Source: Chitinophagales bacterium
GTDB lineage: Bacteria > Bacteroidota > Bacteroidia > Chitinophagales > Saprospiraceae
Direction of reading: 5' to 3'
Assembly (NCBI GenBank): GCA_013299105.1
Contig: JAAFJY010000039.1
Location: 1 to 64,000 of the forward strand
Length of the DNA: 64,000 bases
Shown here one piece after another: positions 1-64,000 of this stretch (within the stretch, counting starts at the first letter, position 1; each line of letters begins with the position of its first letter). The position numbers and the translations under genes are program-made. A model generated the notes under the pieces. The model saw only the letters and a list, made by a program, of their open reading frames with translations. It had not been told where the DNA came from and did no database searches.

Positions 1-72
1 CAGCAACTGGCCTTGGGTGTCCAGATGAGGTGTGAATTGTACCACTTGTTGTTCGAGTTCTTTGAAGGTCAT
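1..72 (-). CDS. N-terminus of an unidentified protein, cut by the window edge
   Basis: A reverse-strand frame starts at an ATG (complement of 70-72) and stays open to the window edge, giving 24 residues that begin MTFKELEQQV. The polar, Glu/Gln-rich start has no signal peptide or transmembrane character, so a cytoplasmic protein is likely. It diverges from the bacteriocin-like peptide genes to its right. Too little is visible to assign a family, and the start could still be spurious. Confidence 0.45.
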   Translation of the reverse strand, partial: MTFKELEQQVVQFTPHLDTQGQLL

Positions 73-98
73 ATACAAACTTAATCAATTTTTCTTAA

Positions 99-215
99 AT
101 TGCAAAAACACCCCTGAATAGTTACAATCCAGTAACCGGAACACTTGCAGCTATGGGAAGTGGCTTTATAGTGGGATCATTGGCAGGCACGTGCGCTGGG
201 CTATTATCCATATAA
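99..215 (+). pseudogene. Leaderless remnant of a Gly-rich microcin-like peptide
   Basis: An open frame of 38 codons runs from just after the stop at 96-98 to the TAA at 213-215. Its C-terminal half is rich in Gly, Ala and small hydrophobics (it contains GSGFIVGSLAGTCAGLLSI) and holds one Cys, like a mature bacteriocin-type peptide. No ATG with a leader precedes it. The only in-frame ATG, at 153, would give a 20-residue peptide with no leader. It lies 25 bp upstream of an intact leader-bearing peptide gene of similar style. I read it as the 3' end of a paralogous peptide gene whose leader was lost. A very short real gene starting at 153 is the alternative. Confidence 0.4.
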
Positions 216-240
216 TTCTAACCTTTAAATTTAGTAAATC

Positions 241-435
241 ATGAAAAAAATGACTATTGAGCAACTTGAATCGACAAGTGGCGCTTCACGTATTAAGGAT
301 GTTTTAGTAGGAGCCTGCGCTGCAATGGCTGTCGGGCGACTCGCTGCTTATTATTTAGCGGTAACAGTTCCAATCTCAACACCAGTATTACTTACAATTG
401 GGGTAGGGTGTGCCGCAGTTGCATTCATGGATTAA
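241..435 (+). CDS. Double-glycine-type leader peptide (putative bacteriocin or secreted signal)
   Basis: This 64-residue protein starts MKKMTIEQLES and continues TSGAS. That matches the Bacteroidota version of the double-Gly leader (charged start, T-x-E-Q-L-E, then G-[G/A/S]), so cleavage is expected after Gly-Ala near residues 14-15. The predicted mature part of about 49 residues is hydrophobic, rich in Ala, Val and Gly, and has Cys in VGACAA and in GVGCAA near its two ends, which could form one disulfide. It lacks the many Ser/Thr/Cys residues of a lanthipeptide core. A perfect 12-bp hairpin follows the stop. A C39-peptidase ABC exporter and a membrane-anchored CxxC redoxin lie about 1 kb downstream and are the obvious processing partners. 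Whether the product kills, signals or only marks the surface cannot be told from the sequence. Confidence 0.7.
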   Translation: MKKMTIEQLESTSGASRIKDVLVGACAAMAVGRLAAYYLAVTVPISTPVLLTIGVGCAAVAFMD

Positions 436-446
436 TTGCTGACGTT

Positions 447-480
447 TTGCCCTGCAAAGATACGGTTTTTTGCAGGGCAA
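447..480 (+). terminator. Hairpin after the leader-peptide gene
   Basis: A perfect 12-bp inverted repeat (TTGCCCTGCAAA at 447-458, TTTGCAGGGCAA at 469-480) encloses a 10-base loop, 12 bp after the peptide stop codon. There is no long U-run after it, so it may terminate weakly or protect a short abundant mRNA from decay, as expected for a small-peptide transcript. Confidence 0.65.
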
Positions 481-489
481 ATATTTCGA

Positions 490-568
490 TAAACCATTTT
501 TGGTAGTCCTCTAAATGTAATGCTGAAAACAAAGGCTTTTCTTACAAAATAGCATTACGTTTGGTTTA
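490..568. repeat. Imperfect long inverted repeat
   Basis: Nested complementary pairs TAAACC (490-495)/GGTTTA (563-568) and GTAATGCT (517-524)/AGCATTAC (551-558) would fold this intergenic stretch into an imperfect hairpin between the leader-peptide gene and the next small membrane protein. Function unknown; a small palindromic repeat or mRNA structure is possible. Confidence 0.45.
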
Positions 569-612
569 CCATCTCATTTTTCATCCTTTTGGTAATTTAA
601 AATTCATGACCA

Positions 613-816
613 ATGGAAAAGTATAAGCGATTAGGCAAGATTGAGCTTTTATTCTTTGGCCTAGGTATTGGCTATTATTTCGGTGAAGAACAAAACAGCC
701 GCGAAGGCTATTTATATATATTTATTTTATTTGTTGTATTGGCGATTATTGGTTTTGTCATGGATAGACGAGATATAGCTTCCCATAATGAGGAATCGTC
801 TTTGCACAAAGATTAA
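613..816 (+). CDS. Small membrane protein, possible immunity or accessory protein
   Basis: A 67-residue protein with a short basic start (MEKYKRLGKI), two hydrophobic stretches (about residues 11-24 and 33-50) joined by a polar loop with EEQNSREG, and a charged C-terminus. It probably spans the inner membrane twice. I recognise no family. It sits between the leader-peptide gene and the redoxin/ABC-exporter pair on the same strand, the usual place and size for an immunity or accessory protein of a bacteriocin locus, but that role is inferred only from position. Confidence 0.55.
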   Translation: MEKYKRLGKIELLFFGLGIGYYFGEEQNSREGYLYIFILFVVLAIIGFVMDRRDIASHNEESSLHKD

Positions 817-844
817 TTCTCTTGTTTTTTTTAAACTAATTCGC

Positions 845-940
845 ATGAAACCACAATCCAAAACTCGGATCATTTTTTTTGTTTTTGCAATTCTAGGCTT
901 TTTAGCGGCCTTTTTTGGAGTTCGTTATCTTAATATGTAA
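845..940 (+). CDS. 31-residue single-pass membrane peptide
   Basis: The frame begins MKPQSKTRII and then becomes one hydrophobic helix of about 20 residues (FFVFAILGFLAAFFG) before a short polar tail ending at TAA 938-940. The pattern of a positively charged start, one helix and an aromatic edge suits a real single-pass membrane micropeptide. It lies 28 bp after the 67-residue membrane protein and upstream of the redoxin gene on the same strand. No homolog is known to me, and the coding status of so short a frame is uncertain. Confidence 0.4.
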   Translation: MKPQSKTRIIFFVFAILGFLAAFFGVRYLNM

Positions 941-1046
941 GTAACAGCTTCCGAAAAAGGTAAATCTTCTTGCAATCTATAATGAACTATATCGTACTTC
1001 GATGATATGGTAAAGTTTTTTATTTGGAAAGCTGAAGTTTTTTCAA

Positions 1047-1601
1047 ATGCAAACCATGTCCAAACTCAACCCACGCCCACTAATCCTGCTGCTTGCCGTC
1101 ACTCTAATCAGTGGCATAATCTTCACCCTACTGCGCAAGACCCTAACAGCCCAAGCGCAGCGCAGCAAAATCGAGGCCCAAAGCGCCCAAAGGCCCCCAA
1201 AACTGCCTTTCGCAGCTTTGGGCTCCTTTCAATATCCGCCCAATGATCAAGCCAGTGTGATTTTTTTCTTTCACCCGGAGTGCGAGCATTGCAGCTACGA
1301 GGCAGTAGCCATCCAAAAAGAGCTAACGGCCTTTGGCCAAGCCCAGCTCATTTGGATCAGTACAGCAGATACGGCCAGCGTACGGCAATTTGCCCAGGAT
1401 CAAAAACTCGCTGGCCTACCCAATGTGCATTGGATGAGCGATACAGCCCGGGTATTCGACCAGGTATTTGGGGCCAGCTCCGTGCCCTCGGTGTGGATCT
1501 ACAACGCGCAGGGCCAATTGACAAAACACTACAAAGGCGAAACTAAACCAGCGGCTTTGCTAAAATACTTGAACCATGACCCAACTAAAAACCGCCACTA
1601 A
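1047..1601 (+). CDS. Membrane-anchored thioredoxin-like protein (redoxin)
   Basis: 184 residues; translation may begin at M1 or at M4 (1056). A basic start precedes one N-terminal membrane helix (about residues 11-28). A thioredoxin-fold domain of the AhpC/TlpA type follows and should face the periplasm. Its active site is C79-E-H-C82 in PECEHCSY, and a cis-Pro region VPSVWIY lies near the C-terminus, both typical of the fold. The last 26 bp overlap the start of the ABC exporter gene, so the two are probably translated together. In peptide-export loci such proteins handle disulfides of the exported peptide or the exporter. The linked leader peptide has two Cys, which fits, but the direction of redox activity is not deducible. 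Confidence 0.8.
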   Translation: MQTMSKLNPRPLILLLAVTLISGIIFTLLRKTLTAQAQRSKIEAQSAQRPPKLPFAALGSFQYPPNDQASVIFFFHPECEHCSYEAVAIQKELTAFGQAQLIWISTADTASVRQFAQDQKLAGLPNVHWMSDTARVFDQVFGASSVPSVWIYNAQGQLTKHYKGETKPAALLKYLNHDPTKNRH

Positions 1602-3768
1602 GGCCCACCAGCGCCAGCACGACCAAAGCGATTGTGGGCCAGCCTGTCTGCTCAGTGCCCTGCGCTACCACGCTGCCAGTGTGCCACTTGAGCGCTTGCG
1701 CGAATGGAGTGGAACTTCCACCCAGGGCACCACACTATTGGGGCTTTTGCAGGCTGCCCGCCAAGTGGGTTTCGAGGCCGATGGTTACGAAGCCGACCTG
1801 CAGAGCCTGCAAGAATGCCCGGACTTGTGCATTCTGCATGTGGTAAAGGACCAGCATTTGCAGCATTTTATCCTCTGCTATGGCTACGATGCGCAGCGAG
1901 CGGCCTTTCTGGTCAGCGATCCTGCCGAACCACAATGCTCCTGGCTGACCAATGATGAATTGTTGGCCATTTGGCAAAGCAAAGCCCTGTTGCTGCTCAA
2001 GCCCAGCGAAAAACTACCCAAAGTCAGCAGTCAGCAACTCAATCAGCGCCGCTGGTTCTGGGAACTGGTGCGCGAGGATGTTCCCATTTTGGCAGTAGCG
2101 CTGGTCTTGGGGCTGCTCACTTCGATTTTGGGCTTGGCTTTGGCCCTGTTTTCACAACAGTTGGTGGACCAGATCATCCCCCAAGCTGAGGTCCAAAAGC
2201 TGTTTCTGGGTGGTGGCCTGTTGATGGCACTTTTATTGGCGAGGGCGGGCTTGGGTTATGTGCGCCAGGTGCTGTTGTTGCGCCAAAGCCAAGACATGAA
2301 CCTGCGCCTGGCCCACAATTTTTACGAGCGCTTGCTGCATTTGTCCAAACCCTTTTTTGACAACCGCAAAACGGGTGATCTCATCGCTCGCCTCAACGAT
2401 ACCCAACGCATCCAACGCACAGTAGCGGCCCTGGCAGGTGGCGCGTTGATCGATGTATTGAGCCTGCTGACGGCCCTGGGTTTTATGTTTTTTTACAGTT
2501 GGCAACTGGGGGTCGCAGGCTTGTTGTGGCTGCCTTTGTTTTTGGCCGTAGTCTGGCGTTTTCATCCCGCTATTTTGCAACAACAGCGGCAAACCATGAG
2601 TGCCTATGCCTTCACCGAGAGCCATTACATCGACAGCATCCAGGGGGTAGGGGCCATTAAAATTGGCAATCGACAAGCGGTGTTTGCCCGACTCACCCAG
2701 GGCATTTTCGGGGTATTTCAGCAGCGTTTGTATCAATTGGGCCTCACGGGCGCTCGCTTCGGGCTGGCGGCAGAGGCAATAGGTACTTTGTTTTTAGCCG
2801 GGGTCATTGCCTGGTCGGGCTGGCAAACCCTGCAAGGCCAGATGAGCACGGGCGGTCTGATCGCACTCTTGCAAATGGCGGCTACGCTGGTGGCTTCAGC
2901 GGCTCAACTTTCCTCGGCCAATCTGTTGTTGCAAGAAGCCCGCGTCGCCTTCGATCGCATGTACGAATTTGCAGCCCTCGAAACCGAGTATGAAATGGAA
3001 GCCGAAGCTCCCAAAGCTGCCATCCAAGCCTTCGAGGAGTTGCGGGTAGAAAATCTTGCCTTCCGTTTCCCAGGCCGCAAGCGCCTGTTGGAAGACCTTA
3101 GTTTTCAATTGCGCCGGGGCGAGTGGATCAGCATTTTGGGTGAAAGTGGCTGTGGAAAAAGCACCTTGCTGCAAATTCTGCAAAAATTTTACGCGGCTGA
3201 GTCTGGCCACATCAAAGTTAATGGCATCGATCTGACCCTACTCGGTTACGAAAACTGGCGGGCCAAACTAGGCGTAGTGCCCCAAAACATCAAGCTCTTC
3301 AACGGCACCCTACTCGATAACGTCCTGCTGGGCGAAGAAGTGAAGAACCCCGAAGCCCTGCAAGCCTTTTTTGAACATTACGGCTTCGATGCCTATTTTT
3401 CTCAATTCCCCAATGGCTATTTGACCTTGTTGGGCGAAGAAGGCGTGAACCTCTCCGGTGGTCAACAACAACTCGTGGCCCTGGCCCGCGCCCTGTACCG
3501 CCAACCAGAATTGCTATTGCTCGATGAGCCTACGGCGGCTTTGGACCGCGATACTGAGCAATTTGTGCTGCAATTGTTGGAGCAGCTCAAGTCACAAGTA
3601 GGCATCGTAGTATTGACCCACCGCCTGCGCACCGCTCGTGCTGCCGACCGCATGTACGTAATCGAGCAAGGTCGAATCGTAGCCAGTGGTCAACACGAGG
3701 GGCTTTTGCAGCAAGACAATTTGTACCGTCGGGCTTGGTATGATTTGGTTGGCGCGGAGATGGTTTAG
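1576..3768 (+). CDS. Peptidase-containing ABC transporter (C39 family, PCAT) for leader peptides
   Basis: 730 residues with the full bacteriocin-exporter layout. The N-terminal C39 cysteine-peptidase domain has catalytic Cys20 in QSDCGPACL, His97 in QHFIL and Asp115 in VSDPA. A six-helix transmembrane domain spans roughly residues 160-450. The C-terminal ATPase has Walker A GESGCGKST near 522-530, signature LSGGQQQ near 626 and Walker B LLLLDEP near 646. Such proteins cut double-Gly leaders and export the mature peptide across the inner membrane in one step. The substrate is most likely the peptide at 241-435. The gene overlaps the redoxin gene by 26 bp. No HlyD-type adaptor or TolC partner is visible in the window, so crossing of the outer membrane is unexplained. 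All catalytic residues are present, so it should be functional. Confidence 0.93.
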   Translation: MTQLKTATKAHQRQHDQSDCGPACLLSALRYHAASVPLERLREWSGTSTQGTTLLGLLQAARQVGFEADGYEADLQSLQECPDLCILHVVKDQHLQHFILCYGYDAQRAAFLVSDPAEPQCSWLTNDELLAIWQSKALLLLKPSEKLPKVSSQQLNQRRWFWELVREDVPILAVALVLGLLTSILGLALALFSQQLVDQIIPQAEVQKLFLGGGLLMALLLARAGLGYVRQVLLLRQSQDMNLRLAHNFYERLLHLSKPFFDNRKTGDLIARLNDTQRIQRTVAALAGGALIDVLSLLTALGFMFFYSWQLGVAGLLWLPLFLAVVWRFHPAILQQQRQTMSAYAFTESHYIDSIQGVGAIKIGNRQAVFARLTQGIFGVFQQRLYQLGLTGARFGLAAEAIGTLFLAGVIAWSGWQTLQGQMSTGGLIALLQMAATLVASAAQLSSANLLLQEARVAFDRMYEFAALETEYEMEAEAPKAAIQAFEELRVENLAFRFPGRKRLLEDLSFQLRRGEWISILGESGCGKSTLLQILQKFYAAESGHIKVNGIDLTLLGYENWRAKLGVVPQNIKLFNGTLLDNVLLGEEVKNPEALQAFFEHYGFDAYFSQFPNGYLTLLGEEGVNLSGGQQQLVALARALYRQPELLLLDEPTAALDRDTEQFVLQLLEQLKSQVGIVVLTHRLRTARAADRMYVIEQGRIVASGQHEGLLQQDNLYRRAWYDLVGAEMV

Positions 3769-3806
3769 AAGTTGATGGGTGAATATGAGAGGTAGATACA
3801 ATTTCC

Positions 3807-6800
3807 TCACCGCTTCCCCTTAATCACCCTAGGCACTTTCTCCTCACTGAGCATTTTCTCAAAGCGCTGCATGGCCTCACCCGCCGCTTTGTCATAGCGC
3901 GTGCTGATGCCTTCGTACACTTTTTTCAGATCGGCATAAGCTTCCAGCGCACCACCAGTGGGGCGGTTGTCGTCCCAGACCAGTACGCTATACACCCTGG
4001 CGATGTGGTTGATGAAGCGACGGGGGTAGTTGAAGTTGTCCTGCCCGGCTTCGGCCATGTTTTGCACAATTTCATCTTCTACTGCGGTCAGCGACTTGCC
4101 CAATTCCTCGGCCAGTTCCTGGATTTTTTTCGGAAAATTGGCTTTCACGGCCAGTTCTGCCGTTTCGTTGAATTGCTTTTTCAGGCTGCGCAGCTCGTCT
4201 ACTTTGCGTTGCGAATCGCTGATCAGCTCGCGCATTTCGAGGGCCAAGGCTTCCTGGGCCTGGTAATCTTCGGCTTTGACATGGGGCCAGCGTGGGTCGG
4301 GCAAAACCTGGAATGTTTGGCTTTGCACTTCTGATCCCAAGGTGACTTTCACGGTGTATGGTCCTGGTTTTACCTTGGGACCCATGATGGGTACGCCCAT
4401 TTCCATCAGCACCAACCTGGAAGCCGTGTAAGGGCCTTCGTGTTGTAAGTTCCAACTGAAACTGTTCCAACCGGGCTTGAGTTCCAATTTGTTGGCCGCT
4501 GGTTCGGCGTCTTTGCTGAAGGTGCGGATTACTTTGCCCGCAGCGTCCAGGATTTCCACTTTTGCAGCCTGGTCTTTGGCTGTGTCTTTGCCAATGTAGC
4601 AGTGGAAAGTTGGCAGGTAGCCATAGATATTGCTGCGGTAAGCGTCGCGGGGTTTGAACAATTGCAGTTTGGCTTTCAGGGTTTCGTTGCTCACTTGGTG
4701 CAAGGGACTGAGGTCGTCCAAGGCCCAAAAACCCCGGCCTTGGGTGCTCATCACTAGGTCTTTTTGCTGCACCTCCAGATCGGTGATGGGGGTATGGGGC
4801 AAGTTGAGTTGCAAAGCCTGCCAATGCGCCCCATCGTCGAAAGAAACGTACATGCCATATTCGGTGCCCGCATACAACAAGCCCTTGCGATTGGGGTCTT
4901 CGACTACAGCCCGTATAAAGTGGTTCTCTGGAATGCCATTGTTGCCAGTGCTCAACAAAGTCCAGGTTTGGCCAAAGTCGGTAGTGCGCAAAACGTAGGG
5001 TTTAAAATCGTTGTTGCGGTAGTTCTGCACGGCTACAAAAGCCCGGCCTGCCGCGTGGCTCGACAAGTGGATTTTGTTGATGGTGCATTCAAAAGGGATG
5101 TTTTTGGGCGTGATTTCTTTCCAATTGGCACCGCCGTCGTTGCTGATGTGCATGCGGCCGTCGTCGCTGCCTACCCAAAGTTCTCCTGCTTTGAAGGGCG
5201 ATTCTTCGATCACAAAAACAGTGCTGTAAACCTCCACTCCGGTCGCGTCGTGCTGGATGGGGCCGCCTGGCATGATCAGGTATTGGTCGAGCTTGCGGGT
5301 CAGGTCGGGGCTGATGATGTCCCAACTTTGGCCATTGTTGCGGCTGCGGTGCACGAAGTTGGAGCAGTAATATATGGTATTGGGGTCAAAACGTGAGACC
5401 AAGACCGGGGCATTCCACTGGAAACGGTACTTCAGGTCGCGCATGACCGTGCCCTCGGTGAAGTGTGGATAAGCAGTCACCTGGCGGTTTTCGCCCGTAG
5501 CGCGGTTGACATAAGTGATTTCGCCACTGTAAGCGGTGGCCCAAATGATGTTGGGGTCTTGGGGATTTACGGCCACATCGGCGCATTCGCTGCCACCTAC
5601 GTCGAACCAGTTTTGGCCATCGGTCAATCCACCCGGATCGTGGATGGGCACGCTGATGGTGGTATTGTCTTGTTGGCCTGCATACAAGCGATAAGGAAAT
5701 TGCTTATCCACCGTTACGCGATAAAACTCGGAGGTGGGCTGATTGAGTTGGGTGCTCCAGGTTTTACCGCCGTTTAAACTTACACAAGCCCCGCCGTCGT
5801 TGCAATTGATCATGATGTTGGGATTGTCGGGGTTGAGCCACACGCCGTGTGTATCCCCATGAGGCACGGGGAATTCGTGGTCAAAGTTTTTGCCCCCGTC
5901 AATGGATTTCATAAAATCGACATTGCAGAGGTAAACCGTGTTTTCACTTTTCGGGTCCGCGCTGAGGTGGCTGTAGTACCAACCGCGTTGTTGCAAGCGG
6001 TGGTCGCGGTTGATGCGCGACCAATTTTCACCCGCGTCTTCGCTCAGGTACAGGCCCGAAGTAGCGTCGTCGGGGGTGATGATGATGGCCCAAATTTTTT
6101 GAGGATTGACCGGAGATACCGCCAGGCCAATTTTGCCGAGTAAACCCGTAGGCAAGCCGCCTTTGAGTTGGTCCCAAGTGCTGCCGCCATCGGTCGATTT
6201 CCAAATTCCACCCTTGTTGCCGCCGTCAAACAAGGTCCAGGGCTTGCGCTCGGTCCGCCACATGGCGGCGTAGAGGATACGCGGATTGGAGGGGTCCATG
6301 ACCAAATCGACACAACCTGTGGAGTCGCCCGCCGTCAATACAGGGTCCCATTTTTTGCCGCCATCCAGGGTGCGGAATACACCACGCTCTTTGTGTGGCC
6401 CGAATGGGTTGCCCAAGGCCGCTGCAAAAGCGATGTCGGGATTTTGGGGGTGCACTTCAATTTTGCCGATCATGCCCGATTTCTCCAGGCCAACATGTTT
6501 CCAAGTTTTGCCTTTGTCGCTGGACTTGTACATCCCGATTCCTGCCGAAATATTGCCGCGAGGCGCAGCCGAACCCGTGCCCACATAAATCACCGAGGGG
6601 TCGGAAGGCGCTACTGCAATGGCCCCGATGGAGCCGCACTTGATTTGGCCGTCGCTGACGTTTTGCCAGGTAGTGCCTGCGTCGTTGCTGCGCCAAACGC
6701 CGCCGCCCGTTGCGCCAAAATAAAAGGTGAAAGACTCTTGCCGCACGCCACAGATGGCCGTAGCCCGCCCACCCCGGCTGGGGCCAACCTGGCGGTACTG

Positions 6801-6908
6801 CATTTTTTCCAACAAAACCGGGTCGATGACCTGGTTGGGGTCTTTGGCGCTTTGTGCGCTGGCGAAAATTGAAGCAAAGCAAAGTAGGAGTAGAATCAAA
6901 TGACGCAT
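3807..6908 (-). CDS. Secreted multi-BNR (Asp-box) beta-propeller protein, sortilin/xyloglucanase-like
   Basis: About 1033 residues from the ATG at 6908, giving a clean signal peptide (MRHLILLLLCFASIFASA). A farther upstream start at 6974 was rejected because it lies in the atpC terminator. At least ten Asp-box motifs (S-x-D-x-G-x-T-W style, such as STDGGSTW, SNDGGANW) spread over the first ~750 residues indicate one or two large beta-propellers of the VPS10/sortilin or GH74-like type. A beta-sandwich-like segment and a helical C-terminus of about 150 residues follow. Many Bacteroidota annotate these as glycosyl hydrolases. No catalytic pair was identified here and the ligand is unknown. There is no T9SS sorting domain. 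It is the only gene on its strand before the ATP synthase pair and is separated from that pair by a terminator. Confidence 0.85.
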   Translation of the reverse strand: MRHLILLLLCFASIFASAQSAKDPNQVIDPVLLEKMQYRQVGPSRGGRATAICGVRQESFTFYFGATGGGVWRSNDAGTTWQNVSDGQIKCGSIGAIAVAPSDPSVIYVGTGSAAPRGNISAGIGMYKSSDKGKTWKHVGLEKSGMIGKIEVHPQNPDIAFAAALGNPFGPHKERGVFRTLDGGKKWDPVLTAGDSTGCVDLVMDPSNPRILYAAMWRTERKPWTLFDGGNKGGIWKSTDGGSTWDQLKGGLPTGLLGKIGLAVSPVNPQKIWAIIITPDDATSGLYLSEDAGENWSRINRDHRLQQRGWYYSHLSADPKSENTVYLCNVDFMKSIDGGKNFDHEFPVPHGDTHGVWLNPDNPNIMINCNDGGACVSLNGGKTWSTQLNQPTSEFYRVTVDKQFPYRLYAGQQDNTTISVPIHDPGGLTDGQNWFDVGGSECADVAVNPQDPNIIWATAYSGEITYVNRATGENRQVTAYPHFTEGTVMRDLKYRFQWNAPVLVSRFDPNTIYYCSNFVHRSRNNGQSWDIISPDLTRKLDQYLIMPGGPIQHDATGVEVYSTVFVIEESPFKAGELWVGSDDGRMHISNDGGANWKEITPKNIPFECTINKIHLSSHAAGRAFVAVQNYRNNDFKPYVLRTTDFGQTWTLLSTGNNGIPENHFIRAVVEDPNRKGLLYAGTEYGMYVSFDDGAHWQALQLNLPHTPITDLEVQQKDLVMSTQGRGFWALDDLSPLHQVSNETLKAKLQLFKPRDAYRSNIYGYLPTFHCYIGKDTAKDQAAKVEILDAAGKVIRTFSKDAEPAANKLELKPGWNSFSWNLQHEGPYTASRLVLMEMGVPIMGPKVKPGPYTVKVTLGSEVQSQTFQVLPDPRWPHVKAEDYQAQEALALEMRELISDSQRKVDELRSLKKQFNETAELAVKANFPKKIQELAEELGKSLTAVEDEIVQNMAEAGQDNFNYPRRFINHIARVYSVLVWDDNRPTGGALEAYADLKKVYEGISTRYDKAAGEAMQRFEKMLSEEKVPRVIKGKR

Positions 6909-6938
6909 GGCTTGGGCGGATTTGGCGGAAAGATACGC

Positions 6939-6981
6939 ATGAAAAAACAAACGCCAAGCCGGAGTATTCTCCAACTTGGCG
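6939..6981 (-). terminator. Rho-independent terminator of atpD-atpC
   Basis: Read on the minus strand, CGCCAAG (complement of 6975-6981) pairs with CTTGGCG (complement of 6952-6958), with an inner GGAG/CTCC pairing, and a T-rich tract follows (complement of 6939-6951). It lies about 40 bp beyond the atpC stop and upstream of the BNR gene start. Confidence 0.75.
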
Positions 6982-7021
6982 CGTGTTTTGAGTATGAGCT
7001 AGTTACGCTGGGTAAGCTGGG

Positions 7022-7330
7022 TTAAACTTCCTTTACCCCAGAAACCAACAGCGAAACTTCATTTTGCAGTACTTCCACAAAGCCACCTGCTACCTGAAAA
7101 GAGATGCGTTGACCAGTTTTTTGGTCGCGGACACTTTCTTTTTTGGCCAGGTCGTAGTAGCGGTATTCTCCAGCGGCAGTGACGATGGTCACTTTGCCTG
7201 CGTTGAGGGCCGAAACCAGCGGCGCGTGGTTTTTCAGGATCTGAAATTCACCATTGACACCAGGAACCTTAACCGATTCGATGGTGCCGGAAAAAATCTC
7301 GCGATCTGGAGTTAAAACGGTGATGTTCAT
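7022..7330 (-). CDS. atpC: F1F0 ATP synthase epsilon subunit
   Basis: About 102 residues from the ATG at 7330, which places the conserved start MNITVLTPDREIF at the N-terminus. An upstream codon at 7351 would add seven unconserved residues. The protein is the N-terminal beta-sandwich of epsilon (GEFQILKNHAPLVSAL), followed by a short C-terminus (EVLQNEVSLLVSG) that largely lacks the long two-helix domain. This short form is common in Bacteroidota. It is a central-stalk subunit that couples rotation to catalysis. It follows atpD with a gap of 27 bp; the remaining ATP synthase genes are elsewhere, as usual in the phylum. Confidence 0.95.
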   Translation of the reverse strand: MNITVLTPDREIFSGTIESVKVPGVNGEFQILKNHAPLVSALNAGKVTIVTAAGEYRYYDLAKKESVRDQKTGQRISFQVAGGFVEVLQNEVSLLVSGVKEV

Positions 7331-7357
7331 AAAACCGACAACTTTTGACAACCTGAA

Positions 7358-8884
<1,527 letters not shown>

Positions 8885-8921
8885 TTAGAAAGATTAGTGT
8901 CTTGATTCCGAAAAATCGCTG

Positions 8922-8952
8922 CAAATGTAGCGCTTTGCCTTGATAATCAAAA
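8922..8952 (-). promoter_or_regulatory. Bacteroidota-type promoter of atpD-atpC
   Basis: On the minus strand a TTTTG box (complement of 8948-8952) is followed after 18 bp by TACATTTG (complement of 8922-8929). This fits the phylum's -33 TTTG / -7 TAnnTTTG consensus with proper spacing and lies directly upstream of atpD. Confidence 0.75.
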
Positions 8953-9132
8953 GAAAAATTAAATGAGAAATCGAGGAAAAGAGATTCTTGGTAGTAAAAA
9001 GCGAACATAGCCCGATCTTTTTTGTTGCCTTTGCTGCTTTTGACAATATTATTCCCCAGGCTAGCAGCCGCTGCAAATATAATTTTGTAGCTTGGCTGGC
9101 CTTGAATCATTCCATTTTTTCAAGCCATTTAC

Positions 9133-10116
9133 ATGAACGCATTGCACCGTTGGCGGGCCGTTTGGCAACCAGAAATGTACCACGGCTGGGGTCGTACCCG
9201 AAACTATTTTGAAGGTTGGTACTACAAAATAGTCGATGCCAAAGGGCAAAATGCCTTGGCCATCATCCCTGGCATCAGCATGGACGCCGAGGGGAAGCAA
9301 CATGCTTTCATTCAGGTGATGGATGGAATTCGTTGCAAAGCAGAATACCATCGGTTTGAGGCCAATGATTTTCGCCCCAGTTCCGATCGTTTTGCACTCC
9401 AGTTGGGTCCGAATTATTTTGACCCTAGCCATTTGAAATTAGACCTGCCTGGACTAAAAGCTGATTTGCAATTGTACGACCCTACACCTTGGCCCAAAAT
9501 GCTGGGCGCACCTGGTATTATGGGTTGGTTTGGTTTTGTGCCTTTTATGGAGTGCTACCACGGCGTGGTGAGCTTGCACCATGCTTTGAGTGGAAGTTTA
9601 TGCCTGAATGGTGAAGACCTGGATTTTACTGGAGGCATTGGTTACATCGAAAAAGATTGGGGTACTTCTTTTCCTCAAAGCTGGATATGGCTGCAAAGCA
9701 ATCATTTCGATACACCAAGTCCTACCTGCTTATTGGCCTCTGTGGCGCGAATTCCTTGGTTGGGTACTCATTTTATCGGCTACATCGTGGGGTTTTATTG
9801 GGAGGGAAAATTGCATCGCTTTGCCACGTACACGGGTGCCAAAATGAAAGCACAACTGGGTGAAAAAGAAGTAATTTTGGCTTTCAAGGATGGGGAGTAT
9901 CTCTTAGAAATCATTGCCCAACCTGGTCCAGGTGCCAATTTGATCTCCCCTATCAGCGGCGAAATGACGGGCAAAGTCAATGAAAGTATCCAAGCCAAGG
10001 CCGAAGTTCGATTTTATCGAAAAGATCAACTCCTGTTCAGCGGCACTGGCCAACATGCAGGACTGGAAGTTGCAGGCCCGGTAGAACAACTGCTTTGCGA
10101 TGATTGGCGACGATGA
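9133..10116 (+). CDS. Tocopherol-cyclase-like protein
   Basis: 327 residues starting MNALHRWRAVWQPEMYHG. The segment GWGRTRNYFEGWYYK, the later GYIEKDWGTSFP and the WIWLQSNHF block are hallmarks of the tocopherol cyclase (VTE1) family, a two-lobed lipocalin-like beta-barrel fold. Plant VTE1 closes the chromanol ring of vitamin E. Bacterial relatives are widespread but their substrate is unknown, and no other tocopherol gene is visible here, so a cyclase or lipid-binding role is inference. There is no signal peptide. It is divergent from atpD and stands alone on its strand. Full length, no disruption seen. Confidence 0.85.
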   Translation: MNALHRWRAVWQPEMYHGWGRTRNYFEGWYYKIVDAKGQNALAIIPGISMDAEGKQHAFIQVMDGIRCKAEYHRFEANDFRPSSDRFALQLGPNYFDPSHLKLDLPGLKADLQLYDPTPWPKMLGAPGIMGWFGFVPFMECYHGVVSLHHALSGSLCLNGEDLDFTGGIGYIEKDWGTSFPQSWIWLQSNHFDTPSPTCLLASVARIPWLGTHFIGYIVGFYWEGKLHRFATYTGAKMKAQLGEKEVILAFKDGEYLLEIIAQPGPGANLISPISGEMTGKVNESIQAKAEVRFYRKDQLLFSGTGQHAGLEVAGPVEQLLCDDWRR

Positions 10117-10413
10117 ATGAATGATTTACAAGCCAACGACTAAAAGCTTACCCTGCTCGCATTTCGGCCAAAAAAAGTCAACTCCCGCCCCCTCTTCGCC
10201 ATTTTTTTACGCCATTGCTGGGCATCAACTCCAAAAAACAGGCTTGATGGACCAATAATTGCCTGCTTTTTTGCCTCTAAACCGCTAGGCTAAGTTTTTA
10301 TGCCAATGATTTGAAATACTGTGGTTGAAAAACTATTTTTGCCGCTGGCGTAATCTGTATGCCAAATATTTTTGTAAATTGAGGACTAGTTTTTAGTCTA
10401 AAACTCAAAAATC

Positions 10414-10998
10414 GTGGGGAGTATTCAATTTCGCGTACAGCTGAATGATATCCAACCTGCTATTTGGAGATCTTTCCAACTGGATCAAGAAGAAACTTTC
10501 TTTGATCTGCACGAGGTGATCCAAATCGTGATGGGTTGGGAAAACGCACACCTGTTTGAATTCAATGTGCAAAATCGCCGCATCGGACTCATGCCCGAAG
10601 AAGAAGACCTTTGGGATGGTGACGAAAATGTAGAAGACAGTGAAATGATCGCCCTGAGTGAGTTGACGCTGACTGAAGGTGACAAATTTCTTTATACCTA
10701 TGACTTCGGCGATAGTTGGGAGCATACCCTCACCGTAGAAAAAATCTTGCCTCAGTCAACAGAGTGTCCCAAATGTGTAGGTGGAGCCAGGGCTTGCCCG
10801 CCCGAAGATGTGGGTGGTTTACCTGGTTACGAAGGGTTTTTGGAAGCAATTTCAGATCCCAATCATCCTGAACATGAAGATTACATTGATTGGATCGAAG
10901 AGTATGACGCCGAGGAGTTCAACCTTGAAGACGTGAACGAAGCCTTGATGGAATTCAACGATTGGCGTCAAGATCTCTTTTCAGAAGAAGAGGAGTAA
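10414..10998 (+). CDS. Plasmid pRiA4b ORF-3-like protein
   Basis: 194 residues from a GTG codon at 10414; no ATG lies near the conserved start. The block QFRVQLNDIQPAIWRSFQL, then FFDLHEVIQIVMGWENAHL, and the later YTYDFGDSWEH motif are characteristic of the pRiA4b ORF-3 family. The C-terminus is very acidic, rich in Glu and Asp. The family is common in bacteria and mobile DNA but its biochemical role is not established. A strong hairpin terminator follows about 85 bp after the stop. The gene is monocistronic. Confidence 0.85.
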   Translation: MGSIQFRVQLNDIQPAIWRSFQLDQEETFFDLHEVIQIVMGWENAHLFEFNVQNRRIGLMPEEEDLWDGDENVEDSEMIALSELTLTEGDKFLYTYDFGDSWEHTLTVEKILPQSTECPKCVGGARACPPEDVGGLPGYEGFLEAISDPNHPEHEDYIDWIEEYDAEEFNLEDVNEALMEFNDWRQDLFSEEEE

Positions 10999-11083
10999 GC
11001 GTCACCAAGAAATACTTTTGTTCAATTTGAAGCCGATGTGGGACTTTTCCCCTCGGCTTTTATTTTTGGAGGCACACAAAAGA

Positions 11084-11126
11084 CAGGGGTATTCCAAAAT
11101 CATCTCTGGAATACTCCTGCTTTTTT
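11084..11126 (+). terminator. Rho-independent terminator after the pRiA4b-type gene
   Basis: CAGGGGTATTCCA (11084-11096) pairs with TGGAATACTCCTG (11107-11119), with one G-U wobble, and is followed by CTTTTTTT. Positioned between convergent genes, it may also slow transcription arriving from the DUF3108 gene on the other strand. Confidence 0.8.
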
Positions 11127-11149
11127 TAGGGCCTAGGCCTCAAAATTTT

Positions 11150-12049
11150 TCAGTTCTTTTTGGTGCCTTCACCCTCATCCTCTGGGCTGATTTCTTCGCC
11201 CTCTTTTTTCTCTTTCACCTTGGCCGTCATTTTATAACGCAGACCATTGTACTCTTGTAAGATGATTTTCACCGAACCCACCGAAATTGGAGTTTCGATC
11301 ATCAAAGGCAAGCGGTTTTTGTCGTCTGACACCCAAACCGTCAAGTTGTTGTCTTCCTTGAAAATGTAGCCTTTGATCACTTCTGGATTGAACGCAACGG
11401 CTTTGAAATGGCCCAGGCCGCGTATCTTCTTGTCTGCGTACTTGCCTTTGTAGTTCACTTTCAAAGGCCAGGTTTTTTTGTCGATGAAAATTTTGATCGG
11501 AAAATCCTGGCCAGGTTTCATCTGGTCAAAACTGATGTTGCGGGCACAATATACCATCGAAAGAATGTCGTGGATGCAAGGATCTGCACTGTAGGTGGTT
11601 TCTTCAGCAGTCTCTTTGGTTTTGCCGCGCAGAGAAACCACTTTGCCATTGTCGCGGTCAAAAGTTAGTTTGTCATACAAGCGATACTTGCCTTCTTGCA
11701 CATCGCGGGTAGCGGAAATGGGCAGCAGCGTAGTTTTGTCAACGGTTACATCATACTTATCGCGTACTTTGAAAAAACCATCGTAGCCCTTGAAAGTACG
11801 ACCATGTGCAGAGTAATGGTAAGAGTTGCCAAGGTCTTCTACTTTGAAAGTCACCTCTCCTGCTGACATCCAGATGAAGTTCCAGTTGTAAAAGACTTTG
11901 AAAACCATCGTTTCACCACTGCGAAAAGCCGTGTTGTCCATATCGCATTGGTCATTGGGAAACAAGGGAAGCACCTTCTTCACGCGCTCAGGTGCGGGGC
12001 TGGAAAAAGCCAGGAACAAAAATACCAGTGCCAAGGCAACCAATTTCAT
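11150..12049 (-). CDS. DUF3108 family exported protein
   Basis: About 299 residues from the ATG at 12049 (MKLVALALVFLFLAFSS), giving a normal signal peptide; a start 27 bp upstream is possible. After the signal peptide come FRSGETMVFKVFYNW and the SAGEVTFKV block, typical of the DUF3108 family of periplasmic beta-barrel-like proteins in Bacteroidota. The Lys/Glu-rich C-terminus (KVKEKKEGEEISPEDEGEG) is low-complexity. Function is unknown; a lipid- or outer-membrane-related periplasmic role has been suggested for relatives by context only. It is the last of three minus-strand genes after the MscS and LPG-synthase-type genes, separated by 83 bp from the latter. Confidence 0.85.
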   Translation of the reverse strand: MKLVALALVFLFLAFSSPAPERVKKVLPLFPNDQCDMDNTAFRSGETMVFKVFYNWNFIWMSAGEVTFKVEDLGNSYHYSAHGRTFKGYDGFFKVRDKYDVTVDKTTLLPISATRDVQEGKYRLYDKLTFDRDNGKVVSLRGKTKETAEETTYSADPCIHDILSMVYCARNISFDQMKPGQDFPIKIFIDKKTWPLKVNYKGKYADKKIRGLGHFKAVAFNPEVIKGYIFKEDNNLTVWVSDDKNRLPLMIETPISVGSVKIILQEYNGLRYKMTAKVKEKKEGEEISPEDEGEGTKKN

Positions 12050-12132
12050 TATCCGGGAATACACGCTCATGCTCAAAGGATTTTAGCAGACTGACAATCA
12101 GTTGTTTAATGACCAGTTTTGAATTTACAAAA

Positions 12133-13110
12133 TTACTGCTTTTTGACGATAAAAATCAAGCCAAGTAACGCTGGGAAAAGCAAATTTAGTGTGAATAAGG
12201 TATAAGAAGCTGCCAGGATGTTCAAATCTGCATCGGACCAAATGCCCCAAACCAACAACGCGATTTCGCCCCGAGCCAATAGCGCAGCCAAAGGAGGAAA
12301 TGGTAAAGCTGTTTGCAATAAGTAAATGGTCCCAACCCCACTCAAGGCCGCGTCGAGCGGTAAAAACAAACCATAAAAACGCAAGATGCAATAATACTGG
12401 AAAGCATAAATCAAATAGCGCAACAAGGCCAATCCGATTCCCTGCCAGAGTAAGGTTTGGTCAAACCCCATGATTACCCCCAAACCTTGGCGGATGCGAA
12501 CTTTTAATTTCAGCAAGGGTGGTTTTTCCTGTAAAAAAGGTTGTCGCCAAAGCAAGGCAGGTAGGGAGTATGCTAGGAAGAGCAATGCCAACAACATCAA
12601 CAAATCGAAGAGCAAGAGCCAGTGCCAATCCAAGTGCCAATGCCCTTGGGCGTAATACTGCACAAACCACAACAGGGCAGGCAAACCTGCCGCAAAAAGT
12701 ACCAATAACTGGCAATAATTAGCGGCCAAGGTAGCTGCCATTTGCTTTTCGCGTTCTACTGAGGGCACCATCATCCAGCGCCCCAGGTAATCGCCACTCC
12801 GATTGGGTAAGAGCATAGACGCCGCAACACCTCCCAAAACTGCTTTGAAACTTTCCCAAAACTGCATTTCGCTCCAGCCCTGCTGAAACAAACGCCATTT
12901 TTTCGTTTCAAGAAACCAGTTGAACGGCATCAGACATAGGGTGAAAAAAAACCAGTGCAAGTCTCCTTTTTGCCATTTGAGCCAAAAAATGGGGCCTAAT
13001 TTGGCCAAACTCCCTTTTCCGCCCAATTCATGCCAAAGGCTGATCAAAAGCAAAAGCACAAGCCCAATTTTTAATAGACTTGGCCAGAATGCAAGGTGGG
13101 ATTTATTCAA
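12133..13110 (-). CDS. Lysylphosphatidylglycerol synthase TM-domain (UPF0104-type) membrane protein
   Basis: 325 residues, about eight hydrophobic helices. The block NWFLETKKWRLF, then SMLLPNRSGDYLGRW, matches the membrane flippase-like domain of MprF/UPF0104 proteins. The soluble lysyl-transferase domain is absent, as in most Bacteroidota homologs. The likely start is a TTG at 13110, since no in-frame ATG lies nearby, and it overlaps the last 8 bp of the MscS-like gene, implying translational coupling. The activity of stand-alone domains is not settled; lipid translocation is the usual inference. Confidence 0.82.
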   Translation of the reverse strand: MNKSHLAFWPSLLKIGLVLLLLISLWHELGGKGSLAKLGPIFWLKWQKGDLHWFFFTLCLMPFNWFLETKKWRLFQQGWSEMQFWESFKAVLGGVAASMLLPNRSGDYLGRWMMVPSVEREKQMAATLAANYCQLLVLFAAGLPALLWFVQYYAQGHWHLDWHWLLLFDLLMLLALLFLAYSLPALLWRQPFLQEKPPLLKLKVRIRQGLGVIMGFDQTLLWQGIGLALLRYLIYAFQYYCILRFYGLFLPLDAALSGVGTIYLLQTALPFPPLAALLARGEIALLVWGIWSDADLNILAASYTLFTLNLLFPALLGLIFIVKKQ

Positions 13111-14467
13111 AAGCTGGCGGGTTATTGGGCACGGATTTGATCCAAATATCGCTTTGCGGAAAGGGAATCACGATGTTGTTTTCTCGGAAAAGTCGGTCGA
13201 TGCTAAAGCGGATATCACTTCTCAAGTCTTCGATGAACATGAATTCGTCGGTCCAGAAATGGATCTCAAAATCAAGGCTAGAGTTGCCAAATTGCACCAT
13301 ACGCACAAAAGGCGCGGGGTTTTCCATCACTTTTACTTGTTCGGCAGCGGCCCGCAGCAGCAGGTTTTTAACCAATTCGGTATCGCTGCCATAGGACACT
13401 CCAACTGCCACGTTGAAGCGGGCCACATCGTCGCCGTGGCTCCAACTGGTGACATTGTTGACAACCAGTTTGGAGTTGGGGACGATTACACTGCGGTTGT
13501 CACGGGTTTGCACAATGGAGGTACGCAGGCCAATGCGCATGACCTTGCCCACCAAACCGTCGATTTCAACCCAATCGGCTACCTCAATTGAGCGTTCAAA
13601 CAGGAGTAAAATACCCGAAAAGAAATCGTTGAAAGTCTGCTGCAATCCGATTCCCACGCCCACCAACAAGGCCACCGCCCCACCCGCGATCACAGTGATG
13701 TTTACGCCTAACAAATGAAGCGCGATCAAGGCTGCAAAGAAGTAGATAAAATAGTTGATGAGCCTGTTGATGGCATATTGGGCACCGATGTTGATGCGCC
13801 GCCGGCGATAAAACCCAGTCAAAAACAAGTGTACAATCAGCCAGGTCAGAAGTTGTGCGATCAAGATCACCAGCGCAGCAATCAGTAGGTTGGAGATGTA
13901 CAAATGGTATTCTACTTTGCCCAACTTGCCTTGGTGCAGCAGTAAGTCTACCCGAAATAAACGGATTAGCAGCAAGGCGGCTAATGTGTAGGTAACATAC
14001 TTGATGTAACGGTTCGAAACTTTCCAGTCGCGCTCTACACCTGCTTGGCCGCCCAGCAGAAAAGGTCTCTTTTGTCGTTCTTGTTTTTTAAAAAAACCTC
14101 GAAGGATCACCCGCCCAATGATCAGGTCACTCAAGCGAGCGATTTGCCAAATCACGAGCCCTTGAAGTAAAGTAGACAACCCTACCCAATGCTCCTGCCG
14201 CTCGTAGAACTTAGGGTCAATACCCGAAAACCAAACCCAAAACAAAAGGGTGCAAAATAAAATCAGCGGTTGCAGTCGGCGGATGACTTGCCGCTGCCGC
14301 TCGGCTTCAGTGGGGAATTTGCGCAGAATAGCTGGCAGGCCCCAATAAGTCAATAACCAATCGAAGGACAACAAAAGGGCAAAAAGTGATGCCAATTCAA
14401 TCAGGTGCTCTCCCCTGATCTCATAACCCATGATCGAAAATACAACGCTGTGCCAAAACTGATTCAT
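13103..14467 (-). CDS. MscS-family mechanosensitive channel
   Basis: About 454 residues from the ATG at 14467 (MNQFWHSVVF). Five or so N-terminal hydrophobic segments precede the pore helix and MscS core: GGAVALLVGVGIGLQQTFNDFFSG, split by the usual Gly/Ala packing, then the beta domain WVEIDGLVGKVMRIGLRTSIV and the RDNRSVIVPNSKLV motif. The C-terminal alpha/beta domain is complete. It is an inner-membrane tension-gated channel that releases solutes on osmotic down-shock. The downstream LPG-synthase-type gene begins inside its 3' end. Confidence 0.92.
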   Translation of the reverse strand: MNQFWHSVVFSIMGYEIRGEHLIELASLFALLLSFDWLLTYWGLPAILRKFPTEAERQRQVIRRLQPLILFCTLLFWVWFSGIDPKFYERQEHWVGLSTLLQGLVIWQIARLSDLIIGRVILRGFFKKQERQKRPFLLGGQAGVERDWKVSNRYIKYVTYTLAALLLIRLFRVDLLLHQGKLGKVEYHLYISNLLIAALVILIAQLLTWLIVHLFLTGFYRRRRINIGAQYAINRLINYFIYFFAALIALHLLGVNITVIAGGAVALLVGVGIGLQQTFNDFFSGILLLFERSIEVADWVEIDGLVGKVMRIGLRTSIVQTRDNRSVIVPNSKLVVNNVTSWSHGDDVARFNVAVGVSYGSDTELVKNLLLRAAAEQVKVMENPAPFVRMVQFGNSSLDFEIHFWTDEFMFIEDLRSDIRFSIDRLFRENNIVIPFPQSDIWIKSVPNNPPAFE

Positions 14468-14640
14468 GCGATAAAGGTACAATGGAGTAGGCAAAAGCAA
14501 TCAGTATTGCTTCAAAATATGCAAAATAGGGAACTTGTAAGCTGAACGTCAAATACTTTCCTTGCAGTATCGTTTTTTTGAAGCCATTTCCAGTATATTA
14601 GACGCCAAAACCCAGTACTTTTCTTTTGAAACTTCGAATA

Positions 14641-17343
14641 ATGAAAATAACCTTAACTATTTATACACTGCTCTTCGTGTTCATTGTTATTCCCTTTTTT
14701 GCAAAAGCACAAAATGTGAATAAACATGTGCCTGGTGAGATTTTGGTGAAATTCCGCCCCGAAGTCCGTGCGAGTGCTTGGCAAGAGCAAAAACAAACCT
14801 TGCGCGCAGCAGCCCCTTCCTTTGCATTAGACGTCTGTATTTCTGAGCCGATGGGCATCTGGAAACTGCGTTTCGACCCGACCTTAACCGACGAAAACGA
14901 GTTGTTGGCACGCCTGCGTCGTGATCCGGCCATAGAGTTGGCTCAGTTCAACCACTATGTTGAATTGCGCTCGGTTACGCCCAACGACCCCGATTTTAGC
15001 CGTCAATGGAATTTCAACAATACGGGCCAAGAGGGTGGCATCGCAAGCACGGACTTGGGTATGCTCAAAGCCTGGGACATCACTACAGGCGGGGTAACCC
15101 TAGCTGGGGACACCATCGTGGTATGTGTAATCGACAATGGAATCGACACTGCCCACCAAGACTTGCGCAACAATATTTGGGTCAATCGCCAGGAAATACC
15201 CGGCAACAACCGTGATGACGACGAAAATGGCTACATTGACGACACCTGGGGCTGGAATGTACGCCGCAAAAACGACAACATCAGCGATGCCAATTTTCAT
15301 GGTACTTCAGTAGCAGGAGTAGTTGGTGCTACAGGCAATAACCGCCGAGGCATTGCAGGCATCAACTGGCGGGTGAAAGTAATGGGGGTGGTAGGCGGCT
15401 ACGACGCTTCAACTGAAGACCTCATTATCCAAGCCTATACTTATCCTTTTATCCAAAGGCGTTTGTACAATCGCACCGGGGGTAAGAAAGGTGCTTTTGT
15501 AGTAGCTACCAACGCATCTTGGGGCATCGACGGTGGCCGTACCGCAGATTACCCCATCTGGTGCAATTTTTACGATAGCCTGGGCCGACAAGGCATCCTC
15601 AATGTCAATGCTACGGACAACTTGATTGGCAAAAACACCGACCTAGACGGCGACATGCCCGGCGATTGCAGCTCGAATCACCTGATCGTAGTAACCAGCC
15701 TTGATCGAAATGGTGTTTTGAAGCGCTCACATGGCTCCAAAAGTGTGGATATTGCGGCCCTGGGTGAAGAAAATTACCTCTTGGCCAATCGCAATACTTA
15801 CCGTTTGGATTCGGGCACTTCTTTTGCTGCTCCGCAGGTTACAGGGGCGGTCGCCTTGCTCTATTCAGCGCCTTGCCCCACCCTGGCCTCTGTGGCGAGG
15901 CGAGACCCCGAAGGAGCTTCTTTGCTCTTGAGAAAAGTGATTTTGCAAAGCGCCAAACCCCTGCCAGCCCTTCAAGACAAGGTCGCAACTGGGGGGTATT
16001 TGAATGTATTGGCCAGCTTGCAAGCCCTGCTCAATACTTGCGGTAATTGCCCACCTTTGCTAAGCGTTCGGGCAAGCAATATTACAGTACAGGAGGCCAG
16101 CGTCACTTGGACTTCCAATGACAGTATCCGACGCATAGATTTCCGCTATCGGATCAAAGGTGCAGCCAACTGGACCACTCTGGAAAACGCCATCTCACCC
16201 CTGGCGCTGAAAAACTTGCAAGCTTGCACCGATTACGAGTTTCAGGTCAAGTCGGTTTGCCGCACCAGCATCAATGATTACGAAGAACTTTTTGCCTTCC
16301 GCACCGACGGCTGTTGTGAACCGCCTACTACCCTAAACATTCCAACGGGTATCATTTCGTCTGCCATCATCCGTTGGCCAGCGGTGACTTTGGCAACGGG
16401 CTATAATTTCCGTTACCGGCCCGTAGGCACCAATAATTGGATTACCAGCAATCCACCGTTTACCTCTGTTAACCTGCGGGATTTGCTGCCTTGTACTCCT
16501 TATGAGGCCCAGATTCAAAGCCAATGCCCAGGTGGTACGGTTTCTCAATTCAGCCGTTCCTACAATTTCACCACAGGCAATTGTGGGGCCTGCCTGGACC
16601 TAAATTACTGCAAACCTGGCCTGGCACCAAGTAGCGCTACTGACGAATGGATCCGCAGGGTGCAAATCGACAATTTCACCAATACCAGCCGTCAGGAAGG
16701 GTATGGAGATTTTACGGGTTTGAAAGGTTTGAAATTGACGACTGGCAAAAATTACAATGCCAATATTCGTTTGGGCGTAAAAAATACGGCGGCTTTGGCC
16801 ACGGAGTTTGTGGTCATTTGGCTCGACCTCAATCAGAATGGCGACTTTACCGACAACGAGATCCTGTACAACTCAGGAGCGAGACGCGATACCGTTTTCA
16901 ACATTTTACTCAATGTACCAAGCACTGCCAAAGCTGGCCTGACCCGCTTGCGAGTGGCTTTGCGGTACAACTCCGAGCCCACGGCTTGTGTTTTTCCTTC
17001 CAATGCATTCGGCGAAGTGGAAGACTACTGCTTGACCATTGAGGGTGTAAATACCAGTTTGCGGCCTGAGCCCATCTCCAACCTGATTTTAAGTGTATGG
17101 CCCAACCCATCGAGCACCGATTTTGAGGTACAAATTCGCAGCAATGAACGTCGGGAAGCCTTGCAAATGGAAGTTTTAAATGCCCAGGGACAGCGTATTT
17201 TTAGCCGCTCAATGCAAATCCAGGCTTGGCAAGTTCAAAGCGAAAACATCCCGGCTCAACAATGGCCCATTGGGATATACTTCCTGCGTTTATTGAGCAA
17301 CAAAGGAGAAGTGTTGTCGCGTAAACTGATCAAAAGCGATTGA
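14641..17343 (+). CDS. Secreted subtilisin-like (S8) serine protease with Fn3-like, GEVED and T9SS sorting domains
   Basis: 900 residues from the ATG at 14641. An upstream TTG would add five residues before the signal peptide (MKITLTIYTLLFVFIVIPFF). An inhibitor-like prodomain (VPGEILVKFRPEV) precedes the S8 catalytic domain with Asp165 (VIDNGID), His220 (NFHGTSVAG) and Ser394 (DSGTSFAAP). Two Fn3-like repeats with paired Cys follow (the ACTDYEFQVKSVC style), then a GEVED domain (ACLDLNYC ... GEVEDYCLTIE) and a C-terminal T9SS type-A sorting domain (VWPNPSSTDFEV ... YFLRLLSNKGEVLSRKLIKSD). All catalytic residues are present. It should cross the inner membrane by Sec, the outer membrane by T9SS, and degrade external protein. 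A close paralog follows 131 bp downstream, so this is a tandem duplication. Confidence 0.94.
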   Translation: MKITLTIYTLLFVFIVIPFFAKAQNVNKHVPGEILVKFRPEVRASAWQEQKQTLRAAAPSFALDVCISEPMGIWKLRFDPTLTDENELLARLRRDPAIELAQFNHYVELRSVTPNDPDFSRQWNFNNTGQEGGIASTDLGMLKAWDITTGGVTLAGDTIVVCVIDNGIDTAHQDLRNNIWVNRQEIPGNNRDDDENGYIDDTWGWNVRRKNDNISDANFHGTSVAGVVGATGNNRRGIAGINWRVKVMGVVGGYDASTEDLIIQAYTYPFIQRRLYNRTGGKKGAFVVATNASWGIDGGRTADYPIWCNFYDSLGRQGILNVNATDNLIGKNTDLDGDMPGDCSSNHLIVVTSLDRNGVLKRSHGSKSVDIAALGEENYLLANRNTYRLDSGTSFAAPQVTGAVALLYSAPCPTLASVARRDPEGASLLLRKVILQSAKPLPALQDKVATGGYLNVLASLQALLNTCGNCPPLLSVRASNITVQEASVTWTSNDSIRRIDFRYRIKGAANWTTLENAISPLALKNLQACTDYEFQVKSVCRTSINDYEELFAFRTDGCCEPPTTLNIPTGIISSAIIRWPAVTLATGYNFRYRPVGTNNWITSNPPFTSVNLRDLLPCTPYEAQIQSQCPGGTVSQFSRSYNFTTGNCGACLDLNYCKPGLAPSSATDEWIRRVQIDNFTNTSRQEGYGDFTGLKGLKLTTGKNYNANIRLGVKNTAALATEFVVIWLDLNQNGDFTDNEILYNSGARRDTVFNILLNVPSTAKAGLTRLRVALRYNSEPTACVFPSNAFGEVEDYCLTIEGVNTSLRPEPISNLILSVWPNPSSTDFEVQIRSNERREALQMEVLNAQGQRIFSRSMQIQAWQVQSENIPAQQWPIGIYFLRLLSNKGEVLSRKLIKSD

Positions 17344-17388
17344 CCTACCCAGTCCAAAACCAATGAAAACCAATTTTCACCCTTTAAG

Positions 17389-17553
17389 AGGATGTTTAAA
17401 TTTAGAATTGAAGTCAAAAATGAGCCAGTTTTCGTCCAGTCGAGGCGCAAAAAGCGAAGTTATGCAGCGCATAATGAGCATTTTTTGGAACGGCGTAAAT
17501 CAAGACTTAGGCGGAGCCATTTTGGGCCAAGGAAAAATTTTTAAACATACTCT
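17389..17553. repeat. 165-bp element with terminal inverted repeats (MITE-like)
   Basis: The left end reads AGAGGATGTTTAAATTT. The right end, read in reverse complement, is AGAGTATGTTTAAAAATTT, so the ends form imperfect terminal inverted repeats of about 17 bp. No transposase fits in 165 bp. It lies between the two tandem proteases and runs straight into the signal-peptide codons of the second. The same end sequence borders the element at 20233-20735. Confidence 0.6.
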
Positions 17554-20230
17554 AATCCTTTTGCTATTGAGCAGTCTTTTTCCACTGCTCATCAATGCGC
17601 AGCGCCCCGGCGATCATGTGCGGGGCGAGGTTTTGATCCAATTTCGCCATAGCACCAAAGCAAGCTTATGGGACGCTTCAAATCAGCACTTGCGCGCCCA
17701 TCAACCCATTTTTTGGCTGGGAGAATGCCTGTCAGAGCCCATGAACATTTGGAAATTGGTTTTTGATACGGCTTCGGTCAATGAAAATGAGCTTTTGCAA
17801 AAACTACGCCAGGACCCTGCGATCGCCTCCGCCCAATTCAACCATTACCTAGAGCTCCGTTCGGCCAGGCCCAACGACCCCGATTTTGCCCGGCAGTGGT
17901 ACCTGAACAATACCGGGCAAGATGGAGGTACTCCAGGGCTTGACCTGGGTATGCTCAAAGCATGGGATACCACCACTGGTGGGATTACGCCGGCTGGAGA
18001 CACCATTGTAGTATGTGTAATCGACGATGGCATCGATACCACCCACCAGGATTTGCGCAGCAACATTTGGATCAACCGCCAGGAAATTCCCGGCAACAAC
18101 CGCGATGACGACGAAAATGGTTACATCGACGATGCCTGGGGTTGGAATGTACGCCGCCGCAACGATAACATCAGCGAAGATGCCACCCACGGCACTCCAG
18201 TAGCAGGGGTGATTGGGGCAGTAGGAAACAACCGCAGGGGAGTGGCAGGAGTCAACTGGCGGGTCAAAATCATGGGGGTGGTAGGTGGTTTTGGTACTAC
18301 TACCGAAGACCAGTTTATCCAAGCTTATACCTATCCATTCATCCAAAGGCGTTTGTACAATCGCACTGGGGGAAAAAGAGGAGCATTTGTAGTGGCCACC
18401 AATTCATCGTGGGGCATTAAATTTGCCCGTCCTGCTGACTATCCCATCTGGTGCAGTTTTTTTGACAGTTTGGGGCACCAGGGTATTTTGAATGTAGGGG
18501 CTACCGACAATACTTTAGGTAAAGATGTAGATGCCGTAGGTGATATGCCCAGCAATTGCGGCAGCGAGCATTTGATTGTCGTGACCAGCATCGACCGCAC
18601 AGGCATCCTGGCCCAGGCACATGGAAAGGCCTCGGTTGACCTGGCTGCGCCTGCCGAAAACATCTTCCTGCCCGCTAAAGGCAATACCTATCGTGTGGAA
18701 GGTGGCACTTCTTTTGCAGCTCCTCAGGTAGCCGGAGCCATTGCCTTGCTTTATGCAGCTCCTTGTCCCACTTTGGCCTCAGTAGCACGCAGGGACCCAG
18801 CGGCAGCTTCCTTGCTCCTGCGTAAAATAATCTTGCAAAGCACCAAACCCCTTCCTGGCCTCAAAGACAAAGTAGCCACCGGGGGCTACATGCATGTATT
18901 GAGCGCCATGCAAAGCTTGCTCAACACCTGTGGTGCTTGTCCACCTTTGCTCAGTGTCAGGGCCAGTGGGATTGGCCTCCAACAAGCCTTCATCAGTTGG
19001 ACTGGCAACGACAGCATCCAACGCGTAGACTTGCGCTATCGCATCAAAGGAACTGGAGCTTGGACCACTTTGGAAAACGCCAGGTCTCCTTTCTTGTTGA
19101 GCAACTTACAAGCTTGCACCCAATACGAATTTCAGGTCAAAGCATTTTGCCGAAGCAGCAACATTGAATACGACGAAGTTTTCAGCTTTCGCACCGATGG
19201 CTGTTGCGAGCCACCCAGCACGCTAAATATTCCAAGCGGCATTGTTTCGTCCACGATCATTCGCTGGCCAGCCGTGAGCATTGCTACAGGGTACAATTTC
19301 CGCTACCGCCCAGTAGGCACCAACGTTTGGATTACGGTCAGTCCACCCTTTACTTCAGTCAATTTGCGCGACTTATTGCCCTGTACCATTTACGAGGCGC
19401 AAATCCAAAGCATCTGCCCAGGAGCTGCGGTTTCAGCGTTTAGCAGTTCCTATTTGTTCAGCACGGGCAATTGTGGTGCTTGCCTGGACCTCAACTATTG
19501 CCGACCAGGCATCAGCCCCAGCCAAGCCGGCGATGAATGGATCAAACGGGTACAAATTGACAAGTTCAACAACGCCAGCCGCCAAGAAGGCTATGGTGAC
19601 TTTACGGCGATCAAGGGCTTGAGTTTGGCGCGAAGTAGAAATTATTCGGGCAATATTCGTTTAGGACTAAAAACTGTCTCCAACATACCCAGTGAGTTTA
19701 TCATCATCTGGGTCGATATAAATCAAAATGGCGATTTTACCAGCAACGAAGTCTTGTACAATTCGGGATCCAGACGCGACACTAGTTTCAACTTTAACCT
19801 AAATATCCCCATGACTGCCAAACTTGGCTTGACCCGCCTAAGGATAGCCTTGCGCTACAATTCGGAACCCTCGGCCTGTGTTTTTCCCCAAGGCGCATTT
19901 GGCGAAATGGAAGATTACTGCCTGAACATTGAGGAAACCAATGGTTTGCGACCTGACCCCATCCCCAATGTGGCGCTTATCATATGGCCCAATCCTTCTA
20001 GCCAGGATTTTGAGGCTCAAATCAGCAAGGTGGAAAGCAGTGCAGTATTAAAAATGGAGGTTTTCAATGCCCAGGGCCAAAGGGTTTTTAGCCGCCAATT
20101 GAGCCTGTCCACCAGGCAAACCCAAAATGAAAATATTCCCGCTCAAAATTGGCCCAAGGGCATTTATGTCTTGCGTTTGTGGAGCGACAAAGGAGAAGTA
20201 TTGGCCCGGAAGTTGATCAAGGGGGAATAA
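17474..20230 (+). CDS. Paralogous secreted S8 protease with Fn3-like, GEVED and T9SS sorting domains
   Basis: A paralog of the preceding protease with the same domain order: prodomain, S8 domain with Asp (VIDDGID), His (ATHGTPVAG) and Ser (GGTSFAAPQ), two Cys-paired Fn3-like repeats, GEVED (ACLDLNYC, EMEDYCLNIE) and a T9SS sorting domain (IWPNPSSQDFEA ... VLARKLIKGE). The start is uncertain. In-frame ATGs exist at 17363, 17462 and 17474 and a TTG at 17522, all within or before the TIR element. The hydrophobic signal core (TLILLLLSSLFPLLINA) begins right after the element. I chose 17474 as the ATG closest to the core. The ancestral start codon seems replaced by the element, so expression may depend on it. 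Catalytic residues are intact. Confidence 0.9.
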   Translation: MSIFWNGVNQDLGGAILGQGKIFKHTLILLLLSSLFPLLINAQRPGDHVRGEVLIQFRHSTKASLWDASNQHLRAHQPIFWLGECLSEPMNIWKLVFDTASVNENELLQKLRQDPAIASAQFNHYLELRSARPNDPDFARQWYLNNTGQDGGTPGLDLGMLKAWDTTTGGITPAGDTIVVCVIDDGIDTTHQDLRSNIWINRQEIPGNNRDDDENGYIDDAWGWNVRRRNDNISEDATHGTPVAGVIGAVGNNRRGVAGVNWRVKIMGVVGGFGTTTEDQFIQAYTYPFIQRRLYNRTGGKRGAFVVATNSSWGIKFARPADYPIWCSFFDSLGHQGILNVGATDNTLGKDVDAVGDMPSNCGSEHLIVVTSIDRTGILAQAHGKASVDLAAPAENIFLPAKGNTYRVEGGTSFAAPQVAGAIALLYAAPCPTLASVARRDPAAASLLLRKIILQSTKPLPGLKDKVATGGYMHVLSAMQSLLNTCGACPPLLSVRASGIGLQQAFISWTGNDSIQRVDLRYRIKGTGAWTTLENARSPFLLSNLQACTQYEFQVKAFCRSSNIEYDEVFSFRTDGCCEPPSTLNIPSGIVSSTIIRWPAVSIATGYNFRYRPVGTNVWITVSPPFTSVNLRDLLPCTIYEAQIQSICPGAAVSAFSSSYLFSTGNCGACLDLNYCRPGISPSQAGDEWIKRVQIDKFNNASRQEGYGDFTAIKGLSLARSRNYSGNIRLGLKTVSNIPSEFIIIWVDINQNGDFTSNEVLYNSGSRRDTSFNFNLNIPMTAKLGLTRLRIALRYNSEPSACVFPQGAFGEMEDYCLNIEETNGLRPDPIPNVALIIWPNPSSQDFEAQISKVESSAVLKMEVFNAQGQRVFSRQLSLSTRQTQNENIPAQNWPKGIYVLRLWSDKGEVLARKLIKGE

Positions 20231-20232
20231 GA

Positions 20233-20735
20233 GCATGTTTAAAAATTTTTGTTTACCGTTCTCCGACTAAACCTCTAAGTACAGCGTTTTTTAAGTTCTC
20301 GTAATTATCTCTCCTTCTTATTGGCGGAGGTGAATCGGCAAAAGGGCTGATATGCTTACCTTTTTAATGCCAAAACTCATTTACGATGGTTTAGCGAACT
20401 AAAAAAACAAACTACTAAGGAACAGAAAAGAAATAAAGTGGACATCTTTGACTTTTGATTAAGCCCTTTGTGTGGCAAGGTTATAGCCAAAATCATGGTC
20501 AAAATCATGCTGGAAATCAGCAAGATAGGGTGTGGAGTGTGTAAGTGTGAGTTCGGGTGAGGGGACTCCGAACATAAGTTTCGTCTCCAATTGAAAACGA
20601 GGTTTCTTCACACTCAAACCCAAACAAGCACACCCAAACCCAATTTCATCCGTGTTCCCAACTGGCCTCGCACAGCGAGGCAACGAAGATGTCTACTTTA
20701 TTTAATCTGCGGCCCTAATATTTAAACACGCTCTG
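20233..20735. repeat. About 500-bp element with AGAG..TGTTTAAA terminal inverted repeats
   Basis: The left end AGAGCATGTTTAAAAATTT (from 20233) is matched in inverse at the right end, where AATATTTAAACACGCTCT ends at about 20735. The ends match those of the 165-bp element upstream of the second protease. The interior codes for nothing convincing. It carries a complete copy of the TGGTCAAAATCAT-family repeat (20423-20718), so it appears to be a composite or nested non-autonomous element filling the gap between the protease and the metallo-hydrolase gene. Confidence 0.55.
20423..20718 (+). repeat. TGGTCAAAATCAT-family dispersed repeat, long copy
   Basis: It shares long, nearly identical flanks with 42798-42989 in opposite orientation: TGGACATCTTTGACTTTTG, then AAGCCCTTTG, AATCATGGTCAAAATCATG, and at the far end CGAGGCAACGAAGATGTCTA and AATCTGCGGCCCT. 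Where the other copy has a short spacer, this one holds about 140 bp with its own hairpin (GTTCGG 20551-20556 / CCGAAC 20568-20573). No gene inside. Confidence 0.7.
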
Positions 20736-20820
20736 AGAAAACGTTTTTGCTTTCCTTTTTTGCAAATCAGGAAAGGACTTTGAAAAGTAAACTGCATCTT
20801 TATACAAATCATTCCATTGT

Positions 20821-21585
20821 ATGAAGGTGTTTGTACCCGCTTTATTTTTATTCTTACCCTTGTCAGTCCTTTTTGCCCAAACCATCCAAGTGCGTTATTT
20901 GGGCAACATGGGCGTGTTGGTCAGCAGTTCCAAGGGTCAGGTTTTGATTGACGCTTTACATGAGCAGTATGAGCCCGACTACCTGTATCCACCAAAGCAC
21001 CTGACCGATAGCATCATCAAAGGCATCCAACCTTATAACCAGGTCCAATACCTGCTCTTTAGCCATCGCCATAGGGATCATTTTAGCCGCAACCTAAGCG
21101 CCCAATTTTTGGCTCGTAATCCTCAAACCACACTGATCACGCATGTTCAAATTGCGGATTCCTTGCCGGGATCCGAGCAAATTGTTCGCATTGACGAAAA
21201 AGCTCCGAAGGCTCACAATAAAGCCGGGATCAGCATGCAGCCCTTGTATTTAAAGCATACCTGGCCAGAACGGCACCACCAAACCCACAATTATGGCTAC
21301 CTCATCAGCGTGGACGGAAAGAAACTCATCCATTTGGGCGATGCGGAATACGATCCTGAGGATTTCAAGGCCAATCAGCACTTGTTGACCAATATTGATG
21401 TGGCCATTGTACCCACTTGGTTTGTGTTGTTCGACCAGGGAAAGCAAATACTGAAACAATACATCAAAGCCAAAACGGTCGTTGTGACCCACATCAGTCC
21501 CCTTGAGAAAATCATGGCGTACAACAAACTTGGCAAGAACATGATCCCTTTTTTCCGAATTGGCCAAAGGCTGGATGTCCAGTAA
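20821..21585 (+). CDS. Exported metallo-beta-lactamase-fold hydrolase (UlaG/L-ascorbate-lactonase-like)
   Basis: 254 residues with a signal peptide (MKVFVPALFLFLPLSVLFA-Q). The MBL motif H82-R-H84-R-D86-H87 (SHRHRDH) binds two metals. Further ligands are the HTWPERHH region, Asp in HLGDAEYD and His in VVTHISP. The sequence fits the small MBL branch that includes UlaG-like enzymes and is full length. Its position after the signal peptide predicts a periplasmic enzyme. Its substrate is unknown. It stands alone, between repeat-rich gaps. Confidence 0.85.
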   Translation: MKVFVPALFLFLPLSVLFAQTIQVRYLGNMGVLVSSSKGQVLIDALHEQYEPDYLYPPKHLTDSIIKGIQPYNQVQYLLFSHRHRDHFSRNLSAQFLARNPQTTLITHVQIADSLPGSEQIVRIDEKAPKAHNKAGISMQPLYLKHTWPERHHQTHNYGYLISVDGKKLIHLGDAEYDPEDFKANQHLLTNIDVAIVPTWFVLFDQGKQILKQYIKAKTVVVTHISPLEKIMAYNKLGKNMIPFFRIGQRLDVQ

Positions 21586-21649
21586 GGGAGTTCCTAAATA
21601 AAAACATACCCAAGACGCATGTTTTCGGTTCCACCAAAACCCTATCCTA

Positions 21650-21686
21650 GTTGAAATGTTGAAGGGTTGAAATGTTGAAAAGAGGA
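21650..21686 (+). repeat. GTTGAAATGTTGAA string repeat
   Basis: Two tandem units of GTTGAAATGTTGAA-type sequence end in an AAGAG purine tail. Related strings occur at 33969-34004, 41612-41650 and 62815-62853, and in reverse at about 58293-58322, each just beyond a stop codon or in a gap. Confidence 0.6.
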
Positions 21687-21787
21687 AACCTGAATGGTGT
21701 CAAAGCGTAGTGGATTTGGGTATTTTATTTTTTGTTTGCCCCTAAACTTCAGCATAACTTCATTTAAACTTCGACGAAAAAGCAAGC

Positions 21788-23215
21788 ATGAAAAAAGCAA
21801 GTTTAATCCTCCTGCTCTGGAGCACAATTCCGTGTTTCGCCTCCGAGCTCAAAATCCAGCAAGTGGAATGGCAGCGGGACGACTTTAGCAAAAAACTATC
21901 GGTAAAACTCAATTTGTCCTGGAAAAATGCCTGGTACAATCCTAAAAACCATGATGCAGTCTGGCTTTTTTTCAAATTCAACCCCTATCCTTACGGTGAA
22001 AATGATAACTATACCCACGCCAAAATTGCACTGAGTGGCCATAAGCTGATCCAAAACCACATACCAGGCTCGCCAGTGCCGCATTTTGAGGTGCCAACGG
22101 ACCAAGTTGGCCTCTTTGTTTACCCCAAATCCTCTTATCGTGGGGATTTCAATTGGAGTATCCTGGTTGAACTGGAAAATCCAAGTACCAATATTGACAG
22201 CCGCAACATCGGAGCTTATGCCATCGAAATGGTCATGATTCCACAAGGGAAATTTACCCTGGGCGATCCCGATACCTCCACCGCAAAACCCTATTTTGCT
22301 TTGTACAAATCTGGCCAAAATGGACTATTCAAAGGGCTTTTCCAAGTCGAGGACGAAAATCAAAACATCAGCATAAGTCCCAGCGAAGGTGATCTGTACT
22401 ACCATTCAGCAACCAAAGCTTACCAAGGCGACCAAACGGGCATTTTGCCTCCTGCTTTCCCCAAGGGTGTCCAGGCTTTTTACCTGATGAAATACGAACT
22501 GAACCAGGGCCAATACGTCGATTTTTTGAACAGTATTTCAAGCAGTGCCACTTACCAAAGGGCCAATTTTGGCGGGCGAGATTATGCCCAGGCCAGGGGC
22601 GGTATCTATTTTGATCAGGCGAAATACCAGGCGAAATCACCCCATCGCCCAGCTAATTTTATCTCCTGGGACGACGCAATGGCCTATGCCGACTGGGCAG
22701 GTTTGCGCCCCTACACTGAACTGGAATATGAAAAAGCTTGCCGAGGTACTGCCCCGCCACTCCCCAATGAGTACCCCTGGAACAGTTCCAGCAAGGAACA
22801 ACTGATTCGCTTTGTGGACCAAAACGATGAGTTGGTGTTTTTGGAAGGTTTTACAGAATCGCAACTCAAGGAACAAAACCGAGCTCAATTTGGAGCATCT
22901 TTTTACTGGGTCATGGACTTATCCGGTAGTGTATGGGAAAGGGTCATTACCTTGGGGGATCCCACTGGAAGGGCTTTCATGGGCAGCCACGGCGATGGGG
23001 TGATTCGTTATGGTTTTGCCACCAACGAAGACTGGCCCAAAGGCAGCACTGAAACCGCTGGTTTTGGTTTCAGAGGTGGAGGCCATTATCGATGGGGTCA
23101 ACTTAATGGAGGGTTGAACCCCAATGCGACAATCGCTAACCGTACTTTTGCCGCTTGGTCGGGAGGAATGCGGTCCAAGGCATATGGGAGTCGGTTTGTG
23201 CGTACGAAGAATTAA
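21788..23215 (+). CDS. Exported formylglycine-generating-enzyme (SUMF1)-like protein
   Basis: 475 residues with a signal peptide (MKKASLILLLWSTIPCFA). Residues ~20-150 form a beta-rich domain (VKLNLSWKNAWYNPKNHDAVW) seen in Bacteroidota SUMF1-like proteins. The C-terminal FGE-sulfatase domain has MVMIPQGKFTLGD, YLMKYELNQGQYVDFLN, NFISWDDAMAYADWAGLRP, LEYEKACRG and GFGFRGGG. The catalytic Cys pair of true formylglycine-generating enzymes is not evident near the C-terminus, so a structural or binding role is as likely as sulfatase activation. No sulfatase gene lies nearby. The stop overlaps the stop of the convergent AraC gene by 4 bp. Confidence 0.85.
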   Translation: MKKASLILLLWSTIPCFASELKIQQVEWQRDDFSKKLSVKLNLSWKNAWYNPKNHDAVWLFFKFNPYPYGENDNYTHAKIALSGHKLIQNHIPGSPVPHFEVPTDQVGLFVYPKSSYRGDFNWSILVELENPSTNIDSRNIGAYAIEMVMIPQGKFTLGDPDTSTAKPYFALYKSGQNGLFKGLFQVEDENQNISISPSEGDLYYHSATKAYQGDQTGILPPAFPKGVQAFYLMKYELNQGQYVDFLNSISSSATYQRANFGGRDYAQARGGIYFDQAKYQAKSPHRPANFISWDDAMAYADWAGLRPYTELEYEKACRGTAPPLPNEYPWNSSSKEQLIRFVDQNDELVFLEGFTESQLKEQNRAQFGASFYWVMDLSGSVWERVITLGDPTGRAFMGSHGDGVIRYGFATNEDWPKGSTETAGFGFRGGGHYRWGQLNGGLNPNATIANRTFAAWSGGMRSKAYGSRFVRTKN

Positions 23216-24243
23216 CGTTCCGCCAGGGCCCGCTTCTGATATTCCGCAGGAGTGACTTGGTGCATTTTTTTAAAAGCCGTATAAAACGCCGAAAGGGTAT
23301 TGAATCCGCTGTCGTAGGCGATGGCTTCGACACTGAGATGCCGATGTTTAGGCGACGCCAGTAGTTTGGTGGCCTCTTCAATGCGGTAATGATTTAGAAG
23401 CTCAGGAAAGGTTTTCTTAAGGTGGGAATTTACTGCTTTTGACAACAAATAAGGCTGCACTTTCAGCCTTATTGCCAACTTTTGTACGCTCAAGGTGGCA
23501 TCAGTATAGGTTTTTTCCTGCCTTAAAATGCGCTCAACTTCTTCTGCAACCTCACGAAGTTGGGCCAGGTTTTCGCTTTTCTCAGGGCGCTTATTTTCTT
23601 CACTTTCAAAATATTTCAGCAATCCTTCTTGCCGCTTGATGCCCCAGATACTGATTCCATACAGTACGCCTGTAGCTGTAGCTGTGGTAAGCAGGTAAGC
23701 GCCCATCTCGTGTACAAATAGGTGCGCGCAAAAAACCAACCAAATCAAAACAAGACCTGAAAAAAGGTAGCGTACCCATTGCATACCATATTTGCCTTGC
23801 TCTCGTTTGATCCACCACCAAGAAAAGGCCATGTAAAGCCCCATGTGCAGGTTGGCCAGGCAATACAGTGCAAAAACCATCGGCTCATGGGTGTCGATTA
23901 GTTGGGCGATGATGATGAGCAGGGTAGGCGCAAAATGCACCCAATCGCGAGAACTCAAGGTGTTTTTAGCGGCGTTGGTGCCCAAAGACCGCACATAAAA
24001 CCACAAAAACACCCCGATCAATGAGGTGCCAACCAAGCCAACCGCCGGAATAAGATAAGGAGAATCGGGAAATAACACCAAGATAACCGACTTGAGCAGA
24101 CGGATGGCCAAACCCGCCAGAAGCAAGGATAGCCAGCGCAATGGCGAGAAATAGCGGCTTTGTTGCCAACAATAGATGGATAAAAACAGGCAATGCCCCA
24201 AGGCCAGGGCACTCAGGTACGCCAATAAGGTTTCAATTTTCAT
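23212..24243 (-). CDS. 7TM-anchored AraC-family transcriptional regulator
   Basis: About 343 residues from the ATG at 24243; a TTG two codons earlier is possible. Seven hydrophobic helices occupy roughly residues 5-210. A cytoplasmic linker and a C-terminal AraC-type DNA-binding domain follow (LSVQKLAIRLKVQPYLLSKAVN for the first helix-turn-helix, LSVEAIAYDSGFNTLSAFYTAFKK for the second). Proteins of this kind are thought to sense a ligand in the membrane. A plausible promoter lies just upstream on the minus strand. It diverges from the 24.4-29.4 kb gene run, which it could control, and converges on the SUMF1-like gene with a 4-bp stop overlap. Target inferred from position only. Confidence 0.88.
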   Translation of the reverse strand: MKIETLLAYLSALALGHCLFLSIYCWQQSRYFSPLRWLSLLLAGLAIRLLKSVILVLFPDSPYLIPAVGLVGTSLIGVFLWFYVRSLGTNAAKNTLSSRDWVHFAPTLLIIIAQLIDTHEPMVFALYCLANLHMGLYMAFSWWWIKREQGKYGMQWVRYLFSGLVLIWLVFCAHLFVHEMGAYLLTTATATGVLYGISIWGIKRQEGLLKYFESEENKRPEKSENLAQLREVAEEVERILRQEKTYTDATLSVQKLAIRLKVQPYLLSKAVNSHLKKTFPELLNHYRIEEATKLLASPKHRHLSVEAIAYDSGFNTLSAFYTAFKKMHQVTPAEYQKRALAER

Positions 24244-24271
24244 AGCCAAAAACAGTTTTCAAAAGCTTTTA

Positions 24272-24305
24272 CAAATATAACCAAAACGGTAAAACTTACT
24301 CAAAA
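24272..24305 (-). promoter_or_regulatory. Possible promoter of the 7TM-AraC gene
   Basis: On the minus strand a TTTTG (complement of 24301-24305) stands 21 bp before TATATTTG (complement of 24272-24279), matching the phylum's TTTG / TAnnTTTG pattern with slightly long spacing, about 30 bp before the start codon. Confidence 0.5.
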
Positions 24306-24409
24306 CGAATGAAATTCCGCGATCGGACAATTTTACTTCCAGATTTGCAAATCAGAACGCTTGCTACTCGGCTGGGGCATATTTTACCTTCTGAATACAC
24401 AAGCGAGTA

Positions 24410-24517
24410 ATGAAACCACTCCTCTTTTTTAAAGCCTCGGCTTATCTCATGCTGCTAACGGCTGGCTTGGGCTTTACCCCCACTGCCAGCGCTAGCACTT
24501 CTAACTGCATACTATGA
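24410..24517 (+). CDS. 35-residue exported-like small peptide coupled to the next gene
   Basis: ATG at 24410, then MKPLLFFKAS and a hydrophobic stretch (AYLMLLTAGLGF) followed by small polar residues (PTASASTSNCIL). It resembles a signal peptide or a tiny membrane peptide with one Cys near the end. Its stop codon (TGA, 24515-24517) overlaps the ATG of the next gene by 4 bp (ATGA), the arrangement used twice more in this cluster. The overlap suggests that it is translated and may act as a leader for the downstream genes. No family known. Confidence 0.5.
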   Translation: MKPLLFFKASAYLMLLTAGLGFTPTASASTSNCIL

Positions 24518-25188
24518 TTCACCCCAACTTCCTTCGGTTCACCGCCATTTGTGGGTTTGTCACGGTGTTGACCACCTTGGGTATCCACGTATTCTTCCCT
24601 GATCCACCCGCTGATTTTGAAGCCAGAGCTAGGCTTTTTCAGGATACGACCTACTTGCTCAATCGTTGGTGGATCGTCATTCACTGCCTTTTGGCCTTGG
24701 TAGCCATGTGGGGTTTTTTTCTGGTACAATACAAAAGAAGCCTGGGCTTTGTAGGCTTGGGACTGGTGTTTTTTGGGGCGTTTACGGTGGCAGAAGTAGC
24801 CCGGCAAATGTTTGTCCTTTTTTACCTGAATGGGTTACGTGCCCGGTACCTCGCCGCAACTGATGCGGCAAGCAAGAGTCTTTTGAAACACGACCTCAAT
24901 GTCTTTTCCTTGTTTTCAGCCTCATTTTTTGGCTTGTTTATATTGGCTTTCGGCTTGGGCAACTTGTTTTATGGCCTAAGCCTGTGGCGGGAAAAGGGTG
25001 TTTCAAAGGGACTGAGTTGGAGCCTGATTTTGTGGTCGATAGCGAGTTTTACAGCCTTGGCCAATGAATTCATCGAAAGCGGAGTGATCTCCCTTTTTAT
25101 CGAAAAATACAACTTCATCTACCAGCCCCTCATGCGTGGATTTTTGGCTTGGTGGGTATGGGAGGGGGCAAAAAAAGAAGCACTATGA
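24514..25188 (+). CDS. Multi-pass inner-membrane protein, family not recognised
   Basis: 224 residues with about six hydrophobic helices and a charged region around residues 33-42 (DFEARARLFQ). The layout resembles DUF4386-type membrane proteins (FLRFTAICGFVTVLTTLGI, later WRWW-like aromatic clusters), but the match is from memory and weak. It overlaps the preceding small peptide gene and the following molybdopterin oxidase gene by 4 bp each (ATGA), so it is tightly coupled with them. It could be a membrane anchor or electron-transfer partner for the oxidase. It has no visible heme ligands beyond scattered His. Confidence 0.65.
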   Translation: MIHPNFLRFTAICGFVTVLTTLGIHVFFPDPPADFEARARLFQDTTYLLNRWWIVIHCLLALVAMWGFFLVQYKRSLGFVGLGLVFFGAFTVAEVARQMFVLFYLNGLRARYLAATDAASKSLLKHDLNVFSLFSASFFGLFILAFGLGNLFYGLSLWREKGVSKGLSWSLILWSIASFTALANEFIESGVISLFIEKYNFIYQPLMRGFLAWWVWEGAKKEAL

Positions 25189-27344
25189 AACGCCGCCATT
25201 TTCTTCACCTCAGCCTCTCTTCTTCGGGGGCTTTGCTCTTGGGTTTTGCCCCTCGCAATGCTTTTGCCAATCATCTTGAAAGCGATTTTTACCAGCCGCA
25301 TGGCTTGATTAAAATTGCGAAAGACAATACCATCACCCTAATGGTCAAAAGCCCTGAAATCGGGCAAGGAGTGCGCACTTCGCTCCCAATGATTGTAGCC
25401 GAGGAACTGGAAGTACCTTGGGAAAACCTGGTCTTTGAATACGTGCCTTTTGACCGCAAAAAATATTTTGGGCAGTTTGCAGGAGGAAGTACCTCTATCA
25501 AAAACCAATTTACCCGCCTGCGAACGGTGGGAGCTGCTGCACGAGAAGTATTGATTGAGGCTGCGGCCAAACTGTGGAATGTGCCTACCCTTGAGTGTTT
25601 TGCTCAAAATGTCAGCGTTGTTCACCGCAATACCAATCGCAGGTATCTTTATGGGGAATTGATCGAAACAGCTTCCAAATTGGCCCCGCCCGAAAAACCA
25701 AAATTGAAAAACCCCAAAGATTTCAAGCTCATTGGCAAAGCAACACCAGACATTGATTCACATAAAATAGTAACAGGCAAACCCCTTTACGGCCTAGATG
25801 TGGTGTTGCCCAATATGCTTTACGCAGTCATTGCCAAACCACCACAGTTTGGAGCCAAAGTGCTGAGTTTTAACGATAGCGAAACCCGAAAAATTCCAGG
25901 AGTCAGGCAGGTCATAAAATTGGATCCTACCGAAAATCCTACCCAACAAATCGGCGGAGTTGCGGTAGTGGCCAATTCTTTTTGGACCGCTAAAAAAGGG
26001 CGCGATGCCCTCAAAATTGTATGGTCGGAAGGTGCCACACCGATCGAAAGCAGCGAAAGCATCACCAAAATGCTGCTTGAATTGAGTGCCAAAACTGGTT
26101 GGGTGATCCGGGAAGACGGCCAATTTGAGGCCGCCTTTCAAAACGCTGCCCAAAAGTTTGAGGCGGTATATGAACTGCCTTTTTTGGCTCATGCCACAAT
26201 GGAGCCGATGAATTACACCGCCCACGTCCAAAAAGACAGGTGCGAACTCTGGGGCAGCACCCAAGTGCCCGATGACATCCACCCCTTGGTCAAAACCATG
26301 TTGAACCTACCCGATGAGGCCATTACGGTCAATATTCCCAGAAGTGGAGGCGGTTTTGGCCGTCGCCTCAACCTGGATTATGCCGTCGATGCTGTCATGG
26401 TTTCCAAGGCCATCGATGCCCCTGTGAAGGTCATTTGGACCAGAGAAGATGACTTTAGCCATGATTTTTATCGTTCCGCAGGGGTTTATCAATTTCAGGC
26501 AGGATTGGACGACAAAGGAAAGTTAGTGGCCTGGCGGCTTCACGCGGCCACAACTTCGCATTGGGCATTTGAAAAAAACAAAGACTCGGCGCACACCACC
26601 GAGGTATTTCCCGATGAGTTCCCGGCGGGTTTTGTGCCAAATTTTAAATTGGAATATTCAAATCCGCTTTCTAATGTACCCATCGGTTTTTTGCGTGCGC
26701 CGGGGCACAATGCTACCGCTTTTATCATTGAATCGGTGATGGATGAGTTGGCGCATTTGGCCAAAAAGAATCCGCTTGCTTTTCGTTTGGAGCTACTGGG
26801 AGCAGAATCAAAAGAAATCCCTTACCGCGATCATGGCGGCAATTACGATTCGGGTCGCCTGAGAACAGTGCTGGAAACGGTAGCCGAAAAAGCCAATTTC
26901 AATAAAAACCTCCCTCCAGGGCACTATCATGGCTTGGCTGCACACGTCACCTTTGGTGCGTATGTGGCTCAAATTGCCGAAGTTTCCATGCAAAAAGATG
27001 GCCGGCCCAAAGTGCATAAAGTATGGGCCGCAGTAGATTGTGGGCGCATCATCAACCCCGGCGCGGCCAAAAACCAGATCGAAGGAGGCATCATTGATGG
27101 CTTAGGTGCTGCGCTTTATGGCAAAATCACCATTCAAAATGGTGCTACTGTGGAGCAAAATTTTCACCAATTCCAGCTCCTGCGCATCAGGGAAGCGCCT
27201 AAAATCGAAGTCCATTTTGTGAATATGGAGGAATCGCCTCAAGGCATTGGCGAGATGGGGTACCCGCCGATTGCAGCAGCACTTACCAATGCTATTTTTG
27301 CGGCTACGGGCAGGAGAATCAGGAAACTACCGATTGTGGGCTAA
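25185..27344 (+). CDS. Exported molybdopterin oxidoreductase large subunit (xanthine dehydrogenase / IorB-like)
   Basis: 719 residues from the ATG at 25185, whose TGA overlap with the preceding gene is 4 bp. The N-terminus (MKRRHFLHLSLSSSGALLLGFAP) looks like a Tat-type signal despite having only a KRR core. Further features are the Aldehyde-oxidase/xanthine-dehydrogenase C2 blocks, the IorB-type SPEIGQGVRTSLPMIVAEEL, the active-site PRSGGGFGRR region, FLRAPGHNATAF, and the catalytic Glu in GIGEMGYPP near the C-terminus. Such subunits hydroxylate aromatic N-heterocycles or aldehydes at the molybdenum cofactor and normally need a small 2Fe-2S subunit. None is adjacent. Enzyme fold secure, substrate unknown. 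Confidence 0.9.
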   Translation: MKRRHFLHLSLSSSGALLLGFAPRNAFANHLESDFYQPHGLIKIAKDNTITLMVKSPEIGQGVRTSLPMIVAEELEVPWENLVFEYVPFDRKKYFGQFAGGSTSIKNQFTRLRTVGAAAREVLIEAAAKLWNVPTLECFAQNVSVVHRNTNRRYLYGELIETASKLAPPEKPKLKNPKDFKLIGKATPDIDSHKIVTGKPLYGLDVVLPNMLYAVIAKPPQFGAKVLSFNDSETRKIPGVRQVIKLDPTENPTQQIGGVAVVANSFWTAKKGRDALKIVWSEGATPIESSESITKMLLELSAKTGWVIREDGQFEAAFQNAAQKFEAVYELPFLAHATMEPMNYTAHVQKDRCELWGSTQVPDDIHPLVKTMLNLPDEAITVNIPRSGGGFGRRLNLDYAVDAVMVSKAIDAPVKVIWTREDDFSHDFYRSAGVYQFQAGLDDKGKLVAWRLHAATTSHWAFEKNKDSAHTTEVFPDEFPAGFVPNFKLEYSNPLSNVPIGFLRAPGHNATAFIIESVMDELAHLAKKNPLAFRLELLGAESKEIPYRDHGGNYDSGRLRTVLETVAEKANFNKNLPPGHYHGLAAHVTFGAYVAQIAEVSMQKDGRPKVHKVWAAVDCGRIINPGAAKNQIEGGIIDGLGAALYGKITIQNGATVEQNFHQFQLLRIREAPKIEVHFVNMEESPQGIGEMGYPPIAAALTNAIFAATGRRIRKLPIVG

Positions 27345-27423
27345 GTGTTGATCCTGCTGTTGTGCAACGTTTACATAAAGCTTGAGTCCTTCAACAATAC
27401 CCCTTCACAATCCTATCACAGCT

Positions 27424-28554
27424 ATGAAAATGAAAAAGCACGTACTTTTTTTAATGATTTTGTTCGGCGTACAGCATTATTTGCCCGCTCAAAATCAATT
27501 GATCGTCAATTCGGAGCATGGGCAATTGTTGCTTGAAAAAATCTCCGACACCATGCAAGTGCCCTACGGCCTGGCATTTTTGCCCAATGGCAAAATGTTG
27601 GCATCTGACCGCCCCAAGGGGCTGATTTACCTGCTGGACCCCTTGACAAAGGAAAAAACGAGCCTTAAAAACCTACCCAAAACCGATGGCTCGGCATTCG
27701 GAGGCATGATGGACATCGCCCTGCACCCTGAGTATCCTAAAAAGCCCTGGCTCTACTACAATTTCACCATCCTTGAGCAAGGGCTATATAAAGTGGTCTT
27801 GGAAAGAGCCCGACTAAAAGGCAGCAGTTTGTCCAATCGCCAGCGGCTTTTTGTCAGCAATCATGGTTTCAAGGAAGAAGGGCATGTGGGCAGTAGCATC
27901 GCTTTCAAAGACGGCTTCGTTTACTTCACCACTGGCGATTTTTATGAACTCAAAGATTCAGCGCAATCGCTGAGCACCCATTTGGGCAAAATCATCAGGC
28001 TGCATGACGATGGGCAGGTTCCCAAAGACAATCCCTTTGTGGGGCAAAAGGCTGCGATGCCAGAAATTTGGAGCTACGGCCACCGCAATCCTCAAGGCGT
28101 AGCCTTTCATCCCGAAACCCAAGAGCTCTGGGAACATGAGCATGGTCCCAAAGGCGGAGACGAAGTCAACCGCATCGAAAAAGGCAAGAATTACGGCTGG
28201 CCGATCATTTGTCACGGCATTGACTACGATGGCCAAGCCATTGGTGCAGGCATCAAAGAAAAAGAGGGGCTGGAACAACCCGCTTATTTTTATGTGCCTT
28301 CAATTGCCCCCTGCGGCATTGCTTTTTGCAATTCCACTCAATTTCCACAGTGGAAAAACAACTTGTTCATCGGGGCTTTGGCATTGCGGCATTTAAACCG
28401 ACTGGTGATTGAAAATGGCAAAGTGGTTCACGAAGAACGGCTATTCAGAGAGCAGCGCTGGCGGGTGAGAAGTGTCAAGCAAGGGCCAGATGGGTACTTG
28501 TACATCGGTACGGACAAGGGATGCATTTGGAGAGTAAAACCTGTAAAAGGATGA
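27424..28554 (+). CDS. Exported PQQ-type sugar dehydrogenase (GSDH/YliI family)
   Basis: 376 residues from the ATG at 27424 (MKMKKHVLFLMILFGVQHYL), a signal peptide; an upstream TTG is out of the pattern. The six-bladed soluble glucose-dehydrogenase-like propeller shows MQVPYGLAFLPNGKMLASDR, LHPEYP, WSYGHRNPQGVAFHP, EHEHGPKGGDEVNR and KNYGWP. It is likely periplasmic and oxidises an aldose or related compound with PQQ, or is a non-PQQ relative. Its last codon overlaps the ATG of the HIT-SnoaL gene by 4 bp. It follows the molybdopterin oxidase by about 80 bp on the same strand. Confidence 0.9.
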   Translation: MKMKKHVLFLMILFGVQHYLPAQNQLIVNSEHGQLLLEKISDTMQVPYGLAFLPNGKMLASDRPKGLIYLLDPLTKEKTSLKNLPKTDGSAFGGMMDIALHPEYPKKPWLYYNFTILEQGLYKVVLERARLKGSSLSNRQRLFVSNHGFKEEGHVGSSIAFKDGFVYFTTGDFYELKDSAQSLSTHLGKIIRLHDDGQVPKDNPFVGQKAAMPEIWSYGHRNPQGVAFHPETQELWEHEHGPKGGDEVNRIEKGKNYGWPIICHGIDYDGQAIGAGIKEKEGLEQPAYFYVPSIAPCGIAFCNSTQFPQWKNNLFIGALALRHLNRLVIENGKVVHEERLFREQRWRVRSVKQGPDGYLYIGTDKGCIWRVKPVKG

Positions 28555-29426
28555 AATACCTATTGTTAATCATTTTTACTGCCATAGCTGTGACCTTGAT
28601 GGCCCAATCAGCGACCTACTTGCAGAAAAAAGCCGAGCAACTGGCGGGAGTATCGCCCTTTCAGGATGAAATTGATGGACAATCTTCAGCGCCTATCCTT
28701 TACCAAGACAAAAAGGTAATCGCCTTCAACAGCGATGCCCCCCAAATGCCAGTGCATGTTTTGATCATCCCCAAAAAAAGAATTGCCACCCTCAATGATT
28801 TGAAAAAGAGCGACCATGAAATCCTGCTCAAAATGATCGAAACTGCCCGAAAAATCGCCAAAGACCTGGGTATAGCCGAAACGGGTTATCGCCTGGCAAT
28901 CAACACCAATGAAGATGCTGGGCAATCCGTTTTTCATATCCACCTGCACTTGTTGGGTGGCCACAAAACCGGGCCGATGGTCGATCAAACCTGGCGCAAC
29001 AAGAGCGACAAACCATCTTCTGCTTATCTCAAAGACCAGCAAAACGTGGAAAAAGCTTTCGGCGAATATTACCATGCTTGGTTAAGCAACAGCGAATCAG
29101 CAGTGATGAATACCCTGGCCTCCGATGCGGTCATCATGCCCCAAGGCTTGAGCCCGAAAAAAGGCTTAGACGAAATCCGGGCATTTTGGTTTCCCAAAGA
29201 TGGTTCTAAAACCACCATCCAAAAATTTGATTACACCATTGACGAGCTCAAAGTGGACCTGAATACGGCTTTCGTGCGAAGCAGCTCGGTTTTGAGTTTT
29301 ACCTACGAAAAAGACGGACAAACCACTACCAGAAACGATCAAAAACAGGTACACACGACTTTCATGGAGCGCGATACAGACGGGCAATGGAAAGTGAAAT
29401 GCAAAATGTGGAGTACGGTCAATTGA
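28551..29426 (+). CDS. Exported HIT-domain protein fused to a SnoaL/DUF4440-like domain
   Basis: 291 residues from the ATG at 28551 that overlaps the previous stop. A signal peptide (MKYLLLIIFTAIAVTLMAQ) precedes a HIT domain: VLIIPKKRIATLNDL, DAGQSVFHIHLHLLGG with the H-x-H-x-H nucleotide-hydrolase triad. A SnoaL/DUF4440-type cone domain follows from about residue 165 (VEKAFGEYYHAWLSNSESAV, WFPKDGSK, GQWKVKCKMWS). HIT proteins are normally cytosolic nucleotide hydrolases, so an exported one fused to a SnoaL fold is unusual. The substrate is unknown. Translational coupling with the sugar dehydrogenase suggests a common pathway. Confidence 0.88.
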   Translation: MKYLLLIIFTAIAVTLMAQSATYLQKKAEQLAGVSPFQDEIDGQSSAPILYQDKKVIAFNSDAPQMPVHVLIIPKKRIATLNDLKKSDHEILLKMIETARKIAKDLGIAETGYRLAINTNEDAGQSVFHIHLHLLGGHKTGPMVDQTWRNKSDKPSSAYLKDQQNVEKAFGEYYHAWLSNSESAVMNTLASDAVIMPQGLSPKKGLDEIRAFWFPKDGSKTTIQKFDYTIDELKVDLNTAFVRSSSVLSFTYEKDGQTTTRNDQKQVHTTFMERDTDGQWKVKCKMWSTVN

Positions 29427-29557
29427 AAATAACGAACAGTTTGCTCTTGTGAGCTGGAAACTTGCGAAAGGAAAAGGTGCAATATTGTTGGGGGGGCTTT
29501 GCTGTTATCTGCATCTGTTTATGTGTAACCATCCGATAACATACCCTAATTCTTACC

Positions 29558-30205
29558 ATGCCAAATCTCGACACCTTACACACCATCAACATTTTCTGCC
29601 ACGTCAGCTCTGGAACACTAGCCCTACTCCTGGGCATTTTCGCCCTGCTTAGTACCAAGGGTGGTCGATTCCACCGGGCAAGCGGCCGTTGGTTCCTGGG
29701 CTTGATTGGCGTGGTCATTCTCACAGGCTTGCTAGGCGTTTTCGTGTTCGGAAGAAACAAATTTCTCTTGGTCATTACCTTGCTCAGTGCTTATCAGGCG
29801 TATTCAGGGTACCGGACCCTGCAAACCAAAAACAACCAGGCCAACATCCTTGATATCGGAGTAGGGCTGGCAACTGTTGCTTCGGCTTTTTATTTCTTGT
29901 ATTACTCCCAGAAGATCGGCATGATTTGGTCGCCAGTGATCATTTACAGCACCTTGGGGGCTCTGTTTTTGGTGGTATTTTATGATTGGTTGCGGTATTT
30001 GATCAGTCCGCAATTTTACCAAAAGCTCTGGTTGCCAGAGCACATCTACAAAATGATCGGCGCTTTTTCGGCGCTGTTGTCTGCTTTTGCAGGTACGGTT
30101 TTTGAAGATTACCAGCCGTATAGTCAAATATTACCATCGGCATTAGGGGTACTTTTGCAGGTTTACTTTACCATCAGGGTTTGTCGCACAACCACAAAAC
30201 AATAA
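29558..30205 (+). CDS. Multi-pass membrane protein, family not recognised (DUF2306-like)
   Basis: 215 residues with about seven hydrophobic helices. The start (MPNLDTLHTINIFCHVSSG) and the segment GGRFHRASGRWF recall the DUF2306-like membrane family, in which His residues of the first helices may bind heme. That assignment is tentative. It follows the HIT-SnoaL gene by 131 bp and precedes the alpha/beta hydrolase by 5 bp, so the last two are probably co-transcribed. There is no signal peptide; the first helix serves as anchor. Confidence 0.7.
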   Translation: MPNLDTLHTINIFCHVSSGTLALLLGIFALLSTKGGRFHRASGRWFLGLIGVVILTGLLGVFVFGRNKFLLVITLLSAYQAYSGYRTLQTKNNQANILDIGVGLATVASAFYFLYYSQKIGMIWSPVIIYSTLGALFLVVFYDWLRYLISPQFYQKLWLPEHIYKMIGAFSALLSAFAGTVFEDYQPYSQILPSALGVLLQVYFTIRVCRTTTKQ

Positions 30206-30210
30206 AAGCT

Positions 30211-31230
30211 ATGAAAATTCAATTGCCCTTCTTCTTTGTCAGCATCGTTTTTTATTCACCAGCAGGCCTTGCCCAAAGTGATTCTACCCGATTGCCCGCG
30301 CCAACTGGGCAATATGGTGTAGGTTCAACAATAAAAGAATATACAGACGCCAGTCGCCAAAACCGCATTTTACCAGTCCAAGTTTGGTATCCAGCACAAG
30401 GGTCACAAGTCGAAACATGGGTTCCTTATGCCAACTCTGTTGATTATAAACATGTGCAAGTAAATAATCAGACAAATGTGGGTTTCGCCAAAATCAAGAA
30501 ATGCCCTTTGGTATTGATCTGTCCAGGCAGAGGAGTCGAAAAATTTGCTTATACTACCCTCGCTACCGAGCTGGCCAGTCATGGATATGTGGTAGTGAGC
30601 ATCGACATGCCTGAGATTGGCTATGTGATTTATCAAAATGGGAACATTGTAAAGCCAAATCCTAATTTCAGGCCCTCACGAGAATTGATGATGGGGGATT
30701 ATGCCAAAGTGGATGAGTTTTTTGAACCCGCAGCCAACATGGGCAAAACTGATGTCAGTTTTGTACTGAACCACCTGAAAAGCGATTGGAAAGGCAAAGT
30801 TGATTTCAAACGCATTGCCCTCTTTGGCCACTCACTTGGAGGGCGAATTGCCGGGGCATTTGCAGCCCTTGATCCCAATGTGAAAGCATTCATTTCAATG
30901 GAGGGTATTCCTCCTCGCCAGCTTCGCTACGAAGGCATGAGGGTCCCGATGGCCTTGTTGTACAGTACTGGACAACCTGATGCAGCGATGATCAATTACC
31001 GCTCGGTCATTGAAGGCCGCAAGGCTGATGTGTACCTACTGGAACTAGAAGGTTTTGGACACAACTCTTTGACGGACTTTCCGCTGATCACACCGTCTCA
31101 ATTCAAGTACAGAATCAGTCCTCAAAAAGGCTTGGAAATAGGCAGGAAGATCGTTCTGGATTATTTTGACGTGTACCTGAAGCAAAAAACAAGGAGCTTT
31201 CAGTTTGAAAAAATGGAGGCTTATCGTTAA
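30211..31230 (+). CDS. Exported alpha/beta hydrolase (PAF-acetylhydrolase-like)
   Basis: 339 residues from the ATG at 30211, after a 5-bp gap from the preceding gene; a TTG at 30181 would overlap that gene. A signal peptide (MKIQLPFFFVSIVFYSPAGLA) precedes the hydrolase domain: LPVQVWYPAQ, CPLVLICPGRG (oxyanion-hole region), the nucleophile elbow FGHSLGGR, an acid-containing YSTGQPDAAM loop and a His in GFGHNSL. This order matches the PAF-acetylhydrolase-like esterase branch. It probably acts as a periplasmic or surface esterase/lipase. The substrate is not deducible. Confidence 0.85.
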   Translation: MKIQLPFFFVSIVFYSPAGLAQSDSTRLPAPTGQYGVGSTIKEYTDASRQNRILPVQVWYPAQGSQVETWVPYANSVDYKHVQVNNQTNVGFAKIKKCPLVLICPGRGVEKFAYTTLATELASHGYVVVSIDMPEIGYVIYQNGNIVKPNPNFRPSRELMMGDYAKVDEFFEPAANMGKTDVSFVLNHLKSDWKGKVDFKRIALFGHSLGGRIAGAFAALDPNVKAFISMEGIPPRQLRYEGMRVPMALLYSTGQPDAAMINYRSVIEGRKADVYLLELEGFGHNSLTDFPLITPSQFKYRISPQKGLEIGRKIVLDYFDVYLKQKTRSFQFEKMEAYR

Positions 31231-31473
31231 CTGGAACCTCAATTTATCCTTTTACGTCGCAACGACAGTTCTCAATTGCATAGTTACCAGGGCATACAAG
31301 CGCGATACGACAAATCGAAATCACCCTGCAATTGAATTCCTGCTCACCATTACCACAACTTTCCTCCTCAAAGACTTGCGTCTAATCAAAATCCTGCGTA
31401 ACTTGATGGAGTTCAACTGCCTTTCGCAACTGATCCAAAATCATCATTATCGAAGCATTTCAACTCCAATAAC

Positions 31474-31842
31474 GTGGCAGAACGCAACTGGCGATTTACC
31501 AATGACTTGGGTAGGGCCTACTTGATTGGCCTTTTTCACGGTGACAGCACCGGGCATGTGGTCGTGCATTGCAACAACCAGGTCATGCTGGTCGACTTCA
31601 ACGTTTTTGAGTCGGCGCATTACTCCTTTTTCGTTGACGATGAGCTGTGCGAGTTGGACATTTTGCGTGCTGGCCAAGACTACCACTACAATTGTCACAT
31701 CAACCAGGAAGCCGATACACCTAAAAATCGCTGGCGGCAAGAGCGCATCGCCCAAATGGAATTCAAAAACAAAACCGCTTGGGCAGTTTTTGGAGGACTT
31801 ATGGTTCTTGCAATTGGAGCAGTCATTTGGCTCAGGCGCTAA
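31474..31842 (+). CDS. Small C-terminally membrane-anchored protein of unknown function
   Basis: 122 residues from a GTG codon at 31474 (M-A-E-R-N-W-R-F), no suitable ATG nearby. A beta-rich cytoplasmic part (GLFHGDSTGHVVVHCNNQVMLVDF) precedes a short linker and one C-terminal helix (AVFGGLMVLAIGAVIWLRR), a tail-anchor arrangement. I recall similar small proteins next to scpB in Bacteroidota, but no function is known. It precedes scpB by 64 bp on the same strand. The 240 bp before it hold no convincing gene. Confidence 0.7.
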   Translation: MAERNWRFTNDLGRAYLIGLFHGDSTGHVVVHCNNQVMLVDFNVFESAHYSFFVDDELCELDILRAGQDYHYNCHINQEADTPKNRWRQERIAQMEFKNKTAWAVFGGLMVLAIGAVIWLRR

Positions 31843-31906
31843 CATTTACTCAATTTTTCTACCTTTGTGCTTCCTTGTATTGTTCTCTTTGGATAGTACA
31901 TAAATC

Positions 31907-32509
31907 ATGGAAGAATTGAAGTACCTGGCGCAACACATCGAAAGCCTTATTTTCACGGCAGAAACGCCCATTACCCTTGCAGAAATCAGTTCATGCCTGG
32001 AAGAAGCCTTTGGCGCAGCGTTTTTACAAGAAGAACTGCTCAAAGCCATTGACGAGCTCAAAGTCCGTTACCAGGACGAAGCTTTTTCTTTTGAAATTGT
32101 CGAAATCGCAGAAGGCTACCAGTTTCTGACCAAAGGGGCTTTTCACAACACGGTTGGAGCGCTGCTCAAGCAAAAAAACCGCAAACGCTTGTCAAAAGCA
32201 GCCTTGGAAACCCTTTCCATCATCGCCTACAAGCAACCCGTGTCCAAATCCGAAATGGAAAAAATTCGCGGGGTCAATTGCGATTACGCTTTGCAAAAAC
32301 TATTGGAGAAGGAACTTGTTTCTATTACTGGTCGGAGTGAAGGACCAGGTAAACCATTGTTGTATGGTACTGGTGAAAAGTTCATGACTTATTTTGGCTT
32401 GAAAAGCATCAAAGATTTGCCTCAGCCCAAAGAATTCAAGGACCCCGACAACATGATCGGTGAATTGGGCGACATTGAAGAGCTATTGTCGCCAGAAACG
32501 AAGGAATAA
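31907..32509 (+). CDS. scpB: Segregation and condensation protein B
   Basis: 200 residues. Two winged-helix domains are visible: EELKYLAQHIESLIFTAETPITL at the N-terminus and RLSKAALETLSIIAYKQPVSKSEMEKIRG in the second, whose Ile-Ala-Tyr-Lys-Gln-Pro block is the family signature. The protein joins ScpA and SMC in the chromosome-condensation complex in the cytoplasm. The C-terminal acidic tail is variable. It is 2 bp ahead of the DUF2480 gene, and this pair is typical of Bacteroidota. A TACCTTTG -7-like box lies at 31860-31867, ~40 bp upstream. Confidence 0.95.
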   Translation: MEELKYLAQHIESLIFTAETPITLAEISSCLEEAFGAAFLQEELLKAIDELKVRYQDEAFSFEIVEIAEGYQFLTKGAFHNTVGALLKQKNRKRLSKAALETLSIIAYKQPVSKSEMEKIRGVNCDYALQKLLEKELVSITGRSEGPGKPLLYGTGEKFMTYFGLKSIKDLPQPKEFKDPDNMIGELGDIEELLSPETKE

Positions 32510-32511
32510 CT

Positions 32512-33021
32512 ATGCAACAAGACCTGCTTGTCAATAAGGTAGCCAATAGCGGATTGATCACTTTCAACCTGGAAGACTATTTCCCCAAGGCCGAAATTGT
32601 ATCTTTTGACCTAAAGGATTACCTGTTCATGGAGCTGATCTTGAAGGAAAAAGACTTTCGGGAGGCTTTAAAAAACCACGATTGGACCCAATACCAAGAC
32701 AAAATTGTGTTGGTGTATTGCTCCACTGACGCCATCATTCCCATGTGGGCTTACATGCTGGTAGCTGTTTATGCCCAACCCTTTGCATTGGAAATTTTCC
32801 AGGGCAATGAGGAGGCTTATCTCATCCAGGCTTACCAAAAAACACTGGCCAAAATTGACCCCACTCAATTTGAAGGCCGCAAAATGGTAATCAAAGGTTG
32901 CAGCGATAAACCCGTACCAGCTGCCGCATATCTCGAAATTACGCGTATCTTGCGCCCGGTAGCACAAAGTATTATGTATGGTGAACCCTGTTCTACGGTT
33001 CCGATTTTCAAGCAAAAATAG
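32512..33021 (+). CDS. DUF2480 family protein
   Basis: 169 residues. The opening LLVNKVANSGLITFNLEDY, then WTQYQDKIVLVYCSTDAIIPMWAYMLV and the late KGCSDKPVPAAAYLEITRILRPVAQSIMYGEPCS are characteristic of DUF2480, a Bacteroidota protein of unknown function with conserved Cys residues. It is cytoplasmic by lack of signal or helices and is translated with scpB (2-bp gap). The Cys pattern (YCS, KGCSD, EPCS) could bind a metal, but that is inference. Confidence 0.92.
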   Translation: MQQDLLVNKVANSGLITFNLEDYFPKAEIVSFDLKDYLFMELILKEKDFREALKNHDWTQYQDKIVLVYCSTDAIIPMWAYMLVAVYAQPFALEIFQGNEEAYLIQAYQKTLAKIDPTQFEGRKMVIKGCSDKPVPAAAYLEITRILRPVAQSIMYGEPCSTVPIFKQK

Positions 33022-33057
33022 ATTTTGACTCTTTTGTGCGGCCCTAAAATATCTGTT

Positions 33058-33969
33058 ATGTGGCACAAAACTCTACGCGTATACGTCATCGGGGCAGCGG
33101 CGCTGTTCACCATCGGCTTGCTGACTTCTTACAGTGGCTTGAGCAAGAAAGACAACGTGGTAGCGCCTGAAAACAGCCTGCCGCAGGTCATCAAAAGTGT
33201 CAACGTCAACCGTACCTTTGCTTTTGCTGATGAACCTGTTCCAACTGACAATTTTGACGCCCGCGAGCGCCTGGAGCGCGAGCTCTTGATCAACTCCTAC
33301 GGCCACGCCACCACCATGATCAACCTCAAACGTACCTCACGTTATTTTCCGATGATCGAAAAAGAACTGCGGGAAAACGGTCTGCCCGATGACCTCAAGT
33401 ATTTCCCGGTCATTGAAAGCAACCTGAGCAATGCAGTCTCGCCAGCAGGTGCACGAGGTTTGTGGCAATTCATGAAAAGTTCTGCTGAGTTTTATGGCTT
33501 GGAAGTAAACGAAGAAGTAGACGAACGCTACCACATCGAAAAATCAACCAAAGCCGCCATCAAATACCTGGGCGATTTGAAAAAGCGCTTTGGCAATTGG
33601 TCTTTGGTGGCTGCCGCCTACAACCTGGGCCCCACCCGCCTGGCCAATGACGTGCGCGCCCAGCGCGCTGAGAACTACTACGAACTGAACTTGCCGGAAG
33701 AGACCAACCGCTATTTTTTCCGCTTGTTGGCCGTGAAAGACATTTTCACCAATCCACAGCAATACGGCTTTTACGTAGACAATCAAACTTACCAGCCGCT
33801 CGACAATTACCAAACGATTGAAATTACTGGCCCAATCCCCAGCCTGGGTGATTTTGCCAAGGAGCACAAGACCAGCTACCGCATGTTGAAACTGTACAAT
33901 CCTTGGCTGATCGATTCTAAATTGAGCAATCGCCTGGGGAAAAAGTATGAACTCCGCATCCCAAAGTAG
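33058..33969 (+). CDS. Lytic transglycosylase (SLT, MltD-like)
   Basis: 303 residues from the ATG at 33058; an earlier TTG at 33025 was rejected. An N-terminal helix (VYVIGAAALFTIGLLTSY) exports and may anchor it. The SLT domain has catalytic Glu120 in YFPVIESNLSN, then SPAGARGLWQFM, YHIEKSTKAAIKYLGDL and the AAYNLGP motif. The C-terminal part (LGDFAKEHKTSYRMLKLYNPWL) resembles a LysM-like module. It cleaves peptidoglycan glycan strands in the periplasm for wall remodelling. It stands 36 bp after the DUF2480 gene. Confidence 0.92.
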   Translation: MWHKTLRVYVIGAAALFTIGLLTSYSGLSKKDNVVAPENSLPQVIKSVNVNRTFAFADEPVPTDNFDARERLERELLINSYGHATTMINLKRTSRYFPMIEKELRENGLPDDLKYFPVIESNLSNAVSPAGARGLWQFMKSSAEFYGLEVNEEVDERYHIEKSTKAAIKYLGDLKKRFGNWSLVAAAYNLGPTRLANDVRAQRAENYYELNLPEETNRYFFRLLAVKDIFTNPQQYGFYVDNQTYQPLDNYQTIEITGPIPSLGDFAKEHKTSYRMLKLYNPWLIDSKLSNRLGKKYELRIPK

Positions 33970-34004
33970 TTGAAATGTTGAAGAGTTGACATGTTAAAAA
34001 GAGC
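33969..34004 (+). repeat. GTTGAAATGTTGAA string repeat
   Basis: GTTGAAATGTTGAAGAGTTGACATGTT plus a purine tail, beginning at the last base of the transglycosylase stop codon. Same family as the string at 21650. Confidence 0.55.
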
Positions 34005-34107
34005 TGTGCGCCTCGCAAAATTTGCCAATGTCTTCTTTTGACTAAAAATCAGGGAAAAAATAGCTAATTTTCGTCTCTTTACTGAACCATCAATCAGTAA
34101 CAATAGC

Positions 34108-36696
34108 ATGAAAACCTGGGCATTGACATTTATATTTTTGGCTTTGTGGCTGCCTTCATTCAAAAACGCAAATCAAGAGAAACCCGACGACAATCGCTTC
34201 ACCAAAGTCGTTTTGGACAATGATCTCAACGAACCCATGGAATTGGCCATTGCCGACGATGGCATGATCTATTATGTAGAGCGCTTGGGGCAATTGAACA
34301 GTTTTGATCCCAGCACCAACCAGAAAAAGCGCATTGCCAAGCTCAACGTAAGGGTAGGAGCCGAAGATGGATTGATGGGCATTGCCCTGGACCCAAACTT
34401 CCTGGAAAACCACTGGATTTACCTTTACCTAAGCGAACCCAACCCCGAACAAGGTGAATACCTCAATGTCTTGGCCCGTTTTGAACTGAACGAACAGGGC
34501 CTCTCTAATAAAAAAGTACTGCTGAAAATTCCCTTGATCCACGAAGGAGTAAGCCATTCAGCGGGCTCTTTGGTGTTTGATCAAAAAGGCAATCTCTTCC
34601 TTTCCACTGGCGACAATACCAATCCTTTTGAATCGGACGGCTATGCGCCAATCGACGACCGCCCGGGCCGACAGCGATTTGATGCACTCAAATCATCGGG
34701 CAATCCGAATGACCTGCGTGGTAAAATAATCCGCATCCACCCTGAGCCTGATGGTACTTACACCATTCCAGAAGGCAACTTATTCAATCCTGGAACGCCT
34801 GGCACCCGGCCCGAAATTTACGTCATGGGTTGCCGCAATCCCTTTCGCATCGCCTATGACCGGCGCAGTAATTTCTTGTATTGGGGTGAAGTGGGTCCCG
34901 ATGCAGGTCGCGACAGCAGCCAACGCGGACCCCGAGGGCACGATGAATTCAACCAAGCGCGGCAGGCTGGTAACTTTGGCTGGCCTTTGTTCGTAGGCAA
35001 CAACAAACCTTATTATTTCTACGATTTTGACCTGAAAAAATCAGGTGAAATTTTTGACCCTAATGCTCCTGTCAACTTCTCGCGCCATAATACGGGAATC
35101 AAAAACCTACCGCCAGCCCAAAAAGCCCTAATATGGTACCCCTACACGGCTTCACCGGAGTTCCCTGAACTGGGAACCGGGGGGCGCAACGCCATGGGCG
35201 GCCCGGTGTACTATTTCGACGATTATGAAAATTATCCTGGCAAATTTCCGCGCTATTACGATGGCAAATTGTTCATCTACGAATGGATGCGGGGAAAGGT
35301 GTTTACCGTGACCCTCAACAAAAATGGTGATTACCAAAAAATGGAGCGCTTTTTGCCCAATATTGAGTTCAACCATCCGATGGACATGGCTTTTAACCGC
35401 AAAGGGGAATTGTACATGCTGGAATACGGCACTTACTGGCGGGCCAAAAACGTGGACGCCCGTCTCGTTCGCATCGAATACAACGAAGGTAATCGGGCTC
35501 CAGTGGCCAAAATTACCGCTGATCGTACTTTTGGTGCCCACCCTCTGAGTGTGAAATTTTCGGCAGAAGGGTCTTTCGACCACGATCAAAAATCAGCCCT
35601 GAATTACGAGTGGTTTTTTGATAAAAATATGGTACAGGCTACTGGTCCCAATGCCAGTTTTACTTTCACCAAAAAAGGTGACTATACCTGTAGGGTGCGG
35701 GTGAGCGATGCGGAAGGAAAAAGCAGCGAAAACAGCCTGCTGATCAAAGTAGGCAACGATGCACCAAATGTCAGCATCAATTGGGAAGGCAACCGCTCTT
35801 TTTATTTTGCCCAAAGCCAAGTGCCCTATGCGGTGCAAGTAAAAGACCGGGAAGAAAAAACCAATCCCAAACGCCTCAAAGTCAATTTTTACCACTTGCC
35901 CCAAGGGGAAGACCTCGCGGGGCTGATGGCCAATGGTGAACTTCCCCAAAAAGGCAAGACCCTAATCGACAACAGCGATTGCAATGCCTGCCACGCACTG
36001 AACGCCAAATCGGTAGGCCCCAGCTACCTGGACATCGCCAAACGCTACGATGACAAGGCCCTTGCTCACCTGGCCAGCAAGGTCATCCAGGGCGGAATCG
36101 GGGTTTGGACCCAAGAGCACCAAATGTCGGCCCATCCACAATTGCTGATGGAAGACGCCGCTGAAATGGTGAATTACATCCTTTCACTCAACAAGCCCCA
36201 GCCTCAGATCGGCCAAAACGGACAGGTACAACTCCAAAAAAGCACGGGAAATTATGTGCTCATGGCCAGGTATGTTGACAAAAATGGCTTGGTCGGACAA
36301 GACCTGCTGCGGTTGCGCCCAGCACGTTTTCCAGCGGTAGAGGCCGATGCATTTCAAGGTGCAGCTATTCGCAATGCCGTGAACCAGGCGTATGTTTGCT
36401 ACAATGAAAGTGGTGCCTGGATCAGCTTCAAAAACATTGACCTCAATGGCTTGAAAACGATCAAGGCCGATGTTTATGCCCAAAAACTAGTCGGCACTCT
36501 GGAGTTGCGCACTGACAGCCCAATGGGTGCATTGATTGCCACAGTGCCGGTCAATGGCAGCGGGGTGGAAATAAGCCAGGCACAAATTGAACCACAAAAA
36601 GGGGTGAGGGATTTGTACCTGGTCTATCGCGAACGCTCCGGTGGCATCAACATCTGGAACCGACTTGACCTGCGTTGGGTGGAGTTTGGGAAATAA
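34108..36696 (+). CDS. Exported sugar dehydrogenase fused to PKD, cytochrome c and CBM6-like domains
   Basis: 862 residues with a signal peptide (MKTWALTFIFLALWLPSF). Domains in order: PQQ/GSDH-type propeller (residues ~25-455: DDGMIYYVERLGQL, GCRNPFRIAYDRR, FGWPLFVGNN), PKD domain (~463-550), a beta linker, a class I cytochrome c with heme site C625-N-A-C628-H629 and a probable axial Met in QMSAHPQLL, and a C-terminal CBM6-like domain (~735-860). The heme could pass electrons from the propeller active site to a respiratory chain or outer-surface acceptor. This type is frequent in Bacteroidota that degrade polysaccharides. All parts appear intact. The sugar substrate is unknown. Confidence 0.92.
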   Translation: MKTWALTFIFLALWLPSFKNANQEKPDDNRFTKVVLDNDLNEPMELAIADDGMIYYVERLGQLNSFDPSTNQKKRIAKLNVRVGAEDGLMGIALDPNFLENHWIYLYLSEPNPEQGEYLNVLARFELNEQGLSNKKVLLKIPLIHEGVSHSAGSLVFDQKGNLFLSTGDNTNPFESDGYAPIDDRPGRQRFDALKSSGNPNDLRGKIIRIHPEPDGTYTIPEGNLFNPGTPGTRPEIYVMGCRNPFRIAYDRRSNFLYWGEVGPDAGRDSSQRGPRGHDEFNQARQAGNFGWPLFVGNNKPYYFYDFDLKKSGEIFDPNAPVNFSRHNTGIKNLPPAQKALIWYPYTASPEFPELGTGGRNAMGGPVYYFDDYENYPGKFPRYYDGKLFIYEWMRGKVFTVTLNKNGDYQKMERFLPNIEFNHPMDMAFNRKGELYMLEYGTYWRAKNVDARLVRIEYNEGNRAPVAKITADRTFGAHPLSVKFSAEGSFDHDQKSALNYEWFFDKNMVQATGPNASFTFTKKGDYTCRVRVSDAEGKSSENSLLIKVGNDAPNVSINWEGNRSFYFAQSQVPYAVQVKDREEKTNPKRLKVNFYHLPQGEDLAGLMANGELPQKGKTLIDNSDCNACHALNAKSVGPSYLDIAKRYDDKALAHLASKVIQGGIGVWTQEHQMSAHPQLLMEDAAEMVNYILSLNKPQPQIGQNGQVQLQKSTGNYVLMARYVDKNGLVGQDLLRLRPARFPAVEADAFQGAAIRNAVNQAYVCYNESGAWISFKNIDLNGLKTIKADVYAQKLVGTLELRTDSPMGALIATVPVNGSGVEISQAQIEPQKGVRDLYLVYRERSGGINIWNRLDLRWVEFGK

Positions 36697-36704
36697 ATTT
36701 TTTC

Positions 36705-36832
36705 GTAAGCACGTTACAAACGTGCGGAAGCCCGGTGTCGGTCAGAAGACCCGACACCAGCGCAACCCTAAATGACGCTGGTTCCAGGTCTCTGACCGGA
36801 ACCATCTTACACGCGTTTGTAACGCGTAAACG
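36705..36832. repeat. Compound inverted-repeat element with three mini-hairpins
   Basis: Outer arms share the core CGTTACAAACG (36712-36722) / CGTTTGTAACG (36814-36824). Between them lie three perfect small hairpins: GGTGTCGG/CCGACACC (36734-36741/36751-36758), CCAGCG/CGCTGG (36757-36762/36776-36781) and GGTTCC/GGAACC (36780-36785/36798-36803). Non-coding; it could act as a terminator for the preceding gene or be a REP-like element. Confidence 0.6.
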
Positions 36833-36882
36833 GATCTTCAGAGGATTGAGGACTTACATTTTTTCGATCAAAACACCTGATT

Positions 36883-37338
36883 ATGTTGCAGTCTAATCAA
36901 GTATTGACCTACGCGCCCCGTTTGATCTTGCTGGCCTTGATTGCCTACACTTTTTTCCAGTGGCAGGGCTTGCCAGCACAAATCCCGACCCACTTCAATC
37001 TGCAAGGGAAGCCCGATGACTTTGGTCCCAAGGGTACCATTTTCCTCTTGCCTGCCATTGGTCTTTTTTTGCTGGTGATGTTCAGTATTGCCATCAGCCA
37101 AGTCAATCGAAACAGCAAAGTTGAGGAAAAAAACAAAACCAGTGCCGATCAGCAGCGCATCATGATGCATATTTTGAGCGCGCTGGTCATGTTGTTGTTT
37201 TTCTACATCACTTATGGTACGGTACAAGTGGCCCAAGGATTGAAAACGGGATTGTCTTCAATTTTCCTTTTTGGCTTTGTCGCGCTGATCCTGCTCACGG
37301 TAGGATTCTTTTCTTGGCGAGGAAACCTTACTACTTAG
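36883..37338 (+). CDS. DUF1648 domain small membrane protein
   Basis: 151 residues, four hydrophobic helices. The loop WQGLPAQIPTHFNLQGKPDDFGPKG between helix 1 and 2 is the DUF1648 signature (IPxHxNxxGxxD), also found in SdpI-type immunity proteins. The second half (MHILSALVMLLFFYITYG) completes the usual short form. Its function is unknown; SdpI relatives protect against a membrane toxin, but no toxin is linked here. Monocistronic. Confidence 0.85.
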   Translation: MLQSNQVLTYAPRLILLALIAYTFFQWQGLPAQIPTHFNLQGKPDDFGPKGTIFLLPAIGLFLLVMFSIAISQVNRNSKVEEKNKTSADQQRIMMHILSALVMLLFFYITYGTVQVAQGLKTGLSSIFLFGFVALILLTVGFFSWRGNLTT

Positions 37339-37649
37339 GGGTTGGTACAAAAAATGGGATAACCAAAAAAGACTGCTCAATACGATGTAAATCCAAGCTT
37401 TTGTGGGGATTCTGTCCGGGGTCTAAACGGGCCTTTCGCAAAATCGCAGGATTTGATCACAGCCCTTGACTTTTTTGTTTCTTTTTTTGTCAAGAAAAAA
37501 AGAAAAAGAATATTTTATTGAAAATCAATGGTTTAGATTCGCATAGAGCCTTGTAGTGTTCCAGAAAGCACGGCAATTTGGAACAATAGCCATCCAATGT
37601 TTCGTATGATTTGTAGCTCTATCTCTGGGAAAGCTTTTACACAAATCGC
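37339..37649. other. Non-coding gap with AT-rich hairpin
   Basis: About 310 bp without a credible gene between convergent DUF1648 and SDR genes. It contains a hairpin CTTGAC (37465-37470) / GTCAAG (37489-37494) with a TTTTTTGTTTCTTTTTTT loop, followed by AAGAAAAAAAGAAAAAG. The poly-pyrimidine/poly-purine pair could terminate transcription from either side. Nothing else recognised. Confidence 0.5.
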
Positions 37650-38474
37650 CTAAAAAACCGCTGCCTCAGCTACAGCCCGCCAGTCTTCCAGGTCTTTTTT
37701 GACACTATCGAGTTTTGAGCCGATGGTGCCCAGGGCAATCTTGCCCAAGGGCAGGCGCAAGGGAGGGTTTTCACAATTTACGACTAGCAAAATGGCTTCA
37801 GCGGCCTTGATGGGGTCTCCTTCCTGTTTGCCATCCACTTGCTTAATGCGCTCGCGAAAAACACCAGCAGTGGCCTGGTAAGCCTCAATTTGAGTAGCGG
37901 CTTCTTGAAAGCCTTTACCTGCAAAACCAGTGCGGAAAGGGCCGGGTTCTACAATGGTTACTTTGATGCCCAAAGGTGCAAGCTCGGCAGCCAGGGCTTC
38001 ACTCATGCCTTCGAGTGCAAATTTACTGGCGTTGTAAATGCCAAAACCAGGGAAAGCCTTGATGCCCCCATGCGAAGACATTTGGATGATGTGACCTTGA
38101 CCACGCTCCCGGATCAGTGGCAGAAAAGTTTGAGTCAGTTGAAGTGTGCCAAAGAAATTGGCTTCAAAAACTTGGCGTACCTCAGCATCCGAAGCTTCTT
38201 CAATGGCCCCCGCAAAGCCAAAACCCGCATTGTTGACCAATACGTCGATTCCACCAAATTGTGTTTTTACCGTTTCGACGGCTTGTTGGATACTTTCGGG
38301 GTCACACAAATCCAAAACCAATGCAAAAGCTTTTTCTCCAAATTTGGCATTGAACTCAGCCGCTTGCTGGGCTTGTCTAAAAGTACCGATGACAAAGTGC
38401 CCTTGAGCGATCAGCGTTTCGGCCAAAGCGGCACCAATTCCGCTGGAGATGCCCGTAATGAACCATGTTTTCAT
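37650..38474 (-). CDS. Short-chain dehydrogenase/reductase
   Basis: 274 residues from the ATG at 38474 (MKTWFITGISSGIGAALAE). The Rossmann-fold cofactor motif TGISSGIG, the structural NNAG (LVNNAGFGFAG) and the active-site Y-N-A-S-K in GFGIYNASKFALEG are all present, with the catalytic Ser in IQMSSHGG. It is a cytoplasmic NAD(P)-dependent oxidoreductase of the classical SDR type. The substrate is unknown. It lies 75 bp downstream of an AraC-family gene on the same strand, a common regulator-target pair. Confidence 0.92.
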   Translation of the reverse strand: MKTWFITGISSGIGAALAETLIAQGHFVIGTFRQAQQAAEFNAKFGEKAFALVLDLCDPESIQQAVETVKTQFGGIDVLVNNAGFGFAGAIEEASDAEVRQVFEANFFGTLQLTQTFLPLIRERGQGHIIQMSSHGGIKAFPGFGIYNASKFALEGMSEALAAELAPLGIKVTIVEPGPFRTGFAGKGFQEAATQIEAYQATAGVFRERIKQVDGKQEGDPIKAAEAILLVVNCENPPLRLPLGKIALGTIGSKLDSVKKDLEDWRAVAEAAVF

Positions 38475-38549
38475 TTTTACATTTTTGACATGAACTGAAA
38501 TAATGGCACAAAGATGGGCCAGGCGGGCGGCCATGTGTTAGAACAAAAG

Positions 38550-39434
38550 CTATAAATTTCGGTATTTTTCAGACATTGCTTGTTTGAAGGCCAAAGGTGA
38601 AAATCCTGTTTCAGCTTTGAATACTTTGGCAAAATAGGACAAGTCGAAATAACCCAACTCGGTCGCGATCTCGGATACACTGTAATCGCTGAACAAAAGT
38701 AGGCGTTTGGCTTCCAGGATGCTGCGGGCACGGATCAGTTCCGAAGTGGTTTTCCCGGTCACTTGTTTGGCCACCACATTCAGGTGATGCTGGGTAATGT
38801 TGAGCTGAGTGGCATAATCATTTGCTCCCCATGCTGATTTGTAATGTTCATCAATCAGGGCTTTCAGTGATTTGTAAAGCAAAACATAGCGTTTGGACGG
38901 GGCCTGAGCCAAGGTTTTATCAATGCTGCGTTGAATTTGAGCCAACAACACTTGCAAGAGCGATTGGGCAATCAGTGGCGAAAAATCAGCACGTTTTCGT
39001 TCAAAATAAAGCAAATTAATCGTGTTTTTGATTTCCTGGTAGGTTTGAAGATTAGGTTGAAGAAAAGGCTGGGTGAAAAAATTGTCGAGAAAAGTGAGCT
39101 CAAACAAGCGTTCGCGGTTGGGATTGTTGAGCAAGAAAAAATCTTCGGTAAAAAAGACACTACCCCCTTTTAGCGGCTGCCATTCTACAAAATGGTGCAA
39201 TTGGTTGGGGGAAATGAAAAACAAGGTTTGAGGGGTAATTTCATACTCCTGCCCATCGATGACTTGGGTGCTTAAGCCTTCATCGACCCACAAAATTTCG
39301 TAAAAAGTATGCTTGTGAGGGTCCTCAATGTCCAATTCTTCCATTTCCTCAAAACGGGTTACTTCAAACTCGCTGGGCCGGTCGGGCCGATTGACAAAAT
39401 GGCCAATGTGGTAAAACGGAAATGGGTCTTTCAT
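38550..39434 (-). CDS. AraC-family transcriptional regulator with cupin-type sensor
   Basis: 294 residues. The N-terminal part (HTFYEILWVDEGLSTQVIDGQEY, FISPNQLHHFVEW) is an AraC-type cupin-like ligand domain. The C-terminal domain has the first helix-turn-helix NDYATQLNITQHHLNVVAKQVTG and the second VSEIATELGYFDLSYFAKVFKAETGFSP. It probably senses a small molecule and controls the SDR gene just downstream. Starts with ATG at 39434, and the 1-kb region beyond is repeat-rich non-coding DNA. Confidence 0.92.
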   Translation of the reverse strand: MKDPFPFYHIGHFVNRPDRPSEFEVTRFEEMEELDIEDPHKHTFYEILWVDEGLSTQVIDGQEYEITPQTLFFISPNQLHHFVEWQPLKGGSVFFTEDFFLLNNPNRERLFELTFLDNFFTQPFLQPNLQTYQEIKNTINLLYFERKRADFSPLIAQSLLQVLLAQIQRSIDKTLAQAPSKRYVLLYKSLKALIDEHYKSAWGANDYATQLNITQHHLNVVAKQVTGKTTSELIRARSILEAKRLLLFSDYSVSEIATELGYFDLSYFAKVFKAETGFSPLAFKQAMSEKYRNL

Positions 39435-39484
39435 GGTGCAAAAGTCGGTAATTTTCGGATATAGATGCTCTTCTTAACGCCCTA

Positions 39485-39982
39485 AGTATTTGAGCTAAAA
39501 TAGAATGAACGTATTTGATTTTTTGATTTTGAGGATTAGCAAAAAGATAAGTGCCTGACTGAAAATAAGTTGCGTTCTTTTTTGACAAGTTCTCAATCCA
39601 TTTTAAAGACAATGGAAAAGCCAGCTTAGGAGTCCTTTGAGGGAATTGTAAACGATCAAGTTGATCCCCGCAGCCTTTCTGATACTTTAAGCAGTCGCCC
39701 TAAAATCAATTATACCAATGATCTTCAGGCGAGCAAAAGTTCGGAGAACTTTGACGTTTGTAGCCACAGCGACGGGATCTCAATTGGCACTTCGGATGAA
39801 GTGCGACGTCTAAAAATCCTATTTAACATCGCACTTCATCCGAAGTGCACACACGCCCTCCGTATCACTCGCTACAAACGTCTCTCTTCTCCGAAGAAAC
39901 GCGCTATCGGGAGATAACTACGGATTGAGAACTTACCTTTTTTGCTAATCCCAAATCCGAACACCTTATGTTTTATGCTCCC
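39485..39982. repeat. GAGCTAAAATA palindromic repeat, split copy
   Basis: The left arm (TTTGAGCTAAAATAGAATG ... GAGGATTAGCAAAAAGA, from 39485) and the right arm (TTTTTTGCTAATCCCAAATC ... TTATGCTCC, to about 39982) are the same arms that lie side by side in the copies at 40165-40298 and 56341-56474. Here they are about 320 bp apart, with the big hairpin at 39740-39895 between them, which suggests insertion into an older palindromic element. Confidence 0.6.
39740..39895. repeat. 156-bp long hairpin element
   Basis: Three nested arms pair in order: TTCGGAGAA (39740-39748)/TTCTCCGAA (39887-39895), GACGTTTGTAGC (39753-39764)/GCTACAAACGTC (39871-39882), and GCACTTCGGATGAAGTGCGA (39787-39806)/TCGCACTTCATCCGAAGTGC (39829-39848). 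The inner arms are themselves short palindromes. No coding content. It would fold into one long stem. Confidence 0.7.
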
Positions 39983-40164
39983 TAAACTACCAAGTCATTT
40001 GGATTTTTTTATGCATAACAAGTGGAAAACCAGAAAAATTTTAACTTTGCATACGACAAGAGCTAAACACATTCTGCCTAAACCTTCCAAGCACTTTATT
40101 CCAAAGTAAATCCTCCTTGCCTTTTGAAGGTTCCTTCTTGTCATCATCGTCCAAAATCTATTTA

Positions 40165-40298
40165 GTATTTGAGCTAAAATATGGTGGACACATTTGTTTT
40201 TGAGGGTTAGCAAAAAAAGAATACAACTTCCTTTCAGTCAGTTGCTTATCTTTTTTTACTAATCCCAAATCTGACCACCTTATTTTTTCACGCTCCCT
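40165..40298. repeat. GAGCTAAAATA palindromic repeat, compact copy
   Basis: About 134 bp with a left arm (GAGCTAAAATATGGTGGACA, then GAGGGTTAGCAAAAAAAGAA) and a right arm (TTTTTTTACTAATCCCAAAT, then CCACCTTATTTTTTCACGCTCC) that are imperfect reverse complements around a centre AACTTCCTTTCAGTCAGTTG. The two pieces match 56341-56474. With the preceding copies it fills most of the 1-kb gap 39435-40448, where I see no gene. Confidence 0.65.
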
Positions 40299-40448
40299 TA
40301 AACTCCCTTTTAAGAATTAGTTGTGTTCAATTTATCTAGCTTCTGTTGGAGATTTGAGCATTACGGCATTTATTTGCACCCAATTTCACGACAGTGAAAC
40401 TTCGGCTCTCATTAATTTCTTCAACCTATTCTCCAAAATACGCAATCT

Positions 40449-40883
40449 ATGAAAGTCAAAACCATTTTCCTGCTTCTTGCATTGGCTAGTTTCCAACTCG
40501 CCTGCAAAGACAACTCTGCTGTTGGCCAAGAGAAGGCCCTCGAGGATGAAATGATGGACATCCACGACGAAGTAATGCCAAAAATGGGTGAGGCCACCCA
40601 ACTCCACAAAGCCATGATGGATACGCTTTACAACAACACCACCATGACCATCGAGACACGAGAAAAAATGAGTCAAACTGCTGCAACTTTGGATCAATGC
40701 ATTAACGGCATGACCAACTGGATGAACGGCATCAGTGACTTGGAGCTCCGCAAAAAAGGCATGAAACACGAAGCCATTATGCAGATGCTCAACCAAGAGA
40801 AAGACAACATCGCCAAAATCGGCGAAATCATGACCTCTCAAATGCAGGACGCAAAAGCCCATTTGGAAGCCATGAAGAAGTAG
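40449..40883 (+). CDS. Helical lipoprotein of unknown function
   Basis: 144 residues. A lipoprotein signal (MKVKTIFLLLALASFQLAC) puts the lipidated Cys at residue 19. The mature part is almost wholly helical, Met/Glu/Lys-rich and coiled-coil-like (EMMDIHDEVMPKMGEATQLH ... GEIMTSQMQDAKAHLE), as in small Bacteroidota proteins sometimes labelled viral A-type inclusion-like. The gene precedes the SCO protein gene, and a hairpin plus a promoter box lie between them. Unusual Met content (over ten residues) and His suggest possible copper or metal binding next to a SCO protein, but this is inference. Confidence 0.8.
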   Translation: MKVKTIFLLLALASFQLACKDNSAVGQEKALEDEMMDIHDEVMPKMGEATQLHKAMMDTLYNNTTMTIETREKMSQTAATLDQCINGMTNWMNGISDLELRKKGMKHEAIMQMLNQEKDNIAKIGEIMTSQMQDAKAHLEAMKK

Positions 40884-40917
40884 TCTATTGGAAGTTAGTT
40901 TGTATTTCGTCTAAAGA

Positions 40918-40952
40918 AAAGGGAGGGGCAGCTTGGTGTTGTTCCTCCCTTT
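40918..40952 (+). terminator. Hairpin terminator after the lipoprotein gene
   Basis: AAAGGGAGG (40918-40926) pairs with CCTCCCTTT (40944-40952) 35 bp after the stop, ending in a short T-run. It abuts the promoter box of the SCO gene. Confidence 0.65.
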
Positions 40953-40959
40953 ATCTTTG
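40933..40959 (+). promoter_or_regulatory. Possible promoter of the SCO-family gene
   Basis: A TATCTTTG -7 box (40952-40959) lies 22 bp before the SCO start, with a TTG at 40933-40935 upstream (16-bp spacing, short of the usual 19). The -7 box fits TAnnTTTG exactly. Confidence 0.5.
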
Positions 40960-40981
40960 CAATTCAAAATTCGATTGAACG

Positions 40982-41611
40982 ATGAAATTCTGGGGTTATA
41001 TCTTAATTTTTGCTTTGATCACTGGCCTGATCATTTTTATTGCCAAACCTTTCGCCGATACCAATAAGCCGCTCCCCATTCTGGGTGAAATCGACATCGT
41101 GAATGGTGATACGATTTATCCACAGGTACGTGATTTTACTTTCACCAACCAGGATAGTCAAGCAGTGAACAACGCAACCTTTGAGGGCAAGGCTTACATC
41201 GTTGACTTCTTTTTCATTTCCTGCCCAACCATTTGCCCCAAGGTAAAAAAACAAATGCTGCGTTTGTACGAGCGGTATGCCGCTGAAGATCGCCTGCGTT
41301 TTCTTTCTCACTCCATCGATACCAAACATGATACGATTCCGCGCCTCAAGAAATTTGCCAACGACCTGGGCATCAAAACCGAGCGCTGGCACTTGGTCAC
41401 TGGCGATCGCTATGAATTGTACAGCATCGCCAACGACTATTTCAGCGTTGCCAAAGAAGACCCCAAAGCTCCCGGTGGATTCGACCACAGCGGACGCCTG
41501 ATCCTGGTCGATACCAAGCGCCACGTCCGGGCTTTTTGTGATGGAACCGACCCCAAGTCGGTGGATGAGTTTATGAAGTCGATTGACAAGTTGCTGCTGG
41601 AAATGGAGTAG
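40982..41611 (+). CDS. SCO1/SenC-family copper chaperone-like protein
   Basis: 209 residues. One N-terminal membrane helix (YILIFALITGLIIFIA) anchors a thioredoxin-fold domain with the copper-binding motif C81-P-T-I-C85 in FISCPTICPK and the third ligand His169 in FDHSGRLILVD. These define SCO proteins, which deliver copper to the CuA site of cytochrome c oxidase and act in redox control on the periplasmic side. Family length and all ligands are normal. No oxidase genes are in the window. The neighbour lipoprotein may belong to the same function. Confidence 0.93.
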   Translation: MKFWGYILIFALITGLIIFIAKPFADTNKPLPILGEIDIVNGDTIYPQVRDFTFTNQDSQAVNNATFEGKAYIVDFFFISCPTICPKVKKQMLRLYERYAAEDRLRFLSHSIDTKHDTIPRLKKFANDLGIKTERWHLVTGDRYELYSIANDYFSVAKEDPKAPGGFDHSGRLILVDTKRHVRAFCDGTDPKSVDEFMKSIDKLLLEME

Positions 41612-41650
41612 GAGTTGACAAGTTGAAGGGTTGAAATGTTGAAGAGAGTG
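41612..41650 (+). repeat. GTTGAAATGTTGAA string repeat
   Basis: GTTGACAAGTTGAAGGGTTGAAATGTTG-type string immediately after the SCO stop codon; same family as at 21650 and 33969. Confidence 0.55.
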
Positions 41651-41755
41651 GGCAGAGTAAGGGGCTTTTCAACCCAAGACTGTGTTTTTTGCGCGAAAAA
41701 GGTTTATCTTTATTGCTGTACCCTCCACCATTCGTAGTACAGTAAGCTAAAGCAA

Positions 41756-42787
41756 ATGAAGCGTAGAGATTTTGCCCAAAAAATTGCCCTGGCCACCATG
41801 TTGCCTGGCATTACCGCAGCCAGCCGTCCCAAAAGCCGCCCCAGCCTGATCAAACCCAGGCGTTTGAAACAAGGCGACTTGGTGGCTTTGATCACGCCCG
41901 GCAGTTATGCTCCAGATGCGCAGATCGAAAAAGCAGTCAAAAACCTGGAAGAAATGGGCTTCCGGGTAGCGCTTGGACAAAACATCCGTGCCAAGTATGG
42001 CTATGTAGCGGGCCAGGACGAGCAGCGCCTCAAAGACCTGCACTGGGCTTTTTCCAACCCCGAAGTGAATGCCATTTGGTGCGCACGTGGAGGTTATGGT
42101 TGCACTCGGCTCCTGCCTGCCATCAACTACGACTTGATCCGCCAAAACCCCAAAGTTTTTATTGGATACAGCGACATTACGGCGCTGCACCTGGCGTTTT
42201 TGCAGCGCAGCGGGCTGATCACTTTTCATGGTCAAGTAGCCCAATCGAAGCTCACGCCCTACACTTTGGAGCATTTTTTGCCCGTACTGATGGAGGGCAA
42301 AGCCCGCCACGTGATTGCACTGCATACCGAATACCAGGAACACGAGGATCAATTGTACCGCTTTGCTCCCATGCGCAATGGCGTGGTACGCGGCGAGCTC
42401 GCGGGCGGCAACCTGACCCTGCTGGCCGCGATGGCAGGCACCGAATTTGGCCTAAACGCCAAGGGCAAGCTCGTTTTTATGGAAGACATCGAAGAAAAAC
42501 CCTACCGCGTGGACCGGATGCTGACCCAATTGCGCCAAGCTTCCCAATTGGACCAGGCCGCTGGCTTTGCCCTGGGCATTTTTGCGGGCTGTGGCCCCGA
42601 AGCCGATGAAGATTCCCTGTCTTTGTACGATGCCGTGAACGACCGCCTGGGCAGCTTGAACCTGCCCTCGGCCTACGGCTTTAGCTTTGGCCACGTTTCG
42701 CACCAGTGTACCCTGCCCCAAGGCATCCGCGCCGAACTGGATACGGTGGCCAAGACGATTACTTTGTTGGAGGCGGCGGTGATGTGA
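41756..42787 (+). CDS. LD-carboxypeptidase (peptidase S66)
   Basis: 343 residues beginning MKRRDFAQKIALATMLPG, a Tat-like or short export signal. The S66 hallmarks are ICARGGYG-like WCARGGYGCTRLLP, the nucleophile Ser in FIGYSDITALH, the acidic region FMEDIEEKPYRVDRML and the His in SFGHVSHQ near the C-terminus. The enzyme removes the terminal D-Ala from murein tetrapeptides or related muropeptides. Export would place it in the periplasm, unlike the cytosolic LdcA, and the signal is only moderately convincing. Monocistronic, followed by a dispersed repeat. Confidence 0.9.
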   Translation: MKRRDFAQKIALATMLPGITAASRPKSRPSLIKPRRLKQGDLVALITPGSYAPDAQIEKAVKNLEEMGFRVALGQNIRAKYGYVAGQDEQRLKDLHWAFSNPEVNAIWCARGGYGCTRLLPAINYDLIRQNPKVFIGYSDITALHLAFLQRSGLITFHGQVAQSKLTPYTLEHFLPVLMEGKARHVIALHTEYQEHEDQLYRFAPMRNGVVRGELAGGNLTLLAAMAGTEFGLNAKGKLVFMEDIEEKPYRVDRMLTQLRQASQLDQAAGFALGIFAGCGPEADEDSLSLYDAVNDRLGSLNLPSAYGFSFGHVSHQCTLPQGIRAELDTVAKTITLLEAAVM

Positions 42788-42797
42788 GGATGCCCTC

Positions 42798-42989
42798 TAA
42801 GGGCCGCAGATTAAATAAACTAGACATCTTCGTTGCCTCGCTATGCGAGGCTAGTTGGGAACACGGATGAAACGGATAAAACTGATTTACACGGATTTCC
42901 AGCATGACGTTGACCATGATTTTGACCATAACCTTGTCACGCAAAGGGCTTAATCAAAAGTCAAAGATGTCCACGTTACTTCTTTTCTG
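42798..42989 (-). repeat. TGGTCAAAATCAT-family dispersed repeat, short copy
   Basis: In reverse complement this matches 20423-20718 at both ends (TGGACATCTTTGACTTTTG, AAGCCCTTTG, CGAGGCAACGAAGATGTCTA, AATCTGCGGCCCT) with a 28-bp spacer instead of the 140-bp hairpin. It runs 14 bp into the 3' end of the AraC-type gene at 42976-43563 and encodes that gene's last residues. Confidence 0.7.
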
Positions 42990-43563
42990 TCACTAATAAC
43001 AAATCACGGTACATAGCAGGCGAAAAACCCACCTGTTTTTTGAAAAACTTACTGAAATTAGGTAGGTCTGCGTATCCCAACTGCTCACAGACCATCTGCA
43101 AGGGCGCAGGATTGGCCAATAATTCCAATTTGATCACCAAGAGGTTTCGTTGCACCACCAAAAGGTGCAAAGGCATCCCTAACTGGGCTTTGCAGATTTT
43201 GTTGAGGTATTGATGCGAAACCATCAATTCTTGCACATACTCTTGTACTTGTTGGCGGGCATTGTTTGGGCTGGTCAGCAGGCTGAAAAATTGATTCAGG
43301 TGATCCTTGACCTGAGCCGCCTGGCAGTATTGTTGGAAACGACAACACTCATCCCATAGGGCCTGTAGCAGTGCTGATAGTTGGCCAGTAACAAATTTTT
43401 GGCCTTGTAAAAAAGGTTTCAGATCAGGCCAGGCGGCAACATGAGTGCCTTGACAATTGGGACAAATATTTTCAGTCTGGATGCGGGCTGCTGGCAACAA
43501 ACCCACAGACTCACTTGCTACTAAGCCGGAATCGTGGAAGGAACTGCTGGGAGGAATCTGCAT
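42976..43563 (-). CDS. Helix-turn-helix (AraC-type) protein lacking a sensor domain
   Basis: 195 residues from the ATG at 43563 (MQIPPSSSFHDSG). An in-frame extension upstream overlaps the next gene and is not coding-like. The N-terminus contains a CPNCQG pair and the Pro/Lys-rich segment ARIQTENICPNC. The C-terminal AraC DNA-binding domain has VQEYVQELMVSHQYLNKICKAQ and LQMVCEQLGYADLPNFSKFFKKQVGFSP. Small regulator of unknown target. Its 3' end lies within a dispersed repeat, so its last residues come from the repeat. It is the downstream neighbour of the T9SS cargo gene on the same strand, 43 bp away. Confidence 0.82.
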   Translation of the reverse strand: MQIPPSSSFHDSGLVASESVGLLPAARIQTENICPNCQGTHVAAWPDLKPFLQGQKFVTGQLSALLQALWDECCRFQQYCQAAQVKDHLNQFFSLLTSPNNARQQVQEYVQELMVSHQYLNKICKAQLGMPLHLLVVQRNLLVIKLELLANPAPLQMVCEQLGYADLPNFSKFFKKQVGFSPAMYRDLLLVTEKK

Positions 43564-43606
43564 TTTTCGTTTTTTATATGAGGAAGATGTTATCGAGGCA
43601 TGGACA

Positions 43607-44512
43607 TCACTGCCGCACCAGCTTAAAAGTCTTTTGCCGCCAATGTTCTTCATCCAGGATTTGCAACACATACATGCCCCTGGGCCAAAAAGCCAGCGAA
43701 AGCTCATTGTTGCCCTGGCTGGCAATACCACTAGCCAGCAAAGCCCCTTGGGAATTGTACAAATGATAGCGGTAGCGCCCCGGCTCCTGCAGGTTGTACA
43801 GAACCTGCCCATCTGGCGTGTGCTTTAGCAATTCGATGGAGGGGATGGTGGGTAAGGTTTTGGCACTAGTACCTTCATTGATGCCTATTTTTACAGTACA
43901 CGAGACACCACTGCCATAGAGGTAGGTGTCTTTTTGGAAGAAACATGAGAGACCCGGTTGTGCGATGGTTATGTACATCCTTTCTGGCGTATAAAACGGT
44001 CCAGATGCTCCGACGAATCCAACACCTTCGATGCAATATCTCAACATATTTCCTCCAACGGGAAGTTTTAATCCATCAAGATAAAAAGTCCATCGCTTTC
44101 GTTTGCTACCATCATTAAGTGTTACAGTATCGACTTTATACACTTTGATTATATTATTGCTTGAAAATACAATCGAATCTCCTACCTTAAAATTGAAATC
44201 ATAAACCAACATTTCAGGAGATGTAAGATCGTTAGCCTGAAGTCTATACACCCGCTGCTGCTCTTGTCGGAAAAAATAGCGTGAAGGTTCGATCTTTTGT
44301 AAATTGGAATCCGTGGTTGTGTACAATGGAAAGTAGTACTGGCCATTGATCAATGTAGAGTCTTTAAAAAAGGCCATATAATTAGGCCCATGAAACCGGT
44401 AGTACCAGCGATTCTCAGGACTAACCAATTTCTGGGCCATCAGGCTGCTATAAAAGCAAACCAGCATGAGTAGTAGAAGTTGCTTTGCATTAATGGTGAT
44501 ATATTTTGACAT
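43607..44512 (-). CDS. Secreted protein with a T9SS sorting domain
   Basis: 301 residues. A signal peptide (MSKYITINAKQLLLLMLVCF) leads into a beta-rich domain of unknown family (WYYRFHGPNYMAFFKDSTLINGQYYFP) and ends in a T9SS type-A sorting domain (GRYRYHLYNSQGALLASGIA ... FWPRGMYVLQIL ... RQKTFKLVRQ). It should be exported to the cell surface by Sec and T9SS. I do not recognise the N-terminal domain. Two conserved Cys in CIEGVG and SCFFQ could be paired. Downstream of it lies the small AraC-type gene, upstream the remains of another T9SS cargo gene. Confidence 0.82.
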   Translation of the reverse strand: MSKYITINAKQLLLLMLVCFYSSLMAQKLVSPENRWYYRFHGPNYMAFFKDSTLINGQYYFPLYTTTDSNLQKIEPSRYFFRQEQQRVYRLQANDLTSPEMLVYDFNFKVGDSIVFSSNNIIKVYKVDTVTLNDGSKRKRWTFYLDGLKLPVGGNMLRYCIEGVGFVGASGPFYTPERMYITIAQPGLSCFFQKDTYLYGSGVSCTVKIGINEGTSAKTLPTIPSIELLKHTPDGQVLYNLQEPGRYRYHLYNSQGALLASGIASQGNNELSLAFWPRGMYVLQILDEEHWRQKTFKLVRQ

Positions 44513-44625
44513 TCAATATTTTATACAAAAATCAGGGTTTTCTCACAACAAAACAAAAACAAAAAAGACATAGGCGTTTGGACGACAGTTTTTGCCTGAG
44601 GTAGTCACCTATGTTGTTAAAATAA

Positions 44626-44671
44626 ACTCGTTGAGTATCCAAAATCAATCAATTAAAGTAGCTCAACGAGT
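44626..44671 (-). terminator. Terminator left by a lost T9SS cargo gene
   Basis: ACTCGTTGAG (44626-44635) and CTCAACGAGT (44662-44671) form a 10-bp stem around a 26-base loop. On the minus strand it follows the stop of the truncated T9SS fragment and ends in a T-rich tract, so it probably belonged to the former gene. Confidence 0.5.
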
Positions 44672-44694
44672 CCAATTTGCCCAATGCTCAAGGT

Positions 44695-44829
44695 TTATTG
44701 ATTGATGACCTTATTAGCCCTAAAGGTATGTTGGGTGGTTTTGCCCGTGATTTTCACAAAGTATTGTCTGATTGGAATTTTTGATAAATCCAAGGTAATT
44801 TCACCTCGGCTTTGCATCAATGCTGACAA
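44695..44829 (-). pseudogene. Truncated C-terminal T9SS sorting domain (gene fragment)
   Basis: The reverse frame reads LSALMQSRGEITLDLSKIP, then IRQYFVKITGKTTQHTFRAN and KVINQ before a TAA (complement of 44695-44697). That is the typical end of a T9SS type-A sorting domain (hydrophobic strand, then Gly-Lys and Lys-Val-Ile). A TAG lies just upstream (complement of 44830-44832) and no signal peptide or cargo domain remains. It is the 3' stub of a T9SS cargo gene cut at about 44830. Confidence 0.7.
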
Positions 44830-45027
44830 CTAGAAAGTATTCCAGGGTGTTTATTTGCTTTTGCTGCCAAGGTAGCGTTTGAAAAAGGGTACAATGGGTT
44901 TTTGTCTTTGTTACCCAAGGCTCAATTAATTGACCATTATGTGAGGATGTACGGCTTTACTCAATATGGTCGATATTTGGCCATTGAGGCCGAAGCATCC
45001 ATGCAACTCATCACCAAATTTTTATGA
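44827..45027 (+). pseudogene. Truncated GNAT-toxin-like gene fragment
   Basis: After a TGA at 44824-44826 a frame stays open for 66 codons: it contains GCLFAFAAKVAFEKGYNGFL, LIDHYVRMYGFTQYGRYL and AEASMQLITKFL and then TGA (45025-45027). The IDHY block and Gly-Tyr-Asn-Gly-Phe core are typical of the C-terminal part of small GNAT acetyltransferases of toxin-antitoxin pairs. The N-terminal acetyl-CoA site is missing. Its stop overlaps the start of the antitoxin-like gene by 4 bp. The break is at the same place as that of the T9SS fragment on the other strand. Confidence 0.65.
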
Positions 45028-45566
45028 CCATGAACTATGAGCAATATTACCAGGAAATGAAAAAAAGGCTCAGTGATGAAGAAATTGCTGAATCTGCACT
45101 GATTCCTGCTGATTTGAGTGAGGTAGAGCGGGCAGAAAGCGAAACAGCATTTCAGAAGTTGCGTTTTGAGCGCTTGGCACAAATGACGCCCGCACAAAAA
45201 ATCTATGCGGACCTTTTACAACTTCGTTTTCAATTAGAAGATTACGTTTCGAATCCAAATTTTGACCCAGCAAAGGATTTTCCTTCCTATCTCAAGAGCT
45301 ACATCCATATTTTTCGCAAAAACAACAAGCAATTTGCAGCGGATATGGATGTACACGTGAGCCGATTGAGTAGGTTGCTAAAAGGAAAAGAGATGCCCAA
45401 TATCGAACTGATGTACCGCCTGGAATTATATTCAGGTGAACTCATCCCTGCTATACTTTGGTGGAAATTACTGTCGAAAAAACAAGAATTCGAGATTCAG
45501 CGCAACCACGAGCAGCGCCAATTGGCTCGTGCCAGGATCAAAAATGCTTTTTCGCAGTCGGCTTAG
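45024..45566 (+). CDS. XRE-like HTH protein, probable orphan antitoxin
   Basis: 180 residues (or 178 from the ATG at 45030). The N-terminal ~80 residues are helical and acidic. The HTH lies at the C-terminal half: NNKQFAADMDVHVSRLSRLL then GKEMPNIELMYRLELYSG. Bacteroidota GNAT-XRE pairs have this gene order, with the antitoxin start overlapping the toxin stop (ATGA), as here. The linked GNAT gene is truncated, so this gene may be expressed without its partner, unless it has another role. Full length and intact. Confidence 0.75.
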   Translation: MTMNYEQYYQEMKKRLSDEEIAESALIPADLSEVERAESETAFQKLRFERLAQMTPAQKIYADLLQLRFQLEDYVSNPNFDPAKDFPSYLKSYIHIFRKNNKQFAADMDVHVSRLSRLLKGKEMPNIELMYRLELYSGELIPAILWWKLLSKKQEFEIQRNHEQRQLARARIKNAFSQSA

Positions 45567-45723
45567 GATTTAGAGCCTTGTGCACTCTGATTTTTGGGTT
45601 GAACCTGTTTTTCGATAACTTCTGAAAAATGATATACAGCGTTTTGTAAGTTTCAAATTTCAACAGTCCCAAACCGTGCAAACGAATACTCAAAGAACCT
45701 GAAATCTTGCCAGCGAGCTCCAC

Positions 45724-45760
45724 TTCGTAAGTCGTAAGTAGTCGTTCGTAAGTCGTAAGT
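45724..45760. repeat. Short tandem direct repeat
   Basis: TTCGTAAGTCGTAAGT occurs twice (45724-45739 and 45745-45760) with 5 bp between, in the 236-bp gap between convergent genes. Could be recombination-prone or a weak terminator; otherwise nothing seen there. Confidence 0.6.
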
Positions 45761-45802
45761 CAAAAAACAGTTATACAAACCTAGAACTAAGGTTATGCCC
45801 CT

Positions 45803-46525
45803 TCAAACGGCTCCTTTTCTTACCACCTCCCAAGGGTCCACCCCCTTCCAGCTCCCAAAGCTGTCAAAAGGGTGAAAACGGGCAAAAAGCTCTTCTTTGT
45901 ACCAATTCAATTCACGGGTTTTTCGCACCACTGCGCTGTGGTGTTGGCCCCGGTAGGCGTAGGCTTGCAGGGCTTGGCTGTCTTGCCAAAGGCTGAAAGT
46001 AGCCTGCTGCACCAAGGGCAATTCACCGATGCCAATCGAAAAATGCAGGCCCTCGTGGTGCTCGCGCCACATGGCCCGGCTCACTGCGGGCACAAAGCGC
46101 CAAAACTGCCACAACATGCTGGTGCGGATGGTGGCCCGGGTCAAAACCGCAACAGGTGCACTGGGGTCAAAAGTTGCCTGAACTTGGAAGGGCTCTTGCC
46201 CGTCCCACAGGCCGTGGGCTTTGGCGGGGTGTAAAAAAATGGTCCATTGTTCCGCACTCAGTTGGCAGAATTCTTGAAAAATGGCATTTTGAGCAAAAAA
46301 ATCACGGGCATAGGCCTCGTTTTCCCACACACTGAGCAGGCCATACACCCCAAAATTTGGCCTGATGCTGAAGCCATTGCCTCCACCACTGCCCATCATT
46401 TTTACAAAACTCAAACCTGGCACGGCTTTCAATGCCGCTGGGGCCAAGCCCATTTGTTTGAAGCCCCACCACTTGTTGCGCCAACCCTCGAAGCGAAAAA
46501 AACTGAGGCTTACTACTTGTGCCAT
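45803..46525 (-). CDS. Spheroidene monooxygenase (CrtA)-like protein
   Basis: About 240 residues from the ATG at 46525 (MAQVVSLSFFRFEGWRNKWW). The start block, GNGFSIRPNFGVYGLLSVW, the LTRATIRTSMLWQFWRFVPA stretch, and the ending KEELFARFHPFDSFGSWKG fit the CrtA family. In purple bacteria CrtA adds the keto group to spheroidene. Bacteroidota homologs are common and could act on a carotenoid such as myxol- or saproxanthin-like pigments, but no other carotenoid gene is in the window. Monooxygenase family certain at fold level, substrate inferred. Confidence 0.8.
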   Translation of the reverse strand: MAQVVSLSFFRFEGWRNKWWGFKQMGLAPAALKAVPGLSFVKMMGSGGGNGFSIRPNFGVYGLLSVWENEAYARDFFAQNAIFQEFCQLSAEQWTIFLHPAKAHGLWDGQEPFQVQATFDPSAPVAVLTRATIRTSMLWQFWRFVPAVSRAMWREHHEGLHFSIGIGELPLVQQATFSLWQDSQALQAYAYRGQHHSAVVRKTRELNWYKEELFARFHPFDSFGSWKGVDPWEVVRKGAV

Positions 46526-46675
46526 GCGGAATGTTTTGCACAAAACACGGGGGCTGGGCTTTGGTTTAAAGTAGGCTTGAGTTTGGACTTTCCTAGTGTT
46601 TCTTTAGGCCGGGCATGTCTTGTCTAACTGAGTAAAGCGTCAAAATTAAAGTAGACCAATTTACTGGATCTTGAG

Positions 46676-46808
46676 CACAACGAGCGTTATTGTCATGGTC
46701 AAAATCATATTAGAAATCCGTGAAAATCCGCGTCATCCGTGTTATCCGTGTGCTAAAAATAGTCTCGCGAAGCGAGGCATTGGAAGCAACGCAGTTGCGA
46801 TTTGGCAA
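46676..46808 (+). repeat. TGGTCAAAATCAT-family dispersed repeat, partial copy
   Basis: Contains GTCATGGTCAAAATCATAT, GAAATCCGTGAAAATCCG, a TCATCCGTGTTATCCGTGT string and CTCGCGAAGCGAGG, as in the copies at 42798 and 57286. Outer parts found in the long copies are absent. Confidence 0.6.
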
Positions 46809-46825
46809 ATATCTGAGGCGGTTTA

Positions 46826-48592
46826 CTAAAACAAACTCACATACCCAAAATGCACCTTGGGCTGCCCCAGATTGACCGCTGTTCCAGCCCGATTACCTAG
46901 GGCCAGGCTGATGCCAAAAAGGCCTGCACGGGTTTCAAAAGTCAGGCCCGCACCAAAGCCGTAAGTGGTGTAATCTTCCTTGCGGGTACGGGTGCGGTCG
47001 GCAATGCGGCCCAGGTCAACAAAGGCATAAGCGTAGGAATTTTGCCCTAAAATGAGCCGCCCTTCAGCGGTAGCGATGCCATAATGGGTGGCAAAAATGA
47101 ATTCCTCGTCAAATCCCCGCATCAAACGCGCGCCCCCCAGACGGATTTGCTCGTTTTGGTTGATGGGTTGATCGGCTAGTGTGAAGGCTGCGTTCAGAGC
47201 CAGCTTCAAAGTGGCACTTTGGCCCAAAGGAATGAAAGCTTGGGTTTCGCCCTGCAAGCGGTATTGGAAAACCCTCAAGCGCAGGGTGTCGTATAGTTTT
47301 TCGAGGCCAAGGTCCCGGATTTTGCTGTTGACGAGGGTGCGTTTGGAGCCCGCATCGCCCCGCAAGCGCAAAGCCCAACCCCGGCGGGGGTTGAAGCGGT
47401 AGTCCAATTTTTGTTGGCGAAATTCCAGGCCAAAGGCTTGTTGCGACACGTCGAGAGACGCTGGCAAAATGGGGTTATTTAGCAAGGCCCTGGTATTGAC
47501 ACCCAGCAGGCGCGAGCTCCGATTGTTCCAATAGATCTTGACATAATCACCGCCTTCCAACAGGTATTGGATGCCCAGGTCGGCTTCTACATCCAGAAAA
47601 GTAGTATCGCGTTTGTACAAGTTGAAGCGAAAATCCAAGCCCAGCGGCAGGTTGGCCAGGTAAGGATAGTTACCTTGTAAGTCGAGCCGGGGTGTAGTGG
47701 GACGCAACTGCTCGAAACGGGCATAAATGCGCTCGCCCCGCCCAAAACTGTTGAGCAATTCACCCTCAAAAGAACCCGTAACGAGAAAACGATTGACCAG
47801 GCGGCTATTGGGCAAAAGGCCAATGATGAAGTCGAAACGACTAGCCTTTTGTTTTTCCAAATCCAGCAAAACCTTGGCTTTGCCGGGAAAAAACTCCAAG
47901 TTAGGCTCGCCCCGCAATTGCAGGTACGGCAGTTCGCGCAGGCGCTCGCGGATGCGCAAAAGTTTGCTTTGATCGTACAAATCACCTGAGCGAAAACCCA
48001 GGTAGCGACTCAAATAAGCGTTGGAAATACTGACCTCGCCACTGATCAGGAGGGTATCAAAACGGATCAAAGGGCCTTTGTCTAACCGCAATTTACCTTG
48101 CATTTGTCCCGGACTGACCAACAAACTGTCAAGTTTTACCTGCACAAAGGGATAACCCCGATTGGCCGCAGTTTGACCCAATTTTTTGCGAAAAGCCTGC
48201 AATTCATCCAGGGTCCAGGGCTTGCGACCTTGCCAAGAAGCTTGCCAGCCAGCAGCCCTTAGCCACTCTTGAGGGACTTCAGCCAAGTCTATTTTTTGCC
48301 AGACATAAGGCTTGCCGAGGTGCAGGTGAGCGATCCAGGTGCTGTCAAGGCGGGTTAAACTGTCCAGTGAAACTTCGTAATAGCCCAATTTTAGCAGATC
48401 CGCCACATAGTTGCGCACAACCCCTTTCAAGCTTAGACTGTCATTAAAACGATTGGCTAAACTTGGGCTGCGTGGCAAAGGATCAGTACTTTGCACCAGC
48501 AATAGTTGCTGTGCCTGGACCTGAAACCCCAGGCACAGACCAAAGATTAGGCCGTAAAACGGGCGAAAATATTTAGCTTTGTTCGGATTCAA
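46826..48592 (-). CDS. Omp85/BamA-TamA-like outer-membrane beta-barrel protein
   Basis: About 589 residues if started at a TTG at 48592, or 616 from an ATG at 48676 that overlaps the start of the divergent peptidase gene. A hydrophobic export signal (FYGLIFGLCLGFQVQA) precedes POTRA-like repeats (LRLDKGPLIRFDTLLISG, YLSRYLGFRSGDLYDQSKLLRIRERL) and a C-terminal barrel with an F at the end (HFGYVSLF), as in proteins recognised by BAM. The GGARLMRGFDEEF strand matches the BamA/TamA lid region (VRGF). Probably a surface-protein insertase or transport barrel. Confidence 0.82.
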   Translation of the reverse strand: MNPNKAKYFRPFYGLIFGLCLGFQVQAQQLLLVQSTDPLPRSPSLANRFNDSLSLKGVVRNYVADLLKLGYYEVSLDSLTRLDSTWIAHLHLGKPYVWQKIDLAEVPQEWLRAAGWQASWQGRKPWTLDELQAFRKKLGQTAANRGYPFVQVKLDSLLVSPGQMQGKLRLDKGPLIRFDTLLISGEVSISNAYLSRYLGFRSGDLYDQSKLLRIRERLRELPYLQLRGEPNLEFFPGKAKVLLDLEKQKASRFDFIIGLLPNSRLVNRFLVTGSFEGELLNSFGRGERIYARFEQLRPTTPRLDLQGNYPYLANLPLGLDFRFNLYKRDTTFLDVEADLGIQYLLEGGDYVKIYWNNRSSRLLGVNTRALLNNPILPASLDVSQQAFGLEFRQQKLDYRFNPRRGWALRLRGDAGSKRTLVNSKIRDLGLEKLYDTLRLRVFQYRLQGETQAFIPLGQSATLKLALNAAFTLADQPINQNEQIRLGGARLMRGFDEEFIFATHYGIATAEGRLILGQNSYAYAFVDLGRIADRTRTRKEDYTTYGFGAGLTFETRAGLFGISLALGNRAGTAVNLGQPKVHFGYVSLF

Positions 48593-48664
48593 AAAAGCAT
48601 CTTCATTGGGAGTAAGCCAGGGTTTTTGAACTGCGCTTTCTCTACACTTAACCAAATAGTCCAC

Positions 48665-50854
48665 ATGCTCAAGCATCACTACCTTCCAACGCTTTGTGCG
48701 CTTCTGCTCGTATTTTTTTGCCAAAATCTCCGGTCACAACCTGGCGGCGGCATCCAATGGAGCAAAGACGGCAACGCTTACCTTAGCCGGGCCAAGGGCG
48801 ACATTGTTAAAACCACCCTACCCGACCGCCAGCAAACCGTATTGGCTGACAAAACCATGCTCACCCCCAGTGGCCAAAGTCAGCCACTCAACCCCAAGAG
48901 TTTGACCTTCTCTGAGGACGAAAGCAAAGTACTGCTTTTTACCAACAGCAAACGCGTATGGCGCTACGAAACCAAGGGCGATTACTGGGTTTTGGACCTA
49001 AAAAGCAAAAAATTGCAACAATTGGGCAAAGGCCGTCCAGCCAGTTCCTTGATGTTTGCCAAGTTTTCGCCTAATGGCCAGCAAGTAGCCTATGTGTCAG
49101 AGCACAACATCTATGTAGAAAACCTGGTCGATGGCAAAATCACTCCCCTGACCAGCAATGGCACCGATAAACTCATCAATGGCACCTTTGACTGGGCCTA
49201 CGAGGAAGAATTCGACTGCCGCGACGGCTTCCGCTGGAGCCCCGACGGGGCCAACATCGCCTACTGGCAAATTGACGCCAAGAACGTGAAGTACTTCATG
49301 ATGATCAACAATGTCGATTCGATCTACGCCTTCAATGTGCCTGTAGAGTATCCGAAAGTAGGCGAAACACCTTCCGCTTGCCGCATCGGCATCGTATCGG
49401 CCAAAGGAGGAGCGACCCGCTGGCTGCCCGTGCCAGGTGATATTCGTCAAAACTACATCCCACGCATGGCTTGGGCGGGCAATGGCCAGGAGGTCATCTT
49501 GCAGCAGCTCGATCGCAAGCAGCAAGTGAGCAAACTTTACCTCATCAACATCGCCAGCTACAAAACACAGGTAATTTTGGAGGAAAAAGACGAGGCTTGG
49601 GTGGATTTACAACTCGATGCCAACCAAGATTGGGATTGGATCAACGGCGGCAAGGAGTTTTTGTGGCTCACTGAAAAAGACGGCTGGCGACACTACTACC
49701 GCATCAGCCGCGATGGCAAATCGCAACAGCTCCTGACCAGCGGTAATTACGACGTGATCAGCCCCGTGCTGATCGACCAAACTGGGCAGCAGATTTATTT
49801 CTACGCTTCGCCGGAAAGCGCTGTCGACCGCTACCTGTATCGGGTGGGCATGGATGGCAAAACACCCGCCCAATTGGTTTCGCCCAAGGCACAGGTAGGT
49901 ACTCATGGCTACAACCTTTCGCCCAATGGAAAGTTTGCTACCCACAACTTCTCCTCCGCCAAAACCGCGCCCCAGACCGAGTGGATCAGCCTACCCGATC
50001 ACAAAGCCCTGGACCCTAAAGAAAGCATCGAGACCAAACTGGCCAATGCCAAAGCAGGTGGGCCTGATATTTCTTTTTTCCAGGTCACTACACAAGAAGG
50101 CGTGACGATGGACGGTTGGATGGTCAAACCCACGAATTTTGACCCCAATAAAAAATACCCGGTCCTGTTTTATGTCTATTCTGAGCCCGCTGGGGCAACC
50201 GTGAAAAACTCGTGGGGCAATGGCCAAAACCGCATGTACGAAGGCGAATTAAGTGATGATGGCTACGTGTATGTGTCGCTCGACAACCGGGGTACGCCCG
50301 CACCCAAAGGCCGGGCTTGGCGCAAATCCATTTACCGCCAAATTGGCCGGGTCAACATTCGCGACCAGGCACAAGGTGCTCTAGAAACCTTCAAAAAGTT
50401 CTCGTTTATCGACACCTCAAGGGTGGCGGTATGGGGCTGGAGTGGCGGCGGCAGCGCTACCCTCAATTTGCTTTTCCAGCATCCGAATATTTACAAAACA
50501 GGCATTTCGATTGCCGCAGTGGCCGACCAGCTCACTTATGACAATATTTACCAGGAGCGCTACATGGGCTTGCCGCAAGAGAACAAGGAGGATTTTGTGC
50601 TGGGTTCGCCCATCTCTCACGCCAAAAACCTGAAAGGTAAGTTACTCTACATCCACGGCACTGGCGACGACAACGTGCATTACCAAAATGCCGAGCGCTT
50701 GGTGAATGAGTTGATCAAGCACAATAAACTGTTCCAATTCATGCCTTATCCGAATCGCTCGCATGGCATTTACGAAGGTGAGGGTACATCGGAGCACCTT
50801 AATAAGTTGTACACCCAGTTTTTGAGAGACAACTGCAAGCCTGGGGGCAGGTGA
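48665..50854 (+). CDS. DPP-IV/S9-family serine peptidase, exported
   Basis: 730 residues from the ATG at 48665 (MLKHHYLPTLCALLLVFFCQ), a signal peptide. A TTG at 48626 would add 13 residues. An N-terminal beta-propeller (~residues 30-470) contains FDWAYEEEFDCRDGFRWSPDG, in which the Glu pair that binds the substrate amino terminus is visible. The C-terminal hydrolase domain has Ser593 in GWSGGGS, Asp668 in IHGTGDDN and His700 in NRSHGIY. It removes dipeptides after Pro from periplasmic or external peptides. Normal length. It is divergent from the Omp85-like gene with about 70 bp between chosen starts. Confidence 0.93.
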   Translation: MLKHHYLPTLCALLLVFFCQNLRSQPGGGIQWSKDGNAYLSRAKGDIVKTTLPDRQQTVLADKTMLTPSGQSQPLNPKSLTFSEDESKVLLFTNSKRVWRYETKGDYWVLDLKSKKLQQLGKGRPASSLMFAKFSPNGQQVAYVSEHNIYVENLVDGKITPLTSNGTDKLINGTFDWAYEEEFDCRDGFRWSPDGANIAYWQIDAKNVKYFMMINNVDSIYAFNVPVEYPKVGETPSACRIGIVSAKGGATRWLPVPGDIRQNYIPRMAWAGNGQEVILQQLDRKQQVSKLYLINIASYKTQVILEEKDEAWVDLQLDANQDWDWINGGKEFLWLTEKDGWRHYYRISRDGKSQQLLTSGNYDVISPVLIDQTGQQIYFYASPESAVDRYLYRVGMDGKTPAQLVSPKAQVGTHGYNLSPNGKFATHNFSSAKTAPQTEWISLPDHKALDPKESIETKLANAKAGGPDISFFQVTTQEGVTMDGWMVKPTNFDPNKKYPVLFYVYSEPAGATVKNSWGNGQNRMYEGELSDDGYVYVSLDNRGTPAPKGRAWRKSIYRQIGRVNIRDQAQGALETFKKFSFIDTSRVAVWGWSGGGSATLNLLFQHPNIYKTGISIAAVADQLTYDNIYQERYMGLPQENKEDFVLGSPISHAKNLKGKLLYIHGTGDDNVHYQNAERLVNELIKHNKLFQFMPYPNRSHGIYEGEGTSEHLNKLYTQFLRDNCKPGGR

Positions 50855-50882
50855 TGTTTAGTTGAGGAGTTGAGGGGGAGGG

Positions 50883-50932
50883 AAACAAAAAAGCGGAAGC
50901 AACACATGGCTGCTTCCGCTTTTTTTGTTTTT
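50883..50932. terminator. Bidirectional terminator between the S9 peptidase and rplS
   Basis: AAAAAAGCGGAAGCA and TGCTTCCGCTTTTTT pair around an 8-base loop, with a T-run on one strand and an A-run (T on the other) on the opposite side, so it can terminate both convergent transcripts. Confidence 0.85.
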
Positions 50933-50946
50933 CTCGGCAAATTGAC

Positions 50947-51309
50947 TTATGCCTGAGGTCTTTGAAACTTGCGCTCTTTGATACGAGATTTTTTGCCCGT
51001 CAGTTCACGCAGGTAGAACAAGCGAGCACGGCGTACCTTGCCACGCTTGGTTACTTGGATATCTACGATGTTGGGAGAAGCATATGGGAAAATACGCTCA
51101 ACGCCAACGCCATTAGAAATTTTACGTACGGTGAAGGTTTTGGTTGCTCCAGAACCTTTGATTTGAATTACGTCGCCACGAAAGGACTGGATACGCTCCT
51201 TGTCACCTTCAATGATCTTATAATTCACAATGACGTTGTCTCCTGCTCTGAAAGTCGGCATCTCCCGAGCTGGGGTCAATTGTTCGTGCACAAACTTGAT
51301 AGCATCCAT
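50947..51309 (-). CDS. rplS: 50S ribosomal protein L19
   Basis: 120 residues: [11 protein letters not shown], then the family core [48 protein letters not shown] and [15 protein letters not shown]. Full length, complete. It sits at the 30S-50S interface of the ribosome. The gene is monocistronic between a strong promoter box ~140 bp upstream and a bidirectional terminator. The long leader may hold autoregulatory structure, but no r-protein-binding fold was identified. Confidence 0.98.
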
Positions 51310-51448
51310 GGTGCAAAATTTGAATAAAATTATTGTTGGCAGAAAACAGCTTGTCTAAGTGCCTCTTTCTGAGCGGAGTAGCCGTACTCATCAGAAGGGA
51401 AAAAGTGATCAAACTGCCTGCCCTCGCTTACTTTTCGATTTAGCCGTG

Positions 51449-51456
51449 CAAAGGTA
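51449..51456 (-). promoter_or_regulatory. -7 promoter box of rplS
   Basis: TACCTTTG (complement of 51449-51456) fits the Bacteroidota TAnnTTTG consensus. The upstream region is T-rich (TTTTTTTTT) on the minus strand, though a clear TTTG -33 box is not seen. It implies an about 140-nt leader before rplS. Confidence 0.6.
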
Positions 51457-51536
51457 CTGCTATTGTGCCGAAAAAAAAAGCATTTCTGTTTAAAAATATG
51501 CGTGCAGTATTTGGGTAAGCCCTTGATGGGGCCTTG

Positions 51537-53780
51537 TTAGCGCACCAAGGTCACAAAGCTCTTGATTTCGGCAGGTTTCCCTCGCGGGTCTCGGTAGGTA
51601 ACGAGCACTACGTAGACTCCCATTGGAGCCTCTTGGCCGGCATTGAACCTGCGGCCATTCCAGGCCTCATTGGGGTCTTCGGTTTCAAAAACCAGTTCTC
51701 CCCAGCGGGTCCAGATGCCCATTTTGAATTCGCGAATGCCTTGAGTGATTCCGACCCCTTTGAATACATCGTTTTTGGAATCGCCATTGGGGGTGAATGC
51801 ATTGGGCAAGAAATAGCGGATTTCTGGTTTTACATCTAGAATTTTGAGCAGGGTATCTACACAATTGACCGAATTGATCACGGTTTGGGTGATGCGAATT
51901 TGGCCAGTATCTCGCACCAAGAACACTGGGTTGCGGTCGGCATAGGAGCGCCCGTCGCTGAATTTCCAGAGCACCCGACTGGCACCTTCAGATTTATCCA
52001 CCAAGCGCACATTGGGGGTAAGTATACTGACCGATTCGGGGTCAATGTCAAAATCTGCTTTGGGTGAAGGCCTCACCCTGATCAGGTTTCTGAAACTGGT
52101 ATCGGTTTTGCAACCAATGGGTGAAACCAAATCCACAGTCACGTTGAAAGTACCAGGCTCTTTGTACGTATGGGTAGGACTGATTTTGTTGGCGGTACCG
52201 CCATCGCCAAAATTCCAGTTGATTTTATAAGTACTGTCAATCGGGACTGATAGATTTCGGAAGGTGATGGTCGATGGCACACAAGCATCCGAGGCGCTAG
52301 GTGCAATCACGATTACCGCAGGCACGGGGAAGTAGTTGATGGTTTTGGTGATTGACTCCACACACTTATTGGTATCCCGTACAGTGAGCGTAACCGGGAT
52401 TTTGCCTGGTTTTAGATAGGTGTGCTTGGGGTTTTGCAAGCGACTGCTGCCACCGTCGCCAAAATTCCAGCGCCAAGTACTCAGGAGTTTGCTACCAGAG
52501 ACCGATTTGTCGGTGAATTCGACAAAATTGGCTTCGCAAGTATCGTATTTGTACACAAAATCCGCCTCTAGATCGGGGAATATGTTGACTTCAATGCGGG
52601 CGGTATCGCCGCATTCGGTACCTTTGTTCACGATCAACAAGCCGCTGTACTTGCCGATGCCGGGAAAAGTAAGCTGTGGCTCCCACTCTTGTGAAGACAA
52701 TTTTCGACCCTGAACTGTGAATTCCCAATCAGTGGTGCGGATTGAACTACGTGGTGAACTTTCATTCAAAAACTTGATTACAGTTGGCCCACATGAGTTG
52801 ATTTCGTATTCCTGGTCCGCAATTTGGCGGTCTTCTTTGATGTCGGCATTGATTTTTTGGTCACAACGTGCCACATTGAACTGAAAATCGCGGAAGGTTT
52901 TGCTCAAAAGCACCCCTTTTCGGAATTCCAATACACAAACGCCCACTACATACTGGCCAATGGGGCTTGGTTTACCCGTCATCAGTCCAGTAACGGGGTC
53001 AATGGCTAGCCCAGGTGTACCCCCGATGGGCACTGTAGCACTATAAGGTGGCCGAAAAGGTACATTGCTATAAGGAGGTGGGCAGCCAGGTCGAGGATAA
53101 GCGCCAACACAGGTCGTGTAAGTGAATTCATCGAGATTGTTACCACCGCCTGCCAGCGGTGGACAAAGCTCATATACCAGTGAGTCACCATCAGCATCAG
53201 TAGCTGCGTGATCGTATTTCAGGTTAAAATCGGCACAAACAACAGTTGGAGGAAAAGTGTTGAATTCCGGGCTGCTGCTGCCCAGGGTTTGTGCCTCAGG
53301 GGTGATTTCTACCGTATAAGTTGCTCCCCAACTACCAGGATTGACAATGTTGTTGATGGTTACATTTCGACAGCAACGCTGGTAAGTAATGTGGTAACTT
53401 TCAGAGGACAAGGGCAGGTTGATGCGGTAATTGCTGAGTCGAAAAATGTAAATCCCTTCTTCCACACACACATTGGGGGGCTCCAGGCAAGGGTAATCAG
53501 GGCGGGTTACATTGCGACGCGAGGTCAGGGGCACATCCAAGCGGGCAAAGGCGTCGCGCTGGGTATTGCAATTGTTGCTTCCGCCACAGCGATAAATACC
53601 AATATAAGCTACTGGATCTAGCTGGGCACAAGCCGTACAAAAACAGTCCCGGTACATTTTCAGGGTAATTTCATAGTCTCCATTACCGAGGTTTTTGTAA
53701 GTCATGGAGCCGCCAATGATGTGACGGGCCACCAAGGGAAAACACAAAAGAAACAATAACGAAACCAGAGCAGTTCTCAT
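51537..53780 (-). CDS. Large surface protein with PKD repeats and gliding-motility (CHU_C) C-terminus
   Basis: 747 residues from the ATG at 53780 (MRTALVSLLFLLCFPLVARH); the upstream M is less likely. An N-terminal Cys-rich beta domain (HIIGGSMTYKNLGNGDYEI, then CFCTACAQLDP, CCRNVTINNI) precedes three PKD-type modules with W-x-FGDG motifs (WRWNFGDGGS, INWNFGDGGT, VLWKFSDGRS). The C-terminus is the CHU_C domain (YFLPNAFTPNGDSKNDVF ... WGELVFET ... GVYVVLVTYRDPRG), a T9SS type-B signal. It should be surface exposed. The role may be adhesion or structure. It is a neighbour and paralog of the following gene. Confidence 0.92.
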   Translation of the reverse strand: MRTALVSLLFLLCFPLVARHIIGGSMTYKNLGNGDYEITLKMYRDCFCTACAQLDPVAYIGIYRCGGSNNCNTQRDAFARLDVPLTSRRNVTRPDYPCLEPPNVCVEEGIYIFRLSNYRINLPLSSESYHITYQRCCRNVTINNIVNPGSWGATYTVEITPEAQTLGSSSPEFNTFPPTVVCADFNLKYDHAATDADGDSLVYELCPPLAGGGNNLDEFTYTTCVGAYPRPGCPPPYSNVPFRPPYSATVPIGGTPGLAIDPVTGLMTGKPSPIGQYVVGVCVLEFRKGVLLSKTFRDFQFNVARCDQKINADIKEDRQIADQEYEINSCGPTVIKFLNESSPRSSIRTTDWEFTVQGRKLSSQEWEPQLTFPGIGKYSGLLIVNKGTECGDTARIEVNIFPDLEADFVYKYDTCEANFVEFTDKSVSGSKLLSTWRWNFGDGGSSRLQNPKHTYLKPGKIPVTLTVRDTNKCVESITKTINYFPVPAVIVIAPSASDACVPSTITFRNLSVPIDSTYKINWNFGDGGTANKISPTHTYKEPGTFNVTVDLVSPIGCKTDTSFRNLIRVRPSPKADFDIDPESVSILTPNVRLVDKSEGASRVLWKFSDGRSYADRNPVFLVRDTGQIRITQTVINSVNCVDTLLKILDVKPEIRYFLPNAFTPNGDSKNDVFKGVGITQGIREFKMGIWTRWGELVFETEDPNEAWNGRRFNAGQEAPMGVYVVLVTYRDPRGKPAEIKSFVTLVR

Positions 53781-53887
53781 AGCTGGTAGGTTTTGCGAAC
53801 CTCGCATTGGTCAAAAAAGCACCTCAAGATAATCCAGGACTTTGTAAACTTCATACCAGAACTTAAGTTTAGCCCTGTGGAGGACAT

Positions 53888-53926
53888 TAAGCGTATGTTT
53901 AACATTATTTGTTTGCCGTAAAACGG
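53888..53926. repeat. Solo AGAG..TGTTTAAA-type element end
   Basis: AAGCGTATGTTTAACATTATT then TGTTTGCCG resembles the left end of the element at 20233 (GAGCATGTTTAAAAATTT then TGTTTACCG) over about 30 bases. No matching second end was found nearby, so it looks like a remnant in the gap between the two CHU_C genes. Confidence 0.4.
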
Positions 53927-53942
53927 CCCAATCTCGACTACT

Positions 53943-56321
53943 CTAACGCAGCAAGTTGAGCTCTCCGGCCCGATTAACCAGGTTTCCAGCTTCATCTTTG
54001 AAGCGAATGACATATAAATAGGTGCCGCTGACCACTTGGTCGCCCGCATTTTGCAATCGACCGTTCCAACCAGTGGCGGGGTCGCTGGTCTCATGGACCA
54101 ATTGTCCCCAGCGGCTAAAAATGCGGAGCACAAATTCGCTTGCATTACCAGGCACCCCATAAATATTAAAGACCTCATTACTGCCATCATCGTTGGGCGA
54201 AAAAACATTTGGCACGTAGTACAGGTCAAATGTCTCGATGTTGATCGTTTGAGTAGTCGAATCCCGGCAAGCACCATTGCTGACCCGGAGTTTTACCACG
54301 TATTTTCCACCCCCAGGGAATTGAAAACTGGCAGTGGGTGTACCTGCACCGCCTCTGCTGCCAAAATCCCAAGCCCAGGAATTGGCATCGGTAGATTCAT
54401 CGAGGAAGTTGAAACTGCGGTTGCGGGGGGTATTGTCAACTGGGCTAAAGCTAAACTTGGCTACTGGTTTGATGCCTACCCGAATCTGATTGGCTGCATC
54501 TTTTCGCTCCAATTGGCAGGTGCCCTGCGGTGCAATCACCCGATAAGTAACTGGAAAAACACCCGGAGTGGTATAAGCCTTGCTGGTAATTTTACCAATG
54601 GCGCTACTGCCGTCGCCCCATTCCCATTCAATGCGGTAGCCAGGTACGTCCATGACCGCAGGCAAGCTCAACGAAGCGTTAATTTGCGCATTGGGCAGGC
54701 AAAGGTCAAGTGGAGCAATGGTAGCCCGGATATTGAGGTTGCTGCCCTCGGTGGGAAAATAGTTGATCCGTTGTGAAATGGTATCTTGGCACCCGGAGGT
54801 GGTACGTATATCTAATTTGACCAGGTAAGAACCTGCTTTGTCATAGGTCACTTGCGGGCTGGCATCAGTTGAAGTTCGACCATTTCCGAGGTCCCAGTTC
54901 AAACTGCGTAGTGCATCGCCGGTACCTAAAATGGAGGTATTCCGCAATTGGATTGGCCCTGCCTGACAAGTAGAGAGCACAGGTGCCATCGCTGCCTGCA
55001 ATGGTGCCAACACCAATACTTGAATGGCCACCGAATCGGTACAGGCATCACCGGGATTGAGGATCAAAAATCCATTGTAAATACCTGGTGTGCCAAAATC
55101 GACCCTGAAAGTCGTATCCGCAGCGCCTTGTCGGCTGATGGGACCAGTGGGGGTGCTGAAACGCCAGCGGTAATTTTTGATCTGGGTGCCCCCTGAACTG
55201 GTGCTGCGTAAAACTAGGTTGCTCACCCGGCAAGTGCGAATGACCTGGGTTCCATTGGCCCGTACACTGTCAGCCGCGATTTTTGCTGACAAAAGTTTCT
55301 GGCAATTGACTACGCTGAGTTGTAGTTGTCGATAGGTAGTGCTCATCAAGCGACCCTGACGGAATTCCCGCACCATGATGGTGAACACAAACTGTCCGGT
55401 GATCATTGGTGTGCCCGTAATGATCCCAGTGCGTGGATCGATCCGAAGATTGGCATTTCGCCCCAGCGGAAATTGGGAGGAAAAATTGGGGCCTCGAAAA
55501 GTAATGGTATCGTAAGGAAAAGTGGCAGCCAAGTTGGGTGGCGCATCAGGATCGGGAGCTACGCCATTTCGACTTGTTGCAGGATTGGTTGATGGGCCAC
55601 CTCCGATGAATACTGGCCCCAGGGAATAAACCAAGCTATCTCCATTTTGATCCGTCGCTGAATGGTCATAAATGAAGGGCACCCCAGTACAAAACAAAGA
55701 AGGAGGTTCAACTTTGAACTGCGGGCTGCTGTTGCAAGTCCTTTGGGCTTCAGGAGTGATTTCGATGAAGTGGGTGGCCCCATTTTGTAGAGGATTCACC
55801 ACATTGCTCAAAGTTGGGGCACGGCAACAAACCTGGTAAACGATGAACCAACTTTGGTTGCTTACTTCCAAGTCAAGGGTAAACGTATAGGTTCCTTGCT
55901 CGAGTTGCAAAACTGGCGGTGCCAATACGCAGGCATTATTGGGGTCGGGCTTGAGTGGACTGCGAACCAGATTGAAGTTGCTGGGGCTTGAAAAAGGGCG
56001 GGTATCACTGCCTTGGTAAACACTAACCGTAAAGCGATTGCCGCCCACACCGCCATCAAAATCCGAACCACCAGGTATATCTCTGACCACTTTCAAGGTG
56101 AAAAGGTAACGATGAATCCCAGTGTTGCCATTGGCCGGGCCAGCACATTGGTAACTCAACTCCCCACCAATCAAGTGACTGGCAAAAATTGGGCTAGAGG
56201 TCATCCATGTTCCGAAAATGAATACGAAAGCAAACAATAAACGCCAAAAGCCTGGCGTTTTTTGGACTTTCAAGTGAACCCCGGTCGCCCGAATATTTTT
56301 ATTGAGATTGCTTTTTTTCAT
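53943..56321 (-). CDS. Paralogous large PKD/CHU_C surface protein
   Basis: 792 residues beginning MKKSNLNKNIRATG with an export signal core (LLFAFVFIFGTWMTSSPIF). It has the same layout as the previous gene: an N-terminal Cys-rich beta domain (HLIGGELSYQCAG, VCCRAPTLSNVVNP), three PKD-like modules (LNWDLGNGRTST, IEWEWGDGSSA, WAWDFGSRGG), and a CHU_C ending (YYVPNVFSPNDDGSNEVF ... WGQLVHET). The two share domain order but differ in detail, so an old tandem duplication. T9SS type-B secretion to the surface is predicted. Function beyond adhesion or scaffold unknown. Confidence 0.9.
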   Translation of the reverse strand: MKKSNLNKNIRATGVHLKVQKTPGFWRLLFAFVFIFGTWMTSSPIFASHLIGGELSYQCAGPANGNTGIHRYLFTLKVVRDIPGGSDFDGGVGGNRFTVSVYQGSDTRPFSSPSNFNLVRSPLKPDPNNACVLAPPVLQLEQGTYTFTLDLEVSNQSWFIVYQVCCRAPTLSNVVNPLQNGATHFIEITPEAQRTCNSSPQFKVEPPSLFCTGVPFIYDHSATDQNGDSLVYSLGPVFIGGGPSTNPATSRNGVAPDPDAPPNLAATFPYDTITFRGPNFSSQFPLGRNANLRIDPRTGIITGTPMITGQFVFTIMVREFRQGRLMSTTYRQLQLSVVNCQKLLSAKIAADSVRANGTQVIRTCRVSNLVLRSTSSGGTQIKNYRWRFSTPTGPISRQGAADTTFRVDFGTPGIYNGFLILNPGDACTDSVAIQVLVLAPLQAAMAPVLSTCQAGPIQLRNTSILGTGDALRSLNWDLGNGRTSTDASPQVTYDKAGSYLVKLDIRTTSGCQDTISQRINYFPTEGSNLNIRATIAPLDLCLPNAQINASLSLPAVMDVPGYRIEWEWGDGSSAIGKITSKAYTTPGVFPVTYRVIAPQGTCQLERKDAANQIRVGIKPVAKFSFSPVDNTPRNRSFNFLDESTDANSWAWDFGSRGGAGTPTASFQFPGGGKYVVKLRVSNGACRDSTTQTINIETFDLYYVPNVFSPNDDGSNEVFNIYGVPGNASEFVLRIFSRWGQLVHETSDPATGWNGRLQNAGDQVVSGTYLYVIRFKDEAGNLVNRAGELNLLR

Positions 56322-56340
56322 GTTCCGAAAAAGACTTTAT

Positions 56341-56474
56341 GTATGCGAGCTAAAATAGGGTAGACTAATTTGCTTTTGAGGTTTAGCAAGAAAAGAACAC
56401 AACTTCCTTTCATCTAGTTGTTTTTCTTCTTTTACTAAACCCAAATCCGTCCACCTTATTTTTTACGCTCCTTA
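56341..56474. repeat. GAGCTAAAATA palindromic repeat, third copy
   Basis: Same arms as at 40165 and 39485: GAGCTAAAATAGGGTAGAC and GAGGTTTAGCAAGAAAAGAA on the left, TTTACTAAACCCAAATCCG and CCACCTTATTTTTTACGCTCC on the right, around AACTTCCTTTCATCTAGTTG. Located directly beyond the CHU_C gene start. Confidence 0.65.
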
Positions 56475-56625
56475 TGCCGCTTGAGTGGTTGACAATTGGA
56501 CAAAAAAGGACTGAATAAGTTCAGATGCACTGAAAAGTTCAAAGACCTCTTGTTAACACCACCTCGTGTTTTTTTGCCCAAATACCTTTTGCCCGAATTT
56601 TACCAACAGAAAACCGAAAGGATCA

Positions 56626-57234
56626 ATGAGTATGATATTTACCAGTACCCATGTACTAAGTCCTTTTTACGAACAAGACCTCCACCGTGCATTGGATACT
56701 TTGCGTGAAGGAGGCCTGGCCTTGATTCCTACAGACACTTGCTGGAGCGTGGCTTGTTTGGTCGATTCAGCGGACTCTCTTGAGCGTTTGCTAAGGTTGA
56801 AACGTCAAAAGCACGCTGATCATTTTGAGCTCATGGTAAATTCTATGGTCATGTTCAAGAACCATGTACAGGATATACATCCTCGCTTGGAGACCTTGCT
56901 CGCTTACCATTTGCGGCCCTTGAGCATCTTGTTTGATCAGCCGCTGAACCTCCCCGTGAAAACCCTGAACAGTCGCGGGCAGATCACTGTTCGAATGGTC
57001 AAAGATCAGTTTAGCCAAGACCTGATTGAAGCGCTCGGTGCACCACTCATCAGCTCATTTGCGCATGTAGGGGGTAGTTTAGAGCCCTTGAACTTCGGTG
57101 CAATCAGTTCTGAAATCTTACAAGGCGTAGATTTCACTGCCAAGTACCGTCAAAACGATAAAAATACCGACGAATTGCCCGTGATGGTCAGATTGCTTGA
57201 GGATGAGGAAGAGCTGGAGTTTCTCAGAGAATGA
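56626..57234 (+). CDS. YrdC/Sua5-like protein, divergent
   Basis: 202 residues from the ATG at 56626 (a GTG at 56566 could add 20). YrdC-fold signatures: GGLALIPTDTCWSVACLV and RLLRLKRQKHADHFELMV with the Lys/Arg-rich dinucleotide/ATP loop, then RPLSILFDQPL and SRGQITVRMVKDQF. The usual T-D-T-[VT]-Y-G-[LM] motif is changed to TDTCWSVA, which departs from normal TsaC/Sua5. The family makes threonylcarbamoyl-AMP for tRNA t6A modification. With altered motif residues and short length it may be a paralog with another job. A complete Sua5 presumably exists elsewhere. Confidence 0.75.
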   Translation: MSMIFTSTHVLSPFYEQDLHRALDTLREGGLALIPTDTCWSVACLVDSADSLERLLRLKRQKHADHFELMVNSMVMFKNHVQDIHPRLETLLAYHLRPLSILFDQPLNLPVKTLNSRGQITVRMVKDQFSQDLIEALGAPLISSFAHVGGSLEPLNFGAISSEILQGVDFTAKYRQNDKNTDELPVMVRLLEDEEELEFLRE

Positions 57235-57285
57235 GGAAGCTTAGTAACAGTTCAAAAATAAAGCTTTCCAGTTTTTACGGATATT

Positions 57286-57450
57286 GATCGCAACAAATGT
57301 CAATGTCATGGTCAAAATCACGGTCAAAATCATGTTGGCAATCCATGAAAATCCGTTGAATCCGTTTCATCTGTGTTCCTATCCCGCGAAGCGGGGCAAA
57401 AAAATTCGTGGCTGCATCGGAGTAACGAAGTTACGAATTGGAATTGTTTA
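57286..57450 (+). repeat. TGGTCAAAATCAT-family dispersed repeat
   Basis: GTCATGGTCAAAATCACGGT, CATGTTGGCAATCCATGAAA, ATCCGTTTCATCTGTGTTCC and CCCGCGAAGCGGGG occur in the same order as the copies at 42798 and 46676. The terminal stem GAATTCGTGG...ACGAATTGG differs. Confidence 0.65.
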
Positions 57451-57466
57451 TTTGTGGCCTTGTCAC

Positions 57467-57874
57467 TTACCTTAAGTTACTGATGTCCCTCAACAAGAAA
57501 CAATCGTCAAATTGCGTCATGCCAATTTTGGGATAATAGTTCACCGCTTTGGGTGCTGATAACAAAATCAAAGTGGCCTGAATGCTTTCTTCTTTGGTAC
57601 GGCGAATAAGGGCTTTGCCAATGCCCTGGTGCTGGTAAGCCTCGTCCACGGCGAGGTCAGAAAGGTAAGTACAATACACAAAGTCAGTCAGGGAGCGGGC
57701 TACGCCCACCAATTTGTCGCCATCGCGAGCGGTGATGACCAGATTGCCGTATGCTAGCATTTTAACCAAGCGTTCATGGTCGTTGATGGGCCTTCTTTCG
57801 CCCAAGGTAGATCTGATCAACAGGTCGCGGAACTCTTCAACGCTGAGCTCATTTTCGATTTGGTATTGGATCAT
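57467..57874 (-). CDS. GNAT-family N-acetyltransferase
   Basis: 135 residues from the ATG at 57874 (MIQYQIENELSVEEFRDLL). The acetyl-CoA binding block is YLSDLAVDEAYQHQGIGKALIRR, with the Q/RxxGxG/A motif as QHQGIG, preceded by the strand LVGVARSLTDFVYCTYL. Complete single-domain enzyme. The acceptor is unknown. It is monocistronic, adjacent to a repeat downstream. Confidence 0.88.
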   Translation of the reverse strand: MIQYQIENELSVEEFRDLLIRSTLGERRPINDHERLVKMLAYGNLVITARDGDKLVGVARSLTDFVYCTYLSDLAVDEAYQHQGIGKALIRRTKEESIQATLILLSAPKAVNYYPKIGMTQFDDCFLLRDISNLR

Positions 57875-58404
57875 GGTCACAGTTTAATTTGAGCAGGCCA
57901 AAATATCAAATTAGCCCCAAGTTGCCAAACCCTAGACTTTATGTCCATTCTGAAACCTTTGGAGAAAGACAGTCTCAAGAATCAAACGAGGTTTTTTGTG
58001 TAAACTACATTTTTTGTCTAAATCAGAATTGGCAAAATTACAGCATTATTTGAGTGACGTTGACCAATTTTGTCTGAACAAGAATTTTAAAGAATTGGCC
58101 CGCTTTCATGTCAAGGCGTGACACAGCGCGGTCATCAACGCCTCTTGTTCAGCAGGAAAATCACAAAATTCACAGCTTCTAAATATTCTCAGAAGGTTTC
58201 AGAATATAGAAAGGTAAAGTAGGTTTCAGAGGGAGCACAAAAAATGGAATACCAAGATCCACTGTGCTTCGGCCACATCCGGGTTCCGTCTTTTCAACTT
58301 TCCAATATTTCAACTTTTAACTAAATTTTTCTACTCTCTTTTTACCAGATTTTCCAACCATGTTGGCAGAAGGCCCGTCTAGCCAAGCAAAACCTCTATG
58401 AACC
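57875..58404. other. Non-coding gap upstream of the serpin gene
   Basis: About 530 bp with no convincing gene. It has a small palindrome ATATTCT...AGAATAT near 58180-58205 and a reverse GTTGAAA-string copy at about 58293-58322 (TCAACTTTCCAATATTTCAA and TTTTAAC). Nothing else recognised. Confidence 0.4.
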
Positions 58405-59658
58405 ATGCGTAAATTAGCACTGCTTCTATTGTTTCCGTTTATCGCTTTGCTCTTTCAAGCTTGTGAAGGCGAAGGCGACCCCTCTGTTCCCAAAACCGAA
58501 ATCAGCTGCGGCAAAGACCCCGAACTCTGCTCCCTGGCTGAAGCCAACAACAAACTAGGCTTTGATTTACTGCGCCGCATCAGTGCCGATAAGCCATTGA
58601 ACAACGTCTTTATTTCGCCTACCAGCATCGGCACAGCCCTGAGCATGGCTTTGAACGGTGCGGATCAAAAAACCAAGGACGAAATGCTGGCACTTTTGGG
58701 TGCGGGCAAAAAGACCTTGCCGGAGCTCAATGCAGCCTACGAAAAACTCATTTCCAGCTTGCCCAGCATTGACCCCAAAGTAAAACTCAGCCTGGCCAAC
58801 TCGATATGGTACCGCAAGGGTTTCATCGTGGAATCTTCTTTTCTCGACGTCAACCGCAAGAGCTTTTTCAGCGAAGTACGCGAACTGGATTTCAGCAACC
58901 CTGGTGCACCAGGAATCATCAACGGCTGGGTGAACGAAAAAACCAACAAGCTCATCCCCAGCATCATCGACCAAATTCCTGATAATGCGGTGATGTACCT
59001 GATCAATGCCATTTACTTCAAAGGGCAGTGGACCAAGGCCTTCAACCCCAAAGAAACTTACGAAACGGAGTTTAGCACGGGCAATCGGCAATCGGTGAAG
59101 GTCAAAATGATGACTTACAACTACAGTTACGCAAGCCGCCCTTACTTCGAGACCAGTAAGTTTCATGGAACTTTGTTGCCTTATGGTGATTCCACTTATA
59201 CCATGACTTTCCTTTTGCCCAAGGAAAACTACACGGTCAACGATATTTTGCCTGACTTGAACCACTCCAATTGGTTGGCCTGGGCCAACAACATCAAAAG
59301 CCAGGAGATTTTCTTTGGCCTGCCCAAGTTCAAAATGAGCTACGAGCGTACCCTGAACGAAGACCTGAAAGCCCTGGGCATGAAGGATGCATTTGTACCA
59401 GGAGTGGCCAATTTCTCCAACATCAACAAAACCCAAAAGGACTTGCACATCTCAGGGGTGCGCCACAAATCTTTCATTGAAGTGGACGAAGCGGGAACCA
59501 AAGCCGCAGCGGTAACTTCGGTGGAGGTCGGGGTCACTTCGGTACCCAACTATCCAAACCTGGTATTGAACCGCCCCTTCTTGTTCATCATCAGCGAAAA
59601 CAAGACCAACAACATCCTCTTTTTGGGTAAAATGATGGACCCCAGCAAGGAACAATAA
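58405..59658 (+). CDS. Lipoprotein serpin (serine protease inhibitor)
   Basis: 417 residues with a lipoprotein signal whose lipidated Cys is residue 20 (MRKLALLLLFPFIALLFQAC). The serpin fold is complete: NVFISPTSIGTALSMALNGA, NAIYFKGQWTKAFNP, and the C-terminal FLFIISENKTNNILFLG. The reactive-centre hinge EAGTKAAAVTS is Ala-rich with a small residue at P14 (T), as required for inhibitory insertion. By counting from P15 Gly the scissile bond falls near T-S in EVGVTSVPNY. It may protect the cell from its own exported proteases, such as the S8 pair, or from others. Bond position inferred. Confidence 0.92.
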   Translation: MRKLALLLLFPFIALLFQACEGEGDPSVPKTEISCGKDPELCSLAEANNKLGFDLLRRISADKPLNNVFISPTSIGTALSMALNGADQKTKDEMLALLGAGKKTLPELNAAYEKLISSLPSIDPKVKLSLANSIWYRKGFIVESSFLDVNRKSFFSEVRELDFSNPGAPGIINGWVNEKTNKLIPSIIDQIPDNAVMYLINAIYFKGQWTKAFNPKETYETEFSTGNRQSVKVKMMTYNYSYASRPYFETSKFHGTLLPYGDSTYTMTFLLPKENYTVNDILPDLNHSNWLAWANNIKSQEIFFGLPKFKMSYERTLNEDLKALGMKDAFVPGVANFSNINKTQKDLHISGVRHKSFIEVDEAGTKAAAVTSVEVGVTSVPNYPNLVLNRPFLFIISENKTNNILFLGKMMDPSKEQ

Positions 59659-59866
59659 TCCCACGGACGCCCAAGTCCTCAGATACTAGTGGTCCAAATT
59701 GTAAATCTGCCCCAAGTTCCACGGGCTCTTTGTCTCCGTAGCTGCGTTGTTCGTTGGTTAAATAGTCCACTATTTTCCCTCCTCTCGCCTTGCTACAAAG
59801 CCAAATAGCCTGCCTGGAACCTAGGGGGTATTTGTAATTCGTACCACTAGTAAACCGTATTTTTAT

Positions 59867-59900
59867 AGGCGTGATCACGAACGAGGTCACGCCTTTTTTT
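59867..59900 (+). terminator. Rho-independent terminator downstream of the serpin gene
   Basis: AGGCGTGA (59867-59874) pairs with TCACGCCT (59887-59894), followed by TTTTTT. It lies about 210 bp after the serpin stop. Confidence 0.7.
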
Positions 59901-59905
59901 ATCAT

Positions 59906-59968
59906 GAAATAAGCCTCCCAACGTTTGTTAAACTTCAAAAGTCTGGTAAACGTTGGGAGGCTTATTTC
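59906..59968. repeat. 21-bp perfect inverted repeat hairpin
   Basis: GAAATAAGCCTCCCAACGTT and one more T (59906-59926) is perfectly complementary to 59948-59968, around a 21-base loop that itself holds ACTT/AAGT. Small palindromic element or secondary terminator ahead of the convergent gene. Confidence 0.75.
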
Positions 59969-60005
59969 TCAGCATATCCAATAGTGTGGGCTTTGACTTA
60001 TCCCT

Positions 60006-60446
60006 TTAACCCTGCTTGGGATAAGGCCGCCAAGTGTAGCTTTTGTGTACAATTTTCCAGCTGCCTTCGTATTTCAGCAGCAAAAAATAATCGGTAAAAA
60101 TCCGAAAGTTAGGGACTACGATCTCCGCTTTAGAAGTAGCGGCGTCTTTTTCAAAATCAATCGAAATGATGCGGCCGATGCGATTGGCTTTTTCACCGGG
60201 TTTGACATTGGCGATGTACTTTTCGCCCGAACGGGTAAGCAGGCTGTCTTTATCGGTCACTGCGTACAGGTTGAAATTAGGATGAAAAGCCTTCCGCAGT
60301 TTTTCGGGCTCGCCATTGGCCGTACCGTCGATGTAGAGCATCAAGGTTTCGGTGATTTGTTCGATCTCTGACTTGCTGTTGGTGGTTTGGGCTTGGCTGG
60401 GATTCAGCAACAGCAAGAAAAATGAGAGCAGGCAGGTGGTTTTCAT
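60006..60446 (-). CDS. Exported NTF2-like (lumazine-binding-type) protein
   Basis: 146 residues from the ATG at 60446 (MKTTCLLSFFLLLLNPSQAQ), a signal peptide; a longer start at 60518 is less likely. The mature part is an NTF2/SnoaL-like cone fold (IEQITETLMLYIDGTANGEP, LRKAFHPNFNLYAVTDKDSL, YEGSWKIVHKSYTW), typical of the putative lumazine-binding family. No catalytic residues are identified. It is probably a periplasmic binding protein or enzyme of unknown substrate. Confidence 0.82.
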   Translation of the reverse strand: MKTTCLLSFFLLLLNPSQAQTTNSKSEIEQITETLMLYIDGTANGEPEKLRKAFHPNFNLYAVTDKDSLLTRSGEKYIANVKPGEKANRIGRIISIDFEKDAATSKAEIVVPNFRIFTDYFLLLKYEGSWKIVHKSYTWRPYPKQG

Positions 60447-60677
60447 AAACAGGCTTTTAATGATCGGATTAAATGAATATCCACACTTTAGCCCAATTTT
60501 TTCCAAAAATGAACCCAATCAAAGCAAAATGAAGCTAAAAGTGTGGCTTGCTGCAAAGCGAATTCGATAAAACATGAACAAGGAAAAACCAAAAGCGTTA
60601 TGTTTGAGCGAATTTTCGCTAATCTAGTGTGCTCAACCTTGATTGGCACAATAACCATAACTACTCAAGCACCAACA

Positions 60678-60974
60678 ATGACAATTGAAGAAATCACAGG
60701 AACCTTCCAGGCGATGGCTGGCAATGTACCCAGCATCGGCAAAACCCTCAAGTTTGCATTCGACGAAGGCACTGTTTTCCTGGACCTGACTGGCGACAAA
60801 GCCCAAGTGAGCAACGAAGACAAAGACGCGGACTGCACCATTATCACCAGCATCGACACCCTCAATGCCCTGCGCAAAGGCGAACTCAACCCAATGATGG
60901 CGGTGATGAGTGGCAAGGTAAAAATCAAAGGCGACATGGGCGTGGCTATGAAACTACAATCGCTGTTCAGCTGA
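60678..60974 (+). CDS. SCP2 sterol-carrier-domain protein
   Basis: 98 residues from the ATG at 60678 (MTIEEITGTFQAMAG). An ATG at 60600 would add an unusual N-terminus. The SCP2 fold is visible in KTLKFAFDEGTVFLDL, DKDADCTIITSIDTLNAL, and GELNPMMAVMSGKVKIKGDMGVAMKLQSLF. These small cytosolic proteins bind lipids or fatty acyl groups in a hydrophobic tunnel. Complete domain. A hairpin terminator follows 24 bp after the stop. Confidence 0.88.
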   Translation: MTIEEITGTFQAMAGNVPSIGKTLKFAFDEGTVFLDLTGDKAQVSNEDKDADCTIITSIDTLNALRKGELNPMMAVMSGKVKIKGDMGVAMKLQSLFS

Positions 60975-60997
60975 GCATGAATTTTTGCAGCTTGCCG

Positions 60998-61033
60998 AGA
61001 AGCCTGGATTGACATTGCTCAGTCCAGGCTTCT
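60998..61033 (+). terminator. Hairpin terminator after the SCP2 gene
   Basis: AGAAGCCTGGA (60998-61008) pairs with TCCAGGCTTCT (61023-61033), 11 bp, followed by TTGCATTTTA. Confidence 0.65.
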
Positions 61034-61125
61034 TGCATTTTAGGCAAGAAAAGGGCGGAATACACGTTTAAGAGAGGACAGCGTAACGCTCCCTAATGTG
61101 CTTTTTGGAAAAATAAACCACAACC

Positions 61126-61545
61126 ATGAAAACCTCGACTTTTCTACTCCTCGCCTGCCTTTGTTGCAGCTTTTTGGGTTGCGACAAAAAAGAAGACAAC
61201 CAAACACCCAACACCGATACCTTTGATGCAAACGGCAAGACCCTGCTGGGTAGTGCCAATTTCAGCAGTGCAGCACACGCCACTAGCGGTACGGTGAAAG
61301 TCTACAGCGACAATACCAGTAAGTACCTGGTGTTGGAGAATTTCAAAACCGATAAAGGCCCAGACCTCTACATTTACCTCTCTAATGACTTGAAGGCTAC
61401 CAACTTCAGCAACATCACCAAGCTGGACCAGTATTCCGGCAGCTTCTTCTTCAAATTCGACAAAACGGTGGATGAGAAAACCAAGGACAAAGTCTTGATT
61501 TGGTGTAAGCAGTTTTCGGTGCTGTTTGGTAGCGCAGATTTATAG
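61126..61545 (+). CDS. DM13-domain lipoprotein
   Basis: 139 residues; the lipoprotein Cys is residue 19 (MKTSTFLLLACLCCSFLGC). The DM13 domain follows (FSSAAHATSGTVKVYSD, LENFKTDKGPDLYIYLS, DKVLIWCKQFSVLFGSADL). DM13 proteins are proposed to bind heme or act in electron transfer through a conserved Cys, here in WCKQF. They are common at the Bacteroidota surface. Single gene. Function beyond domain assignment is not deducible. Confidence 0.88.
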   Translation: MKTSTFLLLACLCCSFLGCDKKEDNQTPNTDTFDANGKTLLGSANFSSAAHATSGTVKVYSDNTSKYLVLENFKTDKGPDLYIYLSNDLKATNFSNITKLDQYSGSFFFKFDKTVDEKTKDKVLIWCKQFSVLFGSADL

Positions 61546-61550
61546 GAAAC

Positions 61551-61722
61551 GGTTTTCTGAAAACTTCGGAAAAGTATCAACAGCGGTGATTCTTATGCTG
61601 AAAACGATCGCTAATGTGACGTTGACTGACCAACGTTAGGGACTTACAGCCCCGCCAGCATGATGCTGATTAAGGTGCAGTTGGCCTATCCGGGAAGTTC
61701 TCCGAAGTTTTCAGGGTTTTAG
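61551..61722. repeat. Inverted-repeat element with CTGAAAACTTCGGA ends
   Basis: CTGAAAACTTCGGA near 61558-61571 is matched in inverse by TCCGAAGTTTTCAG near 61700-61713. An inner ACGTTG...CAACGT pairing (about 61619-61636) is present. The end core TTCGGAGAA/TTCTCCGAA resembles the 39740-39895 hairpin ends. The region is otherwise non-coding. Confidence 0.6.
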
Positions 61723-61735
61723 AAAAACTCACAAG

Positions 61736-62530
61736 TCAAGGCATCACTTTTGCTTCGCCGGGCATGCAAAGTGCTTCTAACTGGTTTTCGGAACCCTGAA
61801 AAACGTTGAAATCCACTGCGCCTTCGATGCCTGGCAACTCGCCAGTATCTTTGTGTTGCCAAAACTGCCATTGGCGGCCATCGGCCAAGCGGGGTTGGCG
61901 CAGGCTGTGGTAGCGGGCGATCCAAAGCGGATAATCCTCAAAATGCCCACCTGCCAGGTAAGTATTGTAAAACTTCTGATTGGTATAAATGATCGGCTTA
62001 ACTCCATAAGCTATCTCCACCATGTACAGCCAGGTGATCATGTTGCTCATGAGCTCAATTTTATTGACGCCATCAAGCACCTCAACGTCCAACACGGGCG
62101 GCAGATCACCTGGTTTGAGATTTACATTGCGGATGAAATTGAGGGCTTGCTGCTCAGGAGAGACGCTGGGGCGGAAAAAATGATAGGCCCCACGGCGCAA
62201 TTGTACCTTTTTGATCGCTTCCCAATTGTCGCAAAAAAACTGGTCGTTGAGGCTAATGCCCTCGGTCGCTTTTACAAAAACAAAACCCAAGTTGGCTTGG
62301 GCGACCTTGTTCCAGTCAATGTCCGCTTGGTAATGGGATACATCAATGCCTTTGACCTTGTATTTGCCATAAGCACCTGGAAATTCTCGATACGCCATCC
62401 AGGCAGCGGCACCAATCAACAATATGCACAACACCATACGCAGCTGCTCGCGGGTTTTCTCCCGCCAGGCTTTGCTGGGTGCTTCCGTCGCAGGCTCAAT
62501 GGTGGCTGCTATGTGCATTGCATGTTTCAT
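61736..62530 (-). CDS. GH25 family lysozyme, membrane-anchored
   Basis: 264 residues. An N-terminal helix (residues ~31-47) follows a charged cytoplasmic start (MKHAMHIAATIEPATEAPS), so the enzyme is a type II membrane protein facing the periplasm. The GH25 catalytic domain has GID63VSHYQ, the acid pair D148-V-E150 (PPVLDVEVLD) and YHFFRPS. Members cleave the beta-1,4 bond of N-acetylmuramic acid, so a role in wall remodelling is likely. Full length. A palindrome (62668-62691) lies 140 bp upstream. Confidence 0.9.
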   Translation of the reverse strand: MKHAMHIAATIEPATEAPSKAWREKTREQLRMVLCILLIGAAAWMAYREFPGAYGKYKVKGIDVSHYQADIDWNKVAQANLGFVFVKATEGISLNDQFFCDNWEAIKKVQLRRGAYHFFRPSVSPEQQALNFIRNVNLKPGDLPPVLDVEVLDGVNKIELMSNMITWLYMVEIAYGVKPIIYTNQKFYNTYLAGGHFEDYPLWIARYHSLRQPRLADGRQWQFWQHKDTGELPGIEGAVDFNVFQGSENQLEALCMPGEAKVMP

Positions 62531-62667
62531 GGAATCAATGTCAAGTAGTTTGTGCTTACGTTTGGTTTGATGTACGAAAAAATACGGCTTGGGGTTTATT
62601 CAAAAATACAACTTCTCTTGTTACCGTACTCAATTTTAAAGATTTGGTAACAAAACACAGATTTTCG

Positions 62668-62691
62668 CACTTTGATATTCGAATCAAAGTG
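62668..62691. promoter_or_regulatory. 24-bp palindrome upstream of the GH25 gene
   Basis: CACTTTGAT (62668-62676) and ATCAAAGTG (62683-62691) are perfectly complementary around ATTCGA. An operator for a dimeric regulator or an RNA hairpin in the GH25 leader. Rest of the 335-bp gap holds no gene. Confidence 0.45.
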
Positions 62692-62814
62692 TGTAAAACA
62701 GGACCTGTTGTAAATTGGGTTGTAAAAAGCCGCTTAGAATATTGACAAGATAAGGGAATTTTGTAAAACTCACCTAATTCTTTTGCAAGATTTTGTCATG
62801 ACCAAGGCGAAAAA

Positions 62815-62853
62815 AAGTTGAAGAGTACGATGTTGAAAGGTTGAAGAGAGAGT
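62815..62853 (+). repeat. GTTGAAATGTTGAA string repeat
   Basis: GTTGAAGAGTACGATGTTGA then AAGGTTGAAGAGAGAG, same family as at 21650, 33969 and 41612. It lies just beyond the stop of the FG-GAP gene. Confidence 0.5.
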
Positions 62854-62865
62854 AGAGGGCTGATT

Positions 62866-64000
62866 TTATTGATTTTGTACCCACAAGCGGCCAAATTTGC
62901 AATGCTGGCCCTTTTGATCACAGAATTGAACGTCATACCAGCCTTTTTTCAACTCATTGGGTAACTTCAGGCCTTTGTTGGGACCAAGTTTCAAGCCTTC
63001 GTAAGTTTGGCTTTGGCCTTGTTTGTCAACCAAAATTATTTTTGCTACACTTTTGATCTTCAAATTTTTACCACCTATTTCACCGCTCTTATTGTCATAG
63101 TTCAAGGAAAGCAGCGGCTCGGTTTTAGGCTTGAGTTTTTTGATTGCTTCGCCTTCTCGGATGTGGAAAAACTGTTTGGCCTGCAGTTTGTGGTAATGCT
63201 CTACTTTCCCGGAGGGCCAGCGTATTTCTAAGCTGTCAGTTGCGGTTGCGTTGCCCAAGCCAAAGTGTACCCGCAAGTCATTTTGGCTTTGAAAGGCGTT
63301 GTGGGCGCTGATTTCGCGCATCTGCCATATCCATTGGCCATTGATCCTGGCTTTCAGGCGCAGTAAAGCACCGATGGCCGAGCGATTGCTACTTACTCCC
63401 TCCAGGCTCAATTGCACCCAATTGCTGGTAGACAGGAGAGTGTTTTGATACAAAGTCCGGGCATTTACCCCGCCATTGGCGTAAAAGTCCAGGTCGCCAT
63501 CGTTGTCGTAATCCCCTACACTGATGCCTGCGATGCTGCGACCTGGATGGGCTGGGGTTTGAGTTTGACTAAAATTTCCATTCCCATCATTCCAATACAA
63601 AATAACATAAGCAGCCGAGTCTTTGGTAAATATACCATCCAGGTCGCCATCGTTGTCGAGGTCGGCCCAGGAGTTGCTCAAATTGGCTCGGCGGGTGGTA
63701 AAAGTGTGGTTTTCGGCTCGGTATTCTCCGTTCACGTTGCGCCAAAAACGGCTCGGAGCGCCCATGTAGTTGGTGAGACAAATGTCGCGGTCGCCATCGT
63801 TGTCCACATCGGGAAATGAATAGACCTGTCCATCCTCCATTTGCCCAAAGGGAGCTGCGAGTAAGCGTTCCAGGGCAAAAATACCCCTTTCGCGCAGTAA
63901 GTTTTTGTAGCAAAAGTCAGGCCCCAGTTTGCCGCCAGGGCCACTGCCCACAAACAAGTCAAGGTCACCATCCAGGTCATAATCGGCCCAAATGGGGATG
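62866..64000 (-). CDS. CRTAC1-like FG-GAP/VCBS protein with ASPIC/UnbV C-terminus, 5' end outside the window
   Basis: The 378 visible codons run to the window edge with the frame still open (DYDLDGDLDLFVGSGPGG precedes 63957), so the real start is outside. VCBS/FG-GAP calcium-type repeats recur (DVDNDGDRDI, DLDNDGDLDG, DYDNDGDLDF) and form a propeller. The ASPIC/UnbV domain follows (LRLKARINGQWIWQMREISA, VHFGLGNATATDSLEIRWPSG, QAKQFFHIREGE). A short beta-like tail ends FGRLWVQNQ, which may be a T9SS-type sorting end. Such proteins are large surface or secreted proteins in Bacteroidota; their function is unclear. Confidence 0.88.
   Translation of the reverse strand, partial: IPIWADYDLDGDLDLFVGSGPGGKLGPDFCYKNLLRERGIFALERLLAAPFGQMEDGQVYSFPDVDNDGDRDICLTNYMGAPSRFWRNVNGEYRAENHTFTTRRANLSNSWADLDNDGDLDGIFTKDSAAYVILYWNDGNGNFSQTQTPAHPGRSIAGISVGDYDNDGDLDFYANGGVNARTLYQNTLLSTSNWVQLSLEGVSSNRSAIGALLRLKARINGQWIWQMREISAHNAFQSQNDLRVHFGLGNATATDSLEIRWPSGKVEHYHKLQAKQFFHIREGEAIKKLKPKTEPLLSLNYDNKSGEIGGKNLKIKSVAKIILVDKQGQSQTYEGLKLGPNKGLKLPNELKKGWYDVQFCDQKGQHCKFGRLWVQNQ

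Follow-up and report, generated by a model that had tools for sequence, protein, structure and literature searches.

A leader peptide, redoxin and C39 exporter locus in a Saprospiraceae bacterium as a likely bacteroidetocin-type bacteriocin cluster

What does a short leader peptide do in a Saprospiraceae bacterium when it is encoded beside a redoxin and a C39 peptidase-ABC exporter, and do these genes belong together? The locus lies close to the start of our window, which is the whole 64,000-nucleotide stretch of contig JAAFJY010000039.1 that was analysed. The original prediction was of a bacteriocin or signalling system. We consider it likely that the locus is a bacteroidetocin-type bacteriocin cluster; a disulfide bacteriocin is thus the half of that proposal that stands as the best reading, while signalling is kept only as a rival.

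Gene content of the locus

The leader peptide, the small ORFs, the redoxin and the C39 peptidase-ABC exporter were all found on the plus strand within 241–3768, as predicted (Table 1). The exporter is indeed a full one, with the Pfam domains Peptidase_C39 (4.3e-27), ABC_membrane (3.5e-32) and ABC_tran (2.6e-32), the C39 residues Cys20, His97 and Asp115, and the ABC motifs, and its ATG sits 26 nt within the redoxin gene, which bears out the predicted overlap. The CxxC redoxin was also correctly recognized: C79 and C82 are invariant in 19/19 aligned sequences. ResA-type proteins are among its best PDB matches, and the thiol reaction may thus run in either direction. The two tiny membrane proteins fared unequally, as the ORF at 613–816 is plausible (with no homologue among 35 small ORFs compared), while the one at 788–940 is weak, because it overlaps the former by 29 nt and a start at 845 is equally possible.

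Table 1. Features at the start of the window
Position	Strand	Feature	Basis
1–72	−	Start of an open frame, 24 aa, upstream neighbour, runs off contig start	Six-frame reading
99–215	+	Putative remnant of a first peptide core, lacking a leader; frame is open but has no start codon, ends ...NPVTGTLAAMGSGFIVGSLAGTCAGLLSI	
241–435	+	64-aa precursor; leader 241–285 (15 aa, Gly-Ala end), core 286–432 (49 aa)	
613–816	+	67-aa hydrophobic ORF, candidate immunity protein	Putative function
788–940	+	50-aa hydrophobic ORF (31 aa if from 845), doubtful gene	
1047–1601	+	Redoxin, N-terminal hydrophobic anchor, CEHC at residues 79–82	Pfam AhpC-TSA 4.5e-8
1576–3768	+	Peptidase-containing ABC exporter (C39 domain, membrane domain, ATPase), intact	

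The precursor carries two widely spaced cysteines, Cys26 and Cys57 (core positions 11 and 42), in a very hydrophobic core. Its leader matches the 15-aa consensus of relatives, yet ends in GA, where 38 of 40 clade leaders of this length end in GG by mechanical scan. When the core was aligned to 11 peptides, the score of the best relative's peptide was equalled by 0/500 shuffles; against L088, L145 peptide 1 and both L112 peptides, z was <1 despite a similar look. Because the leader fits the consensus and the core matches one relative's peptide, the ORF is, judged from its sequence, more than chance. Searches of Pfam and NCBIfam with the window peptide and small ORFs gave nothing above a cut-off. 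Upstream, the frame at 99–215, overlooked in the original prediction, matched L087 peptide 1 (z 5.8, 0/500 shuffles), with z between −0.8 and 2.6 for the other 10 peptides.

Since window base 1 is also the contig start, partners missing upstream carry little weight. The minus-strand frame beginning at base 72 leaves no space for a membrane-protein gene directly upstream. In H. hydrossis, the counterpart of the gene 3′ of the exporter is 72% alike and lies in another context, without the locus.

Redoxin-type and HlyD-type exporters in Bacteroidota

We compared 38 loci of the window's exporter clade, window included (set A), with 32 HlyD-type comparison exporters (set B). With loci taken without correction for relatedness, a membrane-protein family occurred in 35/38 clade loci against 0/32 HlyD-type loci and the redoxin in 33/38 against 0/32 (the L092 membrane protein and the L146 redoxin, each in two pieces, are counted as present), while HlyD was found at 0/38 clade loci and beside 32/32 comparison exporters. 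Both proteins were present in all 14 clade loci that lay outside profile building (14/14 each). The redoxin counts support the prediction that peptide, redoxin and exporter form one conserved system, and leader-peptide homologues do adjoin C39 exporters in relatives. In an exporter tree that leaves out six broken exporters (L007, L097, L110, L111, L116, L155), one branch with an SH-aLRT of 99 parts the redoxin-type clade from the HlyD-type set. The predicted lack of HlyD is right for the locus, but HlyD genes do accompany two other C39 exporters in this genome (L005, L006). Absence of HlyD is the norm for the clade.

The peptides differ as well. In a mechanical scan that was not hand-cleaned and that holds false or mis-started ORFs in both sets, 40/48 clade peptides had 15-aa leaders, and cores with two or more Cys numbered 43/48 in the clade against 10/38 in HlyD loci, where 23 of the 38 scanned had none. 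The scan was empty in nine clade loci (L007, L096, L097, L115, L146, L150, L151, L152, L155), although a leader peptide can be recognized by eye in L007, L096 and L152. The redoxin profile was absent from three loci with Cys-rich peptides (L041, L109, L111), so a redoxin is not needed in every locus. Our data suggest that the C39 exporters of Bacteroidota form two classes, one paired with HlyD and mostly Cys-free peptides, the other with a redoxin and Cys-bearing peptides. Loci of the redoxin-paired kind are found in many families of the phylum. Among plasmid records, both Flammeovirga loci belong with set A, and an Aureibacter locus is of the HlyD type.

The membrane protein, the usual fourth component, had no match in the window stretch scanned and was hence beyond the view of the original prediction. 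A single copy was found in the genome, at another locus on contig C76, which is the second of such kind there and has an exporter split over two frames; searching the genome's contigs with the window exporter gave two distant ABC matches. A Pfam search with 20 members of the family found nothing at or below 0.049, and a PDB search for the family found nothing up to E 1. One member, L096, resembles NCBIfam YknW (5.9e-5), but its 22.7 bits stay below the cut-off of 110, which makes this a lead only. Across 395 genomes of the class, 23 matches were found in 20 genomes. Of these matches, 14 have a redoxin and/or a gene of C39 type as neighbour, a call made by eye for L187. The remaining 9 do not, and 8 of them come from a single family, f36, where they lie next to other conserved genes. 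The membrane-protein family is therefore not restricted to redoxin/C39-type loci.

Known systems and competing readings

The closest system is that of the bacteroidetocins (proposed class IIf; Coyne et al. 2019, PMC6671954), toxins of Bacteroides. According to the available text of that paper, four genes are enough to make the toxin in E. coli, full activity depends on each of the TM, peptide and oxidoreductase genes, most regions hold a thiol oxidoreductase, and the systems are marked by a 15–16-aa leader ending in GG, at least two core Cys (four in A and B), a C39-ABC exporter and a gene for a five-TM protein. The window shares with them a 15-aa leader, at least two Cys, a thiol oxidoreductase and a C39-ABC exporter in one locus, and the same text names no HlyD partner; the membrane protein is shared by the window's relatives, not by the window. 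This likeness is one of gene set, leader length and architecture, with the A and B proteins compared by description, not by sequence. The window differs in having no membrane-protein gene in cis, a GA leader end, a very hydrophobic two-Cys core in place of the four Cys of A and B, a candidate immunity ORF and the remnant of a second peptide. One locus, L192, has the published bacteroidetocin gene order with a 4-Cys peptide, and its membrane protein and redoxin match the clade profiles at 3.1e-21 and 1.6e-20; a plasmid search with its exporter gave no Bacteroides or Prevotella among the best 20 of 273 records and the ten organism names listed.

The system had been called little studied and assigned to Saprospiria, which is not supported: it is built like the bacteroidetocins, whose toxicity in Bacteroides the 2019 paper demonstrated, and it spans many families of the phylum. 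That paper was the only one found on thiol oxidoreductases and bacteriocins in Bacteroidetes, and to judge by titles and the opening lines of abstracts, no paper listed for Saprospiraceae and bacteriocins deals with a system like this. Class IIa operons with PedC, such as that of pediocin PA-1, share the leader peptide, C39-ABC exporter and thiol-disulfide accessory protein, as described in the accessible parts of PMC4919988 and PMC5465099, and PedC makes pediocin more potent (PMC4919988). They are Gram-positive, however, and without a membrane-protein family of the clade's kind, and the window core lacks the YGNGV motif (YGNGVXC near the N-terminus; quoted in PMC6671954). HlyD-paired C39 exporters of Bacteroidota resemble the window in exporter architecture and in leader peptides close by, but stand on the other side of the exporter tree.

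Could this be a chance arrangement, in which an ordinary C39 exporter happens to lie next to random small ORFs and a redoxin that has nothing to do with it? Short ORFs are frequent (99 of at least 30 aa overlap bases 1–9000), and HlyD adjoins two other C39 exporters of the genome; against this stand the redoxin linkage, the leader and core matches to relatives, and the strand bias of the leader scan (48 matches sense, 5 antisense), which make chance extremely improbable. It is rather unlikely that the locus is a decayed relic, a former two-peptide system that now lacks its membrane-protein gene as well as peptide 1's leader and no longer yields a product. The leaderless remnant, the absence of the membrane-protein gene in cis and the split C76 exporter would fit such a history, but the reading frames of peptide 2, redoxin and exporter are open with their motifs complete, the missing part falls at the contig start, and C76 carries the membrane-protein gene.

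Quite unlikely, in our judgement, is that the disulfide peptide, once exported, acts as a pheromone and not as a toxin. C39 exporters of Gram-positive bacteria also export signals, as the available text of PMC6363468 describes, and no killing has so far been shown for the window's subfamily. Relatives, however, carry peptide arrays with varied cores (six in L108, five in L041); short separate ABC ATPases adjoin 8/38 clade loci by a pattern that missed at least two further loci, L146 and L151, recognized by eye; the closest tested systems are toxic, by the text available of PMC6671954; and the ORFs of 1–9000, inspected by eye, showed no gene for a receptor or regulator.

Proposed mechanism and meaning

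Under the bacteriocin reading, the cluster probably serves to produce an antibacterial peptide, trim it, give it a disulfide bond and export it. The C39 domain would recognize the leader and cut behind Gly14-Ala15, and the ABC exporter, by analogy with its family, would carry the core over the inner membrane. In the periplasm, the anchored redoxin may link Cys26 to Cys57 and shut a hydrophobic helical hairpin. The product would then leave by a host route or by lysis, with no dedicated HlyD/TolC partner, and the released core would attack related Bacteroidota, while the 67-aa membrane protein may shield the producer. The missing membrane-protein gene and first-peptide front point to help in trans from C76, interruption by the contig edge or partial decay. 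The locus is likely a divergent and possibly partly decayed relative of the bacteroidetocin systems of gut Bacteroides, with a different kind of peptide. More tentatively, there may be a phylum-wide second branch of class IIf-like bacteriocins, in which paired, very hydrophobic peptides, each closed end to end by one disulfide into a membrane-inserting hairpin, would act as two-peptide bacteriocins, with small dedicated membrane immunity proteins and an HlyD-free machinery made up of a redoxin, a membrane protein and the exporter.

A locus first described from its sequence alone is now linked to a tested toxin system. The clade poses the question of how peptides pass the outer membrane without HlyD, and the small membrane proteins encoded next to its peptides, like the short ABC ATPases there, are candidates for immunity, which has not been found for bacteroidetocins. 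The two-class rule for Bacteroidota C39 exporters is testable, and would aid in finding unannotated bacteriocins.

Gene content of the locus

As the original prediction had it, a leader peptide, a redoxin and a C39 exporter lie together in the window, and of the two tiny membrane proteins that it proposed, a 67-aa ORF is plausible and the adjoining ORF, which overlaps it, is doubtful. The exporter has the C39 residues Cys20, His97 and Asp115 as well as the ABC motifs, and the first 26 nt of its overlap with the redoxin gene place its start codon within that gene; the redoxin has a hydrophobic stretch at its N-terminus and a CEHC motif. G+C is 31–45% in the peptide and small-ORF segments vs. 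52–55% in the redoxin and exporter.

Features of the window and of two related loci
Feature	Coordinates	Strand	Source
Leaderless peptide end	99-215		window
64-aa leader peptide	241-435	+	window
67-aa hydrophobic ORF	613-816	+	window
Doubtful hydrophobic ORF	788-940	+	window
Redoxin	1047-1601	+	window
C39-ABC exporter	1576-3768	+	window
Second clade locus, with split exporter	L007:7511-9687		own genome, C76
Tandem peptide array	L041:4680-6206		G024, C177

An exporter clade and its neighbourhood

We searched for the exporter in 100 genomes at family level, 396 at order level, 395 at class level, and 395 at phylum level, in overlapping sets. A group of exporters at ~37–57% identity stood apart from the remaining matches, and was present in 13/396 order genomes, the window’s own genome counted (E ≤ 1e-95). 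We compared 38 clade loci (the window, 36 genome loci including one on contig C76 of the same genome, and one Flammeovirga plasmid locus), of which L143 (35%) and L156 (31%) are less similar, with 32 HlyD-type loci at ≤33% identity; the first lists supplied 12 of the latter, and the other 20 were chosen among the order-level matches listed. A quick maximum-likelihood tree of the 64 unbroken exporters split the two sets by one branch (SH-aLRT 99), and placed the window next to loci of genomes G174 and G290. The His97, Asp115, and ABC-motif columns are kept in 32/32 unbroken clade exporters and the Cys20 column in 31/32 (one gap), while all C39 and ABC columns are kept in 32/32 HlyD-type exporters.

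Clade loci served to build one profile of the redoxin and one of a ~185–250-aa membrane protein, and HlyD-type loci an HlyD profile. The membrane protein was matched in 35/38 clade loci (all except the window, L097 on a 3.1-kb contig, and L115) and the redoxin in 33/38 (all except L041, L097, L109, L111, and L115), vs. 0/32 each in the comparison set; fourteen clade loci unused in profile building (L143–L156) matched both (14/14 each). HlyD was found in 32/32 comparison loci, in L047 as a fragment at the contig end, and in 0/38 clade loci, window included, which bears out the original prediction of a locus lacking HlyD. Leader peptides also lie near clade exporters, so that the proposed co-occurrence of peptide, redoxin, and exporter is seen in relatives. 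Named plasmids fit the same pattern, because the Flammeovirga pair have membrane protein and redoxin (F. pectinis: membrane protein, redoxin, and exporter, followed by a 51-aa GG-leader peptide; F. kamogawensis: membrane protein, 49-aa two-Cys leader peptide, redoxin, exporter) and the Aureibacter tunicatorum plasmid pAT7 (L200, 15 kb) has consecutive genes for TolC, HlyD, and a C39 exporter.

Peptides, redoxin, and immunity candidates

A mechanical leader scan gave 48 ORFs in clade loci and 38 in HlyD-type loci; run on the antisense strand of the clade loci, it gave 5. The clade leader is 15 aa in 40/48, with consensus ~MKKLSLNQMExLEGG; that of the window peptide is MKKMTIEQLESTSGA. Cores with two or more Cys made up 43/48 vs. 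10/38 (Fisher 1.4e-9, a value that ignores kinship), or 24/29 vs. 2/18 per locus, kinship again ignored. The ten comparison cores come from L006, L045, L047, L119, L126, L131, and L135, the L006 ORF probably not being a gene. In L041, five near-identical 62–65-aa GG-leader peptides with six core Cys precede a clade exporter, with no redoxin found in that stretch. Another subgroup, with a four-Cys core starting KFWG, occurs in L092, L109, L111, and L192, and in the first three adjoins a ~300-aa secreted-looking protein.

The two Cys of the window core (49 aa, GRAVY 1.32) are its residues 11 and 42, and hydrophobic cores with two Cys 27–44 apart are also found in L086, L087, L088, L110, L144, and L145. 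Aligned with 11 such peptides (500 shuffles), it best matched L145 peptide 2 (z 6.2, 0/500), followed by L087 peptide 2 (3.4), L144 (3.1), and L087 peptide 1 (3.0), with z below 1 for L088, L145 peptide 1, and both L112 peptides. With z ranging so widely, these peptides are united by shape, not by clear membership of a single sequence family; a low-confidence single-sequence fold of the window peptide (pLDDT 69.5) has helices at 6–40 and 47–63. The leaderless peptide end upstream matches L087 peptide 1 (z 5.8, 0/500 shuffles), and since L087 holds both peptides in the same order, the window probably once held a peptide pair.

Sequence evidence establishes the gene set, the catalytic residues, the leader, the Cys pair, the lack of HlyD in the locus, and a linkage found across the phylum. 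The exporter would cleave the peptide after Gly-Ala and export it, and the redoxin would make its disulfide; killing by the peptide, and immunity, are predicted. His precedes the second Cys of CxxC in 12/19 redoxins, resembling the CPHC of DsbA, and an oxidant role would suit; but ResA-type proteins are among the redoxin’s best PDB matches, so the reaction may run in either direction. In L041, L109, and L111 the peptides are Cys-rich and the redoxin profile is unmatched, so a different oxidant can take its place or the peptides require none. Immunity candidates, and candidates only, are the small hydrophobic ORFs (35 near clade loci, some being peptides or chance, with two pairs, L091/L093 and L087/L090, clearly related from locus to locus) and separate short ABC ATPases, found by pattern search in 8/38 clade vs. 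0/32 HlyD-type loci.

The membrane-protein gene and likeness to bacteroidetocins

Across the whole genome, the membrane-protein profile matched only at C76, where the second clade locus has its own redoxin, membrane protein, and 4-Cys GG peptide, while its exporter is broken into two reading frames. One possibility is that this membrane protein serves the window locus in trans; genome G463 is comparable, with exporter L115 alone and the membrane protein on another contig (L180). A further copy past the contig end is another: the window is bases 1–64000 of the 73,609-base contig C33, so its base 1 is the contig start, and the genome is 7,665,608 bases in 77 contigs. The gene may also have been lost. 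Elsewhere, members of the membrane-protein family stand without exporter or redoxin alongside (family f36; L181–L184, L188–L191), several adjoining an identical set of conserved genes, and are likely a paralogue with another role. L185, L186, and L187 (family f61) pair a family member with a two-Cys GG-leader peptide, and carry a 453–454-aa protein with a C39-exporter-like start, seemingly too short for the ATPase.

As described by Coyne et al. 2019 (PMC6671954), bacteroidetocin loci combine a C39-ABC exporter and a thiol oxidoreductase with a five-TM protein and a peptide whose GG leader is 15–16 aa long. Activity was weaker when the gene for the TM protein, the peptide, or the oxidoreductase was deleted, and the four genes gave toxin in E. 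coli; that account reports no immunity protein found and release by lysis not ruled out, lists 19 peptides in all from a search of 35 genomes in four Bacteroidetes classes, and proposes class IIf. A later paper names BamA as the target (PMC8546649). Locus L192 has exactly the published gene order, with a 4-Cys peptide, and its membrane protein (3.1e-21) and redoxin (1.6e-20) match our profiles. The window locus differs in having no membrane-protein gene in cis, and because of this, and because likeness to bacteroidetocins A and B was judged from the published description of their loci, we do not claim strict membership. The window locus would thus work like a bacteroidetocin system, and, judged by gene content, the gene linkage of the system spans the phylum.
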